The notes beneath the pieces were generated by a model. The model saw only the letters and a program-made list of their open reading frames with translations, was not told where the DNA came from and made no database searches. A DNA stretch of 64,000 bases from Pseudorhodobacter sp. E13 (GTDB lineage Bacteria > Pseudomonadota > Alphaproteobacteria > Rhodobacterales > Rhodobacteraceae), in assembly GCF_003991405.1 (NCBI RefSeq), contig NZ_RPEN01000158.1:248001-312000 (forward strand), in the 5' to 3' direction. This document shows positions 1 to 64,000 of this stretch, piece by piece; positions within the stretch are counted from its first letter, which is position 1; each line of letters begins with the position of its first letter. The position numbers and the translations under genes are program-made.

Positions 1-1088
1 GTTTTCCGCTTGATCGCCCGCTTGGCAATCGCCGTCAGCGCATCGGCGGTAAAGGTCAGTTGCGTGCCCTCAATGTCGAACAGGCGCTGATATTGCTTGA
101 CCAGCGCGTTCTTCGGCTCTGTCAGAATGGTGATCAGCGCGGCCTCATCCAGATCGGTCAGCGTTGCCAGCACGGGCAAACGGCCGACGAATTCCGGGAT
201 AAGCCCGAATTTCAGCAGATCTTCTGGCTCCAGCTCCTGGAACATTTCGCCGACGCCGCGCGCATCCGGGTCTTTCACCTCGGCGCCAAAGCCGATGCCC
301 GACCCCTTGTTGCGCTGCGCGATGATCTTTTCCAACCCGGCAAATGCCCCGCCGCAGATGAACAGGATATTCGTGGTGTCCACTTGCAGGAATTCCTGCT
401 GCGGATGCTTGCGCCCGCCCTGCGGCGGCACCGAGGCAACCGTGCCTTCCATGATCTTCAACAGCGCCTGCTGCACGCCTTCGCCCGAAACGTCACGGGT
501 GATCGACGGGTTGTCAGACTTGCGGGTGATCTTGTCGACCTCGTCAATATAGACGATGCCGCGCTGCGCACGTTCCACGTTATATTCGCTGGCTTGCAGC
601 AGTTTCAGGATGATGTTTTCCACATCCTCGCCCACATAGCCCGCTTCGGTCAGCGTGGTGGCATCGGCCATGGTGAACGGCACGTCCAGAATCCGCGCCA
701 GCGTTTGCGCCAGCAAGGTCTTGCCGCAGCCGGTCGGCCCGATCAGCAGAATGTTGGATTTCGCCAGTTCGATATCGGTTTTCGAGGAATGGTTCAGACG
801 TTTGTAGTGGTTATGCACCGCCACGGCCAAAACCCGCTTTGCATGTTCCTGACCGATCACATAATCATCCAGCACCTTCGCAATATCGCGCGGCGTGGGC
901 ACCCCTTCCGACGATTTCAGCCCCGAGGATTTTGTCTCCTCGCGGATGATATCCATGCACAGCTCCACACATTCATCACAGATGAATACGGTCGGCCCCG
1001 CGATAAGTTTGCGCACCTCATGCTGGCTTTTGCCACAGAAAGAGCAATAGAGCGTGTTTTTGCTGTCACCGCTTGAATTCGTCGCCAT
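1..1088 (-). CDS. clpX: ClpX, ATPase subunit of ClpXP protease (C-terminus beyond window)
   Basis: Cytoplasmic AAA+ unfoldase that recognises substrates, including ssrA-tagged proteins, and threads them into ClpP. The frame starts at an ATG at 1088 and runs off the left edge after about 362 of the usual ~420 residues. Visible in order are the N-terminal zinc-binding domain (Cys15/Cys18 in YCSFC and Cys37/Cys40 in ICDEC), Walker A GPTGCGKT, pore loop GYVGED, Walker [10 protein letters not shown], and the conserved [11 protein letters not shown] segment. It lies 124 bp behind clpP on the same strand, the usual clpP-clpX order, and may be co-transcribed or have its own promoter in that gap. Identity is secure; only the extreme C-terminus is unseen. 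Confidence 0.97.
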
Positions 1089-1212
1089 TATCGTCCTCTG
1101 CCCTGCGTCGCCGTAAAGTTGGGTCGTCTGAAATGCTGGTGGGCCAAGTCTAGGACATGCCCCACCCCTTCACAATGTCAAATCGCCCCCGATCAATCGC
1201 GGGGCAATGTGG

Positions 1213-1845
1213 TTATTTTGCTTCCGGTTCGGCCTTGCCACGGTTTTCGACGATCTCGTCGATCAGGCCCCAGGCCTTCGCATCCTCAGCCGACATGAAG
1301 TTGTCGCGTTCCAGCGCCGCCTCGACCGTGTCGTAATCATTGCCGGTGTGGCGGACGTAAATCTCATTCAACCGGCGCTTCAGCTTTTCGGTTTCGCGGG
1401 CGTGAATCATGATATCCGTCGCCTGCCCCTGATAGCCGCCGCTGGGCTGATGCACCATGACGCGGCTGTTGGGCAGGCTGAACCGCATACCCTTTTCGCC
1501 CGCCGTCAACAGCAAGGACCCCATCGAGGCCGCCTGCCCGATCACCAGCGTCGACACCTTCGGCTTGATGTATTGCATCGTGTCATAGATCGACAGGCCA
1601 GAGGTCACAACGCCGCCGGGGCTGTTGATATACATAGAGATTTCCTTGGACGGGTTTTCCGCCTCAAGGAACAGAAGCTGCGCGCAGATCAGGCTGGACA
1701 TGCCATCATGCACCGGGCCGGACAGAAAAATGATCCGCTCCTTGAGCATCCGGCTAAAGATGTCATAGGCGCGCTCGCCGCGGCTGGTTTGTTCCACAAC
1801 CATGGGAACAAGGGTGTTCATATAGTGGTCAACTGGATCTTGCAT
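1213..1845 (-). CDS. clpP: ClpP, proteolytic subunit of ClpXP
   Basis: Self-compartmentalised serine protease that degrades polypeptides delivered by ClpX or ClpA. The 210-residue length fits the family. Catalytic residues can be placed at Ser107 (GQAASMGS), His132 (VMVHQPSGG) and Asp181 (ERDNFMS). The start at 1845 gives [14 protein letters not shown]; the open frame continues upstream but that extension is not ClpP-like. A second Met at residue 9 could mark the mature end after propeptide removal. clpX follows directly. About 285 bp separate this start from the divergent CAP-domain gene, so its promoter should lie there. Confidence 0.97.
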
Positions 1846-2130
1846 CTTCGCCTGCCTGTTTATGTGAGTAGCGTATTCGCTAAAGGATTGCCTAAGTCTT
1901 AGTAGTGCGTGCCGCCCCCTGCAAGGGCAACAGGCATTTTCCCCGCTGCCTTTTGCATCGCCTTCCCGCAGACACCCGGCGCGGTTTGCCCTCTGATGCC
2001 ACGAACAAGGTGAACAAACCCTTAAACGCAAACCCGTTTTCAGCGGTGGGCGATTGTCTTGGCCCTGCCATTCCACCTTGGCGGCGCGCGCATAAATCCC
2101 TACACTCCGCCCAACTTACCGGAGATCCCC

Positions 2131-2604
2131 ATGCCCGCCTTCCGCCCCCTGCTCCTGAGCCTTGCCCTTGCCATGGCCAACCCGGCCTTTTCGGCCGATT
2201 GCGCCAAACCCGCAGAGGCGAAAGCCATGCTCGCACAAGTCACCGCCGACATTAACGGCTATCGCCAAGCCGCAGGCCTGCCCGCTTTGGTCAATGACAA
2301 AAAACTCGCGAAATCGGCGCAGGCCCATGCCTGTGACATGGCCGGGCAAGGGCAGTTTTCGCATTTCGGCAGCAATGGCTCTGACCTTGTGCGCCGCCTG
2401 AAGGATGTGGGCTATCGGTTCCGCTCGGCCAACGAAAACATCGGCCGCTTCCGCACGGCCAAAACCGCATCGGACTGGTGGTGTAACTCGGCCCCGCACC
2501 GGGCAAATATGCTGTCGCCCAAGATTGATGAAATGGGTCTAGGCGTGGCGCTTGGGGCCGACCAGCAGCTTTATTGGGTGATGGTGGGCGGCGCCGCAAA
2601 ATAA
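2131..2604 (+). CDS. Secreted CAP-domain (SCP/PR1-like) protein
   Basis: A 157-residue protein starting at an ATG preceded by GGAG. Residues 1-22 look like a signal peptide (hydrophobic core LLLSLALAMA, cleavage after AFS-A). The rest is a compact CAP domain: an N-terminal helix (INGYRQAAGLPAL), the conserved His in FSHFGSNGSD, the ENIG motif, and the SAPHRANML motif with its histidine. CAP proteins in bacteria are exported and their function is mostly unknown. A longer in-frame start at 2059 would spoil the signal peptide and is rejected. It ends 12 bp from the convergent histidine kinase gene. Confidence 0.85.
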   Translation: MPAFRPLLLSLALAMANPAFSADCAKPAEAKAMLAQVTADINGYRQAAGLPALVNDKKLAKSAQAHACDMAGQGQFSHFGSNGSDLVRRLKDVGYRFRSANENIGRFRTAKTASDWWCNSAPHRANMLSPKIDEMGLGVALGADQQLYWVMVGGAAK

Positions 2605-2616
2605 GGCGCTACTCCC

Positions 2617-3936
2617 TTAACAGGAAATGATGAATTCGGCTTTCAGGCCGCCCAGATCCTTGCTGTCACCAAGCGTCAGGCGGCCGCCATGGCTGCGCGC
2701 GATATCCTGCGTGATCGCCAGCCCAAGCCCAACGCCGCCGCCGCGATTGGGGTCGCGCGCTGCATCCAGCCGCGCGAAAGGGGTCAGCGCCTCTTCGCGC
2801 AAGTCGGGCGCGATGCCGGGGCCGTTATCCTCAACCACCACCCGCAGCATCCGCCCCGACTGCACCGCCCCCACCCGCACCAAACTGCCAAAGCGCGCGG
2901 CATTGCCGATCAGGTTTTCCAAGGCCCGCGTCACCGCCGCCGGGCGCAGTGTCACCTCTGCCGGCACCTCCAGCGTGCCCAGCGAAACCGAGTGGCCCGC
3001 CCGTTCCGCATTGCCCACGATCCGCGTGATCAACTCGCGGATATTCGTGCGCTCCGGCTCCTCCATCGCATCGCCCCGCGCGAAGGACAGGAATTCGTCA
3101 ATCAAGCGCTGCATATCGCGCACATCGCCCAACAGCGCCGCTGTCTCTTCATCCTCGGGCAGCATCGACAAGCCCAGACGCAGACGCGTCAACGGCGTGC
3201 GCAGATCATGGCTGATGCCCGACAGCATCATGGTGCGTTGCTCGATCTGCCGCTCAATCCGGGCGCGCATATCCAGAAACGCCTTGCCCGCCACCCGCAC
3301 CTCCAACGCGCCGCGGGGCCGGTAAGGCACCGTCTGGCCCCGGCCAAAGGCGGTGGCCGCATCGGCCAGCTTGGTGATGGGGCGCAACTGATTGCGCAAG
3401 AACCCATAGGCGATCAAGGTCATCAGAACCGAAGTCAGGATCATCAGCACCAGCAATTGATGCGGGTTCGACGCCGAAAACCGCCCCCGGTCCACCACCA
3501 GCCACATCGGGCCCCAATCCGTCTCTATCCCCATTTCCAAACGCCGCGGCGCGCCCAAAAGCTCGATCCGGCCAACCCCCGGCACGCTTTCGCGCAGCGT
3601 CGCAATCACCACTTTGCCCGACAGATCAATCCACTCCCGCGCCTCGCCCGTGCCCGCCGTCTCTGCCGGAAAGCGAACTGCAAAGCCCATGGCCGTGGAT
3701 ATATCGGCCAGCCGCGCCTGCGCCGCCGTGATATCGGGGGCCGCCTCCATCTGGCTCAGCATATACTGCAACTCGATTGCAACGCCGTCCGTCATCTGCC
3801 GCGTCACCCGTTCAAAATGGCGCTGGATGAAGGCGATAGAAACGACCAGCTGAATGGCCACCACCGGCACAATCAGGATCAAGGCAGCCCGCCCATAAAG
3901 GCTGCGCGGCATAAGGGTTTTTATCTTGCGAAACAT
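2617..3936 (-). CDS. EnvZ-like sensor histidine kinase, orphan in this window
   Basis: 439-residue membrane kinase. Residues 14-37 form the first membrane segment, 38-160 a periplasmic sensing region, and 161-180 the second segment. A HAMP linker follows (RNQLRPITKLADAA onward), then the HisKA domain with phospho-acceptor His243 in SHDLRTPLTRLRLGLSM. The HATPase domain shows an N box (RALENLIGNAARFG), G1 (EDNGPGIAPD) and G2 (GGGVGLGLAIT). The arrangement and the H-box wording resemble EnvZ. No response regulator lies beside it: upstream is a divergent hydrolase gene, so its partner must be elsewhere. The sensed signal cannot be told from the sequence. Confidence 0.88.
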   Translation of the reverse strand: MFRKIKTLMPRSLYGRAALILIVPVVAIQLVVSIAFIQRHFERVTRQMTDGVAIELQYMLSQMEAAPDITAAQARLADISTAMGFAVRFPAETAGTGEAREWIDLSGKVVIATLRESVPGVGRIELLGAPRRLEMGIETDWGPMWLVVDRGRFSASNPHQLLVLMILTSVLMTLIAYGFLRNQLRPITKLADAATAFGRGQTVPYRPRGALEVRVAGKAFLDMRARIERQIEQRTMMLSGISHDLRTPLTRLRLGLSMLPEDEETAALLGDVRDMQRLIDEFLSFARGDAMEEPERTNIRELITRIVGNAERAGHSVSLGTLEVPAEVTLRPAAVTRALENLIGNAARFGSLVRVGAVQSGRMLRVVVEDNGPGIAPDLREEALTPFARLDAARDPNRGGGVGLGLAITQDIARSHGGRLTLGDSKDLGGLKAEFIISC

Positions 3937-4008
3937 CTGGCAAGACTAGCGCCACGCGCCCCGCGACAAAAGCGGATAAATCGCGCGACCGACCAAAGCG
4001 GAGCAAAC

Positions 4009-4926
4009 ATGCCGACCCGACCCACCACCGCAAACAGCCCCGCCTATGGGTCCGCCGAACAGTTTGGCCCGCAGATCCGCCGCGTGCTGGCGCGCAACCC
4101 CTCGCCCATGACACTGCACGGCACCAACAGCTATCTGGTCGGCACCGGCGATGTCGCCCTTATCGACCCCGGCCCCGATGATCCCGCCCATGCCGCAGCC
4201 CTGCTCGCAGCCCTGCACCCGTCAGAGCGGATCAGCCATATCTTCGTCACCCATGCGCATCTCGATCACTCCCCCCTTGCGCAGCCCATGGCACAGGCGC
4301 TGGGGGTGAAAACCTACGCGTTCGGCCCCGCCACCGCCGGGCGCAGCGCACAGATGCAGGCCTTGGCCGCCACCGGCATGGTCGCAGGGGGCGAAGGCAT
4401 CGACGCGGCTTTCGCCCCCGATATCCCGCTCGCCGATGGCGAAACCCTGGCCCATGGCGATTGGGCGCTGACCGCGCTGCATACGCCGGGCCACCTCAGC
4501 AACCATCTTTGCTTTGCGCTGGGGGATGTGCTGTTCTCGGGCGATCATGTAATGGGCTGGGCCTCCTCGCTCGTCTCGCCCCCCGATGGCGATATGGCCG
4601 ATTACCGCGAAAGCCTGCACAAACTGGCGGCAACCGATTGGTCCATCCTCCACTCCGGCCACGGCGCGCCGATCACCAGCCCCGCCACGCGCTTGCGCGA
4701 ACTGATCCAGCACCGCGACACGCGCGAGGCCGCGATACTGGCCGAACTGGCCAAAGGGGAAACCACCATTCCCGCCCTGACCAAAACCCTTTACGCCGAC
4801 ACTCCCCCGGCCCTGCATCCTGCCGCACAGCGCAACGTGCTTGCGCATCTGCTGGAACTCACCGCGCGCGGCACCGTGGCCGCGATACCCGCGCCCGGCC
4901 CGACCTCAACCTTTCACCTGCGCTGA
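4009..4926 (+). CDS. Metallo-beta-lactamase-fold hydrolase (LACTB2-like)
   Basis: 305-residue cytoplasmic protein with no signal peptide. The metal-binding motif THAHLDH places His82, His84, Asp86 and His87; later ligands are in LHTPGHLSNH and FSGDHVMGW, with a further histidine in LHSGHGAPI. The N-terminal NPSPMTLHGTNSYLVG and a C-terminal winged-helix-like tail match the LACTB2/glyoxalase-II-like subgroup, whose members act as ribonucleases or thioesterases. The ATG at 4009 was chosen because the open frame upstream runs antisense through the kinase gene and has no homologous appearance. The substrate is unknown. Confidence 0.88.
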   Translation: MPTRPTTANSPAYGSAEQFGPQIRRVLARNPSPMTLHGTNSYLVGTGDVALIDPGPDDPAHAAALLAALHPSERISHIFVTHAHLDHSPLAQPMAQALGVKTYAFGPATAGRSAQMQALAATGMVAGGEGIDAAFAPDIPLADGETLAHGDWALTALHTPGHLSNHLCFALGDVLFSGDHVMGWASSLVSPPDGDMADYRESLHKLAATDWSILHSGHGAPITSPATRLRELIQHRDTREAAILAELAKGETTIPALTKTLYADTPPALHPAAQRNVLAHLLELTARGTVAAIPAPGPTSTFHLR

Positions 4927-4949
4927 CCACCCGCACGGGCCCCTCGCCC

Positions 4950-5500
4950 AAGCGTTTCAGAAAACCACCCCGCACTTCGGCTTCTTCGGTGTCGATGTCG
5001 CAGCCGGGTTTCGCCTCGGCGCAGGCTGCACCGTCTCTGCCGGTGGTATTCAGCATGTGGCAAGCGATTATCTGACGCTGCTGCCGCAAATCGGCAATGA
5101 CGTCAGCCATGGCGCGCGCTTCTTCTCTCTCGCAAAAGGCGAGGCCGCCTGTGGTCGGGGGCAATATGAAAGCATGGGCAAGTTCTACCATCGGACGCGG
5201 TCCAAGGGCTATGACCTGGAGATCAGAACCTACGCTGCCCGGAATGCAATAGGCGGCGGATCGCCTTCGTCCTTTTGCAAGGTGCTCCCCGTCAGTAAAC
5301 GGGGGTTTGCCATGAGGTCATTTCCCTGTCCGACAACAGCGTCAAAGAGGCCGAAGGTGTTTCCACCTGTATCTAAATCAACGGCGACGTCAGGCGCCCG
5401 GCCAAATCCCTCGTGTTTTTTGCCGGCAAGATGCCCGATCCGGTCACAGACCAAATTCTTCGCCAACGCACACTTCGCTCATCGCTCCCTTGCGCAGCGC
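4950..5500 (+). pseudogene. Degraded coding remnant between the hydrolase and ssrA
   Basis: This stretch between the hydrolase stop and ssrA has no intact gene, but parts read like former protein. One frame around 4990-5250 gives GVDVAAGFRLGAGCTVSAGG and onward; a different frame from about 5320 gives LSDNSVKEAEGV, then an in-frame TAA at 5374-5376, then SLVFFAGKMPDPVTDQIL. Base composition is also less GC-biased at third positions than in neighbouring genes. I read this as one or more genes decayed by frameshift and stop. The family is not recognised, and chance open frames remain possible. Confidence 0.35.
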
Positions 5501-5539
5501 CCCCCCGGCCCCTATATTCACCCTGTTCGGGCTTGCCCG

Positions 5540-5850
5540 GACTATGGCGATAAACGCACCTGTAATAAACGGCTCGGACCCGGGGGCGGTACCCGGCGAC
5601 TCCACCATTCCACCCGCTCATTTCGGGGGTTCGGGGTCGAAATAGGATCGACGAACGTCTAAAGAGGCCAGCTTTCGCTCGGTGAGGTACCACCGTTATC
5701 GGTCCGAAACGTACAGTTGCAAATGACAACCGTGCTCCGATGGCAATGGCCGCGTAAGCGACCGGAACTATCGAAAACTAAGCCCTTGCACCTAGCAGTG
5801 TAAGGCGGGGCCCGGAGGAGCCTGGCAACAGAATCCTCCACTTCCCCCCA
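5540..5850 (+). ncRNA. ssrA: tmRNA, circularly permuted two-piece form
   Basis: Rescues ribosomes stalled on broken mRNA and adds a degradation tag. The acceptor piece comes first: a T arm (CCGGG / CCCGG around a GGCGGTA loop) and 3' end CGACTCC-ACCA finishing at 5607. After a short excised segment the coding piece begins at 5633 with GGGGTCG, which pairs fully (one G-U) with CGACTCC. The tag frame starts at the GCA at 5719 and ends at TAA 5755-5757, encoding ANDNRAPMAMAA. A closing hairpin (GGAGGA / TCCTCC) lies near 5815-5845. Gene order acceptor-then-coding is the alphaproteobacterial permuted arrangement. The exact outer ends are estimates. Confidence 0.93.
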
Positions 5851-5924
5851 TCGCAAACCACAGCATTCCCGCCGCCGGAAACGCCTGCGCGCTGGTGGCT
5901 TGCACCAAACACTCCCACCGCCCG

Positions 5925-5960
5925 CTTTCTTTTCGGCCCAAATATCCCCGCCGGAGGCCC
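5925..5960 (+). repeat. Dispersed intergenic repeat, copy 1
   Basis: Non-coding sequence before the phytochelatin-synthase-like gene contains CTTTCTTTTCGGCCCAAATA followed by TCCCCGCCGGAGGC. The core AAATATCC and the flanks recur at 8995-9022 and 13437-13466. It is short and has no obvious coding content. Confidence 0.6.
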
Positions 5961-6050
5961 CCGGCCCGCCGCCCAGCCCAAGCCGGGGGAATCGCTTGCC
6001 TTCGCCCGCCTCACCGCTACGCTTCACTCCATCCCAGACGGAGCCTCCTC

Positions 6051-6770
6051 ATGCGCCTTGCCCTCGCCTTTCCCCTATGCCTTGCCGCCTTGCCCGCCCT
6101 CGCCCAAGACGCCCCGAAACTCGGCCCCAATGCCGTGCCCATCACAACCGATAACACCTATCTGCGCGCCAATCCCGCGCCCGATTACTGGGCCTTTTCC
6201 AGCTTCGTGAAACCGCAATTCACCAGCTCCGCCTGTTCCATCGCCACTGTCACAGCCGCCCTCAACGGGCTCGCGGGCCTGCCGCCCCATGCCGAAGATC
6301 AGGTGATCTCGCAACAGGGCCTGCTGGCCCAGGTCGGCAGCACCGAATGGATGGCCCTGTCCGCCGAAGACGGCGACGGCGTGCTGTTTGACCAACTCGT
6401 CACCTTCACCCAAGCCGCGCTGACCGCCACCGGCAGCGCCAAAACCATCACCAGCTTCAAACCCAAAGACAGCACGGATGCCGAAGCGATGCGCGCCCTG
6501 CTGGCCCAGAATGAAATCTCCGCCGACGATGCGCTGCTGGTCTATTTCAACCAAGGCGTTGTCACCGGCGATTGGGATGGCCCGCATATCTCGCTCATCG
6601 GGGCCTATGATGCCGCCACCGACCGCGTCCTGATCCTCGAAGTCGATCAGGATTGGTATATCCCCTATTGGACACCCGCCGCCATCCTGCTCGACGCCAT
6701 GCTCAAACCCACCTCTGACGATCACGGCCCGCTGAAAGGCGAAACCGGCGGGTTTGTGCATATCCACTGA
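6051..6770 (+). CDS. Exported phytochelatin-synthase-like cysteine peptidase
   Basis: 239-residue protein with signal peptide (MRLALAFPLCLAALPALAQ). The mature part is a minimal phytochelatin synthase domain: Cys62 in FTSSACSIATVTAALN, His179 in GPHISLIGAYD and Asp199 in LILEVDQDW have the spacing of the papain-like Cys-His-Asp triad of that family. There is no C-terminal sensory domain. Bacterial relatives of this size mainly hydrolyse glutathione to gamma-Glu-Cys rather than polymerise it, which is family knowledge and untested here. The export signal suggests a periplasmic role. The ATG at 6051 follows GGAGCCTCCTC. It heads a run of five same-strand genes ending with chrA. Confidence 0.85.
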   Translation: MRLALAFPLCLAALPALAQDAPKLGPNAVPITTDNTYLRANPAPDYWAFSSFVKPQFTSSACSIATVTAALNGLAGLPPHAEDQVISQQGLLAQVGSTEWMALSAEDGDGVLFDQLVTFTQAALTATGSAKTITSFKPKDSTDAEAMRALLAQNEISADDALLVYFNQGVVTGDWDGPHISLIGAYDAATDRVLILEVDQDWYIPYWTPAAILLDAMLKPTSDDHGPLKGETGGFVHIH

Positions 6771-6816
6771 CGCCAAATCCCTTGCAAGCCTCCACAGGCT
6801 CGGCCAAGCTTGCCGC

Positions 6817-7467
6817 ATGATCCGCGCGCTGCTCCTTGCCCTCACGCTTGCCACCCCTGCCATCGCCTGCGAAACTGCGCTGCTTTTGGCGATTGATGTC
6901 TCCGGCTCCATCGACCGGGGCGAATATGCCCTGCAAATCCAAGGCCTTGCCGATGCGCTGCAAGACCCGGAGGTGGCCGACGTCTTGCTGCAAGGTCAGG
7001 TCGCGCTTTCGGTGATGCAATGGTCCGGGCTGGGGCGGCAGGCGATGGTGATGCCTTGGCAACGCATGCTCTCGCCTCAGGCGCTGCGCAGCTTTGCCGC
7101 CCGCGCCCGCAGCCTGCCCCGCGCCTTTGATGGCTCTGACACCGCCGTGGGCGAAGCGATCAGCTTTGCCACCGCCCAATTCCCCGCCGTGGCCGATTGC
7201 AAACGCTTCGTGATCGACGTCTCGGGCGACGGGCCGGAAAACGCTGGCACCTCCGTGGGCCGCGCAAGGATGGAGGCCGCCGCAAAAGGCATAGAAATCA
7301 ACGGCATCGCGATTGAGGATATGGGCAGTTCCGCCCCCACCACCAGCTTTTACAAAAACTGGGTCGTCACCCCGCGCGGCTTCGTGCTCACCGCCCGCGG
7401 GCTAGAGGGTTACCCCCGCGCCATCCGCGCCAAACTGCTGCGCGAATTGATCAAACCGACCGGCTGA
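6817..7467 (+). CDS. DUF1194 (VWA-like) exported protein
   Basis: 216 residues, starting at MIRALLLALTLATPAIA, a clear signal peptide. The mature protein opens with CETALLLAIDVSGSIDRGEY, a metal-ion-dependent-adhesion-site motif (DVSGS) of the von Willebrand A fold, and carries the further motifs GSDTAVGEAI and DVSGDGPEN. This is the DUF1194 family common in Rhodobacterales and rhizobia; no function is established. It sits 46 bp behind the phytochelatin-synthase-like gene. A longer start at 6754 would overlap the previous gene and disrupt the signal peptide. Confidence 0.85.
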   Translation: MIRALLLALTLATPAIACETALLLAIDVSGSIDRGEYALQIQGLADALQDPEVADVLLQGQVALSVMQWSGLGRQAMVMPWQRMLSPQALRSFAARARSLPRAFDGSDTAVGEAISFATAQFPAVADCKRFVIDVSGDGPENAGTSVGRARMEAAAKGIEINGIAIEDMGSSAPTTSFYKNWVVTPRGFVLTARGLEGYPRAIRAKLLRELIKPTG

Positions 7468-7490
7468 CTCATAATACCCAAGGCAACCCC

Positions 7491-8051
7491 ATGCTCAAAG
7501 TGCTGCTCGTCAGCGCGCTTACCCTGCGCCCCGGCCTCGCACCCGCCCAAACCATGCGCGACTGGATCAGCGCGCAATCGGGCCAGAGCGCGACATGGCA
7601 ATCTTGCGGCAGCCTCGCCCTGCCCAGCGGCAAAATCTTCATCGGTGATCCCTCTTGGAGCGATGACTATCATTTGCGCGGCGCAAGCCCAGTTTCCGCC
7701 CAAAACCTTGATATCTGGGTTGCAGTGTCACAGCCCGATCACCGCGCCCTGACCCTCTGGCTAGAGGCATCCACCGCCCCGCCCGCCACAGTCACCCATC
7801 ACCTCGATTTCGGAACCGACAGCGCCTATTTCGCTTTCGGCGATCTTGCGGGTGGCGCGGCCCTTCTGGCGCTGCGCGATCAAACCATCCCCGGCGCCGC
7901 CGACAGCCACGCCTTCCTGTTCCCTTATATTGCCGCCGCCCCCTTCACCTGCCTGCCCATCGCAGTGCCACCCAAAGACCTTCCCGTCTTTGCCATCGAC
8001 ACCCGCGCCTCAGATGCGCGCCCCCTCGACAGCTTGCTCGAAAACCGCTGA
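7491..8051 (+). CDS. Hypothetical exported protein
   Basis: 186 residues with a probable signal peptide (MLKVLLVSALTLRPGLAPAQ). The remainder is beta-rich and contains two cysteines (near residues 39 and 163) that could form a disulfide in the periplasm. No family is recognised. It lies 23 bp downstream of the DUF1194 gene on the same strand and is probably co-transcribed with it. Confidence 0.65.
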   Translation: MLKVLLVSALTLRPGLAPAQTMRDWISAQSGQSATWQSCGSLALPSGKIFIGDPSWSDDYHLRGASPVSAQNLDIWVAVSQPDHRALTLWLEASTAPPATVTHHLDFGTDSAYFAFGDLAGGAALLALRDQTIPGAADSHAFLFPYIAAAPFTCLPIAVPPKDLPVFAIDTRASDARPLDSLLENR

Positions 8052-8179
8052 TTGACGCCACGCCCGCAACCGACTAGCCTTTCCCCATGGGGCCCGCGAA
8101 CGCCCCGTGAGGCGGCAGGCCCAAGCATCGCATCCCAAACCTCACAGGCCCGAAAGGGCCGTTTTGCACAGGATGCCCC

Positions 8180-8977
8180 ATGCCCGGCCCCAGCCAGATC
8201 ACCCCCGCCCAACTCTCCCACCTTATCGGCACGCCCGATTGCCCGGCCTTGTTCGATGTGCGCCTGCCCGAAGATATCGCCGCAAACCCGCGCCTGATCC
8301 CCACTTCCACGCTCTGCCAAGCGCAAAGCATCGAATCCCACGCGCCGGGGCTGCACAACCGCCGCGCGGTCGTGATCTGCCACGGCGGCCGCAAACTTTC
8401 CGAGGGGGCCGCCGCCTTGCTGCGCTTGCACGGGGCGCAGGCCGAAACCCTTCAGGGCGGCACCGAGGCTTGGGCCGCCGCCAGCCTGCCAATGGTCCCG
8501 GTCGCGGCCCTGCCCAGCAGCCACAATTGGGTCACGCGCCACCGCCCCAAGATCGACCGCATCGCCTGCCCTTGGCTGATCCGCCGCTTCGTCGATCCCA
8601 GCGCGCGCTTTCTCTATGTCGCGCCCGCCGAGGTTGCCGCCGTCGCAGACCGCTTCGATGCCATCCCCTTTGATATCGACGGCGCGGCCTTTTCCCATAA
8701 CGGCCCCGATTGCAGCTTCGACACCATGCTCAAAACCTTCGCCCTCTCCACCCCGGCGCTGGACCGGCTCGCCCTTGTCATCCGCGCCGCCGATACCGAC
8801 CGCCACAACCTCGCCCCGCAAGCCGCCGGGCTTCTGGCCCTGTCCGTCGGCCTCTCCCGGCTCTACAAGGATGATCTGCAACAACTGGAGGCAGGGCTCG
8901 GGCTCTATGATGCCCTATATCGCTGGGCCCGCGATGGCCATGAAGAAACCCATGACTGGCCCGCATCCACCCCGTAA
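8180..8977 (+). CDS. Rhodanese-ChrB fusion, chromate resistance protein
   Basis: 265 residues in two domains. Residues ~7-105 are a rhodanese domain with a probable active-site Cys67 in VVICHGGRKLSEG. Residues ~115-265 are the ChrB C-terminal domain, with the conserved opening RHRPKIDRIACPWLIRRFVD, then LYVAPAEV, and the AADTDRHNLAPQAAGLLALS segment. ChrB proteins accompany ChrA and are reported as chromate-responsive regulators or reductase-like factors; the role of the rhodanese part is not known. chrA follows 83 bp downstream. The ATG at 8180 was taken as start; a few upstream codons are open, so the N-terminus is not certain. Confidence 0.85.
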   Translation: MPGPSQITPAQLSHLIGTPDCPALFDVRLPEDIAANPRLIPTSTLCQAQSIESHAPGLHNRRAVVICHGGRKLSEGAAALLRLHGAQAETLQGGTEAWAAASLPMVPVAALPSSHNWVTRHRPKIDRIACPWLIRRFVDPSARFLYVAPAEVAAVADRFDAIPFDIDGAAFSHNGPDCSFDTMLKTFALSTPALDRLALVIRAADTDRHNLAPQAAGLLALSVGLSRLYKDDLQQLEAGLGLYDALYRWARDGHEETHDWPASTP

Positions 8978-8991
8978 CCCCGCCCGGCTTC

Positions 8992-9024
8992 ATCTATTCA
9001 AAAATATCCCCGCCGGAGGCTCCA
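8992..9024 (+). repeat. Dispersed intergenic repeat, copy 2
   Basis: Between the rhodanese-ChrB gene and chrA lies AAAATATCCCCGCCGGAGGC, the same core as copy 1. It is inside a probable operon, so it could affect transcript processing between the two genes. Confidence 0.6.
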
Positions 9025-9060
9025 CCGCTGGCCCCGCGCGCCCCGCCAAAGGTCCATCCC

Positions 9061-10329
9061 ATGCCCAACCTGCCCGAACTCTTCCGCGTCTTTGCCCGTA
9101 TCGGCCTGCTGTCCTTTGGCGGGCCCGCGGCGCAGATCGCGCTGATGCACCGAGAACTGGTCGAAGAGCGCCCTTGGATGACCGAGGCGGACTTCCTGCG
9201 CGCGCTGTCCTTTTGCATGATGCTGCCGGGGCCAGAGGCGATGCAGCTTGCCACCTATTCCGGCTGGCGCTTGCGCGGGGTGACAGGCGGGCTGATCGCA
9301 GGGCTGCTTTTCGTGTTGCCGGGGGCGCTGGTGGTGCTGCTGCTGGCCATGGCCTATGCCGCCTTTGGCGATCTGCCGCTGATGGCGGCGCTGCTGCGCG
9401 GGGTGCAGGCGGCGGTGCTGGCAATTGTGCTGCACGCGCTGCGGAAGCTGTCCAAACGCGCGCTGAAAGGCCCTGTGCATTGGGCCTTGGCATTCGCCGC
9501 CTTCATCGCGCTTTTTGTGTTTGACCTGCCCTTCCCCGTGGTGGTGCTTGGCGCGGGCCTGATCGGCTTTTTCACCTTCAACAGCACGGCGGCCCCTCGT
9601 CCCGCCGCAGCACCAAGGCCGATGCTTCTGCGCCAAACCTTGTCACAAGCCGCAATCTGGGCGGCAGTCTGGCTGCTGCCGCTGGCCGCCTTGTGGCTGT
9701 TTAACGCCACCTTCCTGTTTGAAATCGGGCTGCTGTTTTCCCAACTCGCCGTGCTGACCTTCGGCGGCGCCTATGCAGTGCTGGCATGGCTGTCGCAAAC
9801 CATCGTCGATGGCAAAGGCTGGTTGACCCTGCCGCAGATGATCGACGCTTTGGGCCTTGCCGAAACCACGCCCGGCCCTTTAATCCTTGTCACCGAATTC
9901 GTGGCCTATCTGGCTGGCCATGGCAAAGGCGGCCTGCCCTTGGGCCTTGCCGCCGCAGCAGTCGCCCTCTGGATGACCTTCGCGCCTTGCTTTTTGTGGA
10001 TCTTCGCAGGGGCACCCCTGATCGAGAGGCTGGAACATGCGCCACGGCTCAGCGCGGCACTTGCCGCCATTACGGCAGCGGTTGTGGGGGTGATTGCGAA
10101 CCTGTCGCTCTGGTTCGCGCTGCATGTGCTGTTTGCCACGGTGCAAACCACCCAGATCGGCCCCGCCCGCCTCATCCTACCTGTCCTGTCCAGCCTTGAC
10201 CCCTTGGCCGCCGGGCTGGCCTTGCTGGCCACCGCGCTGATCTTTCTGCGCCATTGGGGCCTGCCCGCAACCCTTGCCCTCTGCGCAGGCTTGGGCGCAC
10301 TGCCCGCCTTGGCCCCTATCGGTCTCTGA
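9061..10329 (+). CDS. chrA: ChrA chromate efflux transporter (CHR family)
   Basis: 422-residue inner-membrane protein made of two homologous halves, the long-chain CHR form. The first half begins with FARIGLLSFGGPAAQIALMH and has LSFCMMLPGPEAMQLATYSGW; the second repeats the pattern with LTFGGAYAVLAWLSQ and IDALGLAETTPGPLILVTEF. These PGPE/TPGP motifs are diagnostic. Ten or more hydrophobic segments are visible. Family members expel chromate using the proton gradient, and some are sulfate-related. Its partner rhodanese-ChrB gene is directly upstream. Confidence 0.93.
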   Translation: MPNLPELFRVFARIGLLSFGGPAAQIALMHRELVEERPWMTEADFLRALSFCMMLPGPEAMQLATYSGWRLRGVTGGLIAGLLFVLPGALVVLLLAMAYAAFGDLPLMAALLRGVQAAVLAIVLHALRKLSKRALKGPVHWALAFAAFIALFVFDLPFPVVVLGAGLIGFFTFNSTAAPRPAAAPRPMLLRQTLSQAAIWAAVWLLPLAALWLFNATFLFEIGLLFSQLAVLTFGGAYAVLAWLSQTIVDGKGWLTLPQMIDALGLAETTPGPLILVTEFVAYLAGHGKGGLPLGLAAAAVALWMTFAPCFLWIFAGAPLIERLEHAPRLSAALAAITAAVVGVIANLSLWFALHVLFATVQTTQIGPARLILPVLSSLDPLAAGLALLATALIFLRHWGLPATLALCAGLGALPALAPIGL

Positions 10330-10434
10330 TCCCGCGCATCAAGAAGTTGCTGTCAGGCGGCATTTTCAGCGCCTGCACCTCTTTCTTTCACCCCCAAATC
10401 CCCTATGCTGAACGGAATCGAAGAAAGGGCACCC

Positions 10435-10911
10435 ATGGCGCGCAGCATTGACTATGGCAACCTCATGCATAACGCGATGCGCGGGTTGATCCAATCCGTG
10501 CTGACGGATGTGTCCTTGCATGGCCTGCCCGGAAATCACCATTTCTTCATCACCTTCGACACCACTCATCCCGATGTCGCCATCGCCGACTGGCTGCGCG
10601 CGCGCTACCCGACCGAAATGACCATCGTGATCCAGAACTGGTTCGAAAACCTCGATGTCACCGACAGCGGCTTTTCCATCACGCTGAACTTCGGCAATAA
10701 CCCCGAACCGCTGGTCATCCCTTTCGACGCCCTGCGCACCTTCGTTGACCCATCGGTCGAATTCGGCCTGCGCTTTGAAACCAGCGACGATGATGATGAT
10801 GACGAAGACGACGCGGAAGACGACGACGACCCGCCAGAGCCGGAAGAGGAAACGCCCGCAAAACCCGCGCGCGAAGCCGAAGTCCTGTCGCTCGACAAAT
10901 TCCGCAAATAA
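10435..10911 (+). CDS. sspB: SspB, ClpXP adaptor for ssrA-tagged proteins (alpha type)
   Basis: 158-residue protein of the alpha-proteobacterial SspB family. The substrate-binding domain covers residues ~1-120 (MARSIDYGNLMHNAMRGL, LPGNHHFFITFDT, IVIQNWFENLDV). A flexible, very acidic linker follows (a run of Asp/Glu around residues 118-143) and the protein ends in VLSLDKFRK, the short C-terminal motif that docks on the ClpX N-domain. It tethers tmRNA-tagged proteins to ClpXP. clpX, clpP and ssrA all lie within 10 kb. The start at 10435 gives the family N-terminus; an upstream in-frame ATG at 10405 adds an unconserved leader. Confidence 0.92.
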   Translation: MARSIDYGNLMHNAMRGLIQSVLTDVSLHGLPGNHHFFITFDTTHPDVAIADWLRARYPTEMTIVIQNWFENLDVTDSGFSITLNFGNNPEPLVIPFDALRTFVDPSVEFGLRFETSDDDDDDEDDAEDDDDPPEPEEETPAKPAREAEVLSLDKFRK

Positions 10912-10923
10912 GGCGACATACAG

Positions 10924-11493
10924 ATGTCCAACATGCTCAGCGATCTCGCCTTTTTTCTGAAACAGGCGGTGCTTCAACCCAAGCAAACCTCCTCGCTCGT
11001 GCCCTCCTCGCGCGCTTTGGCCAAGGCGATGGCGGCGGCACTGTCGCCCGCCACCGGCCCGGTGGTGGAATTCGGCCCCGGCACCGGCACCATCACCCGC
11101 GCCATTCTGGACCAAGGTGTCGCCCCCGCTGATCTGACCTTGTTTGAGATGAACCCCGCCTTTGCCGAAGAATTGCACAGCCGCTTTCCCGGCGTGACCA
11201 TCCATGTCACCGGCGCGCAAGACGCCCCGAAACATATCCCCGGCAAAGTGGGGGCCGTTGTCTCTGGCCTGCCGCTTCTGTCCATGCCGCGCAGCCTGCG
11301 GCGCGAGATTGTCGGCGCCGCCTTCGACATTCTGCGCCCCGATGGGTTCATGGTGCAATTCACCTATGGCCAGAACGCGCCACTTTCCGCCGAAGGTCTG
11401 GCCAGCCTCGGCCTGCGCGCCGAAAAAACCACCAAGATCTGGGGCAACTTCCCACCTGCCCAAGTCTATATCCTGCGGCAAGCCGACCACTGA
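10924..11493 (+). CDS. PmtA-like phospholipid N-methyltransferase
   Basis: 189-residue class I SAM-dependent methyltransferase. SAM-binding motif I is VVEFGPGTGTITRAIL; motif IV region is GAVVSGLPLLSMP. The N-terminal stretch (FLKQAVLQPKQTSSLVPSSRALAKAM) is characteristic of the rhizobial-type PmtA family that methylates phosphatidylethanolamine towards phosphatidylcholine, and resembles rRNA adenine dimethylases. It starts 12 bp behind sspB and is likely co-transcribed. The lipid substrate is inferred from the family only. Confidence 0.8.
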   Translation: MSNMLSDLAFFLKQAVLQPKQTSSLVPSSRALAKAMAAALSPATGPVVEFGPGTGTITRAILDQGVAPADLTLFEMNPAFAEELHSRFPGVTIHVTGAQDAPKHIPGKVGAVVSGLPLLSMPRSLRREIVGAAFDILRPDGFMVQFTYGQNAPLSAEGLASLGLRAEKTTKIWGNFPPAQVYILRQADH

Positions 11494-11611
11494 TCGCCGG
11501 CCACAGGAAAACTCCTTAATTTAACGCGATCTGCGACTGTATGCCGCCGTATACCGATTGATTTTCACCCCCTGCCCCCCTATGAAGGGCCAAATTCAGC
11601 AGGAGTGCATC

Positions 11612-13006
11612 ATGTCCGCGACCCGTACCGAAACCGACAGCTTTGGCCCGCTCGAAGTTCCCGCCGATAAATACTGGGGCGCACAGACCCAGCGCTCGAT
11701 CATGAACTTCCCCATCGGCTGGGAACGCCAGCCCGTTGCCATCATCCGCGCGCTTGGCGTCATCAAGAAAGCCTGCGCGCTGGTCAACAAGGCCCAAGGC
11801 GATATGCCCGCCGATCTGGCCGACACCATCGCCGCCGCCGCGCAAGAGGTGATCGACGGCAAATTTGACGACAATTTTCCGCTGGTCGTCTGGCAAACCG
11901 GTTCTGGCACCCAATCCAACATGAACGCAAATGAGGTGATCTCCAACCGCGCGATTGAAATGCTGGGCGGCGTGATGGGCTCTAAAAAACCGGTCCACCC
12001 GAACGATCATTGCAACATGGGCCAGTCGTCGAACGATACCTTCCCCACCGCGATGCATGTCGCGACCGGCATGATGGCGCGCGATGTGCTGCTGCCCGGC
12101 CTGCGCAAACTGCATGCGGCACTGGTGGCAAAATCCAACGAATTCAAGGATATCATCAAGATCGGCCGCACCCATACGCAGGATGCAACGCCGCTGACCT
12201 TGGGTCAGGAATTTGGCGGCTATGCGCATCAGGTGGCCAAGGGCCTCCAGCGCGTCGAATCCTGCCTGCCCGACATCTATGAACTGGCCCAAGGCGGCAC
12301 CGCTGTTGGCACCGGGCTGAACACCCGCGTCGGCTGGGACAGCCGCGTCGCCGCCGAAATCGCCGCGATCACCGGCCTGCCCTTCGTCACCGCGCCCAAC
12401 AAGTTTGAATCGCTGGCCGCGCATGACGCAATGGTCATGTTCTCCGGCGCGCTGAAAACCGTGGCGGGCAGCCTGTTCAAAATCGCCAATGACATGCGCC
12501 TGCTCGGCTCCGGCCCCCGCTCCGGCCTTGGTGAATTGATCCTGCCGGAAAACGAACCGGGCTCCTCGATCATGCCGGGCAAGGTCAACCCGACCCAAGC
12601 CGAAGCGCTGACCATGGTTTGCGCCCATGTCATGGGCAATGATGCCGCCATCGGTTTTGCAGGCTCGCAGGGCCATTTTGAGTTGAACGTCTACAATCCG
12701 ATGATGTCCTATAACCTGTTGCAAAGCATGCAGCTTCTGGGCGATGCCGCTGGCAGCTTCACCGATAACATGGTCGTCGGCACGCAGGCCAATGTGGCCC
12801 GCATCGACAAGCTGATGAAGGAATCGCTGATGCTGGTCACGGCTTTGGCCCCCACCATCGGCTATGACAACGCCACCAAAGTCGCCAAAACCGCGCATAA
12901 GAACGGCACCACCCTGCGTGAAGAGGCAATCGCCCTCGGTCTCGTCGACGGTGAAACCTTTGACCGCGTGGTCCGTCCCGAAGATATGATCGGCCCGAAA
13001 GGCTAA
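11612..13006 (+). CDS. fumC: Class II fumarate hydratase (fumarase C)
   Basis: 464-residue iron-independent fumarase catalysing fumarate to L-malate in the TCA cycle. Diagnostic motifs are [14 protein letters not shown], the [15 protein letters not shown] segment, [17 protein letters not shown] with its catalytic His, and the superfamily signature [11 protein letters not shown] containing the catalytic serine loop. The start at 11612 follows AGGAG and gives [20 protein letters not shown], the normal N-terminus. Two small genes follow immediately. Confidence 0.97.
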
Positions 13007-13010
13007 GATA

Positions 13011-13199
13011 TTGGCTGACATCATCAACCTGCGCGCCGCCAAGAAAGCCCGTCAACGGGCCGAGGCGCGCGCGCAGGGTGATGCCAATGCCGCCAAATTT
13101 GGCCGGACCAAGGCGGAACGCACGCTTGAGGCGGCGCAAAGCGACAAAGCCCGCCAAAGCCTCGACGCCCATAAACGCGAAGACGGGCCGCAGAAATGA
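13011..13199 (+). CDS. DUF4169 family small protein
   Basis: 62-residue, highly charged, Ala/Arg/Lys-rich protein starting with MADIINLRAAKKARQRAEA and likely helical throughout. This matches the DUF4169 family found next to fumC in Rhodobacterales; no function is established. The initiation codon is TTG at 13011, only 4 bp after the fumC stop, suggesting translational coupling. Its end overlaps the next gene by 4 bp (ATGA). Confidence 0.8.
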   Translation: MADIINLRAAKKARQRAEARAQGDANAAKFGRTKAERTLEAAQSDKARQSLDAHKREDGPQK

Positions 13200-13423
13200 C
13201 CGCCCGCCCCGTCAAACATTCCCTCACCCTGCGCGGCCACCGCACCTCGGTTTCGCTGGAGACCGAATTCTGGCACGCCTTCCGCCAGATCGCCGAGGCA
13301 CAGGACAAAACCATCAACGCGCTGGCGATTGAGATTGACGAACAACGCCCGCCAGATGCGGGCCTTGCCTCGTCCATCCGCGTCTTTGTGCTGAACCACT
13401 ACAAAAACGCCGCCCCGAAATAA
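13196..13423 (+). CDS. Ribbon-helix-helix domain protein
   Basis: 75 residues with a ribbon-helix-helix fold of the RHH_4 type: strand HSLTLRGHRTSVSLETEF, then helices AFRQIAEAQDKTINALAIEI and SSIRVFVLNHY. Such small proteins are predicted DNA-binding factors, and no toxin partner is visible here. It overlaps the DUF4169 gene by ATGA and is probably the last gene of the fumC transcript. Confidence 0.8.
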   Translation: MTARPVKHSLTLRGHRTSVSLETEFWHAFRQIAEAQDKTINALAIEIDEQRPPDAGLASSIRVFVLNHYKNAAPK

Positions 13424-13436
13424 CGCGCGCGCGCCT

Positions 13437-13466
13437 GCTTTCTTTCCGGTCCAAATATCCATACCC
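13437..13466 (+). repeat. Dispersed intergenic repeat, copy 3 (divergent)
   Basis: After the ribbon-helix-helix gene the sequence reads CTTTCTTTCCGGTCCAAATA and then TCCATACCCGG, a diverged version of copies 1 and 2. It lies in the convergent gap before the P450 gene. Confidence 0.5.
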
Positions 13467-13575
13467 GGCCCGCCAAAACGCCCCCCCTTGGGCGTGTGCC
13501 AGCCCTTAACAAAAGGTAAATTTCTCAAAGGTTTTTCTAGTTTTTCAAGGTGTTAGCCGGCATTCCGCGCGCGAT

Positions 13576-14922
13576 TCAGCCGCGTGGTTTCACGTCCAGC
13601 CAAATCCCATCCTTGGCCCGCACCGTCAGATGCGCCACCGGAACCGGAACCCGGCCCGCCACCAAGTCAAACCGATAGGCCCGCAACAGCATCGCCAGCA
13701 AAAGCGGCCCTTCCACCATCGCAAAACCCGCCCCCGTGCAAACCCGCGGCCCCGCCGAAAACGGAATGAACGCATCGCGCCCGCAGGTCCGCCCTGCCTC
13801 CGTCTGCCAGCGGTCCGGGTCAAATTCGTCGGCCCGCTCCCAAATCCGTTCATGCCGATGCAGGTGCCACGGGCTCAGCACCACCTGCCCGCCGGGGGCC
13901 ACCTTGCGGCCCCGAAATTCCTCCGGGCAGGCGTTTTCCCGCACCATCATCGGCACCGGCGGATAAAGCCGCAACGTCTCACGGAACACATCGCGGATGA
14001 ATTTCAGCTTGCTCATCGCAGCAAAATCCGGCGCAGCGCCGATCATCGCCGCCTCCGCTGCTGCCCTTTCCTGCACCTCGGGGTGCATCGCCAGCAAATA
14101 CAACGCCCAGCCCAAAGCCGAGGCGCTGGTTTCATGCCCCGCCAGAAAGAAAATCGCGACCTGATCAATCATCTCCTCGGTCCCGAACCGCTCCCCCGTC
14201 TCGGGGTCGGCGGTTGTCATGATTTTCGTCGCCAGATCATCCGGTGCGGTGCCTGCCGCGATCTCGGCGGCCCGCGCCTCGGTCAATTGCCGGATAAGCC
14301 CCCGTATCCGCGCCGCCGTCGCCCGCGTGCGGCGGGAATGAAAGCGCGGCACCCAGCGCGGCAGCGGCAAGAACGCCGCAAGGTTCAGGATCGGCTGTTC
14401 ACGCTGATAGGCGCGGAACTGGTCAAACACCTCTGCCGCGATCTCATGCTCGATCGGGATGGAAAACAGCGTGCGGAAAATCACATCCGCTGCCGCATGG
14501 CTCATCTCCGGCTCAATTTCCTGCACACCGGGCTGCATCCGCGCCACCGCCGCCTGCCCTGCTGCGACCATGGCCGGAAATGTCTCGCGGATGCGCCCGC
14601 CTTCAAAGGCCGGGTCGATGATGCGCCGCTGCCGCTTCCACACCGCCCCATTCGTCACGAAAACCGAATTGCCCAGCAGCGGGTTCAACCCTTCGCGGAT
14701 ACGGTTCGACTTCGGAAAATCATCGGGCCGTTCATTCAGCACCCGCCGCACCAGCGCCGGATCGTTGCACAGATAGCTGCGGAAAAACGGGGTCCGAAAC
14801 TCTGCCATCCACGCCCGATACAGCCGCGCGGGCTGCGCCGACAGGATATCCTGCCGAAACAGCTTCATATAGCGCCAGAGCGAAACTTTATCGGGCCGTG
14901 CAGGCGGTTTGGGCGGGATCAT
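13576..14922 (-). CDS. Cytochrome P450
   Basis: 448-residue soluble P450 without a membrane anchor. The I-helix oxygen-binding motif is AGHETSAS, the K-helix ExxR is ETLR, and the heme-binding loop FSAGPRVCTGAGFA places the axial thiolate at Cys395. The overall wording resembles the CYP4/CYP102-like class with fatty-acid or terpene-like substrates, but substrate cannot be assigned. No ferredoxin or reductase gene is nearby. The start overlaps the stop of the upstream membrane hydrolase gene by 4 bp, so the two are translationally coupled. Confidence 0.92.
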   Translation of the reverse strand: MIPPKPPARPDKVSLWRYMKLFRQDILSAQPARLYRAWMAEFRTPFFRSYLCNDPALVRRVLNERPDDFPKSNRIREGLNPLLGNSVFVTNGAVWKRQRRIIDPAFEGGRIRETFPAMVAAGQAAVARMQPGVQEIEPEMSHAAADVIFRTLFSIPIEHEIAAEVFDQFRAYQREQPILNLAAFLPLPRWVPRFHSRRTRATAARIRGLIRQLTEARAAEIAAGTAPDDLATKIMTTADPETGERFGTEEMIDQVAIFFLAGHETSASALGWALYLLAMHPEVQERAAAEAAMIGAAPDFAAMSKLKFIRDVFRETLRLYPPVPMMVRENACPEEFRGRKVAPGGQVVLSPWHLHRHERIWERADEFDPDRWQTEAGRTCGRDAFIPFSAGPRVCTGAGFAMVEGPLLLAMLLRAYRFDLVAGRVPVPVAHLTVRAKDGIWLDVKPRG

Positions 14923-16142
14923 GGCGCGACCGAGGTGAATTTGTTGACAGGCAGCTCAATCCGCGACTGCGAAGGCGGGCGCCCCTGATAGCGCGCGCCA
15001 AGCGTCAGCGGGCCTGCGGTGATGCGGAAATAATCATAGTCACGGGGCCGATCAAAGGCGCAGAGATATTGGAAATGCAGCCGGAAAAACCGCCAGCGCA
15101 GCGCCTTCCAACGGGCGGGGGACAGGGTTTGCGTGAAGGCCGCCGAAAACACCAACGGCCAGCGTTTGCCCGCCGGGGCCACGCCCGACACAGCCACGGG
15201 ATCACACAGCGCAAAGGCGCAGCCATCGCCGGGGGCTGTGACATCGACCCAATCCAACGCCTCTGTTTGCGACAGATAGGCCAGATCCGCCCGCAACCGA
15301 TAGGCTGCGGGCAGGAAGGACACCATCGGCACCACCTGCCCCAGCGACAGAAACGACAGCGCAGGCCCCGCCGCAGGCACCCGCCCCGCCCGGATCAGAT
15401 CGGCCAGCACCGACACGGCCAGATGCACGCCCGAGGAATGGCCGACGACCAGAACCTCCTCCACCTCCTCGGCCATCGCGGCGGCAATGGCATCGCCAAA
15501 CACCGCCATCCGCGCCTCCAGTTCCGGCGGGTTCGCGCCGTTGAACTGGGCGGAATAGGCATAGTCATGCATCAGGTAATAGGCAAAGACCTTGTTATCC
15601 ACCCGGCGGAACCAATGCAGCAAGGCCACCCCCGCCCCGATACCCACCGCGCCGCCGACCCATTCGCCATAGGGAAACAGGCCCCCCAGACGCAGACAGC
15701 CCCACGCCAAGACCAGCGCCAGCGCCAATTGGCCCAAAAGAAACACGATCGGGTAAAGTGCTGCAATCACCGGGCCTTTGCGCAGACGCATCAACCGCCA
15801 CAGCGCCCCCGACCCGATATAAATCCAGGCGGTGCGCATCAGCTGGCGGTAGGTGCCCACAATCCCCGTCTCCATCGAGGATTTGACGATATCAGACCAG
15901 ACCAGCACATCCACCTGCGCCTGAACCTTGGCCCCGTCCATCTCGGCCGTCACGTCCCAGCCATATGCACCGCCGGATTGTTTGGGCGACAGCGCGATCT
16001 GATAGCCGGAAATCGCGGACTGTGCGGCGGCTTCCTTGCGGTAAAGCTCGCGGTAGCGGCGGGGGTGGAACGGGTCATATCCCGGCACATAAAACACGCG
16101 GCGGCGTTTGACGCTTGTTGTCTCTGGGGTCGTTTTCGCCAT
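14919..16142 (-). CDS. Membrane-anchored alpha/beta-hydrolase-like protein
   Basis: 407 residues. The N-terminal part (residues ~15-100) begins with KRRRVFYVPGYDPFHPRRYR, resembling the first strand of an alpha/beta hydrolase. Two membrane segments lie at ~127-150 and ~157-177. A nucleophile-elbow motif GHSSG (Ser236) follows, with VLVVGHSSGVHLAVSVLADL around it. The enzyme class is therefore a serine hydrolase or lipase-like protein with an inserted membrane hairpin; no characterised homologue is recognised. The ATG at 16142 is preferred over a TTG at 16190. It is coupled to the P450 gene by a 4-bp overlap. Confidence 0.7.
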   Translation of the reverse strand: MAKTTPETTSVKRRRVFYVPGYDPFHPRRYRELYRKEAAAQSAISGYQIALSPKQSGGAYGWDVTAEMDGAKVQAQVDVLVWSDIVKSSMETGIVGTYRQLMRTAWIYIGSGALWRLMRLRKGPVIAALYPIVFLLGQLALALVLAWGCLRLGGLFPYGEWVGGAVGIGAGVALLHWFRRVDNKVFAYYLMHDYAYSAQFNGANPPELEARMAVFGDAIAAAMAEEVEEVLVVGHSSGVHLAVSVLADLIRAGRVPAAGPALSFLSLGQVVPMVSFLPAAYRLRADLAYLSQTEALDWVDVTAPGDGCAFALCDPVAVSGVAPAGKRWPLVFSAAFTQTLSPARWKALRWRFFRLHFQYLCAFDRPRDYDYFRITAGPLTLGARYQGRPPSQSRIELPVNKFTSVAP

Positions 16143-16193
16143 TGGCCTGCCTGACTGTCTTTCCCCGCAGTATAGCGGGAAATCTGGCAAAAC

Positions 16194-16943
16194 TTAGCCC
16201 AAAGAACTGAGCGCGGGGAAGGTTTCCAGCAGCCAGAACGAGAAGGCCGAGAAAGCCCCCGTCAGCAATGCCACGCCCACTACGATCAACAGCACACCCA
16301 TCGCGCGTTCGATGGTTTTCATATGACGCTTGAGCCGTGACATCAGGCCAACGGCGCGTTCAATAAAGACAGCGGCCAGAATGAAGGGCAGGCCCAGACC
16401 GATGGCGTAAACCCCCAGCAGCGTGGTGCCGCGTGTCAGGCTGGCCTCGGACGCTGCAAGCGACAGGATCGCGCCCAGTTGCGGGCCGATGCACGGTGTC
16501 CAGCCAAAGGCGAAAGCAAGGCCCAGAAGATAGGCCCCAAAGGCCGAGCCGCCCCGGTCGCCCGCATCCAGACGCGCCTCGCGGTCCAGCATGCTGATGC
16601 GGAAAATGCCCAGAAAATGCAGCCCGAAGATGATGACGACCGCACCCGACACCTTGGACAGAACGTCCTGATATTGCAGGAAAAACGTGCCAAAGATCGA
16701 CGCCGTGAAGCCAAGGAACAGGAACACCGTTGACAGGCCCAGCACAAAGAACACCGCAGGCAGCAGAACCCGGCGGCGCGCGGTGCTGCCTGTCATCTCT
16801 CCCATGCTGATTCCGCCCATATAGGCCAGATAGGGCGGCACGATTGGCAGGACGCAAGGGCTGAGGAAAGACAGAACACCCGCCAAAAGCGCCACCAGCA
16901 TGGCCGGGGCAAGGGCGGCGTCGATAAGATCAATTCCGATCAT
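16194..16943 (-). CDS. ccdA: CcdA, thiol-reductant transporter for cytochrome c maturation
   Basis: 249-residue membrane protein with about six hydrophobic segments, the short DsbD-family form. Two cysteines sit at the conserved positions, in LSFLSPCVLPIVPPYLAYMGG and FGWTPCIGPQLGAIL. It passes electrons from cytoplasmic thioredoxin to periplasmic proteins, mainly for cytochrome c assembly. AGGA lies 6 bases before the ATG at 16943, which is preferred to the ATG at 16949 that almost touches it. It lies downstream of rne on the same strand, separated by a terminator. Confidence 0.92.
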   Translation of the reverse strand: MIGIDLIDAALAPAMLVALLAGVLSFLSPCVLPIVPPYLAYMGGISMGEMTGSTARRRVLLPAVFFVLGLSTVFLFLGFTASIFGTFFLQYQDVLSKVSGAVVIIFGLHFLGIFRISMLDREARLDAGDRGGSAFGAYLLGLAFAFGWTPCIGPQLGAILSLAASEASLTRGTTLLGVYAIGLGLPFILAAVFIERAVGLMSRLKRHMKTIERAMGVLLIVVGVALLTGAFSAFSFWLLETFPALSSLG

Positions 16944-17033
16944 GGGCATTCCTTTGGGTTGCCAGCCTGTCATAGCGCTTTGGCGGCCCCTCGTCACGCC
17001 GACAATTGGTCACGTTGCCGTGGGCCAATGTGT

Positions 17034-17070
17034 CAACGAAAACGGGCGCGAGGTTGCCCCCGCGCCCGTT
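17034..17070 (-). terminator. Rho-independent terminator after rne
   Basis: A 10-bp perfect stem (AACGGGCGCG / CGCGCCCGTT, arms 17041-17050 and 17061-17070) lies 20 bp past the rne stop. On the minus strand it is followed by TTCGTTGACA, a short T-containing tract. It should limit read-through from rne into ccdA. Confidence 0.75.
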
Positions 17071-17089
17071 CGATCCTGTGTGCCTTGGC

Positions 17090-19795
17090 CTAGCGCCCGA
17101 GGTTCCACCAGCCACGGCGGCGCGGCTTGGCCTCTTCGGTGGTTTCCGGCGCGGCCTCAGTCACCTCTGCCGCAGCGGGCGCAGGTTCGGGCGCGGCGTC
17201 AGGAGTGGCCACCACTGCGACCGGTTCGGGCGCGGGGGCCACCTCTGCCGGTGCAGGTTCCGCCGGGGCCTCTGCCGCGATCGGCGCGGCCTTTGCTGCG
17301 GGTTTCGCCTCAACCGGGGCCTCAGCCGGGGTTTCGACGTCATCCTTTTTGGCCTTGGGCTTGCGGGTGCGCTTGGGCTTTGGCTTTTCCGCCGCTGCGT
17401 CTTCGGCAACCGGAGTCGCGGCCTCTGCCGCCCCCTCTGCCGCAGGCTCTGCGGTTTCGGCCTTGGCATCGGCTTTGGGCTTGCGCGACCGGGTGCGCCG
17501 CTTTTTCGGAGCGTCCTCGGTCTTGGCCTCGGCTGCCTCTGCGGCCTCAACCGCTACGGGTTCGGCGGTGGCATCATCGCCTTCATCGCCGTTGCTGTCA
17601 TCGCCATTGTCCTGATCGCCATTGCCATCATCACCGCCATTTTCGCCATTGGCGTTATTGCCGCGACGACGACGACGACGACGACGCTTTTTGCGGCCGT
17701 TTCCGTCCTTTTGATCGTCCGGTGCCGTGACGATGGTTTCCGCCTCAACCTCGGCGTTTTCTTCCTCTTCGGTCGGGATATCGGGATCTTCGATATCATC
17801 CACGGCCATGCCCATAAACGAGGAATTGCCGGAAATCGCCGCCGAAACCTCAACCACGGCGCGGGTCGCGGTCTTGAACTTTTCAAGCGAGTAATCGGGG
17901 CTGATCAGCGAGGGGTCAGCCTCGATCCGCACGGACATGCCATAGCGGGCCTCGATCATGGCGATATGTTCGCGCTTTTGGTTCATCAGGAAGTTCACGA
18001 CGGCAATCGGCGCGCGCAGCAACACTTCCTTGCTGCGTTTGCGGGTGCCTTCTTCTTCCAGTGCACGCAGAATGGTCAGCGCCATGCTGTCATCAGAGCG
18101 GATCAACCCGGTGCCATGGCAATGCGCGCAAGGCTGGGTCGTGCTTTCCAACATGCCGGGGCGCAGGCGCTGGCGGCTCATTTCCAGCAGGCCAAAGCCG
18201 CTGATCCGCCCCACCTGAATCCGCGCGCGGTCGGTTTTCAGCTTGTCTTTCAGCTTCTTCTCAACGGCGGCGTTGTTGCGACGCTCTTCCATGTCGATGA
18301 AGTCGATCACGATCAGGCCCGCAAGGTCACGCAGGCGTAACTGGCGCGCCACCTCTTCGGCGGCCTCCAGATTGGTTTTCAGCGCCGTGTCTTCGATGGA
18401 GCCTTCTTTGGTGGCCCGGCCCGAGTTCACGTCGATTGCGACCAGCGCTTCGGTGATGCCGATAACGATATAGCCGCCGGATTTCAGCTGCACGGTCGGG
18501 TTGAACATGCCGCCAAGATAGCTTTCCACCTGATAGCGGGCGAAAAGCGGGGTCTGATCCTGATAGGGCTGCACCGCCTTGGCATGGGAAGGCATGATCA
18601 TGCGCATGAAGTCCTTGGCCACGCGGTAGCCTTCGGCGCCTTCGACCAGCACTTCGTCAATCTCGCGGCTGTAAAGATCGCGGATGGAGCGCTTGATCAG
18701 GTTGCCTTCTTCATAGATCGCGGCGGGGGCGATGGATTTCATCGTCAGCTCGCGGATCTGTTCCCACAGACGCATCAGGTATTCGTAGTCGCGCTTGATT
18801 TCCGGCTTGGTGCGCTTGGCCCCTGCGGTGCGGATGATCAGGCCAGCGCCTTCCGGCACCTTGATTTCCTGCGCAATCTCTTTCAGCTTCTTGCGGTCAT
18901 TGGCTTGGGTGATCTTGCGGCTGATGCCGCCACCGCGCGCGGTGTTGGGCATAAGCACGCAATAGCGGCCTGCCAGCGACAGATAGGTCGTCAGCGCCGC
19001 ACCTTTGTTGCCACGTTCTTCCTTGACCACCTGCACCAGCATGATCTGGCGCACTTTGACCACTTCCTGGATCTTGTAGCGACGCGCACGCGGGCGGCGC
19101 GGGGCGCGGATTTCTTCGGTCACATCCTCATCCGCGACCGATTCAATCTCGCTGTCGGTGTCAGAGGCGGTATCCATCGCGCGGTAGGGCTCTTCGCTCT
19201 CCGGCTCATCGCTGTCATTGGCGCTGTCATCGGCGTCCTGATCGGGCGCGCTGGTGTTGGCCGGGGCTTTTGCCTTGGCTTCGGGCGCGGGGGCCGGGGT
19301 TTCCGCCGTGGTCCCCTCATCCGACGAGGCTGTCGCCTCTGCGTCTTCGTCGTCCAGATCGACAACATCCATCGCCCCGATTTCGGCGGTTTTCACGGCG
19401 TCATCGGATTTGGCGGCTTGCGCGGCAGAGGCACCACGCGGGCCACGGCGGCGGCGGCGATCCCCGCCCTTTTCCTTTTCCTTTTCGTCGTCATCTTCGG
19501 CGCGGGCCAAGGCCCGCTCCTCCTCCAGCAGCGCCTTACGGTCTGCCATCGGGATCTGATAGTAATCAGGATGGATTTCGGCAAAGGCAAGGAAGCCATG
19601 GCGGTTGCCGCCATAGTCCACGAAGGCCGCCTGCAACGAAGGTTCGACCCGTGTTACCTTTGCGAGGTAGATATTGCCAGCAAGCTGGCGCTTGTTGATG
19701 GTTTCAAAATCGAATTCCTCAACCTTGTTCCCATCTACCACAACAACCCGAGTTTCCTCGGCATGTGTGGCGTCGATTAGCATTTTCTTGGCCAT
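17090..19795 (-). CDS. rne: Ribonuclease E
   Basis: 901-residue endoribonuclease that starts mRNA decay and processes rRNA and tRNA. Starting at MAKKMLIDATHAEETRVVVVDG, it has an S1 domain interrupted after about residue 95 by a ~140-residue acidic and Arg-rich insertion, as is usual in alphaproteobacteria. The catalytic aspartates lie in AIDVNSGR and VIDFIDMEE; the zinc link is CAHCHGTG. The C-terminal third is low-complexity (Arg-rich block, acidic runs, Ala/Pro/Glu repeats) and ends WWNLGR; it is probably the degradosome scaffold. The ATG at 19795 gives the family N-terminus; an ATG 15 bp upstream is less likely. A 538-bp non-coding leader precedes it. Confidence 0.95.
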   Translation of the reverse strand: MAKKMLIDATHAEETRVVVVDGNKVEEFDFETINKRQLAGNIYLAKVTRVEPSLQAAFVDYGGNRHGFLAFAEIHPDYYQIPMADRKALLEEERALARAEDDDEKEKEKGGDRRRRRGPRGASAAQAAKSDDAVKTAEIGAMDVVDLDDEDAEATASSDEGTTAETPAPAPEAKAKAPANTSAPDQDADDSANDSDEPESEEPYRAMDTASDTDSEIESVADEDVTEEIRAPRRPRARRYKIQEVVKVRQIMLVQVVKEERGNKGAALTTYLSLAGRYCVLMPNTARGGGISRKITQANDRKKLKEIAQEIKVPEGAGLIIRTAGAKRTKPEIKRDYEYLMRLWEQIRELTMKSIAPAAIYEEGNLIKRSIRDLYSREIDEVLVEGAEGYRVAKDFMRMIMPSHAKAVQPYQDQTPLFARYQVESYLGGMFNPTVQLKSGGYIVIGITEALVAIDVNSGRATKEGSIEDTALKTNLEAAEEVARQLRLRDLAGLIVIDFIDMEERRNNAAVEKKLKDKLKTDRARIQVGRISGFGLLEMSRQRLRPGMLESTTQPCAHCHGTGLIRSDDSMALTILRALEEEGTRKRSKEVLLRAPIAVVNFLMNQKREHIAMIEARYGMSVRIEADPSLISPDYSLEKFKTATRAVVEVSAAISGNSSFMGMAVDDIEDPDIPTEEEENAEVEAETIVTAPDDQKDGNGRKKRRRRRRRRGNNANGENGGDDGNGDQDNGDDSNGDEGDDATAEPVAVEAAEAAEAKTEDAPKKRRTRSRKPKADAKAETAEPAAEGAAEAATPVAEDAAAEKPKPKRTRKPKAKKDDVETPAEAPVEAKPAAKAAPIAAEAPAEPAPAEVAPAPEPVAVVATPDAAPEPAPAAAEVTEAAPETTEEAKPRRRGWWNLGR

Positions 19796-20333
19796 TATGT
19801 TCCATGGCACCCAGTCGCGCCCACCGCACCGGAGGATTTCCAGGGGGGCGATTTGCGCGGATGTGGTGACTTGTATAGGCGAGGCTGCGCGTCAGAAATA
19901 GCGGGTGCGGCCTTGCAGCCCCCCCGTCAGTTCTGGTCAAATTACATGCGCGGCGCATCGCGGTTTATCCCGAATGCATTACTGCATCCATATGAAAAGC
20001 CCGTATCGTCAATGACTTGACGGGCGAATTAGGGGTCTTTCGACCGGTTGACCACCATGGCAAGCATCTGCGAACCCTGTGGCCCGCCCAATGCGCCTTG
20101 GCGTAAATCTGGCGCGCGGACCTGCTGTAAAGACAGTTAGACCCGCGTGGTTCGACCATAATGGCAGGATATGACATAAGACAATGGGCAATTTGCCTTG
20201 AATCTGCATTAAGCGTGACAAGGCCGGGATTGGCCTTGTCTGTGCGGCTTTTGCGTCTTGATGCTTTTCTTGGCGTGCAAAGCGGCTAAACTTGGCGCAC
20301 GCGCCCGTGCAGCCTCCCGCAAAAGGACAGTTG
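19796..20333. other. Divergent intergenic region between rne and the nucleotidyltransferase gene
   Basis: 538 bp with no supportable gene. Open frames here lack coding character. RNase E genes commonly have long autoregulated 5' leaders, and the length fits that, but I see no specific structure I can assign. A possible minus-strand -10 (TATACA) lies near 19875. Confidence 0.5.
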
Positions 20334-20939
20334 ATGAACGCCCTCCCGCCCCCGCTTTGCGTGCTGGTTCTGGCCGCAGGTGCCGCCCGGCGGATGCGCG
20401 GCGCGGATAAGTTGCTGGAGCCGGTGGGCGGCCTGCCCTTGCTGCGCCGGGTGGCCGAGATGGCGCTTGGCACCGGGCTGCCGGTTTGGGTTGCCCTGCC
20501 GCCGGACCGGCCAGCGCGTGCCATGGCATTGAAAGGTCTGCCTTTGGGCCTTGTGACAGTGCCGGACGCGGCCGAAGGCATGGCCGCCTCGCTGCGCGCG
20601 GGCTTGGCGGATTGCCCTGAGGGGGCAGCCGTCTTGCTGCTCTTGGCCGATATGCCCGAGATTGATGCTGCCGACCTGACCCGCATGATCGCCGCACATC
20701 AGGCGCAGCCGCAGCACATCTTGCGCGGGGCCTGTGCCGATGGCAGGCCGGGGCATCCGGTGCTGTTTCCGGCTTGGGCGCGGGCGGAATTGGCGGGGCT
20801 GCATGGGGACAGCGGGGCCAAGCCATTGTTGCAGGCGCATGCAGGCCGGGTCAGCCATGTGCCCTTGCCTGATACACATGCCCTGACCGATCTGGATACG
20901 CCCGAAGATTGGGCGGCATGGCGGGCAGCGCGGGGCTAA
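20334..20939 (+). CDS. MobA/MocA-like nucleotidyltransferase
   Basis: 201-residue NTP-transferase. The nucleotide-binding signature is LVLAAGAARRMRGADKLLEP near the N-terminus, and LLLLADMPEIDAADL carries the metal-binding Asp. The C-terminal RPGHPVLFP and DLDTPEDWAAW motifs are typical of the MocA group, which transfers CMP or GMP to molybdopterin. No molybdoenzyme gene is adjacent, so the substrate is inferred from family only. The ATG at 20334 follows AAAGGACAG. It converges on the giant RTX gene with an 11-bp gap. Confidence 0.85.
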   Translation: MNALPPPLCVLVLAAGAARRMRGADKLLEPVGGLPLLRRVAEMALGTGLPVWVALPPDRPARAMALKGLPLGLVTVPDAAEGMAASLRAGLADCPEGAAVLLLLADMPEIDAADLTRMIAAHQAQPQHILRGACADGRPGHPVLFPAWARAELAGLHGDSGAKPLLQAHAGRVSHVPLPDTHALTDLDTPEDWAAWRAARG

Positions 20940-20950
20940 GCCCGCCTGCC

Positions 20951-23900
20951 TTATTGCAGCATCAGCACCTTGGCCTCATAGGCTTTCAGCGTGATCCGGG
21001 CGGCGGGATAGAAATCCCCCTGCGCCAGTTCGGGGAACAGCGCCAAAAGCTCTGCGCGTTGGGGGCTGTCTATGCTGTGCAAGGTCTGATCGCCGGGTTG
21101 GAAGCTTTCGGTCCAGGCCCCATCGGCGCGAATGATCTCATGCTCATCAAACAGCAGGTGGATATAAGTCACCTGCTGCGGCCAAGCGCGGACGATGCTG
21201 CGGTCATTGACCAGATGCAGCGCGGCCACCAGCACTTCGGCCTCGCCGAACAACATCTCGGCGCGCGGCCCCGAGATCAGCATCCGGTGCTGAGGCGAGA
21301 CGGTCATATCGCGGCACGGCAGGTTGTCGCCCAGCGCCCCTGCACGAATGCGCACCGGGTTGAAGTTCGGTTGGGCGGCCAGATCATGCGCCGAAAGATG
21401 GCGCTGCCCGACCCAGCGGATCGTCTGATAGCCATTGTCGCGGGTCAGCACCTTGTCACCGACCTGCAAGCTTTCCACCGGCTTTTCGCCGTCTTTGGTC
21501 AGGATCATCGTGCCGGGGGTAAAGCAGGGGATGACGCTTTCGATATTGCTGAAGCTGAAGGTGCCAACCACCGCGCCGGTGCCATCCAGAACCTCGACGA
21601 TGCCGGATTCGTCATTGCCGCCACCATAGATGATATTGGTGCCCGCCGCGCCGCCAAGGTTGGACAGGTTCAGGGTGTCAAAGTCATCCCCGCCCTCGCC
21701 GCCGTCGATGACATCGCCGATGCCGCCATAGAACAGATCACGATCATCATCACCAAAGAGCGTATCGGCCCCTTCGCCGCCGTCAATCGTGTCATTGCCT
21801 GCGCCGCCCGACACGTTGTCCGCGCCGTCGCCGCCGTAAAGCGTATCATTGCCCGCGTCACCTGAAAGGACATCCGCACCGCCACCGCCGGAGATGATGT
21901 CATCACCATCATCGCCGATCAGTTGATCGGTCAGGTCGCCGCCGGTGATGCTGTCATTGCCATCCCCGCCATAGGCCAGCGTGTTGCCCGTCAGGCTGCC
22001 GGTGATCGTGTCATTGCCCGTATCGCCGAACAGGGCATCGACGCCTGTGCCACCGCCGATGATTAGGTCATTGCCTTCGCCGCCATAGGCCGCATCATCG
22101 CCGGCGCCGGTCTCAATCCGGTCATCGCCTTCATCGCCATAAAGACTGTCTGCGCCATCGCCGCCATAGAGGCTGTCATTGTCGATGCCGCCATACAGCG
22201 TGTCATTGCCCGCATCACCATAGAGCAGGTCGGCATCATCCATGCCATAGATCAGATCATTGCCATCACCGCCGTAAAGCGTATCCAGCCCGTTGCCCGG
22301 CAACAGGTCGGTTGCATCGGGGATCGAGGAGATATCGGCCACGCCCACGGCCAGACCGCCATAGATGACATCATTGCCAAGGCCGCCTTCGACGTAATCA
22401 TTGCCCTCGCTGCCGATGATGGTGTCATTGCCGCTACCGCCATAGACAGTATCGTCATCAAAGCCCGCATCAATGGAATCGGCACCGCTGCCGCCATAGA
22501 TCAGGTCATCATCATCCCCGGTCAGAATGGTGTCATTGCCCGCGCCGCCTTCGACGGTATCGCGGTCATTGTTCGGGTCGGTATCGGCGGCATAAAGGCC
22601 GGGATAGCCTTGATCCGGCAAGCCGGTGCCGGGCGATGTGCGCGTGTTGATCAGGTCATCGCCATCGCCGCCATCAACCGAGTCACTGCCTTCAAAGCCA
22701 AAGATCGTATCGTTCCCGGCCCCGCCGAAAACAGTGTCGTCGCCCTCATCGGCGCGGATGGAGTCATTGCCCAGCCCGCCGAAAATGACATCATCGCCCA
22801 ATTCACCATGCAGCGTATCCGCGCCGCTGCCACCGGTGATCGTGTCATTCCCGGCCCCGGCAAAGACCGACAGCGCCAGCGTGCTGACCCCACCGTTCAG
22901 ATTGTCGTTGAACTCGGTCAGGTTGAAGGCTTCGATTTCCGAGAAAAGGGCCGTGGCCGTGCCATCGGTGATGCTGCCTGCCTCATTGGTGGCATAGGTC
23001 ACCGTGACCCCGGCATCTGCGCCCTGAAGCTCTACGGTGTCAAAGTCATCGCCGCCTTCGCCGCCGGTCAGGCTATCAGCCTCCAGCGCGCCCGAAATGG
23101 TCAACTGGTCGCGATCATCGCCGCCATAAAGCTGATCCGCCCCTGCATCGCCGTTCAGCGTGTCATTGCCGCTGCCACCATACAGCGTGTCAGCGCCCGC
23201 ACCGGATTGCACAAGGTCGGCACCTGCCTCTCCATAAACCAGATCATCGCCCGCGCCGGAATAAACTGTGTCATTCCCGGCCCCGGCCTGCACAATGTCA
23301 TCATCATTGCCCGCCAGATTATCGGCGGCGTCGATCATGTCGCCTTCCGGGTCATCGGCATAGGCGGCGTCGATCAGGTCGGCCCCGCTGGTGCCTTCGA
23401 CGATGTAATTCGATGGAATGCCCAGCGCGATCAGGTATTTCGGATCGGCGGCCAAGGCCGGACTAACGCCTTCCAGCGTGACAGCCTCGCCATTCGGGAA
23501 GGTCAGCACCGCGTTGCCCGCGCCATCATCCCCAACCGTCACATCATCGACGTCGACCGGATTGCCCGGCGTGGAAAACAGGTCCGAGACATCAAGCTGG
23601 TCTACACCGCTGAAACTGCCATCGGGGTTGACTGTCGGGGCGTCAAAGCCCGCAATCGTGTCATGGCCATCGCCATCGGACAGGCGCACCACATCCGCGT
23701 CACCATCCGCGCCCAGCGCGAAACGGTCATCGCCCGCGCCACCATCGACGGTATCCGCGCCCGCCCCGGTGACAACGTTATCCGCCCCGGAGGAGCCGAT
23801 GACACTGTCATCGCCCGCACCCAGAACGATGTTTTCAATCGTGTTGAAACTGGCCACATCGGCGCCAGAGGTCAGCGTGCCGGATTCCGGGTCGCCGGGG

Positions 23901-26900
23901 TTTCCCGCACTCAGATCCAGCACCACGGCCGAGGTGATGGCCGAGGCATCAATAGTATCGCCGTTGGTTTCCCCGGCCTCATCGCCTTGAATGACATCGG
24001 TGCCGAACCCGGCAGACAGGGTGAAGGTATCGTCGCCCCCTTCACCGATCATGGTATCGTTACCCGCACCGCCGATCAGCGTATCATCGCCCGCGCCCGA
24101 CCAAAGCGTGTCATTGCCCGACCCGCCGTCCAATTGGTCCTGACCATCGCCGCCCATCAGGAAATCGTTGTCATCACCGCCGAAAATCTGATCGTTGCCG
24201 TCACCGCCGTCCAGCGTATCCGAACCAATACCGCCCGACATGAGATCATCGCCAAAATAACCTTCGGCATAATCATCGCCGGCGTCGCCTTGGATCGTAT
24301 CATTGCCCGCGCCACCATACAGGCTGTCACCATCCGCGCCGCCGCGCAGGGAGTCATCGCCATCGTCGCCCAGCAAGGTATCGGCCCCGGCCCCACCGGC
24401 CAGTGTATCGCCATCCGCGCCACCCCAGAGCAAGTCATCCCCGGTATCGCCTTCGATACTGTCGGCCCCGGCATCGCCAAAGATCGTATCGGCGTCATCG
24501 CCACCGTTCAGCGTATCATTGCCCGCGCCGCCATAGATCAGGTCTGCCCCAGCCCCCCCTGCAACGCTGTCATTGTCATCGCCTGCGAAAACCGTGTCAT
24601 CCCCAAGGCCCGCGATGATCGTATCATCACCGCCATAGCCATAGATCGTATCATTCAGACCGTCCGCGCCATCAATGATATCGCCTTGCGCATCGACATA
24701 GCCCACCGGCATCAGATCCCCCGCCGCCGTTCCGTCAACCGCCTCGGGGGTGCGTGGGATGCCGATGGCCTCCAACTCGGCATAGCTGTCAACCTGACTG
24801 GCCAGCACGCCCACAAGGGTGATGCTTTCGCCGCCCGGGAAGGTCAGGATCGCGTCGCCGGTGCCGTCGCCATTGGTATCGGTCACGGTGACATTCGAGG
24901 TATTGACCGGGGTGACACCCCCGTCCGAGGTCAGGCCCGAGACATCCAACTGGTCAATCGCAGTGCCATCGCCGCTGTCGGTCAGATCAAAATGGGTGAT
25001 CGTGTCGCTGCCAAACCCATCGGCCAGCACGATCACATCACGGTCACTATCGGCCCCTATATCAAAACTGTCATTACCTGCGCCGCCAATCACCGTATCG
25101 GCCCCGGACCCGGTGAACACGGTATCGCTGCCGCTGGAGCCGGTGACGCTATCGTCGCCAGAGCCAAGCACCACTGTCTCAATCTCGGAGAAGGTCGCGG
25201 TATTGGCGGCATCGAGGCTGAGCGTGCCATCCTCGGGGTTGGTGGCATCGCCCGCGCTCAGGTCCAGCGTGATGTTTTGCGTAACGGCGCTGGCATCCAG
25301 CGTATCGCCCGCACCTTCGGTGGTTTCACCGCCGACCAGCGTGTCCTGCCCAAAACCATCAGCCAGGAAGAACCGATCATCGCCCGCCTGCCCTTCGATA
25401 TAGTCATTGCCTTCATCGCCGGTCAGTTGGTCATTGCCTGCGCCCGCGTAGATCTGGTCATTATCGGCACCACCGAACAGCGTATCATCGCCCAGGCCGG
25501 CATTCATGAAATCGTTGCCCGTGCCGCCATAAGCGTCAAAGCGCAACGTAGCATCGCTGGCATCCAGAAAGTCATTGCCCGCATCCAGATAGATGCTGCC
25601 TTCATTGTCATAGGCGATATCGCCGGGGGCAGGCACGCCGATGAACACAAGATCATCGCCATCGCCGCCATAGATCAGATCGCTGCCCTGACTTCCAGCA
25701 AGGATGTCATTGCCCGCGCCACCATAGAGCGTGTCAATCCCGATGGACCCGATGAGCGTATCAACCCCATCACCGCCATAGATCAGGTCGGCGCCATCGC
25801 GACCATAGACCAGATCATTACCGTCACCGCCATAAATGGTGTCGTCGCCATAGAGGCCTTCCAGTTCATCATCGCCCGCGCCGCCTTCGAGCAAGTCATT
25901 GCCATGGCCGCCGAGCAGGCTGTCATTGCCATCGCCGCCATAAAGGCTGTCATCGCCGGAGCCGCCGTAGATGCTGTCGTCCCCTGCGCCACCTGTCAGC
26001 ACATCATTGCCGCCCGGCCCTGCAATCGGGTTGCCGCGCACGGAAAAATCGGAGTCGATCTCATAATCGCCGACCAGCGTGTCATTGCCTTCGCCGCCGT
26101 TCAGCGTGTCATTCCCGGCCTCGCCAACCACGGAATCCGCGCCAAGGCCCGCATCCACACTGTCATTGCCCGCACCGGCATAGACCAGATCGTCATTCGG
26201 CCCGGCCCCCGGCAAGATCGCATCGCCTGCGTCGATCCGGTCGCCGTCATTGTCGCCCAGATAAGCCGCATCAATCGTGTCATCCCCGGCCGTGCCATAG
26301 ACAATGCCATCCGGTGCCGCAAAGCCCAGCGCCGCCAGTTGCGCAATCGAGGATACCGCGCTGGCATCGACGCCGACCAGTGTCAGGCTTTGCCCGCCCG
26401 GAAAGGTCAGCACGGCATTGCCGCCAAGGCTGGTGACGGTCACATCATAGGCGTTGACCGGATTACCCTGCGCATCCAGCAGGTTGCCGGGGTTTATTGT
26501 ATCAAGTCCGGTATAGGTGCCGTTGCCATTGTCGACAGGCACCTGAAAGCCGATGACCCGCGCCGCGCCGGTATTTGCCCCCAAGACAATGATATCGTCA
26601 TGGTTGCTCAGCACGATATTCTCGATTTCCGAGAATGTGGCGGTGCTGGTGCTGGTGCTGACAGTCCCGGTTTCCGGGTTGGCATTGCTCAGGTCCACCG
26701 TCGCACCAGCGGACAGCGCCGACAGGTTCAGCGTATCGCCCGCTGTCTCGGCCGTCTCACCGCCGATGATCGTATCATTGCCGAACCCGTCCGAAAGCAG
26801 GATCGTATCATTCCCGCCCGCCGTATTGATCAGGTCGGCCCCGGTGCCACCGTCAACCGTGTCATTGCCCGCGCCCAGAAACACCTGGTCCGCGCCGCTG

Positions 26901-27928
26901 CCGCCATAGGCCTGATTGTTCCCGGCAGAGGCGAAGATCTGGTCATCGCCTGCGCCGCCATACATGACATCGTTGCCATCATCGCCGACGATCGTATCGT
27001 TGCCGCCATCGCCGTGCAGGATATCCGCACCGCCATCACCGTCGACATAATCATTGTCGTCGCCGCCATAGATCAGGTCGGCATCCGCCTCGCCCATCAG
27101 GCTGTCAGCGCCCGCGCCGCCATAGATCGTATCCAGCCCCGCGCCGCCCAAAACCGTATCATTCCCGGTGCCGGCGGTAACAGAGTCATTGCCCGTGCCC
27201 GCATCAACGGAATCATTGCCCGCGCCCGAGATCACCGTGTCATTACCCGCGCCGGCTTGAATGATATCATCATCCGACCCGTTCGCCGCATCCCCGGCAT
27301 TCACCCGGTCGCCTTCGGGATCAAGCACATATGAATCGTCGATCAGATCACCATTGGCGGTGCCTTCGACGATGAAATCCGGCGCGGCCCGGTCAAAGGA
27401 CATATTGCCAACGCCGAACATGCCACTGCGATCAAAGCTTTCGCCATTGTCAAAGATGAATTGAATCCGTGACACTGGCCCCGCGATGGTAATGGCCACA
27501 CTATCTTCGGCACCGACCGTTTCCACCCCGCCATTGAAAGAACCATCGGCGTTCAGCACATTGCCCGAAGACGAATGATAAGGATCTGCCAGCAGATCGC
27601 CGAAATTCACCGCCTGCACATTGCCCTGTGCATCGGTGACAAGCACCGTCAGCTTGTCATCCCAAGAGTTCGGGCTGGAATCGATGTCGTAGATTTCAAA
27701 GCTGAAGTTGGAAACGGGGGCGCCAAAGGTCAGCGTGCTGGTGATCGGCTCGGAAATGCCCGAAACCCACAGCGCCGGGGCCGATGGCGAACCAGAGCTA
27801 AAGGCGCGCGCCGTTTGCGACAGCGCGTTGGTTGTGGTCGCAACCGTCAGCCCGACCGTATCGGTGCCATTGGCCAAGGAATAGGTTCCGTTTGCCCCAA
27901 CACTCGCCCAGTTCAACAAAAACGGCAT
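20951..27928 (-). CDS. Giant RTX calcium-binding protein with C-terminal Hint domain
   Basis: 2325 residues, very acidic. Residues 1-~180 form an N-terminal beta-rich domain of unrecognised family (MPFLLNWASVGANGTYS). The bulk is RTX nonapeptide repeats (GGxGxDxUx), grouped into higher-order modules that begin with xVEGTxxxDLID-type motifs and end with LTFPGGxSxTLVGV-type strands. The last ~200 residues are a Hint_2 domain starting at CFTPGT, with the splicing-type SPQHRM motif and a C-terminal tail ending AKVLMLQ. There is no N-terminal signal peptide, so export by a type I secretion system is expected; no transporter genes are in the window. GAGGGTAGA precedes the ATG. A paralogue lies immediately upstream. 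Confidence 0.88.
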   Translation of the reverse strand: MPFLLNWASVGANGTYSLANGTDTVGLTVATTTNALSQTARAFSSGSPSAPALWVSGISEPITSTLTFGAPVSNFSFEIYDIDSSPNSWDDKLTVLVTDAQGNVQAVNFGDLLADPYHSSSGNVLNADGSFNGGVETVGAEDSVAITIAGPVSRIQFIFDNGESFDRSGMFGVGNMSFDRAAPDFIVEGTANGDLIDDSYVLDPEGDRVNAGDAANGSDDDIIQAGAGNDTVISGAGNDSVDAGTGNDSVTAGTGNDTVLGGAGLDTIYGGAGADSLMGEADADLIYGGDDNDYVDGDGGADILHGDGGNDTIVGDDGNDVMYGGAGDDQIFASAGNNQAYGGSGADQVFLGAGNDTVDGGTGADLINTAGGNDTILLSDGFGNDTIIGGETAETAGDTLNLSALSAGATVDLSNANPETGTVSTSTSTATFSEIENIVLSNHDDIIVLGANTGAARVIGFQVPVDNGNGTYTGLDTINPGNLLDAQGNPVNAYDVTVTSLGGNAVLTFPGGQSLTLVGVDASAVSSIAQLAALGFAAPDGIVYGTAGDDTIDAAYLGDNDGDRIDAGDAILPGAGPNDDLVYAGAGNDSVDAGLGADSVVGEAGNDTLNGGEGNDTLVGDYEIDSDFSVRGNPIAGPGGNDVLTGGAGDDSIYGGSGDDSLYGGDGNDSLLGGHGNDLLEGGAGDDELEGLYGDDTIYGGDGNDLVYGRDGADLIYGGDGVDTLIGSIGIDTLYGGAGNDILAGSQGSDLIYGGDGDDLVFIGVPAPGDIAYDNEGSIYLDAGNDFLDASDATLRFDAYGGTGNDFMNAGLGDDTLFGGADNDQIYAGAGNDQLTGDEGNDYIEGQAGDDRFFLADGFGQDTLVGGETTEGAGDTLDASAVTQNITLDLSAGDATNPEDGTLSLDAANTATFSEIETVVLGSGDDSVTGSSGSDTVFTGSGADTVIGGAGNDSFDIGADSDRDVIVLADGFGSDTITHFDLTDSGDGTAIDQLDVSGLTSDGGVTPVNTSNVTVTDTNGDGTGDAILTFPGGESITLVGVLASQVDSYAELEAIGIPRTPEAVDGTAAGDLMPVGYVDAQGDIIDGADGLNDTIYGYGGDDTIIAGLGDDTVFAGDDNDSVAGGAGADLIYGGAGNDTLNGGDDADTIFGDAGADSIEGDTGDDLLWGGADGDTLAGGAGADTLLGDDGDDSLRGGADGDSLYGGAGNDTIQGDAGDDYAEGYFGDDLMSGGIGSDTLDGGDGNDQIFGGDDNDFLMGGDGQDQLDGGSGNDTLWSGAGDDTLIGGAGNDTMIGEGGDDTFTLSAGFGTDVIQGDEAGETNGDTIDASAITSAVVLDLSAGNPGDPESGTLTSGADVASFNTIENIVLGAGDDSVIGSSGADNVVTGAGADTVDGGAGDDRFALGADGDADVVRLSDGDGHDTIAGFDAPTVNPDGSFSGVDQLDVSDLFSTPGNPVDVDDVTVGDDGAGNAVLTFPNGEAVTLEGVSPALAADPKYLIALGIPSNYIVEGTSGADLIDAAYADDPEGDMIDAADNLAGNDDDIVQAGAGNDTVYSGAGDDLVYGEAGADLVQSGAGADTLYGGSGNDTLNGDAGADQLYGGDDRDQLTISGALEADSLTGGEGGDDFDTVELQGADAGVTVTYATNEAGSITDGTATALFSEIEAFNLTEFNDNLNGGVSTLALSVFAGAGNDTITGGSGADTLHGELGDDVIFGGLGNDSIRADEGDDTVFGGAGNDTIFGFEGSDSVDGGDGDDLINTRTSPGTGLPDQGYPGLYAADTDPNNDRDTVEGGAGNDTILTGDDDDLIYGGSGADSIDAGFDDDTVYGGSGNDTIIGSEGNDYVEGGLGNDVIYGGLAVGVADISSIPDATDLLPGNGLDTLYGGDGNDLIYGMDDADLLYGDAGNDTLYGGIDNDSLYGGDGADSLYGDEGDDRIETGAGDDAAYGGEGNDLIIGGGTGVDALFGDTGNDTITGSLTGNTLAYGGDGNDSITGGDLTDQLIGDDGDDIISGGGGADVLSGDAGNDTLYGGDGADNVSGGAGNDTIDGGEGADTLFGDDDRDLFYGGIGDVIDGGEGGDDFDTLNLSNLGGAAGTNIIYGGGNDESGIVEVLDGTGAVVGTFSFSNIESVIPCFTPGTMILTKDGEKPVESLQVGDKVLTRDNGYQTIRWVGQRHLSAHDLAAQPNFNPVRIRAGALGDNLPCRDMTVSPQHRMLISGPRAEMLFGEAEVLVAALHLVNDRSIVRAWPQQVTYIHLLFDEHEIIRADGAWTESFQPGDQTLHSIDSPQRAELLALFPELAQGDFYPAARITLKAYEAKVLMLQ
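21540..27380 (-). repeat. RTX repeat region with higher-order modules
   Basis: Dozens of imperfect 27-bp units encode glycine-aspartate nonapeptides. Superimposed is a larger period: an LTFPGG/LTFPNG-type strand recurs near 26400, 24840 and 23500, each soon followed by a new xxGTxxxDxI block (near 26290, 24730 and 23395). The first block is near 27360. The repeats are coding and reflect calcium-binding beta-rolls. Confidence 0.85.
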
Positions 27929-28114
27929 TCTACCCTCTAACTCTTTAGCTTTGACGCTGGTTTTCGCAACCTGCGCACAGATTCTTCCAAGGCCTTCAAT
28001 GGCGGGGGACTGGGGCAAAGATGGGGCAGCGGCGTGGCGTTTCCGCGGAGACTGCAAAAGACCCCAACCAAAGCGCCGCTTTGAGATGCGTTGCCACCGC
28101 CCCGAACAGAACAG

Positions 28115-28140
28115 AAAAAAGGGGGCCGAAGCCCCCTTTT
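28115..28140 (-). terminator. Rho-independent terminator after the 1362-residue RTX gene
   Basis: Hairpin GGGGGC-TTCG-GCCCCC on the minus strand, followed by six T residues and preceded by AAAA, so it could work both ways. A second perfect stem-loop (AGCTGCAA / TTGCAGCT, 28146-28165) lies between it and the stop codon. Confidence 0.9.
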
Positions 28141-28193
28141 CCTGTAGCTGCAATTGCTTGCAGCTCGCTGCATAAACTCTGGTCTGCCTGCGC

Positions 28194-31100
28194 TTAGCGC
28201 ACCAGCAGCGTGGCTTCGTGCTTTTTCAAGGTGCGGCGGGCCGCCGTGTAATCGGCCAGACCTTCCTTGGTTTTCAATTCCGGGAACAGTTCCAGAATTT
28301 CATTGCGCTGCGCGTTGCCCATACCGTTCAAGGTGTAGTCACCGGGCTGGAAACTTTCTGTCCAGGCCCCATCCGACAGCACCACTTCGTGCTGGTCAAA
28401 CATCAGGTGGATATAGGTCGTCCCGATGCTTTCCACCTCAAAGATACCCTTGCCGCCGACCAGATGCTTGGCAGACACCAGCACCTCATGCTCGTCGAAA
28501 TACAGCGACGTGCGATCGTTGGACACCAGAACCCGGTGGTTCGGGCTTAGCATCATGTCACGCTCTGGCAGGCCGTTTCCAAGGCTGCCACGGCGTACCA
28601 TGATCGGGCGCAGATGCGGATTGGCGGTCAGATGCGCCCAGTCAAACTTGCGTTGACCGATCCAACGCAATTCCTGAATACCATTGTCGCGGGTGATGAT
28701 CCGGTCACCGGCCCTCAGGTTTTCAATCGGAACCTCACCCTTGGGCGTGGCAATCAAGGTGCCGGGCGTGAAGCAGGGAACGCTGACAATCTCTTCGATA
28801 TTCTCGAATTGCAGCGTGCCGGTGATGTTGCCATCGGCATCCAGATATTCGACACGACCGTCGATCCCGTTGCCATCGCTGTCCGGCCCGGTTTCCACCA
28901 CAAGGTAGCCCGTGCGCGGCCCTTCGATGATCAGGCGGTCGAAGTCATCGCCTTCAGACCCACCATAAACCTCGCTGCCGGCACCTTCACCCAGACCAAC
29001 GATGAAATCATCGCGATCCGCGCCGCCGAACATGGTGTCAACGCCCGTGCCACCATAGAACACGTCATTGCCGCCATCGCCTTCAAGGATGTCATCGCCT
29101 TCGTCGCCGTGCAGCGTGTCATTGCCCAGATCACCCGACAGCAGGTCATTGTCGACGCCGCCAAACAGCAGGTCATTGCCGGTGCCGCCAATCAGCGTGT
29201 CATTGTCATCGCGGCCATAGATCGTGTCATTGCCCGCACCGCCGTCGATCAAGTCGGGGTTGTTCAAGGGGCGCAGATCAATATCATCCGGCAGATCCAG
29301 CGCATCACCGATCACATCGTCAAGGCCGCCATAGATCAGGTCGTTGCCGTCCTCACCAAAGATCGTATCTGCGCCTTCGCTGCCGATGATGGTATCATCG
29401 CCACCGCCGCCATAGACGAGGTCGGCATCAATCCCGGAGTTGATGGAGTCATCGCCGCCATCCCCAAAGATCGTATCGGCATCGTCGCCCGTCAGGATCG
29501 TATCATTGCCCAGCCCGCCATAGACCAGATCGCGGTCATTGTTCGGGTCGGTATCCGCCGGGTAAACGCCGGGATAATCAATATCCGGAATTGGCGTGCT
29601 GGCCGATGTGTCGATGAAGTCATCATCCTGCTGGCCATACACGGTGTCAGAGCCATCGCCGCCATACAGCGTGTCATTGCCCTCATTCCCGCGCAGGTCG
29701 TCGTCGCCTTCTTCGCCATAAACAAGGTCATCGCCCAATCCAGCAAAGACCGTATCATCGCCAAGCCCGGCAAAGACGGTATCGTCGCCACCTTCGGCAC
29801 GAATGCGGTCATCATTCGGCGCATCATCATCCAGGATTGCATCGCCTGCATCGACACGGTCGGCATCGAAGGGGTCGATGTAATCGGTGTCGATCAGGTT
29901 GCCATCGTCGGTGCCGCGCACGATCCCATCGCGATCCGGGTCCTCGATGGTCACGGTGGCCACGCCATCATCGGTCAACCCATCGGGGTCGGTGACGGTA
30001 TAGTTGATCGTCGCCTCACCGATGAAGTTGGCATTCGGCGTGAAGGTGACAGAACGGCCATCGGGGTTCACCACCACTGTCCCATCGGGCGAGGTGGGCG
30101 TGCCAAAGATCGACAGTTCCGCGTTCGGGTTGTCGACATCGGTGTCATTGCCGATCAGGTCCACCACAACGGATTCGTTGTAATTGCCGGTTTCTTCATC
30201 ATCCACTGCGACGGGGCCGTCATTCACCGGGTTCACGGTGACGGTGACGGTGCTGGTGGCCTCATTCCCATCCGGATCGGTGATCGTATAGGTTATCGTG
30301 TCCACCCCGTTGAAATCGGGGTTCGGGGTGTAGGACAGCGTGCCATCCGGGTTCACGCCCACGGTGCCGTTTTCTGCGGTGGGGGTGCCAGAGATGGTCA
30401 GCGGGTCAAGATTCGGGTCGGTGTCATTCGCCAGAACCGGGATGATATCAATCGGCGTATCTTCATCGGTTTCGGCGGTGTCGGGGTTGGCCACCGGCGC
30501 ATCCGGGTCGCCGACGGTGATGGTGACAACGCCCTCATCGGTCAGCCCGTCCGGGTCGGTGACGGTGTAGTTGATCGTCGCCACACCGGTGAAACCCGCA
30601 TTCGGCGTGAAGGTGATGGAACGGCCATCCGGGCCAACCTCTACCGTGCCCTGTGCCGAGGTCGGCGTGCCTGCAATCGCAAGCTCGGGGTTGGTATTGT
30701 CGACATCGGTGTCATTGGCGATGATATCCAGAGTGACCGGCGTATTGATCGCCGTTACATCCTCATCATCCACCGCAACGGGGGCGTCATTCACCGGGTT
30801 CACGGTGACGGTGACGGTGCTGGTGGCCTCATTCCCATCGGGATCGGTGATGGTATAGGTGATGGTGTCGGTGCCGCTGAACTCCGGGTTCGGGGTGTAG
30901 GACAGCGTGCCATCCGGGTTCACGCCCACGGTGCCGTTTTCGGCGGTCGGGGTGCCAGAGATGGTCAGCGGGTCAAGATTCGGGTCGGTGTCATTCGCCA
31001 GAACCGGGATCACGTCAATCGGCGTATCTTCATCGGTTTCGGCGGTATCGGGGTTGGCGATGGGGGTTTCGCCATCATCATCGGCAACCGTGATGGTAGC

Positions 31101-32282
31101 TACGCCGTCATCGGTCAGCCCATCCGGGTCCGTGACGGTGTAGTTGATCGTCGCCACCCCGGTAAAGCCCGGGTTCGGCGTGAAGGTGACCGAGCGGCCA
31201 TCCGGGTTCACCACAACCGTGCCATCCGCCGAGGTCGGCGTGCCGGTGATGGACAGTTCGGAATTCAGGTTATCAACATCGGTGTCATTGCCGATCAGAT
31301 CGACGACAACTGCCGTATCCACTTCGGTGCTGTCCACGTCATCCACGGCAACCGGGCCATCATTCACCGGATTCACGGTGACGGTGACGGTGCTGGTGGA
31401 TTCGTTGCCGTCCGGATCGGTGATGGTATAGGTGATGGTGTCGGTGCCGTTGAAATCGGGGTTCGGCGTGTAGGACAGCGTGCCATCCGGGTTCACGCCC
31501 ACGGTGCCGTTTTCGGAGGTGGGGGTGCCGGTGATGGTCAAGGTCTGGCCGGTCGGGTCGGTGTCATTCGCCAGCACCGGGATCACGTCAATCGGCGTGT
31601 CTTCATCGGTTTCGGCGGTATCGGGGTTGGCGGTGGGGATGCCCGAGAAGTTATCCACCGTGTCGGACAGAGAGAACATCTCGACCGAGCCTTGGAAATG
31701 GTTGTTCAGGTTGTTCAATTGCCCGGCGTCAGATTGCGATTGCCCGGCACCAATCATCCAAGGCTGGCTCATGGGGCCTTGGTTCATGGTCAGGCCCGCA
31801 GGGACCAGATCTTCGAAACTGTCATCGGTGGTCAGGTTGGTGATCTGCACCGACCCGCCGCTGGTCGCATCCCAGGAATAGACCACGTTGATCTCATCAC
31901 CGGGGTTCACGAAGCCGGGATCGGTCTGGAAGGTCGTGGTCGCGGTTGCGGATTCATGCGAGATTAGCACCGAACCATCGGGCATCACTTCGATCCGATA
32001 CCCGCCGGGGGTTTCGGATGCCGTATCACGCGACAGAACCGTGTTCGGGTAGTCACCCACATGCGATGTCTGCGAGAATTGAATTTCCAAGGTGCCGCGC
32101 GGCAGTTGGAATGTGGGGCTTGGGTAAATCTTTACCTTGTCATTAATACCATCCAATACGGCCCGCCCGCCGACCGGGGCTGCCCCATCGAAATAGGCAC
32201 CATCTTGCGCGCCGTTCGCAACTGCGGAATCCGCTGCCACAAGCCCGGTGTCATCAAAATTGTAGAGAGCAAAGATCGGCAT
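28194..32282 (-). CDS. LamG-like / tandem Ig-like / RTX / Hint adhesin-like protein
   Basis: 1362 residues. Residues ~1-210 resemble a LamG/concanavalin-like domain (MPIFALYNFDDTGLVAADS, LEIQFSQTSHVGDYP). Residues ~215-780 are six cadherin-like or tandem-95-type domains in alternating A and B forms, A ending TVTVTVNPVND and B ending DGLTDDGVATITV. RTX calcium repeats follow, then a C-terminal Hint_2 domain from VPCFTPGT with SPNHRVLV and the shared DGAWTESFQPGD motif. The architecture suggests a secreted surface adhesin or matrix protein exported by type I secretion. GAGGA precedes the ATG. The C-terminal ~200 residues are clearly homologous to those of the downstream giant protein. Confidence 0.88.
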   Translation of the reverse strand: MPIFALYNFDDTGLVAADSAVANGAQDGAYFDGAAPVGGRAVLDGINDKVKIYPSPTFQLPRGTLEIQFSQTSHVGDYPNTVLSRDTASETPGGYRIEVMPDGSVLISHESATATTTFQTDPGFVNPGDEINVVYSWDATSGGSVQITNLTTDDSFEDLVPAGLTMNQGPMSQPWMIGAGQSQSDAGQLNNLNNHFQGSVEMFSLSDTVDNFSGIPTANPDTAETDEDTPIDVIPVLANDTDPTGQTLTITGTPTSENGTVGVNPDGTLSYTPNPDFNGTDTITYTITDPDGNESTSTVTVTVNPVNDGPVAVDDVDSTEVDTAVVVDLIGNDTDVDNLNSELSITGTPTSADGTVVVNPDGRSVTFTPNPGFTGVATINYTVTDPDGLTDDGVATITVADDDGETPIANPDTAETDEDTPIDVIPVLANDTDPNLDPLTISGTPTAENGTVGVNPDGTLSYTPNPEFSGTDTITYTITDPDGNEATSTVTVTVNPVNDAPVAVDDEDVTAINTPVTLDIIANDTDVDNTNPELAIAGTPTSAQGTVEVGPDGRSITFTPNAGFTGVATINYTVTDPDGLTDEGVVTITVGDPDAPVANPDTAETDEDTPIDIIPVLANDTDPNLDPLTISGTPTAENGTVGVNPDGTLSYTPNPDFNGVDTITYTITDPDGNEATSTVTVTVNPVNDGPVAVDDEETGNYNESVVVDLIGNDTDVDNPNAELSIFGTPTSPDGTVVVNPDGRSVTFTPNANFIGEATINYTVTDPDGLTDDGVATVTIEDPDRDGIVRGTDDGNLIDTDYIDPFDADRVDAGDAILDDDAPNDDRIRAEGGDDTVFAGLGDDTVFAGLGDDLVYGEEGDDDLRGNEGNDTLYGGDGSDTVYGQQDDDFIDTSASTPIPDIDYPGVYPADTDPNNDRDLVYGGLGNDTILTGDDADTIFGDGGDDSINSGIDADLVYGGGGDDTIIGSEGADTIFGEDGNDLIYGGLDDVIGDALDLPDDIDLRPLNNPDLIDGGAGNDTIYGRDDNDTLIGGTGNDLLFGGVDNDLLSGDLGNDTLHGDEGDDILEGDGGNDVFYGGTGVDTMFGGADRDDFIVGLGEGAGSEVYGGSEGDDFDRLIIEGPRTGYLVVETGPDSDGNGIDGRVEYLDADGNITGTLQFENIEEIVSVPCFTPGTLIATPKGEVPIENLRAGDRIITRDNGIQELRWIGQRKFDWAHLTANPHLRPIMVRRGSLGNGLPERDMMLSPNHRVLVSNDRTSLYFDEHEVLVSAKHLVGGKGIFEVESIGTTYIHLMFDQHEVVLSDGAWTESFQPGDYTLNGMGNAQRNEILELFPELKTKEGLADYTAARRTLKKHEATLLVR
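29940..31650 (-). repeat. Three tandem ~570-bp A-B repeat pairs encoding Ig-like domains
   Basis: The DNA encoding NPDTAETDEDTPID recurs near 31620, 31045 and 30475, a period of about 570 bp. Each period encodes one A-type and one B-type domain of roughly 95 residues. Pairs are more alike than A is to B, which indicates duplication of the pair as a unit. Confidence 0.85.
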
Positions 32283-33033
32283 TTCTTACATTCCTCACAT
32301 CAGCAGAGACCCAAGCACCTGCCCAGATCGCGCCATCAAACGCAGCGCAAAGGCCGCAAGATCAACGCGAACCGGAAAGCCCGGTCTCTACGCCACGACG
32401 AAGCCTGTTCGACGGAGTGAGGTTTAAAGATAGTGCAGCGGAGGCCGGATGACGTAAAACGCCCTCACAACCTCTGACAAAGGTTTCCCTTCGGATTAGC
32501 AGCATCTTACCATGCAGCGACACAAACCCTGTGCGATACACACCACTCAAATCGACCGCCCCCACGGCCATGCCCTTCCCAGATAGGACAGCATTAGTAA
32601 TACAATCGCTTATCGGTCTGGAAAAGCAAAATCAGTGAGAGGCCCAAGCGTCACCGGGGCCACAGCACTTTGAAAACGGTGGGAAAACTGGTCGTTGGGT
32701 CAGGAAGGCCGGGGCGGATTGTTTCCATTTTCGGCGGGTCAACCTGTCCAGATAGACAGGTAAAGTTCGATTTCAGCAGGGTGCTGGCCCCAGAATTTCA
32801 CAAATCAAACATGCCAAACGCAAATTCTGGAAACAATCGAAACCCTGATTCTCGGATTAACCAAATCATTTTTTATTCATCAGCGGGGCAGAGAGCGCTG
32901 TCCTCAAACCGGAACCAATACCGGAAATTTGCCTAACAATCCCGCGAATTAGCGACAATATTGGTTAACGTGACCGAATCATATCGCTTAAAAATGGCCA
33001 TAATTTTGACAAAAAGAGAATCGGAGGGATTAC
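32283..33033. other. AT-richer intergenic region upstream of the RTX genes
   Basis: 751 bp with no supportable gene between the RTX gene start and tRNA-Leu. It is visibly richer in A and T than its surroundings, especially 32800-33010. The one notable element is the 20-bp palindrome at 32742-32761. Short open frames here have no homologous appearance. Confidence 0.6.
32742..32761 (-). promoter_or_regulatory. lux-box-like palindrome (candidate LuxR-type operator)
   Basis: ACCTGTCCAGATAGACAGGT: two perfect 7-bp inverted arms around a 6-bp centre, 20 bp in total. Both outer hexamers are identical to those of the classical lux box (ACCTGT...ACAGGT). On the minus strand, the direction of the RTX genes, it is abutted by TTGACC, a -35-like hexamer, the class II arrangement of LuxR-activated promoters. 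It lies about 460 bp before the RTX start codon. No luxR or luxI gene is in the window, so the link is inference. Confidence 0.5.
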
Positions 33034-33117
33034 TGGTGCCCGAGGCGAGACTCGAACTCGCACGTCTTGCGACGGGGGATTTTGAATCCCCTGCGTCTAC
33101 CATTCCGCCACTCGGGC
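33034..33117 (-). tRNA. tRNA-Leu (anticodon CAA)
   Basis: 84 nt including an encoded CCA. Acceptor stem GCCCGAG / CTCGGGC pairs completely. The anticodon stem-loop is GGGGA-TTCAAAA-TCCCC, anticodon CAA, reading UUG. A long variable arm (CGTCGCAAGACG) is the type II feature of leucine tRNAs, and the T arm is GCGAG-TTCGAGT-CTCGC. The discriminator is A. Confidence 0.96.
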
Positions 33118-33228
33118 CCAGTGGGTGCGATGTAACGCGCCTTTCCGGCTTCGTCAATCAGCAGAAAGCATCAAAAATCACTTCTTGTGAAAACTGAGGG
33201 CGGCGCGAAGGCCCCGCCCCCGGCAGCC

Positions 33229-34080
33229 TTAGATATCATTGGTGGAAAACGTGTCGCAGGCGGCCACAGTCCCCGATTGATAGCCAGTGACGAACCAGCG
33301 CGCGCGCTGTTCGGCGGTGCCATGGGTAAAGCTGTGCGGATTGGGGCGGCGGCCCGCGTTGCGCTGCAAGGTATCATCGCCGATCTGGCGGGCGGCATTC
33401 ACCGCTTCTTCCAGATCGCCACGGTCGATGGACCCGAATTTCTGTTGCGCCGAACGCGCCCAAATGCCTGAAAAACAATCGGCTTGCAGCTCTATCCGCA
33501 CCGAGATCGCATTGCTTTCGGCCTGCGACACCTGCGCGCGCACCTCATTGGCGCGGGACAGGATGCCCAGCTCATTCTGGACGTGATGCGCGATTTCATG
33601 CGCCACCACATAGGCCGCCGCAAAATCGCCCTTGGCCCCCAATTGCCGATCCAGTGTCACAAAGAAATCGGTATCCAGATAGGCCTTTTTGTCGCCGGGG
33701 CAGTAGAACGGGCCGGACGCCCCCGAGGCCCCGCCGCAAGGCGACCCTGTCACCCCTTTGAACAGAACCAGCGTCGCAGGCGTGTAGCTGCGCCCAAGCT
33801 GATCGCGGAAAATATCGGCCCAGACTTCTTCGGTATCGGCCAGCGTGACCGCGACAAAACGCCCCGCCTGTTCATCGGCGGCCGTCATCGGCGCCGGGCT
33901 GGACACCTGCCCGCCCCCCTGATCTTGCAACAAGGGCGTCACATCAATGCCCAGAAAATACCCGATCGCCAACACAGCAATAAGGCCAACGCCCCCCACG
34001 CCGCCGGCCCGGCGCGTGCGGCTGCCTTGGCTGCGACGATCCTCGATATTGCGGCTTTCGCGCCGTCCTTGCCATTTCAT
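33229..34080 (-). CDS. YpfJ-type neutral zinc metallopeptidase
   Basis: 283 residues. A basic N-terminus (MKWQGRRESRNIEDRR) is followed by one membrane segment at ~28-45 (GLIAVLAIGYFLGI), so the catalytic domain faces the periplasm. The zinc motif is VVAHEIAHHVQ (HExxH), with ELQADCFSGIWA supplying the third ligand region and a C-terminal FTHGTAEQRARWF motif. This is the YpfJ/zinicin-like family; substrates are unknown. The ATG at 34080 is preceded by GGGGGAG at good spacing; longer starts lack conservation. Confidence 0.88.
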   Translation of the reverse strand: MKWQGRRESRNIEDRRSQGSRTRRAGGVGGVGLIAVLAIGYFLGIDVTPLLQDQGGGQVSSPAPMTAADEQAGRFVAVTLADTEEVWADIFRDQLGRSYTPATLVLFKGVTGSPCGGASGASGPFYCPGDKKAYLDTDFFVTLDRQLGAKGDFAAAYVVAHEIAHHVQNELGILSRANEVRAQVSQAESNAISVRIELQADCFSGIWARSAQQKFGSIDRGDLEEAVNAARQIGDDTLQRNAGRRPNPHSFTHGTAEQRARWFVTGYQSGTVAACDTFSTNDI

Positions 34081-34199
34081 CGCAAACTCCCCCCGTTTTC
34101 CTTGTTTTAGCCCAGCCCGGCACAGGCCGAAAGCCTGTTTGTCCCTTGACCCGCCGGGCGCTGCATGATGCAACGCGCCAACCCCGACCGGAGATCCCG

Positions 34200-34778
34200 A
34201 TGATCCGCGCTTTATATGATTGGACGCTGGGCCTTGCCCAATCGCGCCATGCCCTGTGGGCACTGGCCTTTGTGGCCTTTATCGAAAGCTCTGTCTTTCC
34301 GATTCCGCCCGATATTCTGATGATCCCGATGATCATCGCAGCCCCGCGCCGCGCGTTTCTGATCGCGGCGGTGTCGACGGTGTTTTCGGTGCTGGGCGGG
34401 GCGTTTGGCTATTATATCGGGGCGGTGTTCTTTGACTCCATCGGCCTGCCGGTGCTGGAGTTTTATGGCAAGACCGAACATTTCGCGACCTTCCAGGCGC
34501 GTTACAATGAATTCGGCGCCTGGGCGGTGCTGATCGCGGGGGTCACGCCGTTCCCGTATAAGGTCATCACCATCTTGTCCGGGGCCACCGGCCTTTCGCT
34601 GCCGGTTTTCATGCTGGCAAGCGTGGTGGCGCGGGCCTTGCGGTTTTTCCTGATCGCGGCGCTATTGTGGAAATTCGGCGCACCGATCCGTGATTTCATC
34701 GAACGGCGTTTGGGCCTTATGTTCACCTTGGCGGTGCTGTTGCTGATCGCCGGATTTGCCGCTGTGAGGTTCCTATGA
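34200..34778 (+). CDS. YqaA/DedA-like membrane protein
   Basis: 192 residues with about five hydrophobic segments. The segment FIESSVFPIPPDILMIPM and the later GVTPFPYKVITILSGATG are the two conserved loops of the SNARE-associated (DedA, VTT) family, whose members are thought to flip phospholipids or carry undecaprenyl phosphate. The ATG at 34200 has GGAG upstream. dsbB follows with a 4-bp ATGA overlap, so the two are co-translated. Confidence 0.85.
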   Translation: MIRALYDWTLGLAQSRHALWALAFVAFIESSVFPIPPDILMIPMIIAAPRRAFLIAAVSTVFSVLGGAFGYYIGAVFFDSIGLPVLEFYGKTEHFATFQARYNEFGAWAVLIAGVTPFPYKVITILSGATGLSLPVFMLASVVARALRFFLIAALLWKFGAPIRDFIERRLGLMFTLAVLLLIAGFAAVRFL

Positions 34779-35248
34779 CGCATTCCATCACCCGGACACA
34801 GTTTATACTTCTGGCGGCGGGTGGCTCTGCCGCGCTGTTGGCCGGGGCTTACGGTTTTGAGTATCTTGGCGGCATGGCCCCGTGCCAGCTTTGCCTCTGG
34901 CAGCGCTATCCGCATATGGCGGCGGTGGTGATCGGCCTGTTGGCGCTGATCCTGCAAGGGCGCACCCTGCCCTATCTGGGCGCGCTGGCAGCCCTGACCA
35001 CCGCAGGCATTGCGTTGTTTCACACAGGGGTAGAGCGGTTGTGGTGGGAGGGCCTTGCCTCGTGCAGCGCAGGCTCCATCGCCGGGATCAGTGTCGAGGA
35101 TTTGCTGAACCCCGCCGCCACCGTTGCCGCCCCGGTGCGCTGTGACGCGGTGGCGTGGGAACTGGCAGGGCTGTCGATGGCGTCATGGAACGGCATCGCC
35201 TCGCTGGTGCTGGTGGGGTTCTGGCTGATGGCCGCCAAGCGGCGCTAA
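34775..35248 (+). CDS. dsbB: DsbB-family disulfide bond formation protein
   Basis: 157-residue quinone-linked inner-membrane oxidase that re-oxidises DsbA. Four membrane segments are visible. The first periplasmic loop has the CxxC pair in APCQLCLWQRYPH; the second loop carries two further cysteines (LASCSAGS and VRCDAVAW), as in DsbB. It overlaps the YqaA-like gene upstream by 4 bp. No dsbA is in the window. Confidence 0.92.
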   Translation: MTHSITRTQFILLAAGGSAALLAGAYGFEYLGGMAPCQLCLWQRYPHMAAVVIGLLALILQGRTLPYLGALAALTTAGIALFHTGVERLWWEGLASCSAGSIAGISVEDLLNPAATVAAPVRCDAVAWELAGLSMASWNGIASLVLVGFWLMAAKRR

Positions 35249-35279
35249 GGCGCACCGCTTGGCCAGTTTGCATTGGTCC

Positions 35280-37088
35280 TTAGGCTGCTTCTGCCTTGGG
35301 CGGTGACAGGGCCAACAAGCGCGCACCCGTGACTGGCACCTGTTTGCTATCCGCCCCGACAAAGCGCAGATCGCCATTCGCCGGAATCACACAGAGCAGG
35401 ATCGCATTGGGCCGATCCGCGCGCCATGCTTCAAAGCTGTATTCCTCGGTCAGCTTGGTGGTGCGCACCTCCCAGCCTTGGGTCAGCAGCGCCTCATAAT
35501 CTTCATAGGGCCGCCCGTCCCCGATCCGCCGCCCACCCAGCGTGACAGGCAAGTTGTGCCGCGCGCTTTCGCTTTTGGCGCGGGGCAGTTGCCAGACCTT
35601 GTCGCGGCCAAATTCCGGGGCAAGGTCAGTTGTGACCAAGGTGTTATAGGCATCATTGTCGGTTGCCGCGACGATGGTGGAAAAGCCGATGAATTCCACC
35701 TTGTTTTCCGCCGCCTCGGACAGGATGTCCCCGAAAAACACCTTCAGCCCCGCCGCGCGCGCATGGCGCAGATGGCCAAGGTTCACATCCGTCACCAGCA
35801 CCGGCACGTCGGCCTTGGCCAAAGCCCGCCCCAGCGAGGTGGTCAGCCGCGTGCCCCCCACCAGCAGCACGCCCGGCACCTCTGCGGCGCGTAGCCCCAG
35901 AAGGCTGGCCAGAGGCGTAAGGCCAAAGCCGTTGATCACCACGGTCGCGGCCACCAGAACAAAGGCCAGCGGCCCGATGGCCGCCCCATCCGGCACGCCA
36001 AGCGCCACCAGACGTTCGCCAAACAGGCCCGCAACCGCCATCAGCACCACACCGCGCGGCCCGGTCAGGGCAACCAAGACCCGCTCACGCATTGGCACCG
36101 AGGTTCCGATCAGCGAGGTCATCACCGTCAGGGGCCGCGCCACCAGCACCACCAGCGCCACAAACAGCACCGCCCGGATATCCAACCCCAGCAGGGCCGT
36201 CATATCCAGCCCCGCCGCCAGCAGAATGAACACCCCCGACACCAGCAGGATCGTGGCATGTTCCTTGAAGCGGCGCAGCTCCTCATAGCTGGGCAGTTCG
36301 GCATTGGCGATCACAAGGCCCATCACCGTCACCGCCAAAAGCCCGCTTTCATGCAGCACGCGGTCGGAAATGGTGAACACCGCCAGCAGCACCACAAACA
36401 GCACCGGCACTTTCATATATTCCGGCACCAGCGCCTTGCGAAAGGCCAGCGCAATGCCGCGCCCGGCCAGCCAACCGACCAGCGTGGCAAAGAAAATCCC
36501 GACAAAGAAATGCCCGGCAGCCGATCCGCCACCGCCATCGGCCTGCATCACCTGCACCACGCCAAAGGCCAGCACAGCGGCCAAAGCGCCCACCGGGTCA
36601 TTCACAATCGCTTCCCATTGCAGCAAGGCCGCAGGGCGGCGCGACAGGCGGGCCTGGCGCAGCAAGGGCGCGATCACCGTGGGGCCTGTCACGATCATGA
36701 TACCGCCAAACACCGCCGAGGCCGCCCAGCCCAGCCCCGCGCCGTAATGCACGGCAAGCGTCGATGTCAGCCACCCCAAGGGCGCGCCCACAATGACCAG
36801 CCGCCGCACACCTTTTGCGGCATCCTGCAAGGCGTGAAAGTTCAGCGTCAGCCCGCCTTCGAACAGGATCACCGCGACCGCGATGGAAATCATCGGCCCG
36901 ACCAGATCCCCGATATCACGCGAGGGAATGAAAATTCCCGTTGCAGGGCCAATAATCAGCCCCGCCACCAGCATCAGCACGATCGCAGGCATTTGCAGCC
37001 GCCATGCCAACCACTGCGCCCCCACACCGATCACACCCACAAGGGCAAAGGCCTCTACTGGCGAGAGGCCTGCGGATTCAACTGCCAT
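35280..37088 (-). CDS. CPA-type sodium/proton antiporter with cytoplasmic RCK-like domain
   Basis: 602 residues. About twelve membrane segments cover residues 10-405, with the antiporter motifs FEGGLTLN and the charged pair in WEAIVNDPVGA that lines the ion path. Residues ~415-600 form a cytoplasmic regulatory region: a Rossmann-like RCK/TrkA-N fold (VLLVGGTRLTTSLGRALAKA, VLVTDVNLGHLRHARAAG) and a further C-terminal domain. This is the NhaP-like group fused to a ligand-binding domain; whether it moves Na+ or K+ cannot be told. It starts 6 bp after the dgt stop and is probably in the same transcript. Confidence 0.88.
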   Translation of the reverse strand: MAVESAGLSPVEAFALVGVIGVGAQWLAWRLQMPAIVLMLVAGLIIGPATGIFIPSRDIGDLVGPMISIAVAVILFEGGLTLNFHALQDAAKGVRRLVIVGAPLGWLTSTLAVHYGAGLGWAASAVFGGIMIVTGPTVIAPLLRQARLSRRPAALLQWEAIVNDPVGALAAVLAFGVVQVMQADGGGGSAAGHFFVGIFFATLVGWLAGRGIALAFRKALVPEYMKVPVLFVVLLAVFTISDRVLHESGLLAVTVMGLVIANAELPSYEELRRFKEHATILLVSGVFILLAAGLDMTALLGLDIRAVLFVALVVLVARPLTVMTSLIGTSVPMRERVLVALTGPRGVVLMAVAGLFGERLVALGVPDGAAIGPLAFVLVAATVVINGFGLTPLASLLGLRAAEVPGVLLVGGTRLTTSLGRALAKADVPVLVTDVNLGHLRHARAAGLKVFFGDILSEAAENKVEFIGFSTIVAATDNDAYNTLVTTDLAPEFGRDKVWQLPRAKSESARHNLPVTLGGRRIGDGRPYEDYEALLTQGWEVRTTKLTEEYSFEAWRADRPNAILLCVIPANGDLRFVGADSKQVPVTGARLLALSPPKAEAA

Positions 37089-37094
37089 CGTTTC

Positions 37095-38267
37095 TTACTC
37101 CGTCTCTGGGGGCGCGGTTTTGAAAATCCGCGCATGTTCTTGAAGGGCAAAGCGGTCCGTCATTCCGGCCACATAATCGGCCACGATGCGCGCCAGCAAT
37201 TGCCGGGAATCCGCGCGGGCCACATCTTCGCGCCATTCGGCGGGCAACAGCGCGGGTTGATCCATGAACAGCGGGAACAGATCACGCACCACCGATGTAA
37301 CCCGCGCGCGTTCCTTCATCACCGATGGCGCGCGATACATGCGGGTGAACAGGAAAGACCGGATCGCCTTCAACTCCTGATACAGCGGCTTGGAAAAGCG
37401 GATCACGGTGCCATCCATCGCGCGGATATCGCTGACAGATTGCGGTTTCGCCGCCCCCAGACGGATATTGGCCACCGCGATCACATCTTCGACCATACGG
37501 CCAAAGACACGGCGCAGCGCCTCATGCCGGCGGCGCATCTTGTCCAGACCGGGGTGCAGCGCATCCACTTCGGCAAAGGCGGGGCCAGTGACGGGCAGTT
37601 CCATCAGATCCGCCTCGTCAAACAGGCCAGAACGCAACCCGTCATGCAGATCATGGTGGGAATAGGCAATATCATCGGCAATCGCGGCCACCTGCGCCTC
37701 GGCGCTGGCATAGCTGTGCAGTTCCAGATCCCATTCGGCATTGGCCTCGACCAGCGCATAGGGCAACACCTGCCCCGGTTCTGCGACCACGGGGCCGTTA
37801 TGCTTGGCAATGCCTTCCAGCGCCTCCCATGTCAGGTTCAACCCGTCGAAATCGGCGTAATGCCGTTCCAGCCGGGTGACGATGCGCAGGGCCTGGGCGT
37901 TATGGTCAAAACCGCCGTAAGGGGCCATGAGTTCGGCCAGTGCATCCTCTCCGGTATGGCCAAAGGGGGTGTGGCCCAGATCATGCGCCAGCGCGATCGC
38001 CTCGGCCAGATCGGTGTTCAGCCCCAAGACGCCGGAAATGGTGCGTGCCACCTGCGCCACCTCGATCGAATGGGTCAGCCGCGTGCGGTAATAATCGCCC
38101 TCATGTTCCACAAAGACCTGCGTCTTGTGTTTCAGCCGCCGGAAGGCCGAGGAATGGATGATCCGGTCGCGGTCGCGCTGAAACGGCGACCGGAACGACG
38201 ACATCCGCTCGGCGTGCAGACGCCCGCGAGAGCTTTCCGGGTGGCAGGCAAAGGGTGCAAGCATCAT
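37095..38267 (-). CDS. dgt: dGTPase-like deoxynucleotide triphosphohydrolase
   Basis: 390-residue HD-domain enzyme that cleaves dNTPs to deoxynucleoside and triphosphate. Metal-binding residues are seen in RLTHSIEVAQVAR (His), AHDLGHTPFGHTGEDAL (His-Asp pair) and DDIAYSHHDLHDGL (Asp). The opening FRSPFQRDRDRIIHSSAFRRL and KTQVFVEHEGDYYRTRL are strongly conserved in the family. A start at the second Met (residue 2) is equally possible. It is followed by the antiporter gene and is divergent from the ErpA-like gene. Confidence 0.92.
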   Translation of the reverse strand: MMLAPFACHPESSRGRLHAERMSSFRSPFQRDRDRIIHSSAFRRLKHKTQVFVEHEGDYYRTRLTHSIEVAQVARTISGVLGLNTDLAEAIALAHDLGHTPFGHTGEDALAELMAPYGGFDHNAQALRIVTRLERHYADFDGLNLTWEALEGIAKHNGPVVAEPGQVLPYALVEANAEWDLELHSYASAEAQVAAIADDIAYSHHDLHDGLRSGLFDEADLMELPVTGPAFAEVDALHPGLDKMRRRHEALRRVFGRMVEDVIAVANIRLGAAKPQSVSDIRAMDGTVIRFSKPLYQELKAIRSFLFTRMYRAPSVMKERARVTSVVRDLFPLFMDQPALLPAEWREDVARADSRQLLARIVADYVAGMTDRFALQEHARIFKTAPPETE

Positions 38268-38412
38268 TCCGACCTATAGCGCCGCACAGTCACGGCTATC
38301 GCTTTCGTCTATATGCGATTCTTTGGGGAATGGCACCCTTGCTGCCGCGCCTTGTCCTGCACCATCCCGCCCCCTATATTACAAATATAACAGCCGCAGA
38401 TAGGCCCATGCC

Positions 38413-38745
38413 ATGACACTGACCCTGCCCCCCCGCGTCACCGACCGCGCCTTTGCGCGTCTGGCCGAGATTGCCGAGGCGACAGGCGACACCAAGGCCC
38501 TGCGCGTGGCTGTCGAAGGCGGCGGCTGTTCCGGCTTTCAATATGACATCCGGCTGGACGATCCTGCGGAAGATGATGTGATCTTTGAAAAAGACGGGAT
38601 GAAGGTGCTGGTGGATTCAGTGTCGCTGCCCTTCCTGTCCAATGCAGTGATCGACTTTTCAGAAGAGCTGATCGGCGCGCGTTTCGTCATTGAAAACCCG
38701 AATGCCAGCAGTTCCTGCGGCTGCGGGATTTCCTTTTCGATGTAG
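38413..38745 (+). CDS. erpA: A-type iron-sulfur cluster carrier (ErpA/IscA-like)
   Basis: 110-residue HesB/IscA-family protein that carries Fe-S clusters to apo-enzymes. Three conserved cysteines are present: Cys39 in EGGGCSGFQY and the pair in SSSCGCGISF near the C-terminus. The segments VLVDSVSLPFLSNAVIDFSE and RFVIENPNA are family hallmarks. The wording is closest to ErpA, but assignment among ErpA, IscA and SufA is by eye. It ends 12 bp from the convergent EamA gene. Confidence 0.88.
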   Translation: MTLTLPPRVTDRAFARLAEIAEATGDTKALRVAVEGGGCSGFQYDIRLDDPAEDDVIFEKDGMKVLVDSVSLPFLSNAVIDFSEELIGARFVIENPNASSSCGCGISFSM

Positions 38746-38757
38746 CGAAGCGCGCGG

Positions 38758-39687
38758 TCAGGCCTGTGCCGTCTGCGCCCTGAGCGAAGGCAGCGCCCGG
38801 TCGACCCGCGCCTGACACAGCAGCGCCACCGCCCCGGCCAATCCCACCAATCCCGCACCGATCACCGTTTGCACGGTCGGCACCTCGCCAAAGTGGTGAT
38901 AGCCGATCATCGCCATCCAGACGAATTGAATATTGGCCAGCGGAAAGGCCACCGTGGGCCGCAGGTTGCGCATCGCGATCACAAGGCTCCACCGTCCCAA
39001 GAACATGCACAGGCCGAACAGCAGCCCGACCCAAAACTCGGTCAGGCCAATCGGGTGAATATCCCAGACCGCCCAGAGAGCCGCAACCAAGGCCACGCAA
39101 AGATTGGGGTAAAACACCTGCACCATCGCGTTCTTTTCAAACTGCGCCATCCGGCGCGACAGCATCAGGCTGATCGTGCCAGCAAAGGCTCCGGTAAAGC
39201 CTGCCCAATGGCCCAAGCCCGGCCAACTCAGATCCCCCAGAAACAGCACAGCAACGCCAAACGCGCCAAGGCACAGTCCCGCCCATTCCGCGCGCCCGAT
39301 GCCATCTTTCAGCACCAGTTTCGACAAGGCCGCTGCCATCACCGGGGTCAACCCGACGAACAAGAACACCTGTGTCAGCGGCAAGAGCTTTACCGCCAGA
39401 AAGAACGCAAAGGCCGAAACAACCGTTGTCAGACAGCGCAACATCAGCAGATCAGGGCGTTTGGTCGTCAGGCAATCGACCTTTTGGTGGGAAAACCGGG
39501 TCATGCCCTTGGCGACCCAAAAGGTGATCAGCGCGACGAAACCATTGGCCATCATCAAAACCTCGGCCACGGGCAGCCGCCCGGACAGGAATTTGGCCAA
39601 CCCATCCGTTGCAGCCCCCAGCACGGTGGCAAGCACCAGCATGGCGACCCCGGCCCAAAGCGTGTGACGCGCCATTTCACGGGTCAT
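38758..39687 (-). CDS. EamA-family (DMT) exporter coupled to the peptide locus
   Basis: 309 residues with ten hydrophobic segments in two repeated EamA halves (residues ~12-150 and ~160-300), the drug/metabolite transporter fold. The second half contains GRWSLVIAMRNLRPTVAFPL and ANIQFVWMAMIGYHHFGEVP. EamA proteins usually export small metabolites. The ATG at 39687 overlaps the stop of the 352-residue gene upstream by 4 bp, so the two are translated together. That coupling suggests it exports a product made by that gene or derived from the 62-residue peptide further upstream. A longer N-terminus from 39747 is unlikely. Confidence 0.85.
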   Translation of the reverse strand: MTREMARHTLWAGVAMLVLATVLGAATDGLAKFLSGRLPVAEVLMMANGFVALITFWVAKGMTRFSHQKVDCLTTKRPDLLMLRCLTTVVSAFAFFLAVKLLPLTQVFLFVGLTPVMAAALSKLVLKDGIGRAEWAGLCLGAFGVAVLFLGDLSWPGLGHWAGFTGAFAGTISLMLSRRMAQFEKNAMVQVFYPNLCVALVAALWAVWDIHPIGLTEFWVGLLFGLCMFLGRWSLVIAMRNLRPTVAFPLANIQFVWMAMIGYHHFGEVPTVQTVIGAGLVGLAGAVALLCQARVDRALPSLRAQTAQA

Positions 39688-40742
39688 GCCGCGACCCCCA
39701 GATCGGCGCGGGCAAAGCCTTGGAAAAAGGCGGTGAATTCTGGCCATGCCTCAACCTCGGCAAGGCGGGCTTGGGCGGGTTCTGACAGCGCGGGCCACAG
39801 CCGCCAGCGCATCACGCCCCAATCGCCGCGCCGCTGATCGCCCAAGGCAAAAAGCTGGGCCGACAGCTCTTGCAGGGCCGAAGGTCCACGCTCTGGCCGG
39901 TGGAAGGTTGTGGCATCGTGGGGCATGTCAAAGGCAAAGGCCCGACCGCCCAACTGCCCCGCGGCCCAGTTCAGCATCAGCATTTCGTGGAAATCATCAG
40001 CGCCCGCCGCCGCTTGGCTGCCACAAAACACGTCAGAGGCCGCCCGCAGGACTGCATTGGCCCACAGGTCTGGCACCGCAGCCTCGCTGAACCGCAGGGC
40101 CAGAACCACTTCTGCCAGAATATCCATATCCTGATCCAGCCAAGCGACCAGCCCCGCATGGATCAGACTGCGGCGGATATTTTCATTCTGCGCCATAGGC
40201 TTGCGCCCATAATCGGTGGCGTAGAAAACCATATGCGTCAGGCTGTAGGCCGCCGCGCGATCCGGCAGCCGGAAAGCATCACTGTTTTCGCAGAAGGCTT
40301 GCAGCCGCGTGGCATGGCCAGAGCCTGCTTGCGGGCGGTTCAGCGCGCGGTCGATCAGAAAATCCGCCTCTACCCGTGCAACATCCGACAATTCCTTGGC
40401 GGCCAAACCGGATTGCTCTGCCCAAGCCGCAACCGGCTGCGCCGCATGAGGCGTGCCGGATAACACGTTCAGATCATAAGAAAATCCAAGGATCAGGCGA
40501 TAATATTGCGGAAAGAACCGCAGCAGGGGCAGCAGCTTGGCGCCCGCATCGTCATAGGGGCGCAAATCAGCACCTTGCACTGGCCAATCCAGCGCGCGCA
40601 GCACTGACAGCAACTCTCCGTTTTCCTTATACCAAAAGGCATTGGTTTTGGCATGGCGACGCTCTGCCACCATTTCAATCACCAGCGCGACCGGATTGTC
40701 CGATGTTTTAACGCGCGGAAAGGTCAAAGAAATTACTGTCAT
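39684..40742 (-). CDS. Uncharacterised 352-residue protein of the peptide locus
   Basis: A mostly helical, soluble-looking protein starting MTVISLTFPRVKTSDNPVAL. Histidines and tryptophans are scattered without a motif I can assign. The C-terminal part has RRGDWGVMRWRLWPALSEPA. I do not recognise a characterised family; from memory it may correspond to a Rhodobacterales domain of unknown function (DUF6902), unverified. It lies between a repeat-containing 62-residue peptide, separated by a strong hairpin, and an EamA transporter it overlaps by 4 bp. By position it is the candidate processing, modifying or immunity protein for the peptide. Confidence 0.7.
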   Translation of the reverse strand: MTVISLTFPRVKTSDNPVALVIEMVAERRHAKTNAFWYKENGELLSVLRALDWPVQGADLRPYDDAGAKLLPLLRFFPQYYRLILGFSYDLNVLSGTPHAAQPVAAWAEQSGLAAKELSDVARVEADFLIDRALNRPQAGSGHATRLQAFCENSDAFRLPDRAAAYSLTHMVFYATDYGRKPMAQNENIRRSLIHAGLVAWLDQDMDILAEVVLALRFSEAAVPDLWANAVLRAASDVFCGSQAAAGADDFHEMLMLNWAAGQLGGRAFAFDMPHDATTFHRPERGPSALQELSAQLFALGDQRRGDWGVMRWRLWPALSEPAQARLAEVEAWPEFTAFFQGFARADLGVAA

Positions 40743-40782
40743 TTCAAACGTCCCTTAAAACGCAAAGGCGATACATAGGACC

Positions 40783-40825
40783 GCCCTTCTTAAAATCGCG
40801 GCTGAGGTGGGTCGACACCTCAGCC
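40783..40825 (-). terminator. Hairpin terminator or attenuator between peptide gene and downstream genes
   Basis: Arms GGCTGAGGTG (40800-40809) and CACCTCAGCC (40816-40825) form a perfect 10-bp stem with a six-base loop. On the minus strand a T-containing tract (GCGATTTTAAG) follows. Placed 37 bp after the peptide stop and about 60 bp before the next start, it should allow high peptide expression with lower read-through. Confidence 0.8.
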
Positions 40826-40862
40826 ACGGGGCCACCGTGCAACACAGCAACCCAGTCTCGGA

Positions 40863-41051
40863 TCAGGGAGCCGAGAAGCTTTGCGCCATCACTGTGGCCT
40901 GACCGCTGATCATATCAGCAGCGCCCAGCTTGATTTCCGGCGCTGAAAAGCTTTGTGCCATGGTGGTCATTTCACCGCTGAACATATCAGCAGAAACCTT
41001 TTCGACAATAGCAGTTTCAACGACGGTTTTTTTAACAGTGTTCATTTTCAT
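40863..41051 (-). CDS. 62-residue peptide with internal duplication, candidate precursor peptide
   Basis: AGGAG lies 7 bases before the ATG at 41051. Residues 1-20 (MKMNTVKKTVVETAIVEKVS) look like a charged leader. Residues 21-38 and 45-62 are near-copies: ADMFSGEMTTMAQSFSAP and ADMISGQATVMAQSFSAP, 14 of 18 identical, and the protein stops exactly at the end of the second copy. There are no cysteines; Ser, Thr and Met are abundant in the repeats. Such a leader plus repeated core is typical of ribosomally synthesised, post-translationally modified peptides, though a small repeat-bearing structural or regulatory protein is possible. A hairpin and two coupled genes follow on the same strand. Confidence 0.75.
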   Translation of the reverse strand: MKMNTVKKTVVETAIVEKVSADMFSGEMTTMAQSFSAPEIKLGAADMISGQATVMAQSFSAP

Positions 41052-41227
41052 AAGCATGCTCCTTTTGACAGCTACAGGGCGACTTTTCGCTCTTATATCA
41101 ATGCAGCTTTCGGTTGATTTACCAAGCTTTTTTGCATCCACAGGTTTATCCACACAATTCGATACCGCCAAACCCTTGCCAGATCGGCGCAATTGCACGA
41201 TAGCTGGGATAACTCGGGGGGCATGAT

Positions 41228-42007
41228 ATGAAGCTGGCAACATTCAACATTAACGGAATCAAGGCGCGAATCGAGGCGCTGCCGCGCTGGCTGGAGACGG
41301 CGAAACCGGATGCGGTGGCGCTGCAAGAGATCAAGTCCGTGGATGAAAACTTCCCGCGGGAGCTGTTCGAGGATATGGGCTACCGCGTTGAGACCCATGG
41401 GCAAAAGGGGTTTAACGGGGTCGCGATCCTGTCACGCCTGCCGCTGGAGGATGTGACGCGCGGCCTGCCCGGCGATGACAGCGACGAACAGGCCCGCTGG
41501 ATCGAGGCCACGGTGATGGGCACGCGGGCGGTGCGGCTGTGCGGGCTGTATCTGCCCAATGGCAACCCGGTGCCGGGGCCGAAATATGACTACAAGCTGG
41601 CGTGGATGGCCCGGATGGAGGCGCGGGTCGCGACCTTGCTGAAAACCGAGGAGCCGCTGGTAGTTGCGGGCGATTACAACGTCATCCCACAGCCGGAAGA
41701 TGCCGCAAATCCAATGGCTTGGACCGAGGATGCCTTGTTCCTGCCCAGCACGCGCGCGGCCTTTCGGCGCATTGTCAACCTTGGGCTGACCGATGCCTTC
41801 CGCGCCCGCAACCCAGCGCCCGGCCAATACAGTTTCTGGGATTATCAGGCCGGCGCGTGGGAAAAGAACAATGGCATCCGGATTGACCATTTGCTGCTGT
41901 CACCGCAGGCGGCCGATTTGCTGCAAGACTGCCGGATTGACCGCGAGGTGCGGGCAGGCGAAAAGCCGTCCGATCACGTCCCGGTCTGGATAGAGCTTGC
42001 GGCCTGA
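41228..42007 (+). CDS. xth: Exodeoxyribonuclease III
   Basis: 259-residue AP endonuclease and 3'-5' exonuclease of base-excision repair. Conserved residues appear in order: Asn in FNINGIKAR, the metal-binding Glu in ALQEIKSVDENFP, YLPNGNPVPGPKYDYKL, the GDYNVIPQPEDA catalytic Asp-Asn pair, and the final RIDHLLLS and PSDHVPVWIEL His/Asp motifs. The start gives MKLATFNINGIK, the usual N-terminus. It is divergent from the peptide gene; the 176 bp between them must hold both promoters. Confidence 0.95.
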   Translation: MKLATFNINGIKARIEALPRWLETAKPDAVALQEIKSVDENFPRELFEDMGYRVETHGQKGFNGVAILSRLPLEDVTRGLPGDDSDEQARWIEATVMGTRAVRLCGLYLPNGNPVPGPKYDYKLAWMARMEARVATLLKTEEPLVVAGDYNVIPQPEDAANPMAWTEDALFLPSTRAAFRRIVNLGLTDAFRARNPAPGQYSFWDYQAGAWEKNNGIRIDHLLLSPQAADLLQDCRIDREVRAGEKPSDHVPVWIELAA

Positions 42008-42026
42008 CGCCCGCGCGGGGTGCCGT

Positions 42027-43241
42027 TCAGGCGCCCTGCCCTGCCCCCGATCTGGCCGCCGATCTGGCCGCCGCGCCTGCTGTTACATCATGGCCATAAA
42101 TCCAGTCAAAGCGCCGCAATCCAAGCCCCGGCGCAACGGCACCCCCTAGTTTCAGTGCCAGATGCGCAGGCCCGCGCAAAGGGTCACGCAGGTGATAGGC
42201 GCGCGCATTGCCATTGGCCGCCTGCACGATGCGGGCACAGCGGTGCTGGCGCGCGGCCTCATAGGCGGGCAAGCCATTGGCCACGCCCAAACGATCCAGA
42301 CAATCGGCCAACACCCAAGCATCCTCCAGCGCCATATTCGCGCCTTGCGCAAGGAATGGCAGCGTCGGATGGGCAGCATCCCCTAGGATGGCCGTCTGAG
42401 GGCCGACCCAATGCTTGGCGACCGGATGGCGGAACAGCCCCCAAAGCCAGACATCCGTGACCGCCGCCAACCATCCCCGCACCCGCGGCGAGAACCCCTC
42501 AAACGCCAGTTGCAGTTCCAGCGGGTCGTCGCGCAGGTTCCAGCCTTCCTCGACCCATTTGCGGCGTTCCTCGACGGCGACAATGTTGCGCATCGTGCCG
42601 CCGCGCAGCGGATAGCTGACCAAGTGCCGCCCGGCCCCCATATGCACCTCGGCCACCGCAGGCTCTCCCGGCTCTGCCGGGATCAGCGCGCGCCAGGCAA
42701 CCTGATGCGTGAAGAAGGGCGCAACCGCCCCGTTCAGCGCCGCCCGCACCCGCGAATGCAACCCATCAGCCCCGATCAGCAGACCTGCGCTCCGCTCATT
42801 GCCCAAGGCGGTGGTGAAGCGCGGTTGCGCGCCGGACAGGTCCACCTGCTCAATCCGTTGCAAAAGCTGAAGATCGACGCCCGCAGCCTCGGCCCCCTGT
42901 TGCAAAAGCGCGATCAGATCAGCGCGGTGCAGCAGGTGAAACGGCGTAGTGGGGCGCAGCCGCGTCAGATCCATCCGCAAGACCGGGTCGCCGCCATAGC
43001 CGTCACGCAACTCTATCGCCTGAGTGCGCAATGATGCCGCCTGCAAAGCCGCGCCAAGGCCCAAGGCGCGCAACACCGCTGCCCCGTTCGGGCTGATCTG
43101 CAAACCCGCCCCCACTTCGCGGATCGCATCGGCCTGTTCCAGCAAGGTCACTTTCGCGCCACGCTGCGCCAGCGCAATGCTGACCGCAAACCCCGCAACT
43201 CCTGCCCCAAGCACGGTGACTTCGATATCTTTTAGACTCAT
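42027..43241 (-). CDS. FAD-dependent monooxygenase (salicylate-hydroxylase-like)
   Basis: 404 residues of the class A flavoprotein hydroxylase group. The N-terminal ADP-binding motif is VLGAGVAGFAVSIALAQRG, followed by LLEQADAIREVGAGLQISPN. The second motif is IGADGLHSRVRAAL, and the FAD-ribityl motif is ILGDAAHPTLPFLAQGANMALED. These together fit aromatic-ring hydroxylases using NAD(P)H. The substrate cannot be inferred from neighbours. A hairpin terminator sits just upstream; GGAAGG lies before the ATG. Confidence 0.87.
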   Translation of the reverse strand: MSLKDIEVTVLGAGVAGFAVSIALAQRGAKVTLLEQADAIREVGAGLQISPNGAAVLRALGLGAALQAASLRTQAIELRDGYGGDPVLRMDLTRLRPTTPFHLLHRADLIALLQQGAEAAGVDLQLLQRIEQVDLSGAQPRFTTALGNERSAGLLIGADGLHSRVRAALNGAVAPFFTHQVAWRALIPAEPGEPAVAEVHMGAGRHLVSYPLRGGTMRNIVAVEERRKWVEEGWNLRDDPLELQLAFEGFSPRVRGWLAAVTDVWLWGLFRHPVAKHWVGPQTAILGDAAHPTLPFLAQGANMALEDAWVLADCLDRLGVANGLPAYEAARQHRCARIVQAANGNARAYHLRDPLRGPAHLALKLGGAVAPGLGLRRFDWIYGHDVTAGAAARSAARSGAGQGA

Positions 43242-43253
43242 GTTTGGGCCTTC

Positions 43254-43294
43254 CAAAAGCACAAGGCCGAACCTAACGGGGTCCGGCCTTGTGC
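43254..43294 (-). terminator. Terminator or attenuator between dksA and the monooxygenase gene
   Basis: An 11-bp perfect stem (GCACAAGGCCG / CGGCCTTGTGC, arms about 43259-43269 and 43284-43294) is followed on the minus strand by TTTTGG. It lies past the dksA stop and within about 20 bp of the monooxygenase start. Confidence 0.75.
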
Positions 43295-43330
43295 AGATTG
43301 TCTGATAGTCGTCTGCCAATCAATGACAGA

Positions 43331-43804
43331 TCAATCCTCGCGGTGAACCCGCTCGCGGCGCTCATGCTTTTCTTGCGCTTCCAGCGTCATCGTGGCGATC
43401 GGGCGGGCATCCAGACGCTTCAGCGAAATCGGCTCTCCGGTCACTTCGCAATAGCCGAACTCACCGTTGTCGATGCGGCGCAGCGCGGCGTCGATCTTGG
43501 ACACCAGCTTGCGCTGACGGTCGCGGGTGCGCAGTTCCAGCGCGCGGTCGGTTTCCTCGGACGCACGGTCAGCGATATCAGGCACCGACCGGGCAGAGCC
43601 TTGCAGCCCCTCGATGGTTTCTGCGGATTGGTCCAGCAGGTCCTGCTTCCACGTCAACAGCTTGCGGCGGAAGTATTCAAGCTGGCGGTCATTCATGAAT
43701 GGCTCGTTCTCGGCCGGGCGGTAATCGTCTGGAAGAAAGGACTCAGCCTTCATCTCATCAATCTCCATTTGGTCGGACGGTCCCGACAGGGGGGCATTTG
43801 ACAT
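43331..43804 (-). CDS. dksA: DksA-family RNA polymerase-binding transcription factor
   Basis: 157 residues. It binds the RNA polymerase secondary channel and, with ppGpp, adjusts rRNA and biosynthetic promoters. The coiled-coil tip motif is intact (PDIADRASEETD, Asp76, Asp79, Ala81). The zinc-finger region GYCEVTGEPISLKRLDARP keeps only one of four cysteines (Cys119), so zinc binding is unlikely; single-cysteine DksA proteins are known in Rhodobacter. AGGAG before the ATG at 43804 supports this start over the internal Met at 43753, from which the best-conserved part begins. Confidence 0.92.
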   Translation of the reverse strand: MSNAPLSGPSDQMEIDEMKAESFLPDDYRPAENEPFMNDRQLEYFRRKLLTWKQDLLDQSAETIEGLQGSARSVPDIADRASEETDRALELRTRDRQRKLVSKIDAALRRIDNGEFGYCEVTGEPISLKRLDARPIATMTLEAQEKHERRERVHRED

Positions 43805-43925
43805 CGCGCGCGCTCCTATTGGCGGTCACTTAACGGAAGCTGAAACGATTGTCACTAGCGGTTGCGACAATTTGATGGCGCAGATAAGTTCGCGCTGGAA
43901 CAAATAGCAAGGTCGCAACCAGAAG

Positions 43926-44762
43926 ATGAAATTCGCCTCTACTGACAGCTACATAGCCACCGAAGACCTCACCGTTGCCGTGAATGCCGCCGTGGTGTTG
44001 CAGCGCCCGCTGCTGGTGAAAGGGGAACCGGGAACGGGCAAGACGGAACTGGCCCGGCAGGTGGCGCAGTCGCTGGGGATGCCGCTGCTGGAATGGCATG
44101 TGAAATCGACCACCAAGGCGCAGCAGGGTCTGTATGAATATGACGCCGTCAGCCGGTTGCGCGACAGCCAGCTTGGCGAGGCGCGGGTGCATGACGTGAA
44201 AAACTACATCCGCAAGGGCAAGCTGTGGCAGGCCTTTGAAGCGGAAGAACGTGTCGTGTTGCTGATTGATGAGATCGACAAGGCCGATATCGAATTCCCC
44301 AATGACCTGTTGCAGGAATTGGACCGGATGGAGTTTTTCGTTTATGAAACCGGTGAGGTCATCAAGGCGCGTCAACGCCCGATTGTCATCATCACCTCCA
44401 ACAATGAAAAGGAACTGCCGGATGCGTTTCTACGCCGCTGTTTCTTTCACTTCATCCGCTTCCCCGACATGGACACCCTGCGCGCCATTGTCGAAGTGCA
44501 TTTCCCGGGGATCAAAGAGGCGCTCCTGACCACCGCGCTGACGCAGTTTTACGAATTGCGCGAGATGCCGGGGCTGAAAAAGAAACCTTCGACCAGCGAG
44601 GTTCTGGATTGGCTGAAGCTGCTGTTGGCCGAGGATCTGACACCCGAGGATCTGGCGCGGGACAAGGTGTCCTTGCCCAAGCTGCATGGCGCGCTGTTGA
44701 AAAATGAGCAGGACGTGCATCTGTTCGAACGGCTGGCCTTCATGGCGCGGGGCAATCGCTAA
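43926..44762 (+). CDS. MoxR-family AAA+ ATPase
   Basis: 278 residues. Walker A is GEPGTGKT, Walker B VVLLIDEIDKAD, with an arginine-finger segment DAFLRRCFFHFIRFPD. MoxR ATPases act as chaperones with VWA proteins to insert metals or activate enzymes. The natural partner, a CoxE-type VWA protein, is encoded at 47178-48362 on the same strand, separated here by three other genes. The start at 43926 gives MKFASTDSYIATEDL, as in relatives. Confidence 0.92.
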   Translation: MKFASTDSYIATEDLTVAVNAAVVLQRPLLVKGEPGTGKTELARQVAQSLGMPLLEWHVKSTTKAQQGLYEYDAVSRLRDSQLGEARVHDVKNYIRKGKLWQAFEAEERVVLLIDEIDKADIEFPNDLLQELDRMEFFVYETGEVIKARQRPIVIITSNNEKELPDAFLRRCFFHFIRFPDMDTLRAIVEVHFPGIKEALLTTALTQFYELREMPGLKKKPSTSEVLDWLKLLLAEDLTPEDLARDKVSLPKLHGALLKNEQDVHLFERLAFMARGNR

Positions 44763-45136
44763 GGCCCGATGCGCCCAGGGGCCGGAGTCTACATCTTGTA
44801 GGTATCGAACATCGGGTGAAACTTGAGTCTCTGCTTTAAAGTCGCCTTGTAACCTGTTCAAATCGGGTCAGAATCGGGGCAAGATTAAGGCAGGGGCGCC
44901 ACCGTGTTGCCACAATTGCGCCACATTTCAATCACGCAACCTGTCATTTCTGAAACAATCTGAAATATATCGCGATCATTTTCGGGTAAATCTGGCGGTC
45001 CACGACTTTGGCCACCCTAGCCATAGACTCCGTTAACGCCGCATTAATTCCCCAAGATTGACACGAGCAGGCCCCGAAACTGACACTCCTACCTTGTTCT
45101 GTGAAGCTCAGAGCAGAACAGCAAGGCGAGTGTGTC
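44763..45136. other. Intergenic region between MoxR and GNAT-like genes
   Basis: 374 bp without a supportable gene, AT-richer from about 44930 to 45060. Just before the GNAT-like start, TGTTCTG (45095-45101) and CAGAACA (45114-45120) form an inverted repeat that could fold in the leader RNA next to the ribosome binding site. Confidence 0.5.
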
Positions 45137-45592
45137 ATGACCCAACACGATATCTTGACGACCCGAGAATTGAAGCCCGGCGACTTCGAGGCTTGGTTTC
45201 CCCTATGGGGTCAGTATCTGGCGTTGAACCAGACAAGAATGCGTTGGACCGACCGCACAGCCCTGTTCCGCAAACTTGCGCATCGCGAAGGCAATGCCGG
45301 GGCCATGGTGGTGGAATGCAATGGCGAGATGGTGGGCATTGCCCATTTTGAACGTCACGAAAGCCCCTATGCCTTTGAAAACGCTTACGTTGTTCAAGAC
45401 CTTTATATCACGCCCGAAGCACAGGCCCAAAAGGCCGGGTCAACGCTGATACGGGCGATCTATCAACAGGGGATGCAAGAAGGCGCACCCCTGATCTATT
45501 GGATGGCTGCCGAAGCGTCCATTCGTGGGCAGGACGCACAAGCTGCTGTGGCTGTCACTTCTCCGTTCCTCCAGTTCAGAAAGGCCGCATAA
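45137..45592 (+). CDS. GNAT-like N-acetyltransferase
   Basis: 151 residues. The fold is suggested by TTRELKPGDFEAWFPLWGQY at the N-terminus, the strand GEMVGIAHFERH, and VVQDLYITPEAQAQKAGSTLIRAIY, where the acetyl-CoA-binding loop is a weak version of the usual R/QxxGxG/A. The substrate is unknown. AAGGCGAG precedes the ATG at 45137; a start at 45101 lies within an inverted repeat and is less likely. The next gene starts 1 bp after its stop, so they are probably co-transcribed. Confidence 0.75.
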   Translation: MTQHDILTTRELKPGDFEAWFPLWGQYLALNQTRMRWTDRTALFRKLAHREGNAGAMVVECNGEMVGIAHFERHESPYAFENAYVVQDLYITPEAQAQKAGSTLIRAIYQQGMQEGAPLIYWMAAEASIRGQDAQAAVAVTSPFLQFRKAA

Positions 45593-45593
45593 T

Positions 45594-46970
45594 ATGCGTT
45601 TGGCCTCTATTTTGGCGATCTGCTGCCTGACCGCCTGCGTTCCAAGCCCCGGCGCAGACGTGTCGATGAACAAAACCAAGGCGTCCACGTCGACCAGCCT
45701 GACGCTGCCGCCTGAAATGAACCGTTTTGGCCTGACCTCGGCGGGGCGGCCACAGCGCAGCAACCCCGAGATCGCGCGCGATTTTCTGGAATTGTCGTTT
45801 CGGATGGAAAGCGGGCGGCCCCTGCCCGTTCTGACCCGGTTTGAAGGCCCGATCACGGTGCGCACCGCCGGGGCGGTTCCGCCCAGTGCCGCGACCGATC
45901 TGTCCCGCCTCCTGGCCCGCTTCCGCAATGAGGCCGGTTTGAACATTCGCGAAGTGGCGCAGGGCCCGGCCTCGATCAATATCGAATTCGTGCCGCGCAA
46001 AACCATTCAGGCCACCTATGCCAACGTGGCCTGTTTTGTGGTGCCGCGCGTGGGAAGCTGGGATGAGTTCCGCGCCAGCCGCAACAATGGCACGCTGGAT
46101 TGGGCCAGCCTGAGCCAGCGCGACCGCGTTTCCGTTTTCATTCCCGCCGACAGCTCTGCTCAAGAGGTGCGTGATTGCCTTCATGAAGAAACCGCACAGG
46201 CGATGGGGCCGCTGAACGATCTGTTCCGCCTCACCGATTCTGTCTTTAATGACGATAACTTCCACACCTCGCTGACCGGTTTTGATATGACCATCCTGCG
46301 CGCCTATTACGCGCCGGAACTGCGGTCTGGCATGACGCAGGAACAGGTGGCGGCCAAGCTGCCGGGCATTCTGGCGCGGATCAATCCGGCCGGGAACCGT
46401 GCAGGGTCCAGCGAAGCGACGCCGACCCCGCGGCAATGGATCAATGCGATCGAGGTGGCCCTTGGCAATGGCGGCAGCGCGGACCGTCGCGAAGCTGCGG
46501 CGCGTCAGGCTTTGTCCATCGCCAAGGCGCAGGGCTGGACCGGCGGGCGGCTGGCTTTCAGCTATTTCGCCATTGGCCGTTTGACCCTTGCGCGTGATCC
46601 GAACACCGCGATTTCCGCCTTTACCGAGGCCGGGCGCATCTATCGCTCCTTGCCCGGTGGCGCCATTCATGCGGCCCATGTCGATATGCAACTGGCCGCC
46701 TATGCGCTGTCGCAGGGGCAAGCCGACAAGGCGCTGGAACTGGCCAACCGCACGATGCCTGTGGTGGCCGCCGCAGAAAACGCCGCGCTGATGGCCACGC
46801 TGATGCTGGTCAAGGCCGAGGCGCTGTCGATGAAAGGGCGCAGCAAAGAAGCCGCAGCCGTTCGGATAGACAGTCGCGGCTGGGCGCGCTATGGCTTTGG
46901 TTCGGATGCGCAGGTCAAGGCGCGGGCGGCCGAAATCTCGGCGCTGGCGCGGCGCGGTAACAGAAGCTGA
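45594..46970 (+). CDS. DUF2927-type lipoprotein with C-terminal helical repeats
   Basis: 458 residues. The N-terminus MRLASILAICCLTACVPSPG has a lipobox (LTAC), so the protein should be lipid-anchored in the envelope. Residues ~60-270 look like the DUF2927 domain, a probable metallopeptidase-like family: FFELSF-like opening then LHEETAQAMGPLNDL, with an HEExxQ motif near residue 200. Residues ~300-450 are Ala-rich helical TPR-like repeats (AHVDMQLAAYALSQGQADKA). Function is unknown. The start overlaps closely with the GNAT-like gene end. Confidence 0.75.
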   Translation: MRLASILAICCLTACVPSPGADVSMNKTKASTSTSLTLPPEMNRFGLTSAGRPQRSNPEIARDFLELSFRMESGRPLPVLTRFEGPITVRTAGAVPPSAATDLSRLLARFRNEAGLNIREVAQGPASINIEFVPRKTIQATYANVACFVVPRVGSWDEFRASRNNGTLDWASLSQRDRVSVFIPADSSAQEVRDCLHEETAQAMGPLNDLFRLTDSVFNDDNFHTSLTGFDMTILRAYYAPELRSGMTQEQVAAKLPGILARINPAGNRAGSSEATPTPRQWINAIEVALGNGGSADRREAAARQALSIAKAQGWTGGRLAFSYFAIGRLTLARDPNTAISAFTEAGRIYRSLPGGAIHAAHVDMQLAAYALSQGQADKALELANRTMPVVAAAENAALMATLMLVKAEALSMKGRSKEAAAVRIDSRGWARYGFGSDAQVKARAAEISALARRGNRS

Positions 46971-46977
46971 CAGCAGG

Positions 46978-47008
46978 GTCATAGCCCCTGTGTCACGGGG
47001 GCTATGAC
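46978..47008 (+). promoter_or_regulatory. Stem-loop abutting the start codon of a small membrane protein
   Basis: GTCATAGCCCC (46978-46988) and GGGGCTATGAC (46998-47008) form a perfect 11-bp stem with a nine-base loop. The ATG of the next gene follows without a gap. There is no T-run, so a simple terminator is less likely than an element affecting translation of the following gene. Confidence 0.6.
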
Positions 47009-47173
47009 ATGATCGTTTTGGGTGGTTTGGTGCTGGGCGCCATCATCGGGGGCAGCATCGCGCGCAAACGCGGCGGAAAACTGTTGGATATCTTGCAATA
47101 TGCGGCGGGCTTTGGCATCGCCTTCTGCCTTGTCGGCCTGTTCGCCACGATCATCATCGAGCGCATGTATTAA
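47009..47173 (+). CDS. Small membrane protein, 54 residues
   Basis: Encodes MIVLGGLVLGAIIGGSIARK and continues to a second hydrophobic segment (AAGFGIAFCLVGLFATIII), ending ERMY. Two membrane helices joined by a short basic loop (ARKRGGK) are clear. No family is recognised, but the codon use is normal and it ends 4 bp before the VWA gene with conserved-looking spacing. Initiation is odd: the start codon sits directly behind an 11-bp stem, which hides any ribosome binding site. Confidence 0.7.
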   Translation: MIVLGGLVLGAIIGGSIARKRGGKLLDILQYAAGFGIAFCLVGLFATIIIERMY

Positions 47174-47177
47174 GGCG

Positions 47178-48362
47178 ATGTTCCTTCCCTTTTTCGACAC
47201 ATTGCGCCAGCACGGGGTTCCGGTCAGCCTGCGGGAATATCTGTCCTTTCTGGAAGGGATGGCCGCGGGGCTGGTGACGTATGATGTCGATGGGTTCTAC
47301 TATCTCGCCCGCACCGCGATGGTAAAAGATGAGCGGTATCTCGACCGGTTTGACCGCGCGTTTGCCACCAGTTTCAAAGGGTTAGAGACGGTCACGCCAG
47401 AGGCGGTGATCGACGCGCTGGACCTGCCGGAGGCGTGGCTGCGGAAGCTGGCCGAAAAGCACCTGAGCGATGAGGAACGCGCCGCGGTGGAGGCTTTGGG
47501 CGGGTTTGACAAGCTGATGGAAACCCTGAAGCAACGGCTGGAGGAGCAAAAGGGCCGCCATCAGGGGGGCAGCAAATGGGTTGGCACCGCCGGCACCTCG
47601 CCCTTCGGGGCCTATGGCTATAACCCCGAAGGCGTGCGCATCGGCCAGAAAGAGGGCCGCCATGGCCGCGCGGTCAAGGTCTGGGACAAGCGCGAGTTCA
47701 AGAACCTTGATGACAGCGTGGAATTGGGCACCCGCAACATAAAGGTCGCGCTGAAACGTCTGCGCAAATGGGCCCGCGATAGCGCCGCCGAGGAGTTGGA
47801 CCTTGATGGCACCATCCGCGCCACCGCCGAACATGGCTATCTGGATGTGCAGACCCGCCCCGAACGGCGCAACGCGGTCAAGGTGCTGCTGTTTCTTGAT
47901 GTCGGCGGCTCCATGGACCCTTATGTGAAGGTGGTCGAGGAATTGTTCAGCGCCGCGCGCTCTGAATTCCGGCATCTGGAGCATTTCTACTTTCACAACT
48001 GCGTCTATGAAGGGCTGTGGCGCGACAACCGCCGCCGCTGGGATGCGCAAACCCCGACTTGGGAAGTGTTGCGCACCTATGGCCCGGATTGGAAATGTAT
48101 TTTCGTCGGCGATGCCAGCATGAGCCCCTATGAGATTTTGCATCCCGGCGGGGCGAATGAACATTGGAACCCTGAGGCAGGGCAGGTTTGGCTGGAACGG
48201 TTCTGCCAGCACTGGCCCTCGCATCTGTGGATCAACCCGACGCCGGAACGGTTCTGGGCGCATAGCCATTCGATCCGGCTGATCCGGCAGATCATCGGCG
48301 ACCGTATGGTGCCGATGACGCTGGAGGGCATCAGCCAAGGCACAAGGGAGCTGAGCCGATGA
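47178..48362 (+). CDS. CoxE-type VWA-domain protein, MoxR partner
   Basis: 394 residues. An N-terminal helical region (FFDTLRQHGVPVSLREYLSF) is followed by a VWA domain from about residue 230: VKVLLFLDVGGSMDPYVKVV, with a variant metal-site motif (DVGGS for DxSxS), and later FVGDASMSPYEI. This is the CoxE/YehP-like VWA group that pairs with MoxR ATPases, and such an ATPase is encoded 2.4 kb upstream. The pair is expected to act on a metalloenzyme; no such enzyme is adjacent. The next gene overlaps by 4 bp. Confidence 0.87.
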   Translation: MFLPFFDTLRQHGVPVSLREYLSFLEGMAAGLVTYDVDGFYYLARTAMVKDERYLDRFDRAFATSFKGLETVTPEAVIDALDLPEAWLRKLAEKHLSDEERAAVEALGGFDKLMETLKQRLEEQKGRHQGGSKWVGTAGTSPFGAYGYNPEGVRIGQKEGRHGRAVKVWDKREFKNLDDSVELGTRNIKVALKRLRKWARDSAAEELDLDGTIRATAEHGYLDVQTRPERRNAVKVLLFLDVGGSMDPYVKVVEELFSAARSEFRHLEHFYFHNCVYEGLWRDNRRRWDAQTPTWEVLRTYGPDWKCIFVGDASMSPYEILHPGGANEHWNPEAGQVWLERFCQHWPSHLWINPTPERFWAHSHSIRLIRQIIGDRMVPMTLEGISQGTRELSR

Positions 48363-48676
48363 GACGCAAGGCGATGCTGGCGGTGTTTGTGATCGCCGCC
48401 GGTCTGACGGTGTTTTTCATCACCCGCGCGATATTTTTCGCGGTATTCTGGATGGACCCGGAACGCGGGCTGCACCCGGTCGAACCCTGGATGACCCCGC
48501 GCTACATTGGCCGCACCTATGATCTGCCGCGCGCGGATTTGCAGGAGATTCTGCACCTGACCCCCGGCGAAACCCCACGGGTGCCGCTGGAAAAACTGGC
48601 CCAACAGCGTGGCATCCCGGTCGAGGATCTGATCGCCGAGATTGAGGCGCTGATCGCGGCGCGGGCGTCGAAATGA
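48359..48676 (+). CDS. Hypothetical small membrane-anchored protein
   Basis: 105 residues with one N-terminal membrane helix (MLAVFVIAAGLTVFFITRAI) and a soluble tail containing HPVEPWMTPRYIGRTYDLPR and a helical end. I do not recognise a characterised family. It overlaps the VWA gene upstream and the DedA gene downstream, each by 4 bp, so it is translated as part of that operon. Confidence 0.75.
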   Translation: MRRKAMLAVFVIAAGLTVFFITRAIFFAVFWMDPERGLHPVEPWMTPRYIGRTYDLPRADLQEILHLTPGETPRVPLEKLAQQRGIPVEDLIAEIEALIAARASK

Positions 48677-49269
48677 CAGATACGCTGCTGCTTTTGGTGT
48701 CGGATTACGGTTTGCTGGTGATTTCACTGGCGACCCTGCTGTCTTGCTTTGCGCTGCCGATGCCCTCCTCTTTGATGATGATGGCAGGCGGGGCCTTTGC
48801 CGCCGCAGGCGATCTGGTGTTGTGGCAGGTCTGCCTTGGGGCCTTTGCGGGGGCTGTATTGGGCGATCAGGGCGGCTATCTTCTGGCCCGCTACCGGGGC
48901 GGAGAGCGGCTTTGGGCGTGGTTGCGCCGCCGCCCCGCCTCTGCCCGGTTGTTGACGCAGGCCGAGGCTTTGCTGGCGCGGCGCGGCGGTTGGGCGGTTT
49001 ATCTGACGCGCTGGTTGTTCAGCCCGCTTGGCCCCTATGTCAACCTGATCGCCGGGGCCACCCGGATGCCGTGGCGGCGCTTTCTGCTGGCCGATCTGGC
49101 GGGAGAGGCAACATGGGTCGCGGTTTATGTCACGCTCGGCTATGTCTTTGGCACCCAGATCGAAGAGCTTTCGGATACGCTGGGCAACGTGATCGGGGCC
49201 TTGACCGCAGGCATGGTGACGCTGCTGCTGGGCCGCGCGCTTTGGGCGCAACGCCGCGCCACAAGATGA
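48673..49269 (+). CDS. DedA-family membrane protein
   Basis: 198 residues with about five hydrophobic segments. Conserved DedA features are the first loop CFALPMPSSLMMMAGGAFAA, the GAVLGDQGGYLLARYRGGE segment, and TRWLFSPLGPYVNLIAGATRMPWRRFL. DedA proteins belong to the lipid-scramblase-like VTT superfamily and support membrane homeostasis. It overlaps the upstream small gene by 4 bp. Confidence 0.87.
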   Translation: MTDTLLLLVSDYGLLVISLATLLSCFALPMPSSLMMMAGGAFAAAGDLVLWQVCLGAFAGAVLGDQGGYLLARYRGGERLWAWLRRRPASARLLTQAEALLARRGGWAVYLTRWLFSPLGPYVNLIAGATRMPWRRFLLADLAGEATWVAVYVTLGYVFGTQIEELSDTLGNVIGALTAGMVTLLLGRALWAQRRATR

Positions 49270-49333
49270 GCCGCCTGCGCAAATCTCTGGCCTTCGGGCT
49301 TTTCCTGCGCCTTTGCCACCCCATATATTTGGT

Positions 49334-50020
49334 ATGATAAAGCTGCTGCCCATTCTTCTGCCGCTTGTGCTGGCCTATTTCATGTATAGGTTTTCGGCCT
49401 TGCAAACGGCCAAGCATCTGGACCGCGAGTCCAAACCCCTGCGCGACCCACAGCTAGAGGCCGTCATGGCCCGCATGGCGCAAGCGCTGGAGGTGCCGCA
49501 TATTGCCGTGCATGTCTATGATGTGGAGCCAGTGAACGGGCTTGCCGCCCCCGATGGCCGCATCTTCCTGACCCGTGGTTTTATTGACCGCTACCGCCAA
49601 GGCATTGTCAGCGCGGATGAAATCGCCTCGGTCGTGGCGCATGAGTTGGGGCATGTGGCGCTTGGCCATACCAAGCGGCGGATGATCGACGTGACCGGGC
49701 AGAACGCGGTGTTCATGCTGATCGCGACCTTGCTCAGCCGGTTCATCCCGATCGTGGGCGTGTTCATCGCGTCCTACGTCACCACCCTTCTTGGCGCGGG
49801 CCTGTCGCGCAAGGATGAGAATGAGGCAGATGCCTATGCCAGCGCCCTGCTGGTCAAGGCGGGCATCGGGACCGCCCCGCAAAAAAGCTTGTTCGCCAAA
49901 CTGGACCGGCTGACCGGGGCAAAAGGCCATGACATCCCGCAATGGCTGCGCAGCCACCCCAAAACCGATGAACGGATCGCCGCGATTGAACGGCGCGAAG
50001 CGCAATGGGGCCTTGACTAA
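49334..50020 (+). CDS. M48-family zinc metallopeptidase
   Basis: 228 residues with an N-terminal membrane helix (LLPILLPLVLAYFMYRF). The zinc motif is VVAHELGHVALGH (HExxH) and the third ligand is in KDENEADAYAS. A hydrophobic hairpin follows the motif (VFMLIATLLSRFIPIVGVFI). M48 peptidases such as HtpX and Oma1 handle membrane-protein quality control. The ATG at 49334 is chosen; an in-frame TTG at 49313 is possible but less likely. It lies 64 bp after the DedA gene. Confidence 0.88.
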   Translation: MIKLLPILLPLVLAYFMYRFSALQTAKHLDRESKPLRDPQLEAVMARMAQALEVPHIAVHVYDVEPVNGLAAPDGRIFLTRGFIDRYRQGIVSADEIASVVAHELGHVALGHTKRRMIDVTGQNAVFMLIATLLSRFIPIVGVFIASYVTTLLGAGLSRKDENEADAYASALLVKAGIGTAPQKSLFAKLDRLTGAKGHDIPQWLRSHPKTDERIAAIERREAQWGLD

Positions 50021-50155
50021 TACCTGCTCTGACCCAAACCGTAACAAGGGTGTGACAAACTGTCACAAAACTGTGTAGACGGCGGAATTTGCTTCACATT
50101 TCTCTGTGCGGCTGTGTTGTCTTGGAATGGTTAACGATTACGGGGGTGGTGGTTT

Positions 50156-50890
50156 ATGGGGTCCGAAGCAAAGACAGAGGCGGCACTGGAGACGTTAAGC
50201 CGCGATATCCTGAACGGCACATTGCCCACTGGAAAATCCCTGCGCATCGCGGTTCTGACAGCGCAATACGGCATCGGCGCAGCGCCATTGCGCGACGCCT
50301 TGGCACGTTTGGTCGAACAAGGGCTGGTGGTTGCCGAAGGTCCGCGCGATTGGCGCGTGGCCCCGGCCTCCCTTCCAGCGTTCATGGATTTGCTGCTGGC
50401 GCGGTCCGCGCTGGAAAACGCCTTGCTGGAGGATGTGATCGCCCATGGCCACAAGCAATGGGAAACCGATCTGGTCGCGGCGCATTACCATCTGGCACAA
50501 GCCGTGCCCCCCTTGGGAGAGGCCGATACGCTGGCCTATCGCCAGACATGGATCGCCTTGCACGACCGCTTTCACCTTGCCTTGCTGGCCGGTGCCCGCT
50601 CTGACTGGTTGAAGCGGTTTTACGCGCAGGTTCTGGGCCAGATGCAGCGCCATCATCAGGCGGTTCTGGCGCGGTTGCAGGCAGAGGTGCCGGATTTGGA
50701 CCACCTGCACGCAGAGGCGATTTCGGTGCCGCGCCACACGGAATTGATGGTCGCCGTGCTGGACCGCGACAAAACCGCCGCCACCAGCCTGCTGAAGGCG
50801 CATGGCGAAACCGCGCTGGCCATCTTTCGCGCCGTGATGGAGGGGGCAGAGCCGCCCCAGCCACAGCACCAGCCCGCAAGCGTGAAGTAA
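50156..50890 (+). CDS. GntR-family regulator (FCD type)
   Basis: 244 residues. The winged helix-turn-helix spans ~10-75 (LSRDILNGTLPTGKSLRIAV, APLRDALARLVEQGLVV). The remaining all-helical FCD domain has the metal-binding-type histidines (LHDRFHLALL, RHTELMVAVLDRD). FCD regulators usually respond to carboxylates and repress a neighbouring catabolic operon. The adjacent, convergent pxp genes are the obvious candidate target, though convergent placement makes that less certain. Confidence 0.87.
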   Translation: MGSEAKTEAALETLSRDILNGTLPTGKSLRIAVLTAQYGIGAAPLRDALARLVEQGLVVAEGPRDWRVAPASLPAFMDLLLARSALENALLEDVIAHGHKQWETDLVAAHYHLAQAVPPLGEADTLAYRQTWIALHDRFHLALLAGARSDWLKRFYAQVLGQMQRHHQAVLARLQAEVPDLDHLHAEAISVPRHTELMVAVLDRDKTAATSLLKAHGETALAIFRAVMEGAEPPQPQHQPASVK

Positions 50891-50908
50891 CGCGGGGCGG
50901 CGAAACGG

Positions 50909-51688
50909 TCAGCTTGCCTGTTTGCGGCCTTTGAATTGTGCCACCGTAATGCCTGCCGCCGTCAGCGCCGCGCGGGTTTTGCTAGCAATCTCCACCGCTT
51001 CGGGCGTGTCGCCATGCAGGCAGATCGTGTCAATCGGGGTGGGGATATGCTTGCCGCTGGCGGTGATGATGGCCCCTGCCTGCACCATCTCGACCATGCG
51101 GCGGGCGGCCAGATCCGCGTCATGGATCACCGCGCCGGGCAGCTTGCGGTCCACCAGCGTGGCATCATCATTATAGGCCCGGTCGGCAAAGATTTCGGCG
51201 GCCCAAGTGCAGCCAAGCCGTTCCACCGCGGTTTGCTGCGCCGTGGCGGCCAGCACCATGATGATGATCTCCGGGGCCACGGCCAAAGCGCCTTCATAGC
51301 AGGCCTGCGCCATCGCCGCATCTTCGGCGGCCATATTTGCCAGCGCGCCGTGCAGCTTCAGGTGCCGCACCTTGCCGCCTGCCAGTGCCGCCATCGCCTG
51401 TGCGGCCCCCAGTTGATAGGCCACCAGATGCCGCAACTCGGCATGGCTTAGCGACAGGCGGCGGCGGCCAAAGCCTTGCAGATCGGCAAAGCCCGGATGC
51501 GCGCCAATCCCGGTGCCCTGCGCCACCGCTGCCGCCATGGTCGCCGCCATCACATCCGGGTCCGAGGCGTGAAACCCGCAGGCAATATTGGCCGAGGTGA
51601 TGGTTTGCAGCAGGGCTGCATCCGCGCCCATGGTCCAGGGGCCAAAGCTTTCGCCCATATCGGCATTCAGGTCGACTGTCAGGGTCAT
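50909..51688 (-). CDS. pxpA: 5-oxoprolinase subunit PxpA
   Basis: 259-residue LamB/YcsF-family protein. With PxpB and PxpC it opens 5-oxoproline to glutamate using ATP. Conserved parts are VDLNADMGESFGPWTMGADA, SANIACGFHASDPDVM, GAHPGFADLQGFGRRRL, KLHGALANMAA and EIFADRAYNDDATLV. Its start overlaps the pxpC stop by 4 bp. It is the last gene of the pxpB-pxpC-pxpA operon. Confidence 0.93.
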   Translation of the reverse strand: MTLTVDLNADMGESFGPWTMGADAALLQTITSANIACGFHASDPDVMAATMAAAVAQGTGIGAHPGFADLQGFGRRRLSLSHAELRHLVAYQLGAAQAMAALAGGKVRHLKLHGALANMAAEDAAMAQACYEGALAVAPEIIIMVLAATAQQTAVERLGCTWAAEIFADRAYNDDATLVDRKLPGAVIHDADLAARRMVEMVQAGAIITASGKHIPTPIDTICLHGDTPEAVEIASKTRAALTAAGITVAQFKGRKQAS

Positions 51689-52695
51689 GCGTCCTCCGTT
51701 CCGGTGATCATGCCAGAGATGAGTTGATACGACAGCAGATCGGGCATATCGCGCGGGTCGCGCAGCAAAGGCGCGCAATGGCGGGAAAGCTGTGCCGTCG
51801 CTGTCTGGTATGTGCGGTGCAGGGCCATCGCCTCCTCCAGCGTGACAAAGGCGAACCGCAACGCGCCCCCCGCCGGGCATTGCGCCACCAGCGGCAGGTC
51901 GGCAGGTAACACCGTGCCAATGCGCGGATAGCCCCCGGTGGTCTGCGCCTCGGGCAGCAGCACGAAAGGCGCGCCATCGCCGGGGATCTGAATATCGCCG
52001 GGGGTGATGATTTCCGACAGGATCGACTGGCCGGAGGCAAGGCCAAACCCATCCCCATCCGGCAACAGCCGCACGCCTTGACGGTTGGCACGCGCATCGC
52101 GGTGAAAGGGGGTGGCCTGAAACCGGGCAATCTCTGCCTCTGGGAACAGCGCGGTTTGCAATGAGGCGATGACCCGCACCCTGCCCCCGTTGAACCGGTC
52201 TGCAACGGCAAGGCCAAGCCCCACCACATCGCCAGTATCGGCGCCGATGGGCAAGCGGTCCCCCGCCGCAAGGCCGCGCCCGATCCCCACGGCAAGATGG
52301 GTGGCGCGCGCGCCAAGGAAGGTTTCGGTGGCAAAGCCGCCGCCCACCGACAGATAGCCATAGACCCCGCTTTGCGCGCCGCCAATCTCCAGCCGTGCGC
52401 CGGACGGCAGGGCGTGGCTGGCGTTCCACGCCAAGGGCGCGCCATCCAGCGTGGCCCGCATCGGCGCCCCGGTCAGCGCAATGCGCAACGGGCCAGTGGC
52501 GGTGAAACTGCCACCAAACCCCGCCATTTCCAACGCAGCCAGATCCGGGCTTTGCCGCAGCAGCGCCGCCCCTTCGGCAAGGGCCAACCTGTCCGCCGCG
52601 CCACCGCAAGACAGGCCAAGCCCGATATGCCCCGGACGGCCCTGATCCTGCACGGTCACACCAGCGCCAGCGGAAAGCACCAAAAGCGCGGTCAT
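51685..52695 (-). CDS. pxpC: 5-oxoprolinase subunit PxpC
   Basis: 336 residues of the biotin-dependent carboxyltransferase-like (KipA) family. Recognisable segments are LSAGAGVTVQDQGRPGHIGLG at the N-terminus, GVYGYLSVGGGFATETFLGA, and TTGGYPRIGTVLPADLPL. It forms the catalytic assembly with PxpB. It overlaps pxpB upstream and pxpA downstream, each by 4 bp, so the three are made together. Confidence 0.92.
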   Translation of the reverse strand: MTALLVLSAGAGVTVQDQGRPGHIGLGLSCGGAADRLALAEGAALLRQSPDLAALEMAGFGGSFTATGPLRIALTGAPMRATLDGAPLAWNASHALPSGARLEIGGAQSGVYGYLSVGGGFATETFLGARATHLAVGIGRGLAAGDRLPIGADTGDVVGLGLAVADRFNGGRVRVIASLQTALFPEAEIARFQATPFHRDARANRQGVRLLPDGDGFGLASGQSILSEIITPGDIQIPGDGAPFVLLPEAQTTGGYPRIGTVLPADLPLVAQCPAGGALRFAFVTLEEAMALHRTYQTATAQLSRHCAPLLRDPRDMPDLLSYQLISGMITGTEDA

Positions 52696-53435
52696 GCCAA
52701 GGGCTCCACGCTTGCGCCGCCATTGCTGCGGCTGTCGGCTTGCAGATTGGCGAATTCCGCTGGGGTCACGGCGCAGAATTCCACCTCATCGCCTGCGCGC
52801 AGGGTGAAGGGGTCGGCGCATTCGGCGCGAAAGCAGCGAAAGGCGGTTTGGCCGATATGGCGCCATCCGGTCGGGGACGGGTTGGCAAACAGCACGAATT
52901 GCCGCACCGCAACCACCAGCGCCCCGGCAGGCACCTGCGGCGTCACGCTGTTCTGGCGCGGGATGTTCCATTGTTCGGGCAATTCGCCAAGATAGGGCTG
53001 ACCGGGGGCAAAGCCCAGCGTCAGCACCCGCATCCGCGCGCGCGACAGGGTCGCTACGGCCTCGGCCTCGCTTTGCCCGGCCAAACCTGCCGCTTCGGCC
53101 AGTTGCGGGCCATGCGCACCGCCGTAAACCGTGGGAATACGCCACAACCGCCGCCCCGACGGCGCGGGGGCGGCATACCAATCCGCCTGCGCCAACAGCG
53201 CCCGAAGCTTGGCCGTCAAATCCTGATGCGACAGGCGCAGCGGGTCAAACCGCAGATAGGTCGCGGCAAGCGAGGAAGATGTTTCCTCCACCCCCGGCCA
53301 AGCCTCTGCCTCGACCGCCGCGCGAAAGGCGATGGCGGCGCGGTTGGCCGCATCCGTCAGATGATCGGAAAACCGCACCAAAAGGCCCGTCAGCCCAAGC
53401 GCATGAATTTGAGGAGAGGGATCAAGGGATTGCAT
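52692..53435 (-). CDS. pxpB: 5-oxoprolinase subunit PxpB
   Basis: 247 residues, KipI-like allophanate hydrolase subunit 1 family. Conserved regions are IPTVYGGAHGPQLAEAAGLAG, VLTLGFAPGQPYLGELPEQW and the glycine-containing TGWRHIGQTAFRCF. It heads the operon. Its start is 135 bp from the divergent diaminopropionate ammonia-lyase gene, so promoters for both lie there. Confidence 0.92.
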   Translation of the reverse strand: MQSLDPSPQIHALGLTGLLVRFSDHLTDAANRAAIAFRAAVEAEAWPGVEETSSSLAATYLRFDPLRLSHQDLTAKLRALLAQADWYAAPAPSGRRLWRIPTVYGGAHGPQLAEAAGLAGQSEAEAVATLSRARMRVLTLGFAPGQPYLGELPEQWNIPRQNSVTPQVPAGALVVAVRQFVLFANPSPTGWRHIGQTAFRCFRAECADPFTLRAGDEVEFCAVTPAEFANLQADSRSNGGASVEPLA

Positions 53436-53570
53436 CAGGCAATCGTGCCGCTTTGCCCCATCGCCCGCAAGCCCCTTTGCGCAGATCGCACCCCTATGGC
53501 CTGCTTTTCCCTATCCTTCGCCATGCCCCCATGGCAGGCTGTCCGCATTGCTTGCTTGAAAAGGCCCGCC

Positions 53571-54761
53571 ATGCGCTTTGACCCTTTTGACTCTGCCGTG
53601 ATCGACCATTTCCACGCCCCGCGCCGTGCCTCCGGGGCCGCGCAGCGCGTGCTGTCACCCGAGGCTTTCGCCGCCGCACAGGCCGAGATTGCAAGCTGGG
53701 CAGGCTATGCCGTCACCCCGTTGCACCCGCTGCCCGCCTTGGCCGAAAGCCTGCGCCTTGGCGCGGTGCTTTACAAAGACGAAGGCCCGCGCTTTGGTCT
53801 TGGCAGTTTCAAGGCGCTGGGGGCGGCCTATGCGGCTTTGCGGGTGCTGCAAGCGGCCCTTGGCAAAAGGTTGGGCCGCAGCGTGACACTGGCCGAGATC
53901 CGTTCGGGCGCCTTGCGGGCCGAGGCCGCACAGGTCACGCTGTGTTCGGCCACCGATGGCAATCATGGCCGCTCGCTGGCATGGGGCTGCCAGCGCTTTG
54001 GGGCCGGATGCCGCATTTATATTCATGCCGAGGTCAGCGAGGCGCGCGCGCAGGTGATGCGCGATTTCGGGGCCGATGTCTGCCGGATTGCGGGCAATTA
54101 TGACGCCTCGGTTGCGGCAGCGCGGGACGATGCGCAGCGGCATGGCTGGTTCATGGTCGCCGATACTTCTTGGCCCGGCTATACCGAACCGCCGCGCGAT
54201 GTGATGGCCGGATATGGCACCATGGTATCCGAGGCCTGCGCTGCGATGGACCGCGCCCCGACCCATGTTTTTGTGCAAGGGGGCGTGGGCGGGCTTGCCG
54301 CCAGCGTGGCCGCCTGCCTGCGCCAGAATTGGGGCGATGCCGCCCCCCGCGTGATCGTGGTGGAACCCGCGCTTGCCCCTTGCCTGCGGGCCAGCGCACA
54401 GGCAGGCCGCGCCACCGCGGTCGACATCACCGCAGAAACCATCATGGCGGGCCTGTCTTGCGGCGAACCCTCCCCCCTTGCATGGGAGGTGTTGGTGGAG
54501 GAAGCCAGCGATTACCTTGCCATCCCTGATGCGCTGATCGGCCCCACGATGCGGCTTTTGGCGCGGCCCTTGGGGGCGGACCCGCAGATCGAAGGCGGCG
54601 AAAGCGGCGTGGCGGGCTTGGCCGCGCTGATCGCTGCCGCGCGCCAACCGGGGCTGCGCGAAAGGCTGGGGCTGACGGGAGAATCGCGGGTGCTGCTGTT
54701 CGGCTCCGAAGGTATCACCGACCCCGAGATTTACGCGGCCATGATGGCCGAGGCGGATTAG
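53571..54761 (+). CDS. dpaL: Diaminopropionate ammonia-lyase
   Basis: 396-residue PLP enzyme of fold type II, converting 2,3-diaminopropionate to pyruvate and ammonia. The cofactor lysine lies in GLGSFKALGAAYAAL; the phosphate-binding and substrate loops are CSATDGNHGRSLAWG and VQGGVGGLAASVAA. The C-terminal GGESGVAGLAAL is also family-specific. AAAAGG precedes the ATG at 53571; the open frame extends far upstream through the divergent gene and is not used. It is divergent from pxpB and could share its regulation. Confidence 0.88.
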   Translation: MRFDPFDSAVIDHFHAPRRASGAAQRVLSPEAFAAAQAEIASWAGYAVTPLHPLPALAESLRLGAVLYKDEGPRFGLGSFKALGAAYAALRVLQAALGKRLGRSVTLAEIRSGALRAEAAQVTLCSATDGNHGRSLAWGCQRFGAGCRIYIHAEVSEARAQVMRDFGADVCRIAGNYDASVAAARDDAQRHGWFMVADTSWPGYTEPPRDVMAGYGTMVSEACAAMDRAPTHVFVQGGVGGLAASVAACLRQNWGDAAPRVIVVEPALAPCLRASAQAGRATAVDITAETIMAGLSCGEPSPLAWEVLVEEASDYLAIPDALIGPTMRLLARPLGADPQIEGGESGVAGLAALIAAARQPGLRERLGLTGESRVLLFGSEGITDPEIYAAMMAEAD

Positions 54762-54769
54762 GATTAGCC

Positions 54770-55606
54770 TCAGGCCAGTGCCAGCGCCACCACGCCTGCC
54801 GCCACAATCACCGCCGCCAGCATCCGGCCCCGCCATGGCCGCTCGCCAAACCATAGCACGCCGATCAGCGCGGCGATGATGACACTGGATTCGCGCACCG
54901 CCGACACCGCCCCCAAAGGCGCGAGGGTTTTGACGTAAAGCACCAGCCCATAGGCCGTGACCGCCGCCGCCCCGCCCATCAGCCCCAGAATCAGCGTGCG
55001 CGGCGCGAAATGGCCCCGGTTGCGGCGGCGATGCAGCGCAATGGCCAGCGGCACCGGGGCCTCACATAAAAACAGCCAGCCCATATAGCCCGTGGCGGTG
55101 CCCGCCTGCCGGATGCCAAGACCATCGGCCACCGAATAAGTGCCGATGCACAGGCCCAACAGCACCGCAAAGGCAATCGTGCTACCCTGCGCCTGCGCAG
55201 CTCCGCGTTGCAGCGCCAACAGGCCAATTCCCCCCGACACCAGCGCCAAACCCACCCAGCCCAGCGGCCCCAGCCCCTCGCCGATCAGCAGATAGGCCGA
55301 CAGCGCCACAAAGGCCGGGGCCAACCCGCGTGAAATCGGGTAAACTTGGCTCAGATCACCATGGCGATAGGCGCGGAACAACAGCAGGTAATAGCCGTAA
55401 TGCACGACGGTCGAGACAAAGATCGACGGCCAGCTTGCCCGGTCCGGCAAAGGCGACAGCGCAATCAGCACCACCCCCGCCAGCGCATGCGCCAGACTGA
55501 CAGCCCCCAACACCCCGGCACGGTCGTCCACCGCCTTCAGCATCGCATTCCATCCGGCATGCAGAAAGGCCGAGAACAGCACGATCCCCAGCGCGAGTGG
55601 CGTCAT
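54770..55606 (-). CDS. EamA-family (DMT) transporter of the phosphonate operon
   Basis: 278 residues with about ten hydrophobic segments in two EamA halves. It opens PLALGIVLFSAFLHAGWNAM and contains SQVYPISRGLAPAFVALSAY in the first half and AVSAVRESSVIIAALIGVLW in the second. It overlaps the upstream pbfA stop by 4 bp and is the last gene of the phn operon, so a role in moving phosphonates or their products is plausible but unproven. Confidence 0.83.
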   Translation of the reverse strand: MTPLALGIVLFSAFLHAGWNAMLKAVDDRAGVLGAVSLAHALAGVVLIALSPLPDRASWPSIFVSTVVHYGYYLLLFRAYRHGDLSQVYPISRGLAPAFVALSAYLLIGEGLGPLGWVGLALVSGGIGLLALQRGAAQAQGSTIAFAVLLGLCIGTYSVADGLGIRQAGTATGYMGWLFLCEAPVPLAIALHRRRNRGHFAPRTLILGLMGGAAAVTAYGLVLYVKTLAPLGAVSAVRESSVIIAALIGVLWFGERPWRGRMLAAVIVAAGVVALALA

Positions 55607-56952
55607 GCTTCGGCCAGAATGGCGGTTTCAACGATGCTGAGCGCGCGGTCCAGATCATTGCGGCTGATGGTCAGCGGTGGCGACAGGGTCAGCACCGACC
55701 CCGCACTGATCTTGAACGACAGCCCCGCCGCCAGACAGCGGTAATATATCCGTTCGGCGCGATCTGGGGCGGCGGTTTTGCTGGCGCGGTCGCTGACAAT
55801 GTCCACGCCAAACATCAACCCCCTGCCCCGCACATCGCCCACAAAGCGGCTTTGTGGCGCAAAGGCGTGCAGCCGCGCCATGGCATGTGCGCCCAGTTCG
55901 GCAGCGCGTTCTACCAGCCCTTCTTCCTCGATGATCTCCAAGGTGATCAGGGCAGCGCGGGCGGTGACGGGGTTTTTCTCATGCGTGTAATGGCCGATGG
56001 CGAAATCGCCGCAGAGATCAAGATCACGCCGCGCCAGAACGGCGGCAATGGGCAGGATACCCCCGCCCAGCGCCTTGCCGAGAGTAACGATATCGGGGAT
56101 CACCGCGTCATGTTCAAAGGCGAACATGCGCCCGGTTTTGCCCAGCCCGGTGGGAATTTCATCCATGATCAGCAGCGCGCCATGGCGGTTGCAGGCCGCG
56201 CGCACCGCTTGCCAGAACCCCGGCGGCGGCACCACGGGCACTGCGCGCATCGGCTCGGCGATCACGGCGGCCACATCGGTTTCGCGGCCCAGGATATAAT
56301 CGACCATCCCCGCACAGGCGAGGCCGCAAACCTCTGGCCCCGCGTGGTTATAGGGGCAGCGATAGCAGTTGAAGGGCGCGACATGTTCGGTGCCCGTCAT
56401 CAACGGCCCCGCGATATGGCTGCGGAACGTGGCCTCGCCCCCCACCGATGCGGCACCAAAGCCCGCACCGTGGAACGCATCCCAAAAGCTGATGGTCTTG
56501 AACCGCCCCGTCGCCGCACGCGCGATTTTCAGCGCCACCTCATTCGCATCGGACCCGCCGGTGGTGAACAGCACCTTCGACAGACCGCCGGGCGCAAGGC
56601 GGCCCAGCTTTTCGGCCAAAGCGACAGCAGGTTCATTGGTAAAGCGGCGGGGCGCGAAGGGCAGATCATCCAGTTGCGCCTTGATCGCCGCCACAAGGCG
56701 CGGATGGCCATAGCCGATGTGATGCACCGAATTGCCGTGAAAATCCATATAGCGGCGGCCTGCGGTATCCTCGATCCAGATGCCTTCGGCTTTGGCGATG
56801 GTCGACACACAAGGGCTGGAAAGCGATTGATGCAAGAACGCATTGGCATCCCGGGCGAGCAGGTCGCGCGTGGCGGGATCGGGGTGTTTCGCGGCCCAAG
56901 CGCGACGCGCGGCGGATTGGTTGGACTCACCTTCGGTATGGGTCAGCTTCAT
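55603..56952 (-). CDS. pbfA: PbfA-like (R)-1-hydroxy-2-aminoethylphosphonate ammonia-lyase
   Basis: 449-residue class III aminotransferase-fold PLP protein. The cofactor lysine is in DIVTLGKALGGGILPI; other hallmarks are FTTGGSDANEVALKIARA and LLIMDEIPTGLGKTGRMFAF. Proteins of this group encoded with PhnW, PhnY and PhnA convert (R)-1-hydroxy-2-aminoethylphosphonate to phosphonoacetaldehyde and ammonia, feeding the same pathway. The assignment depends on context, since the fold alone would fit a general aminotransferase. It is third in the order after phnW-phnA-phnY, 47 bp behind phnY. Confidence 0.8.
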   Translation of the reverse strand: MKLTHTEGESNQSAARRAWAAKHPDPATRDLLARDANAFLHQSLSSPCVSTIAKAEGIWIEDTAGRRYMDFHGNSVHHIGYGHPRLVAAIKAQLDDLPFAPRRFTNEPAVALAEKLGRLAPGGLSKVLFTTGGSDANEVALKIARAATGRFKTISFWDAFHGAGFGAASVGGEATFRSHIAGPLMTGTEHVAPFNCYRCPYNHAGPEVCGLACAGMVDYILGRETDVAAVIAEPMRAVPVVPPPGFWQAVRAACNRHGALLIMDEIPTGLGKTGRMFAFEHDAVIPDIVTLGKALGGGILPIAAVLARRDLDLCGDFAIGHYTHEKNPVTARAALITLEIIEEEGLVERAAELGAHAMARLHAFAPQSRFVGDVRGRGLMFGVDIVSDRASKTAAPDRAERIYYRCLAAGLSFKISAGSVLTLSPPLTISRNDLDRALSIVETAILAEA

Positions 56953-56999
56953 CCGGCATACCTTTGATTTTGGAGAGGAAACGCGCGCGCGGGGCGGCG

Positions 57000-58451
57000 C
57001 TATTCCGGCCAGGGCAAGGAATAGGTTTTGACATTGGTAAAGAACTTCATCGCCTCGATCACGCCTTCCTTCACCGCATTGCCACTGTCCTTGATACCGC
57101 CAAAGGGCGACATTTCAATGCGATAGCCGGGTTGCTCCCAGATGTTGCAGGTGCCTACATCCAGCCCGTTTATATAGGCAATCGCGCGGTGCAGATCATT
57201 GGTGCAAACGCCTGAGGACAGCCCGAAGGGCGTCGCGTTGGAAATCCGCATCACCGCCGCATCGTCATCGGGCACCCGCACGATCGGAATGATGGGGCCA
57301 AAGGTTTCCTCCATCACCAATTCGCTGTCATGCGGCACATGGTCCACCACGATGGGCGGCAGCAGCGCGCCACGGCGACCGGGATGGTAAAGGATCTTCG
57401 CCCCTGCCGCCTCGGCCATCAACACCCGGCGTTCAAACAGCTCCGCCGCTTGGGCATGGATCACACAGCCCAGTTCCGTGGCCGGGTCTTGCGGGTCGCC
57501 AAACCTGATTGCCTTCGCCTTGGCCAGCACCAGCGGCACAAAGCGATCCGCCACGCTTTCCTGCACCAGAATCCGCTTGATCGCGGTGCAGCGCTGGCCG
57601 GAATTGCCCGTGGCCCCCGCCACCGCAATCACCGCCGCCTTGTCCAGATCAGCATCCGACAGATCATTGCAGATGATCAGCGGGTCATTGCCCCCCAATT
57701 CCAGCGCCTGCCGCTTATACCCGGCCTTGGCGGCGATAAGCTTGCCCACCGGCACCCCGCCGGTAAAGGTGATTATGTCGATATCCGGGTTTACCATCAT
57801 CTCTTCGCCGATATCTTTCGGCCAACCCGTCACGATCTGGAACATTTCGGGCGGCAGCCCCGCCTCATACAGAATATCGGCCAGCGCAATCGCGGTCAGC
57901 GGCGTCAACTCCGTCGGTTTGCAGACCATACAGTTATTGGTGGCGATAGAGGGCGCGATTTTATGCGCCACCATGTTCAGCGGGTGGTTGAACGGGGTTA
58001 TCGCGGAAATCGCGCGCACCGGTTCGCGCTTGGTAAAGATTTTGCGCGCCTTGCCGTTATGGGTCAGATCGCAGGAAAAAATCTCTCCGTCATCCATCAG
58101 CGCCTGTTGCGCGGCGAATTGGAACACATCCTGCGCGCGCTTTGTCTCGTAGATCGCGTGTTGGTGGCAGATGCCCAGTTCCAGCACCAGCCATTTCGCC
58201 AGATAGTCGCGCCGCGCGCCGATCAACTGGCCCGCGCGTTGCAGGATCTGGCTGCGTTCATAGCGGCTGAGCTTAGGTTTATAGGCCGCCGCAATCGCAA
58301 AGGCGCGGCGCGCATGTTCGGCGCGGCCTGCGGGAACGGTGCCCACCACCTCCTCGGTATAGGGATAGCGCACCTCGATCACATCATCGGCAAAGACAAT
58401 CTCTCCGCCGATGCGCATCCCTTCGTGGCGGGGTTCAAAAGCATCGGTCAT
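57000..58451 (-). CDS. phnY: Phosphonoacetaldehyde dehydrogenase PhnY
   Basis: 483-residue aldehyde dehydrogenase. The catalytic cysteine lies in [12 protein letters not shown] and the general-base Glu in [30 protein letters not shown] and [14 protein letters not shown] are standard superfamily landmarks. Placement between phnA and pbfA indicates phosphonoacetaldehyde oxidation to phosphonoacetate with NAD+. The ATG at 58451 is 13 bp after the phnA stop; an upstream extension is not conserved-looking. Confidence 0.9.
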
Positions 58452-58464
58452 GGCACATCCCCTT

Positions 58465-59709
58465 TTAAAGCGCGGCTGCGGTGGTGGCGTAGAAAAACGC
58501 ATCGAAATTGCGCAGAACCGGTTGCGCCGGCAGGTCCATCACCCGGTTGACGATAAAGGGCACCTCTTGTTCCGTCAGCCCGCCATGGCTGCGCAGGGGT
58601 TCGTTCAGCGCGGCAAGGTCGTGGCGGTGTTCCGACGTGCCGATGGTCATGTTTTCCGTGCTGATCATGACGATATCGCCGATCCGGTCAGCAGGCAGAT
58701 CAAAGCGCGCCACCGCCTCGGCGCGGTCCATCACCTCCAGTATTTCGGGGCGCGCGGCCAGACGTGCGATGATATCGGCGTGGTCTGCCCCCTTGGGCAG
58801 ATAGGCCGTGCCAAAGCCGCCCAGCGCGCCGTGATGCACGACATAAGGGTCGGTGATCGGCAAGATCACCCGCGCCGCCGCTTTCCCCAGCCAATCATCC
58901 AGCAAATCCTGCACATAGATCACCTGCGGGTCGCCATGCGCATCATGTTTGGGCTTCATGCCATGATCTGCCGTCACCACAATCGCCGCCCCCATCGCAT
59001 CCAATTGCGCGAGGTATTTGTCAAACATTGCATAGAACGCCTGCGCCTGCGGCTGGTTCGGGGCGTATTTATGCTGCACATAATCGGTCGTGGTCAGATA
59101 CATCACATCCGGTTTCCATTCGGCCAGCAGCTTGACGCCTGCGGCAAAGACAAATTCCGACAGTTCCGCCGAATAGACATCCGGCTGACCAAAGCCCAAC
59201 CATTCGGCGGCCTTGTCCTGGCCATGTTCGGCTTGGGTCGATGTGGCCGAACGCTCGGCGGAAAAGCATTTCGCGCGGTCTTCGTCAAAGCGCAGCCCCG
59301 CGCCCAGCAAAGCGCGCAGCTTGTCCTTGGCCGTCACAATCGCCACCCGCGCGCCCGCCTCATAAAACCGCGAGAACACGGTGGGCGCGCGCAGGAAACG
59401 CACGTCATTCATCATCACCTCTTGCCCGGTTTCCGGCTCATAGAGGTAGTTGCCGCAAATGCCATGCACCGAAGGGGGGCGCCCCGTGGCGATGGACAGG
59501 TTGTTGGGGTTGGTGAAAGACGGGATCACCGAATGGGCCAACCGGTCCGTCCCGGTTTCGCGCATGCGTTTCAGGGTTGGCATCAGGCCCTTGGCAATTG
59601 CCTGCGTCAGGTATTCCGGCTCGCAGCCATCAAGGCAAATCGCAATCGCGCAAACCTTCGGCCAAGGATAGCTGCGATCATTCGCGGTGACAGAGGCGGG
59701 ATGGGGCAT
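58465..59709 (-). CDS. phnA: Phosphonoacetate hydrolase PhnA
   Basis: 414-residue alkaline-phosphatase-superfamily enzyme that hydrolyses phosphonoacetate to acetate and phosphate, a carbon-phosphorus bond cleavage. Metal and nucleophile sites are seen as [12 protein letters not shown] (Asp), [13 protein letters not shown] (nucleophilic Thr), [24 protein letters not shown] (Asp-His) and [13 protein letters not shown] (His). It lies between phnW and phnY with gaps of 21 and 13 bp. Confidence 0.93.
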
Positions 59710-59730
59710 GGTAGACCTTTCAGCAAAATT

Positions 59731-60954
59731 TCAGGCGGCCAGTTTGGCGCGTTCTTCAAGGGCAGCGGCAGGAGGGGCGGCCGAGGTGACGCCCATCTCG
59801 GTCAGGCTTTCGGCGGCGGCTTTGACCACACGTTCCATGATGGCGGCATCCATGCGGCCAATGCAACCGATGCGGAAACTTTCCACCACCGTCAGCTTGC
59901 CGGGATAGATGATGAAGCCCTTGGCCTTCATCCGCTCATAAAACTGCGCAAACACGAATCTCGGGTCGGCGGGGCAAAAGAAGGTGACGATGATCGGCGA
60001 CAGCCAGCGATCCTTCAGCAGGGTTTCAAAGCCAAGCGCCCGCATCCCCGCCACCATCACATCGCGGTTATGGGCATAGCGCGCGCCGCGTGCGGCCACG
60101 CCGCCTTCTTCGGCATGCAGGCGCAGCGCCTCAAGGAAGGCCGCGACCACATGGGTCGGCGGAGTATAGCGCCACTGGCCCGATTTCACCATATTCGCCC
60201 ATTGCGCATAGACATCGAGGCTGAGCGAATGGGCATTGCCGCGGCACCCCTCCAGTTCCGATTTGCGCGCGATGACAAAGCCGAAACCCGGCACCCCTTC
60301 GATACATTTATTGGCCGATGATACCATCGCCTCATAGCGCAGCTTGGTCACATCCAGATCAATCGCGCCAAAGGCAGACATGCTGTCGATCAACAGCTTG
60401 CGGCCCTTGGCGGCCACAGCCTCGGCAATCTCGGCCACCGGGTTCAGGATACCCGAGGAGGTTTCGCAATGGCACAGGATCACATGGGTGATCGCGGGGT
60501 CTGCGTCCAGCGCGGCGTCCACCTCCGGCCCGCGCGGCGGCATGTAATCGCCCTTGTCGATCAGCGTATAGGCGCGGCCCAGATAGCGCATGGTTTCCGC
60601 CGCCCGCAGCCCATAGGCACCATTGGCCAGCACCAGCACCTTGCCATCGCGCGGCACAAAGGTGCCCAGCATCGCCTCTACGCAATAGCTGCCAGAGCCC
60701 TGCATCGGCACGCAGACATAGTCGCCCTGCGTATCCCCCGCCAAGGCAACCAGTTGATCGCACAGCGATTTCGTCATCGCTCGGAAATCCCCGTCCCAAG
60801 ACCCCCAGTCGCGCAGCATCGCCTCTTTCACCGAAAGCGCCGTGGTCAAAGGGCCGGGGGTCAGCAGAAACGGCTCTCCCATCGCGGGGTCGGGAAAACT
60901 GTTGGGTGTGGCGGCAGTTGTGGCCGCAGTTTTGGCGGCGGGCGCGTGCGACAT
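59731..60954 (-). CDS. phnW: 2-aminoethylphosphonate-pyruvate transaminase PhnW
   Basis: 407-residue class V aminotransferase converting 2-aminoethylphosphonate and pyruvate to phosphonoacetaldehyde and alanine. The core begins EPFLLTPGPLTTALSVKEAM, with GSGSYCVEAMLGTFVPRDGK, the PLP Asp in LLIDSMSAFGAI, and the cofactor lysine in SSANKCIEGVPGFGF. The ~25-residue Ala/Thr-rich N-terminal extension is longer than in many relatives; the real start could be the Met at residue 25. It is the first gene of the operon. Confidence 0.92.
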   Translation of the reverse strand: MSHAPAAKTAATTAATPNSFPDPAMGEPFLLTPGPLTTALSVKEAMLRDWGSWDGDFRAMTKSLCDQLVALAGDTQGDYVCVPMQGSGSYCVEAMLGTFVPRDGKVLVLANGAYGLRAAETMRYLGRAYTLIDKGDYMPPRGPEVDAALDADPAITHVILCHCETSSGILNPVAEIAEAVAAKGRKLLIDSMSAFGAIDLDVTKLRYEAMVSSANKCIEGVPGFGFVIARKSELEGCRGNAHSLSLDVYAQWANMVKSGQWRYTPPTHVVAAFLEALRLHAEEGGVAARGARYAHNRDVMVAGMRALGFETLLKDRWLSPIIVTFFCPADPRFVFAQFYERMKAKGFIIYPGKLTVVESFRIGCIGRMDAAIMERVVKAAAESLTEMGVTSAAPPAAALEERAKLAA

Positions 60955-61036
60955 CGGGTGTCCCTTCCATCAGCATGAAGACTTGGGCAGCGTGAAGACT
61001 TAGGGCGTTTTTTCCATGCGGATTGGCATATGTAAA

Positions 61037-61051
61037 ATCGTTATTTCGTAT
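61037..61051 (-). promoter_or_regulatory. Candidate LysR-type operator upstream of phnW
   Basis: ATCGTTATTTCGTAT, 83 bp before the phnW start. It closely resembles the ATCGTTAGTTTCGAT site at 62832-62846 beside the LysR gene. Confidence 0.45.
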
Positions 61052-61079
61052 CGACCTATCGTTTTTACTGCCAGCCGCC

Positions 61080-62744
61080 TTAGCTGGGCTGCGCCAGACG
61101 GCTTTCCAGCAGATGCCCGCTTTCCGTCAGGATCGGATAGGCCACCGTGACCAGCAGCGAGTTGATCTCTTTCAAGGCGCGCACGGTTTCAAGGTGGATA
61201 TCGGAAGTGTCGATGCTGACGGCATGGCCGTTGCGCAAGCGTTCCAGATGGCTGTCATGGCTTTCACGTTCCAGCTTGCGCATGGCCTCTTTTTCCTTGA
61301 CCAGTTGCCGCGCGCTTTCCACATCACCCGAAACCAGAACATTCAGCGCAAGCTGCATATTCGCCTCTACCCGATTGTGCAGATTGCACATTTCCTTCCA
61401 GCCTTCGGGCGAAAAGCGCAGGTTCTTGCGGGCGCGGGTTTCGGCAAGGCTCAGCAGGCTTTTGACGATGATATCGCCGATATGCTCCAGATTGATGGAA
61501 AAATCGGTCAGATGGGTGCCCTGCCGCCGCTCGCGGTCGGTCAGGGTGCCTCGGTTCACCTCGGCGATGAACAGCTTGATATCGGTATGCTTGCGGTTGA
61601 CGGTTTCATCCAGCGCGCGGATGCGGGCAATCTTTTCCGGGCTGCCGCCATCCATCAGTTCCATCACCGGATGATACATCGCCGCCACCGTTTCGCCCAT
61701 GCGCAGCAATTCGCGCTTGGCACTGGCCAGCGCCACGGTCGGGTTGCCAACCGATGCGCGGTCCAACATGCTGACAGGGGTATCCAGCGCCGCCGGGTCG
61801 GCCTCGGCCACCGGATTGGGCAGGATTTTCTCGGCCAGCCGCTCCATCGGGCCAACGAAGGGTAAGGACAGCAGCACCAGCACAAGGTTGAAAGCAAGGT
61901 GAAAATTCACCAGTTGCACAGGTTCTGTCGCGCCCAGATAGCTGATTGGCAGGTCCACCACCTGCAACAGCGTCAGCACCGCCAGCGCCGCCGTGCCGCG
62001 AAAGATCAGGTTGCCGATGGGGATGCGCCGGGCCTCCAGCTCCATCCCGCGGGTCAGCCAGACCGCGATGATGCCGCCACCAAGGTTCGCGCCCAGCACC
62101 ATCGGCAAGGCCACCTCCAGCGGCAACATGCCCCCACTGGCAAAGGTGACAAACAACAGCACCGTCGCAACCGAGGAATGCACCACCCAGGCAATCCCCG
62201 CCGCGACCAGAAAGGCCGTCAACGGATCGCCGCGCAAATAGCCGATCAGGCCGGGCAGCAAGGTGCTGTCGCGCAGGGGTTCCGTTGCCTGCCCCACCAT
62301 TTGCAAGGACAGCAGGATAAAGGCGATGCCCAGCACAATCCGCCCGGTCTGGCGCACGGTGCGGGCCTCAAACTTCAGAAACATCGTGGCGCCGACCAGC
62401 AGCAACAACGGGATCAACCCCGACAGATCGAACGACAATATCTTGACCACAAGCGCCGAGCCAAGGTCGGCCCCCAGCAATGCCGCGATGCCGGTGCCCA
62501 CGGTCAGTATCCCGCTGGTCACAAAGCCCGCCGCCAGAATACCCACCGCCGTGGAGCTTTGCAGCACCACCGCCAGCACCATACCCACCAATGCCATCTG
62601 CGCCGTGCGCCCCTTGGCCCCGCGCAAAGCCGCCTTCAGCCGCGTGCCATGCGCGCGTTCCACCCCCGTGCGCACCATCCGCACCGCCCAAAGCAGCAAC
62701 ATCACCGCCCCGGCAAGATGGATCAGAAAGGCAACAGGAAGCAT
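61080..62744 (-). CDS. Na/Pi-cotransporter-family protein with PhoU-like domain
   Basis: 554 residues. The membrane domain (1-~300) has two inverted repeats; the first carries the QSS motif in VVLQSSTAVGILAAG, and in the second it is changed to HSS (WVVHSSVATVLLFV). Residues ~330-545 are a cytoplasmic helical PhoU-like domain (KRELLRMGETVAAMYHPVME, LTDFSINLEHIGDI). Relatives are phosphate or, in some cases, other ion transporters. Its position between the phn operon and the LysR gene suggests handling of phosphate released from phosphonates; export or uptake cannot be decided. Confidence 0.87.
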   Translation of the reverse strand: MLPVAFLIHLAGAVMLLLWAVRMVRTGVERAHGTRLKAALRGAKGRTAQMALVGMVLAVVLQSSTAVGILAAGFVTSGILTVGTGIAALLGADLGSALVVKILSFDLSGLIPLLLLVGATMFLKFEARTVRQTGRIVLGIAFILLSLQMVGQATEPLRDSTLLPGLIGYLRGDPLTAFLVAAGIAWVVHSSVATVLLFVTFASGGMLPLEVALPMVLGANLGGGIIAVWLTRGMELEARRIPIGNLIFRGTAALAVLTLLQVVDLPISYLGATEPVQLVNFHLAFNLVLVLLSLPFVGPMERLAEKILPNPVAEADPAALDTPVSMLDRASVGNPTVALASAKRELLRMGETVAAMYHPVMELMDGGSPEKIARIRALDETVNRKHTDIKLFIAEVNRGTLTDRERRQGTHLTDFSINLEHIGDIIVKSLLSLAETRARKNLRFSPEGWKEMCNLHNRVEANMQLALNVLVSGDVESARQLVKEKEAMRKLERESHDSHLERLRNGHAVSIDTSDIHLETVRALKEINSLLVTVAYPILTESGHLLESRLAQPS

Positions 62745-62831
62745 AGAGTGGTCCTTTTTCCATCACTTTAACAGCATCGGGCGACCCGGTTTCAAGCGCC
62801 GTATCAAGCGCGCTTGCAACACATAAGGCAA

Positions 62832-62846
62832 ATCGTTAGTTTCGAT
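62832..62846 (+). promoter_or_regulatory. Candidate LysR autoregulatory site
   Basis: ATCGTTAGTTTCGAT is an interrupted palindrome (ATCG / CGAT) with the T-N11-A spacing of LysR boxes. It lies 25 bp before the LysR start in the divergent gap to the Na/Pi gene. Confidence 0.5.
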
Positions 62847-62870
62847 GCAAGCATTACCCCAAGCGATAGG

Positions 62871-63764
62871 ATGACGGCCCAGATGCGCTATGTCCAGCTT
62901 CGCGCCTTTCACTATGTTGCTATTTGTGGCGGCTTTTCGCGCGCAGCGGAAGAACTTTTCCTGACCCAGCCCGCAATTTCCGATCAGGTCCGCAAATTGG
63001 AAGAGGAATATGATATCCTCTTGTTCAACCGCCATAAAAAGCAGGTCACGCTGACCCCGGCAGGTGCGCGTTTGCTGGACATCACCCGCAGGCTGTTTGA
63101 CAATGAGGATCAGGCGCGCGAGCTTTTGTCCGAAAGCCGGGCCACCCGGGCGGGCACCTTGCGCATCGTGGCCGATAGCGCGCAGCATGTGCTGAAAATC
63201 CTTGCGCTGTTTCGCGAAAAATACCCCGGTGTCGCGGTTGTCATCAGCGGTGGCAACACCGAAACCGTGATCGAGAGCCTGTTCAGCTATGAGGCGGATC
63301 TGGGTGTCTTGGGGGATCTGCCCCCCGGCCGCGAGTTTGAAACGCTGGCGCTGAACGCAACGCCGATCACCGCTTTTGTGGCCAAGGGGCATCCGGTGGC
63401 GGGACGTGCTGCGCTGACGTTTCAGGATCTTATGGGCCTGCCCTTGGTCATGCGCGAACACGGGTCCAAAACCCGCAAGAAGTTTGAAGAGGCCGCAGCG
63501 GCCAATGGCTTTAGCTTCACCCCCGCCATTACCGCCGAAGGGCGTGAGGCCGTGCGCGAGATTGTCGCCTCGGGCGCGGGTGTCGGCGTTGTGTCGGTAG
63601 CGGAATTTGGCGAAGACCCGCGCCTGATCCGCGTGCCACTGGAGGCAGAGGCGCAGATGGTGATGGAAGAAAACCTGATCTGCTTGCGGGAACGGCGCGG
63701 CGGCAAACTGGTCAGCGCCTTTCTGGAAATCGCGCAAAAATTGGCGGCGGCCCCTGTGCCGTAG
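62871..63764 (+). CDS. LysR-family regulator, probably of phosphonate use
   Basis: 297 residues. The helix-turn-helix is at ~10-50 (AFHYVAICGGFSRAAEELFL, TQPAISDQVRKLEEEY), followed by an effector-binding domain of the periplasmic-binding type (GTLRIVADSAQHVLKILALF, LMGLPLVMREHGSKTRKKFE). It is divergent from the Na/Pi gene and about 2 kb from the phnW promoter, and similar operator-like motifs occur in both control regions. The start at 62871 follows GATAGG; Met at 62883 is an alternative. Confidence 0.88.
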   Translation: MTAQMRYVQLRAFHYVAICGGFSRAAEELFLTQPAISDQVRKLEEEYDILLFNRHKKQVTLTPAGARLLDITRRLFDNEDQARELLSESRATRAGTLRIVADSAQHVLKILALFREKYPGVAVVISGGNTETVIESLFSYEADLGVLGDLPPGREFETLALNATPITAFVAKGHPVAGRAALTFQDLMGLPLVMREHGSKTRKKFEEAAAANGFSFTPAITAEGREAVREIVASGAGVGVVSVAEFGEDPRLIRVPLEAEAQMVMEENLICLRERRGGKLVSAFLEIAQKLAAAPVP

Positions 63765-63840
63765 AGTGGGTGTAACCCACCGCCCGTGTCGGCAAAGGGG
63801 CGGTGGTCGGCAAAGGGGCGGTGGGTTGCACCCACCCTAC
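63761..63840. repeat. Imperfect inverted repeat after the LysR gene
   Basis: GTAGAGTGGGTGTAACCCAC at 63761 and GTGGGTTGCACCCACCCTAC ending at 63840 form long, nearly matching arms, each itself partly palindromic. Inside are two copies of TCGGCAAAGGGGCGGTGG. The left arm overlaps the LysR stop codon. It could act as a two-way terminator or be a REP-like element. Confidence 0.7.
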
Positions 63841-63860
63841 GCCTGCCGTTGCGCCCTACG

Positions 63861-64000
63861 TCACAGCGGCGGCTTGGCGTGCCAAAGCGCCGGCAGCCGC
63901 AGCCCTGCCACATCCACCTCAAACCGCGCGGCGCACAGCGCAGCCCCGTCAAGCGCCCCGCCCTCCATCCGGCACAATGCCACTGGCCGCCCAAGGGTCG
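63861..64000 (-). CDS. C-terminal fragment, possibly GcvT-like
   Basis: The last 45 codons of a minus-strand gene whose start is beyond the window. It reads TLGRPVALCRMEGGALDGAA and ends FEVDVAGLRLPALWHAKPPL. The pattern of a beta-rich end with xVDVxGxRxPA resembles the C-terminal barrel of GcvT-like domains, as in glycine cleavage T protein or dimethylglycine/sarcosine dehydrogenases. With so little sequence the family is only a suggestion, but the frame has clear coding character. Confidence 0.5.
   Translation of the reverse strand, partial: TLGRPVALCRMEGGALDGAALCAARFEVDVAGLRLPALWHAKPPL

Follow-up and report, generated by a model that had tools for sequence, protein, structure and literature searches.

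Fungal and yeast repeat precursors carry several near-identical cores and linkers in one polypeptide, and the fold of the peptide epimerase MslH is metallophosphatase-like. Multi-core microviridin precursors likewise contain several near-identical cores with linkers (PMC5934393). MslH, the epimerase of the lasso peptide MS-271, is metal-dependent (PMC10406935), and one DUF6895 protein is named as a lasso-peptide epimerase in the title of an article (ACS Catal. 2026, 16, 1757; reference in PMC13352647). The locus described here resembles each of these systems in part. Its precursor is laid out like those of the multi-core RiPPs, but the enzymes differ and the precursors have no sequence relation. 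The outcome that we propose, conversion of an L-residue to D in a ribosomal peptide by non-radical chemistry, is that of MslH, whereas the protein concerned, a member of Pfam family DUF6902, has an all-helical model, no related solved structure and no match to a Pfam family other than DUF6902 and DUF6895. Its family is homologous, above the Pfam cut-off, to that of the reported DUF6895 lasso-peptide epimerase. Our favoured reading, in which we place moderate confidence, is a RiPP system in which the DUF6902 protein would epimerise repeated cores and an EamA protein would export the product; it would appear to be a new multi-core RiPP family, widespread and with a maturase that resembles an epimerase.

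The window, that is, the whole stretch of DNA that was analysed, comprises 64,000 nt of Pseudorhodobacter sp. E13 (NZ_RPEN01000158.1, positions 248,001 to 312,000), and coordinates are given as window positions. Its features are as follows.

40863..41051, minus strand: precursor peptide gene, 62 residues (MKMNTVKKTVVETAIVEKVSADMFSGEMTTMAQSFSAPEIKLGAADMISGQATVMAQSFSAP); open reading frame preceded by AAGGAG, 7 nt from the ATG
40938..40961, minus strand: core copy 1, MAQSFSAP; synonymous differences from copy 2 at 5 of 8 codons
40866..40889, minus strand: core copy 2, MAQSFSAP; C-terminus of the precursor, exact repeat of copy 1
40797..40828, minus strand: strong hairpin with a 13-bp stem in the gap between the precursor and DUF6902 genes; only TTTT a few bases past the stem
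39684..40742, minus strand: DUF6902 protein, 352 residues, proposed peptide epimerase (Pfam, profile-profile match, helical model, H170/H252/D207/E211)
38758..39687, minus strand: EamA-family transporter, 309 residues, proposed exporter (Pfam EamA, 1.2e-16; adjacency in relatives)

The coordinates confirm what the initial annotation had described, namely a 62-residue peptide gene with a good ribosome binding site, three genes on one strand and coupling of the EamA gene by an ATGA overlap between its start codon and the DUF6902 stop. Elsewhere in the window, a 673-residue open frame on the plus strand (36258-38279) runs antisense to the genes for the Na+/H+ exchanger and the dGTPase-like protein; it probably reflects G+C-rich codon use rather than a gene.

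The 352-residue protein had been described as belonging to no recognised family. It matches Pfam DUF6902 with 289 bits (4.5e-86; cut-off 27) and scores above the DUF6895 cut-off as well (54.7 bits, 1.4e-14; cut-off 23.8). DUF6895 was matched by 61 of 62 DUF6902 proteins (E <= 0.01), and no further Pfam family by any of the 62. A profile-profile comparison of DUF6902 with three DUF6895 proteins using hhalign gave a probability of 95%, an E value of 3.7e-8 and 14% identity. H170 and H252 (all residue numbers are those of the window protein) align with conserved DUF6895 histidines, and D207, E211 and the next motif residues are common to both families, which share Y..[ST]H..F...[DE][FY]G, DxD..xE-type and YH..LV motifs. 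The four residues were present together in 61 of 62 DUF6902 rows, the window's included. An AlphaFold model of the protein (pLDDT 92) is almost wholly helical. No solved structure was significantly related to it by sequence or fold, its resemblance to helical repeat proteins, TPR-like ones among them, was insignificant, no viral fold matched the model, and no solved structure was related to DUF6895 by sequence.

Because a peptide epimerase has been reported in the sister family DUF6895, epimerisation is the first hypothesis for DUF6902, and new chemistry, which the initial annotation had anticipated if the system was real, becomes the less likely reading. The two families are nevertheless separate in Pfam, and their distance (14% identity) means that the reaction may have changed. 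The RiPP system might thus rely on a different DUF6902 reaction, such as precursor cleavage, dehydration or cyclisation of Ser/Thr/Cys or another backbone change. That distance leaves room for it, as does a predicted fold unlike any solved one, but none of the 62 members matched a known cyclase, dehydratase, radical-SAM or protease family, and we consider a non-epimerase reaction unlikely.

DUF6902 also departs from the DUF6895 lasso epimerase in its distribution, being confined to Rhodobacteraceae in the samples searched, and in its partner, a multi-core precursor with tetrapeptide cores. In three loci from other Proteobacteria, a small peptide is encoded directly upstream of the DUF6895 gene (L114:5197-6888, L115:5422-7338 and L116:5494-7188). 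These peptides contain two internal repeats or two tandem copies and aromatic core-like ends (GPWFVL, GPWYIY and GDWTFIS). They differ from the DUF6902 precursors by a longer leader-like part and by their aromatic cores, and no EamA gene was recognised beside the three DUF6895 genes. The enzyme superfamily thus seems to include a second peptide system distinct from the first. Since these three DUF6895 loci have upstream peptides of their own, members of the superfamily may generally have a peptide partner. In the families to which G592 and G429 belong, DUF6895 occurred too seldom for the peptide comparison to be widened.

The initial annotation had proposed co-occurrence of peptide and protein across genomes as its test. 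We sampled 249 genomes of the window's family, 70 with DUF6902 and 179 without, and sought upstream peptides in the 69 DUF6902 loci that could be fetched; a second set comprised 80 named GTDB loci, partly from the same organisms. A precursor lay directly upstream of DUF6902 in 68/69 loci of the first set and 80/80 of the second, i.e., 148 of 149. In the first set, a repeat model directly found a repeat-bearing precursor at 67 of 69 loci, in a few cases with a low score; the window precursor scored 52 bits, the window repeats being among the model's seeds. The model had no other match in six frames within 5 kb on either side of the 69 loci. One more precursor, that of locus L059, is interrupted by an assembly gap and brings the count to 68.

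In the reverse direction, a profile built from the repeat alone, with the window sequence left out, was run on the same 249 genomes. It detected 65 of the 70 DUF6902-positive genomes and none of the 179 DUF6902-negative ones (Fisher P about 2e-54, a guide only because the genomes share ancestry). The positives that it missed were the window, G041 and G100, whose precursors are short or diverged, as well as G140, in which the gene is cut by a contig end, and G039, the genome of locus L100. L100 is the only one of the 149 loci in which the precursor is absent. It is also the sole DUF6902 row without H170, H252, D207 and E211, and it has no EamA gene. This is a single natural co-loss of residues and peptide, suggestive rather than conclusive. 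The L100 gene (L100:4000-5999) is a diverged DUF6902 copy that retains none of the residues common to the two families, and it is possibly decaying or repurposed. Taken at the level of sequence, the link between precursor and DUF6902 is strongly supported.

The EamA gene was next to DUF6902 in 52 of 69 loci of the first set, with a start-stop overlap in 50, and not beside it in the other 17; among the named loci with full flanks, the two genes were neighbours in 58 of 66. The site of the cassette is largely fixed: an exodeoxyribonuclease III-like gene borders it at one end, and genes for an Fe-S protein and a dGTPase-like HD protein border it at the other. All conserved neighbours are housekeeping genes. 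The conserved block contains no protease gene, and unlike at lasso peptide loci, no lasso leader protease (B) or cyclase (C) gene was found by Pfam among the conserved neighbours or those in the window.

In the window's genus, DUF6902 was present in one of nine genomes, that of the window. The flanking genes were present and the cassette absent in the other eight, and the flanks were directly adjacent in seven of them. An unrelated gene occupies the site in the genus mate L133 and some further relatives, and the genes found between the flanks in some DUF6902-negative genomes are unrelated to the cassette. Relatives without the system lack all three cassette genes. As the flanks are kept while all three genes are missing, the cassette appears to have been gained or lost together. 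A scan of GTDB species genomes yielded at least 365 relatives, and the cassette occurs in several hundred species of Rhodobacteraceae. DUF6902 was not found above the cut-off outside this family in a class-wide sample, nor in PLSDB plasmids.

At the N-terminus of the precursors lies a short leader, typically M[STN]A[LQ]xK (70/80 loci), and behind it there are usually 2 to 20 tandem units, each 20 to 21 residues long and of the form G-[DE]-xxx-[ML]-F-core4-x-P. In most relatives, the C-terminal end of the precursor lies at or near a core. The window pair of precursor and DUF6902 is a diverged outlier with two repeats only, exact copies of MAQSFSAP spaced by 24 residues. No Pfam or NCBIfam model matched the precursors, including those of known RiPP precursor families. 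The four core residues are the same in almost all repeats of one precursor and vary between species (e.g., SSGS, TSGS, TSGL, TSWS, TTSC, TNWC and CSAS). Their richness in Ser and Thr, often with Cys, speaks for a DUF6902 reaction other than epimerisation, but the content of these residues varies widely, and cores such as MCCS and IAGL exist.

In 54 precursors, core residues differed in 2.5-2.8% of repeat pairs, whereas core codons showed synonymous-only differences in 40-49% and upstream linker residues differed in 59-70%; the search pattern itself set position 0 (Gly) and, in part, positions 5-6, which are therefore no result, and a mild bias comes from the requirement that one core occur three or more times. 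Similarly, the 5 of 8 codons that differ between the MAQSFSAP copies of the window all do so synonymously (simulated P about 1.4e-4). Core residues are thus held while their codons drift synonymously, which indicates selection on the core peptide; by these sequence comparisons, this selection is purifying and concentrated on the core and a few adjacent positions. The repeat protein might instead be structural or of low complexity, with neighbours that are merely co-inherited and no peptide product, as low-complexity proteins commonly contain Ser/Gly/Ala-rich tandem repeats in variable numbers. We regard this as highly improbable given the near-perfect co-occurrence, the joint presence or absence at one site and the focus of selection on the core and its few adjacent positions.

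On the DUF6902 tree (67 labelled loci; many branches poorly supported), the core changes at least 44 times, and so the family tolerates many cores. From one genome to a related one, the cores are exchanged as a block, which a recognition code would lead one to expect. This behaviour would suit a DUF6902 protein that is no enzyme but a helical peptide-binding protein acting as chaperone, immunity protein or receptor, the unmodified repeat peptide being cut and exported, perhaps as a signal. The all-helical model is compatible with such a role, albeit with insignificant similarity to TPR-like and helical repeat proteins, and there is no linked dedicated protease or second enzyme. Against it stands homology to a family with an epimerase reported in an article title, together with His, Asp and Glu residues conserved in both families and lost with the peptide in L100, which fit catalysis, although binding could account for them too. 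We find a binding protein without catalytic function clearly improbable.

For the favoured epimerase system, we envisage the following steps. The upstream gene would yield a precursor composed of a short N-terminal leader and several short cores, two in the window and up to 20 in relatives. Guided by the leader, the DUF6902 protein would bind this precursor and, by acid/base chemistry that needs no cofactor, epimerise one or more residues of each core from L to D; the conserved His170 and His252, together with Asp207 and Glu211, would probably serve in this reaction. The repeats would then be cut apart by a protease encoded elsewhere, and the EamA protein would export the very short peptides that result. 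Members of the EamA family generally carry small metabolites, a role that would fit a product of few residues. More tentatively, we propose that the cassette could define a RiPP class that is undescribed and widespread in Rhodobacteraceae. Its single helical DUF6902 enzyme would put the same D-residue or another modification into as many as about 20 identical cores of four to six residues, and the exported products would be very short peptides with sequences that switch in blocks from species to related species, as in a pheromone-type code.

The initial annotation had also placed a hairpin with a T-tract between the precursor and maturation genes. The hairpin is strong (13 bp; z about -4.9 for the 120-nt gap of the window in a rough dinucleotide shuffle), but the T-tract amounts to TTTT only, and a consensus scan found no terminator there. 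A conserved attenuator was rejected, as the mean z of the relatives is about -1 over 67 loci. Of the RiPP-like layout proposed at first, the core idea of a precursor with a maturation protein and an exporter is supported in outline, whereas the conserved attenuator and the protein without family had to be abandoned.

Our literature search, outside which most subscription journals lay, found no work on DUF6902 or on the repeat strings, and none of relevance on RiPPs in roseobacters. The cassette would represent a putative single-enzyme peptide modification system at a largely fixed chromosomal site in several hundred species, apparently unnamed and unstudied in the literature searched. More than 30 natural cores belong to one enzyme family and give a direct view of its substrate tolerance, and one co-expression experiment makes a DUF of unassigned role testable. 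Should the product prove to be an exported peptide specific to each species, roseobacters would have in it a candidate for a peptide signal or a competition factor.

Some loci show variant precursors. In L096 (L096:4249-4885), there are apparently two different tandem precursors, one with FTSGS-type cores and the other with two LFGSSC cores. The precursors of L044, L058 and L038 contain extra 8-residue mini-repeats, e.g., VQMFTSGL right after EMFTSGL, and the smallest unit may therefore be about 8 residues.
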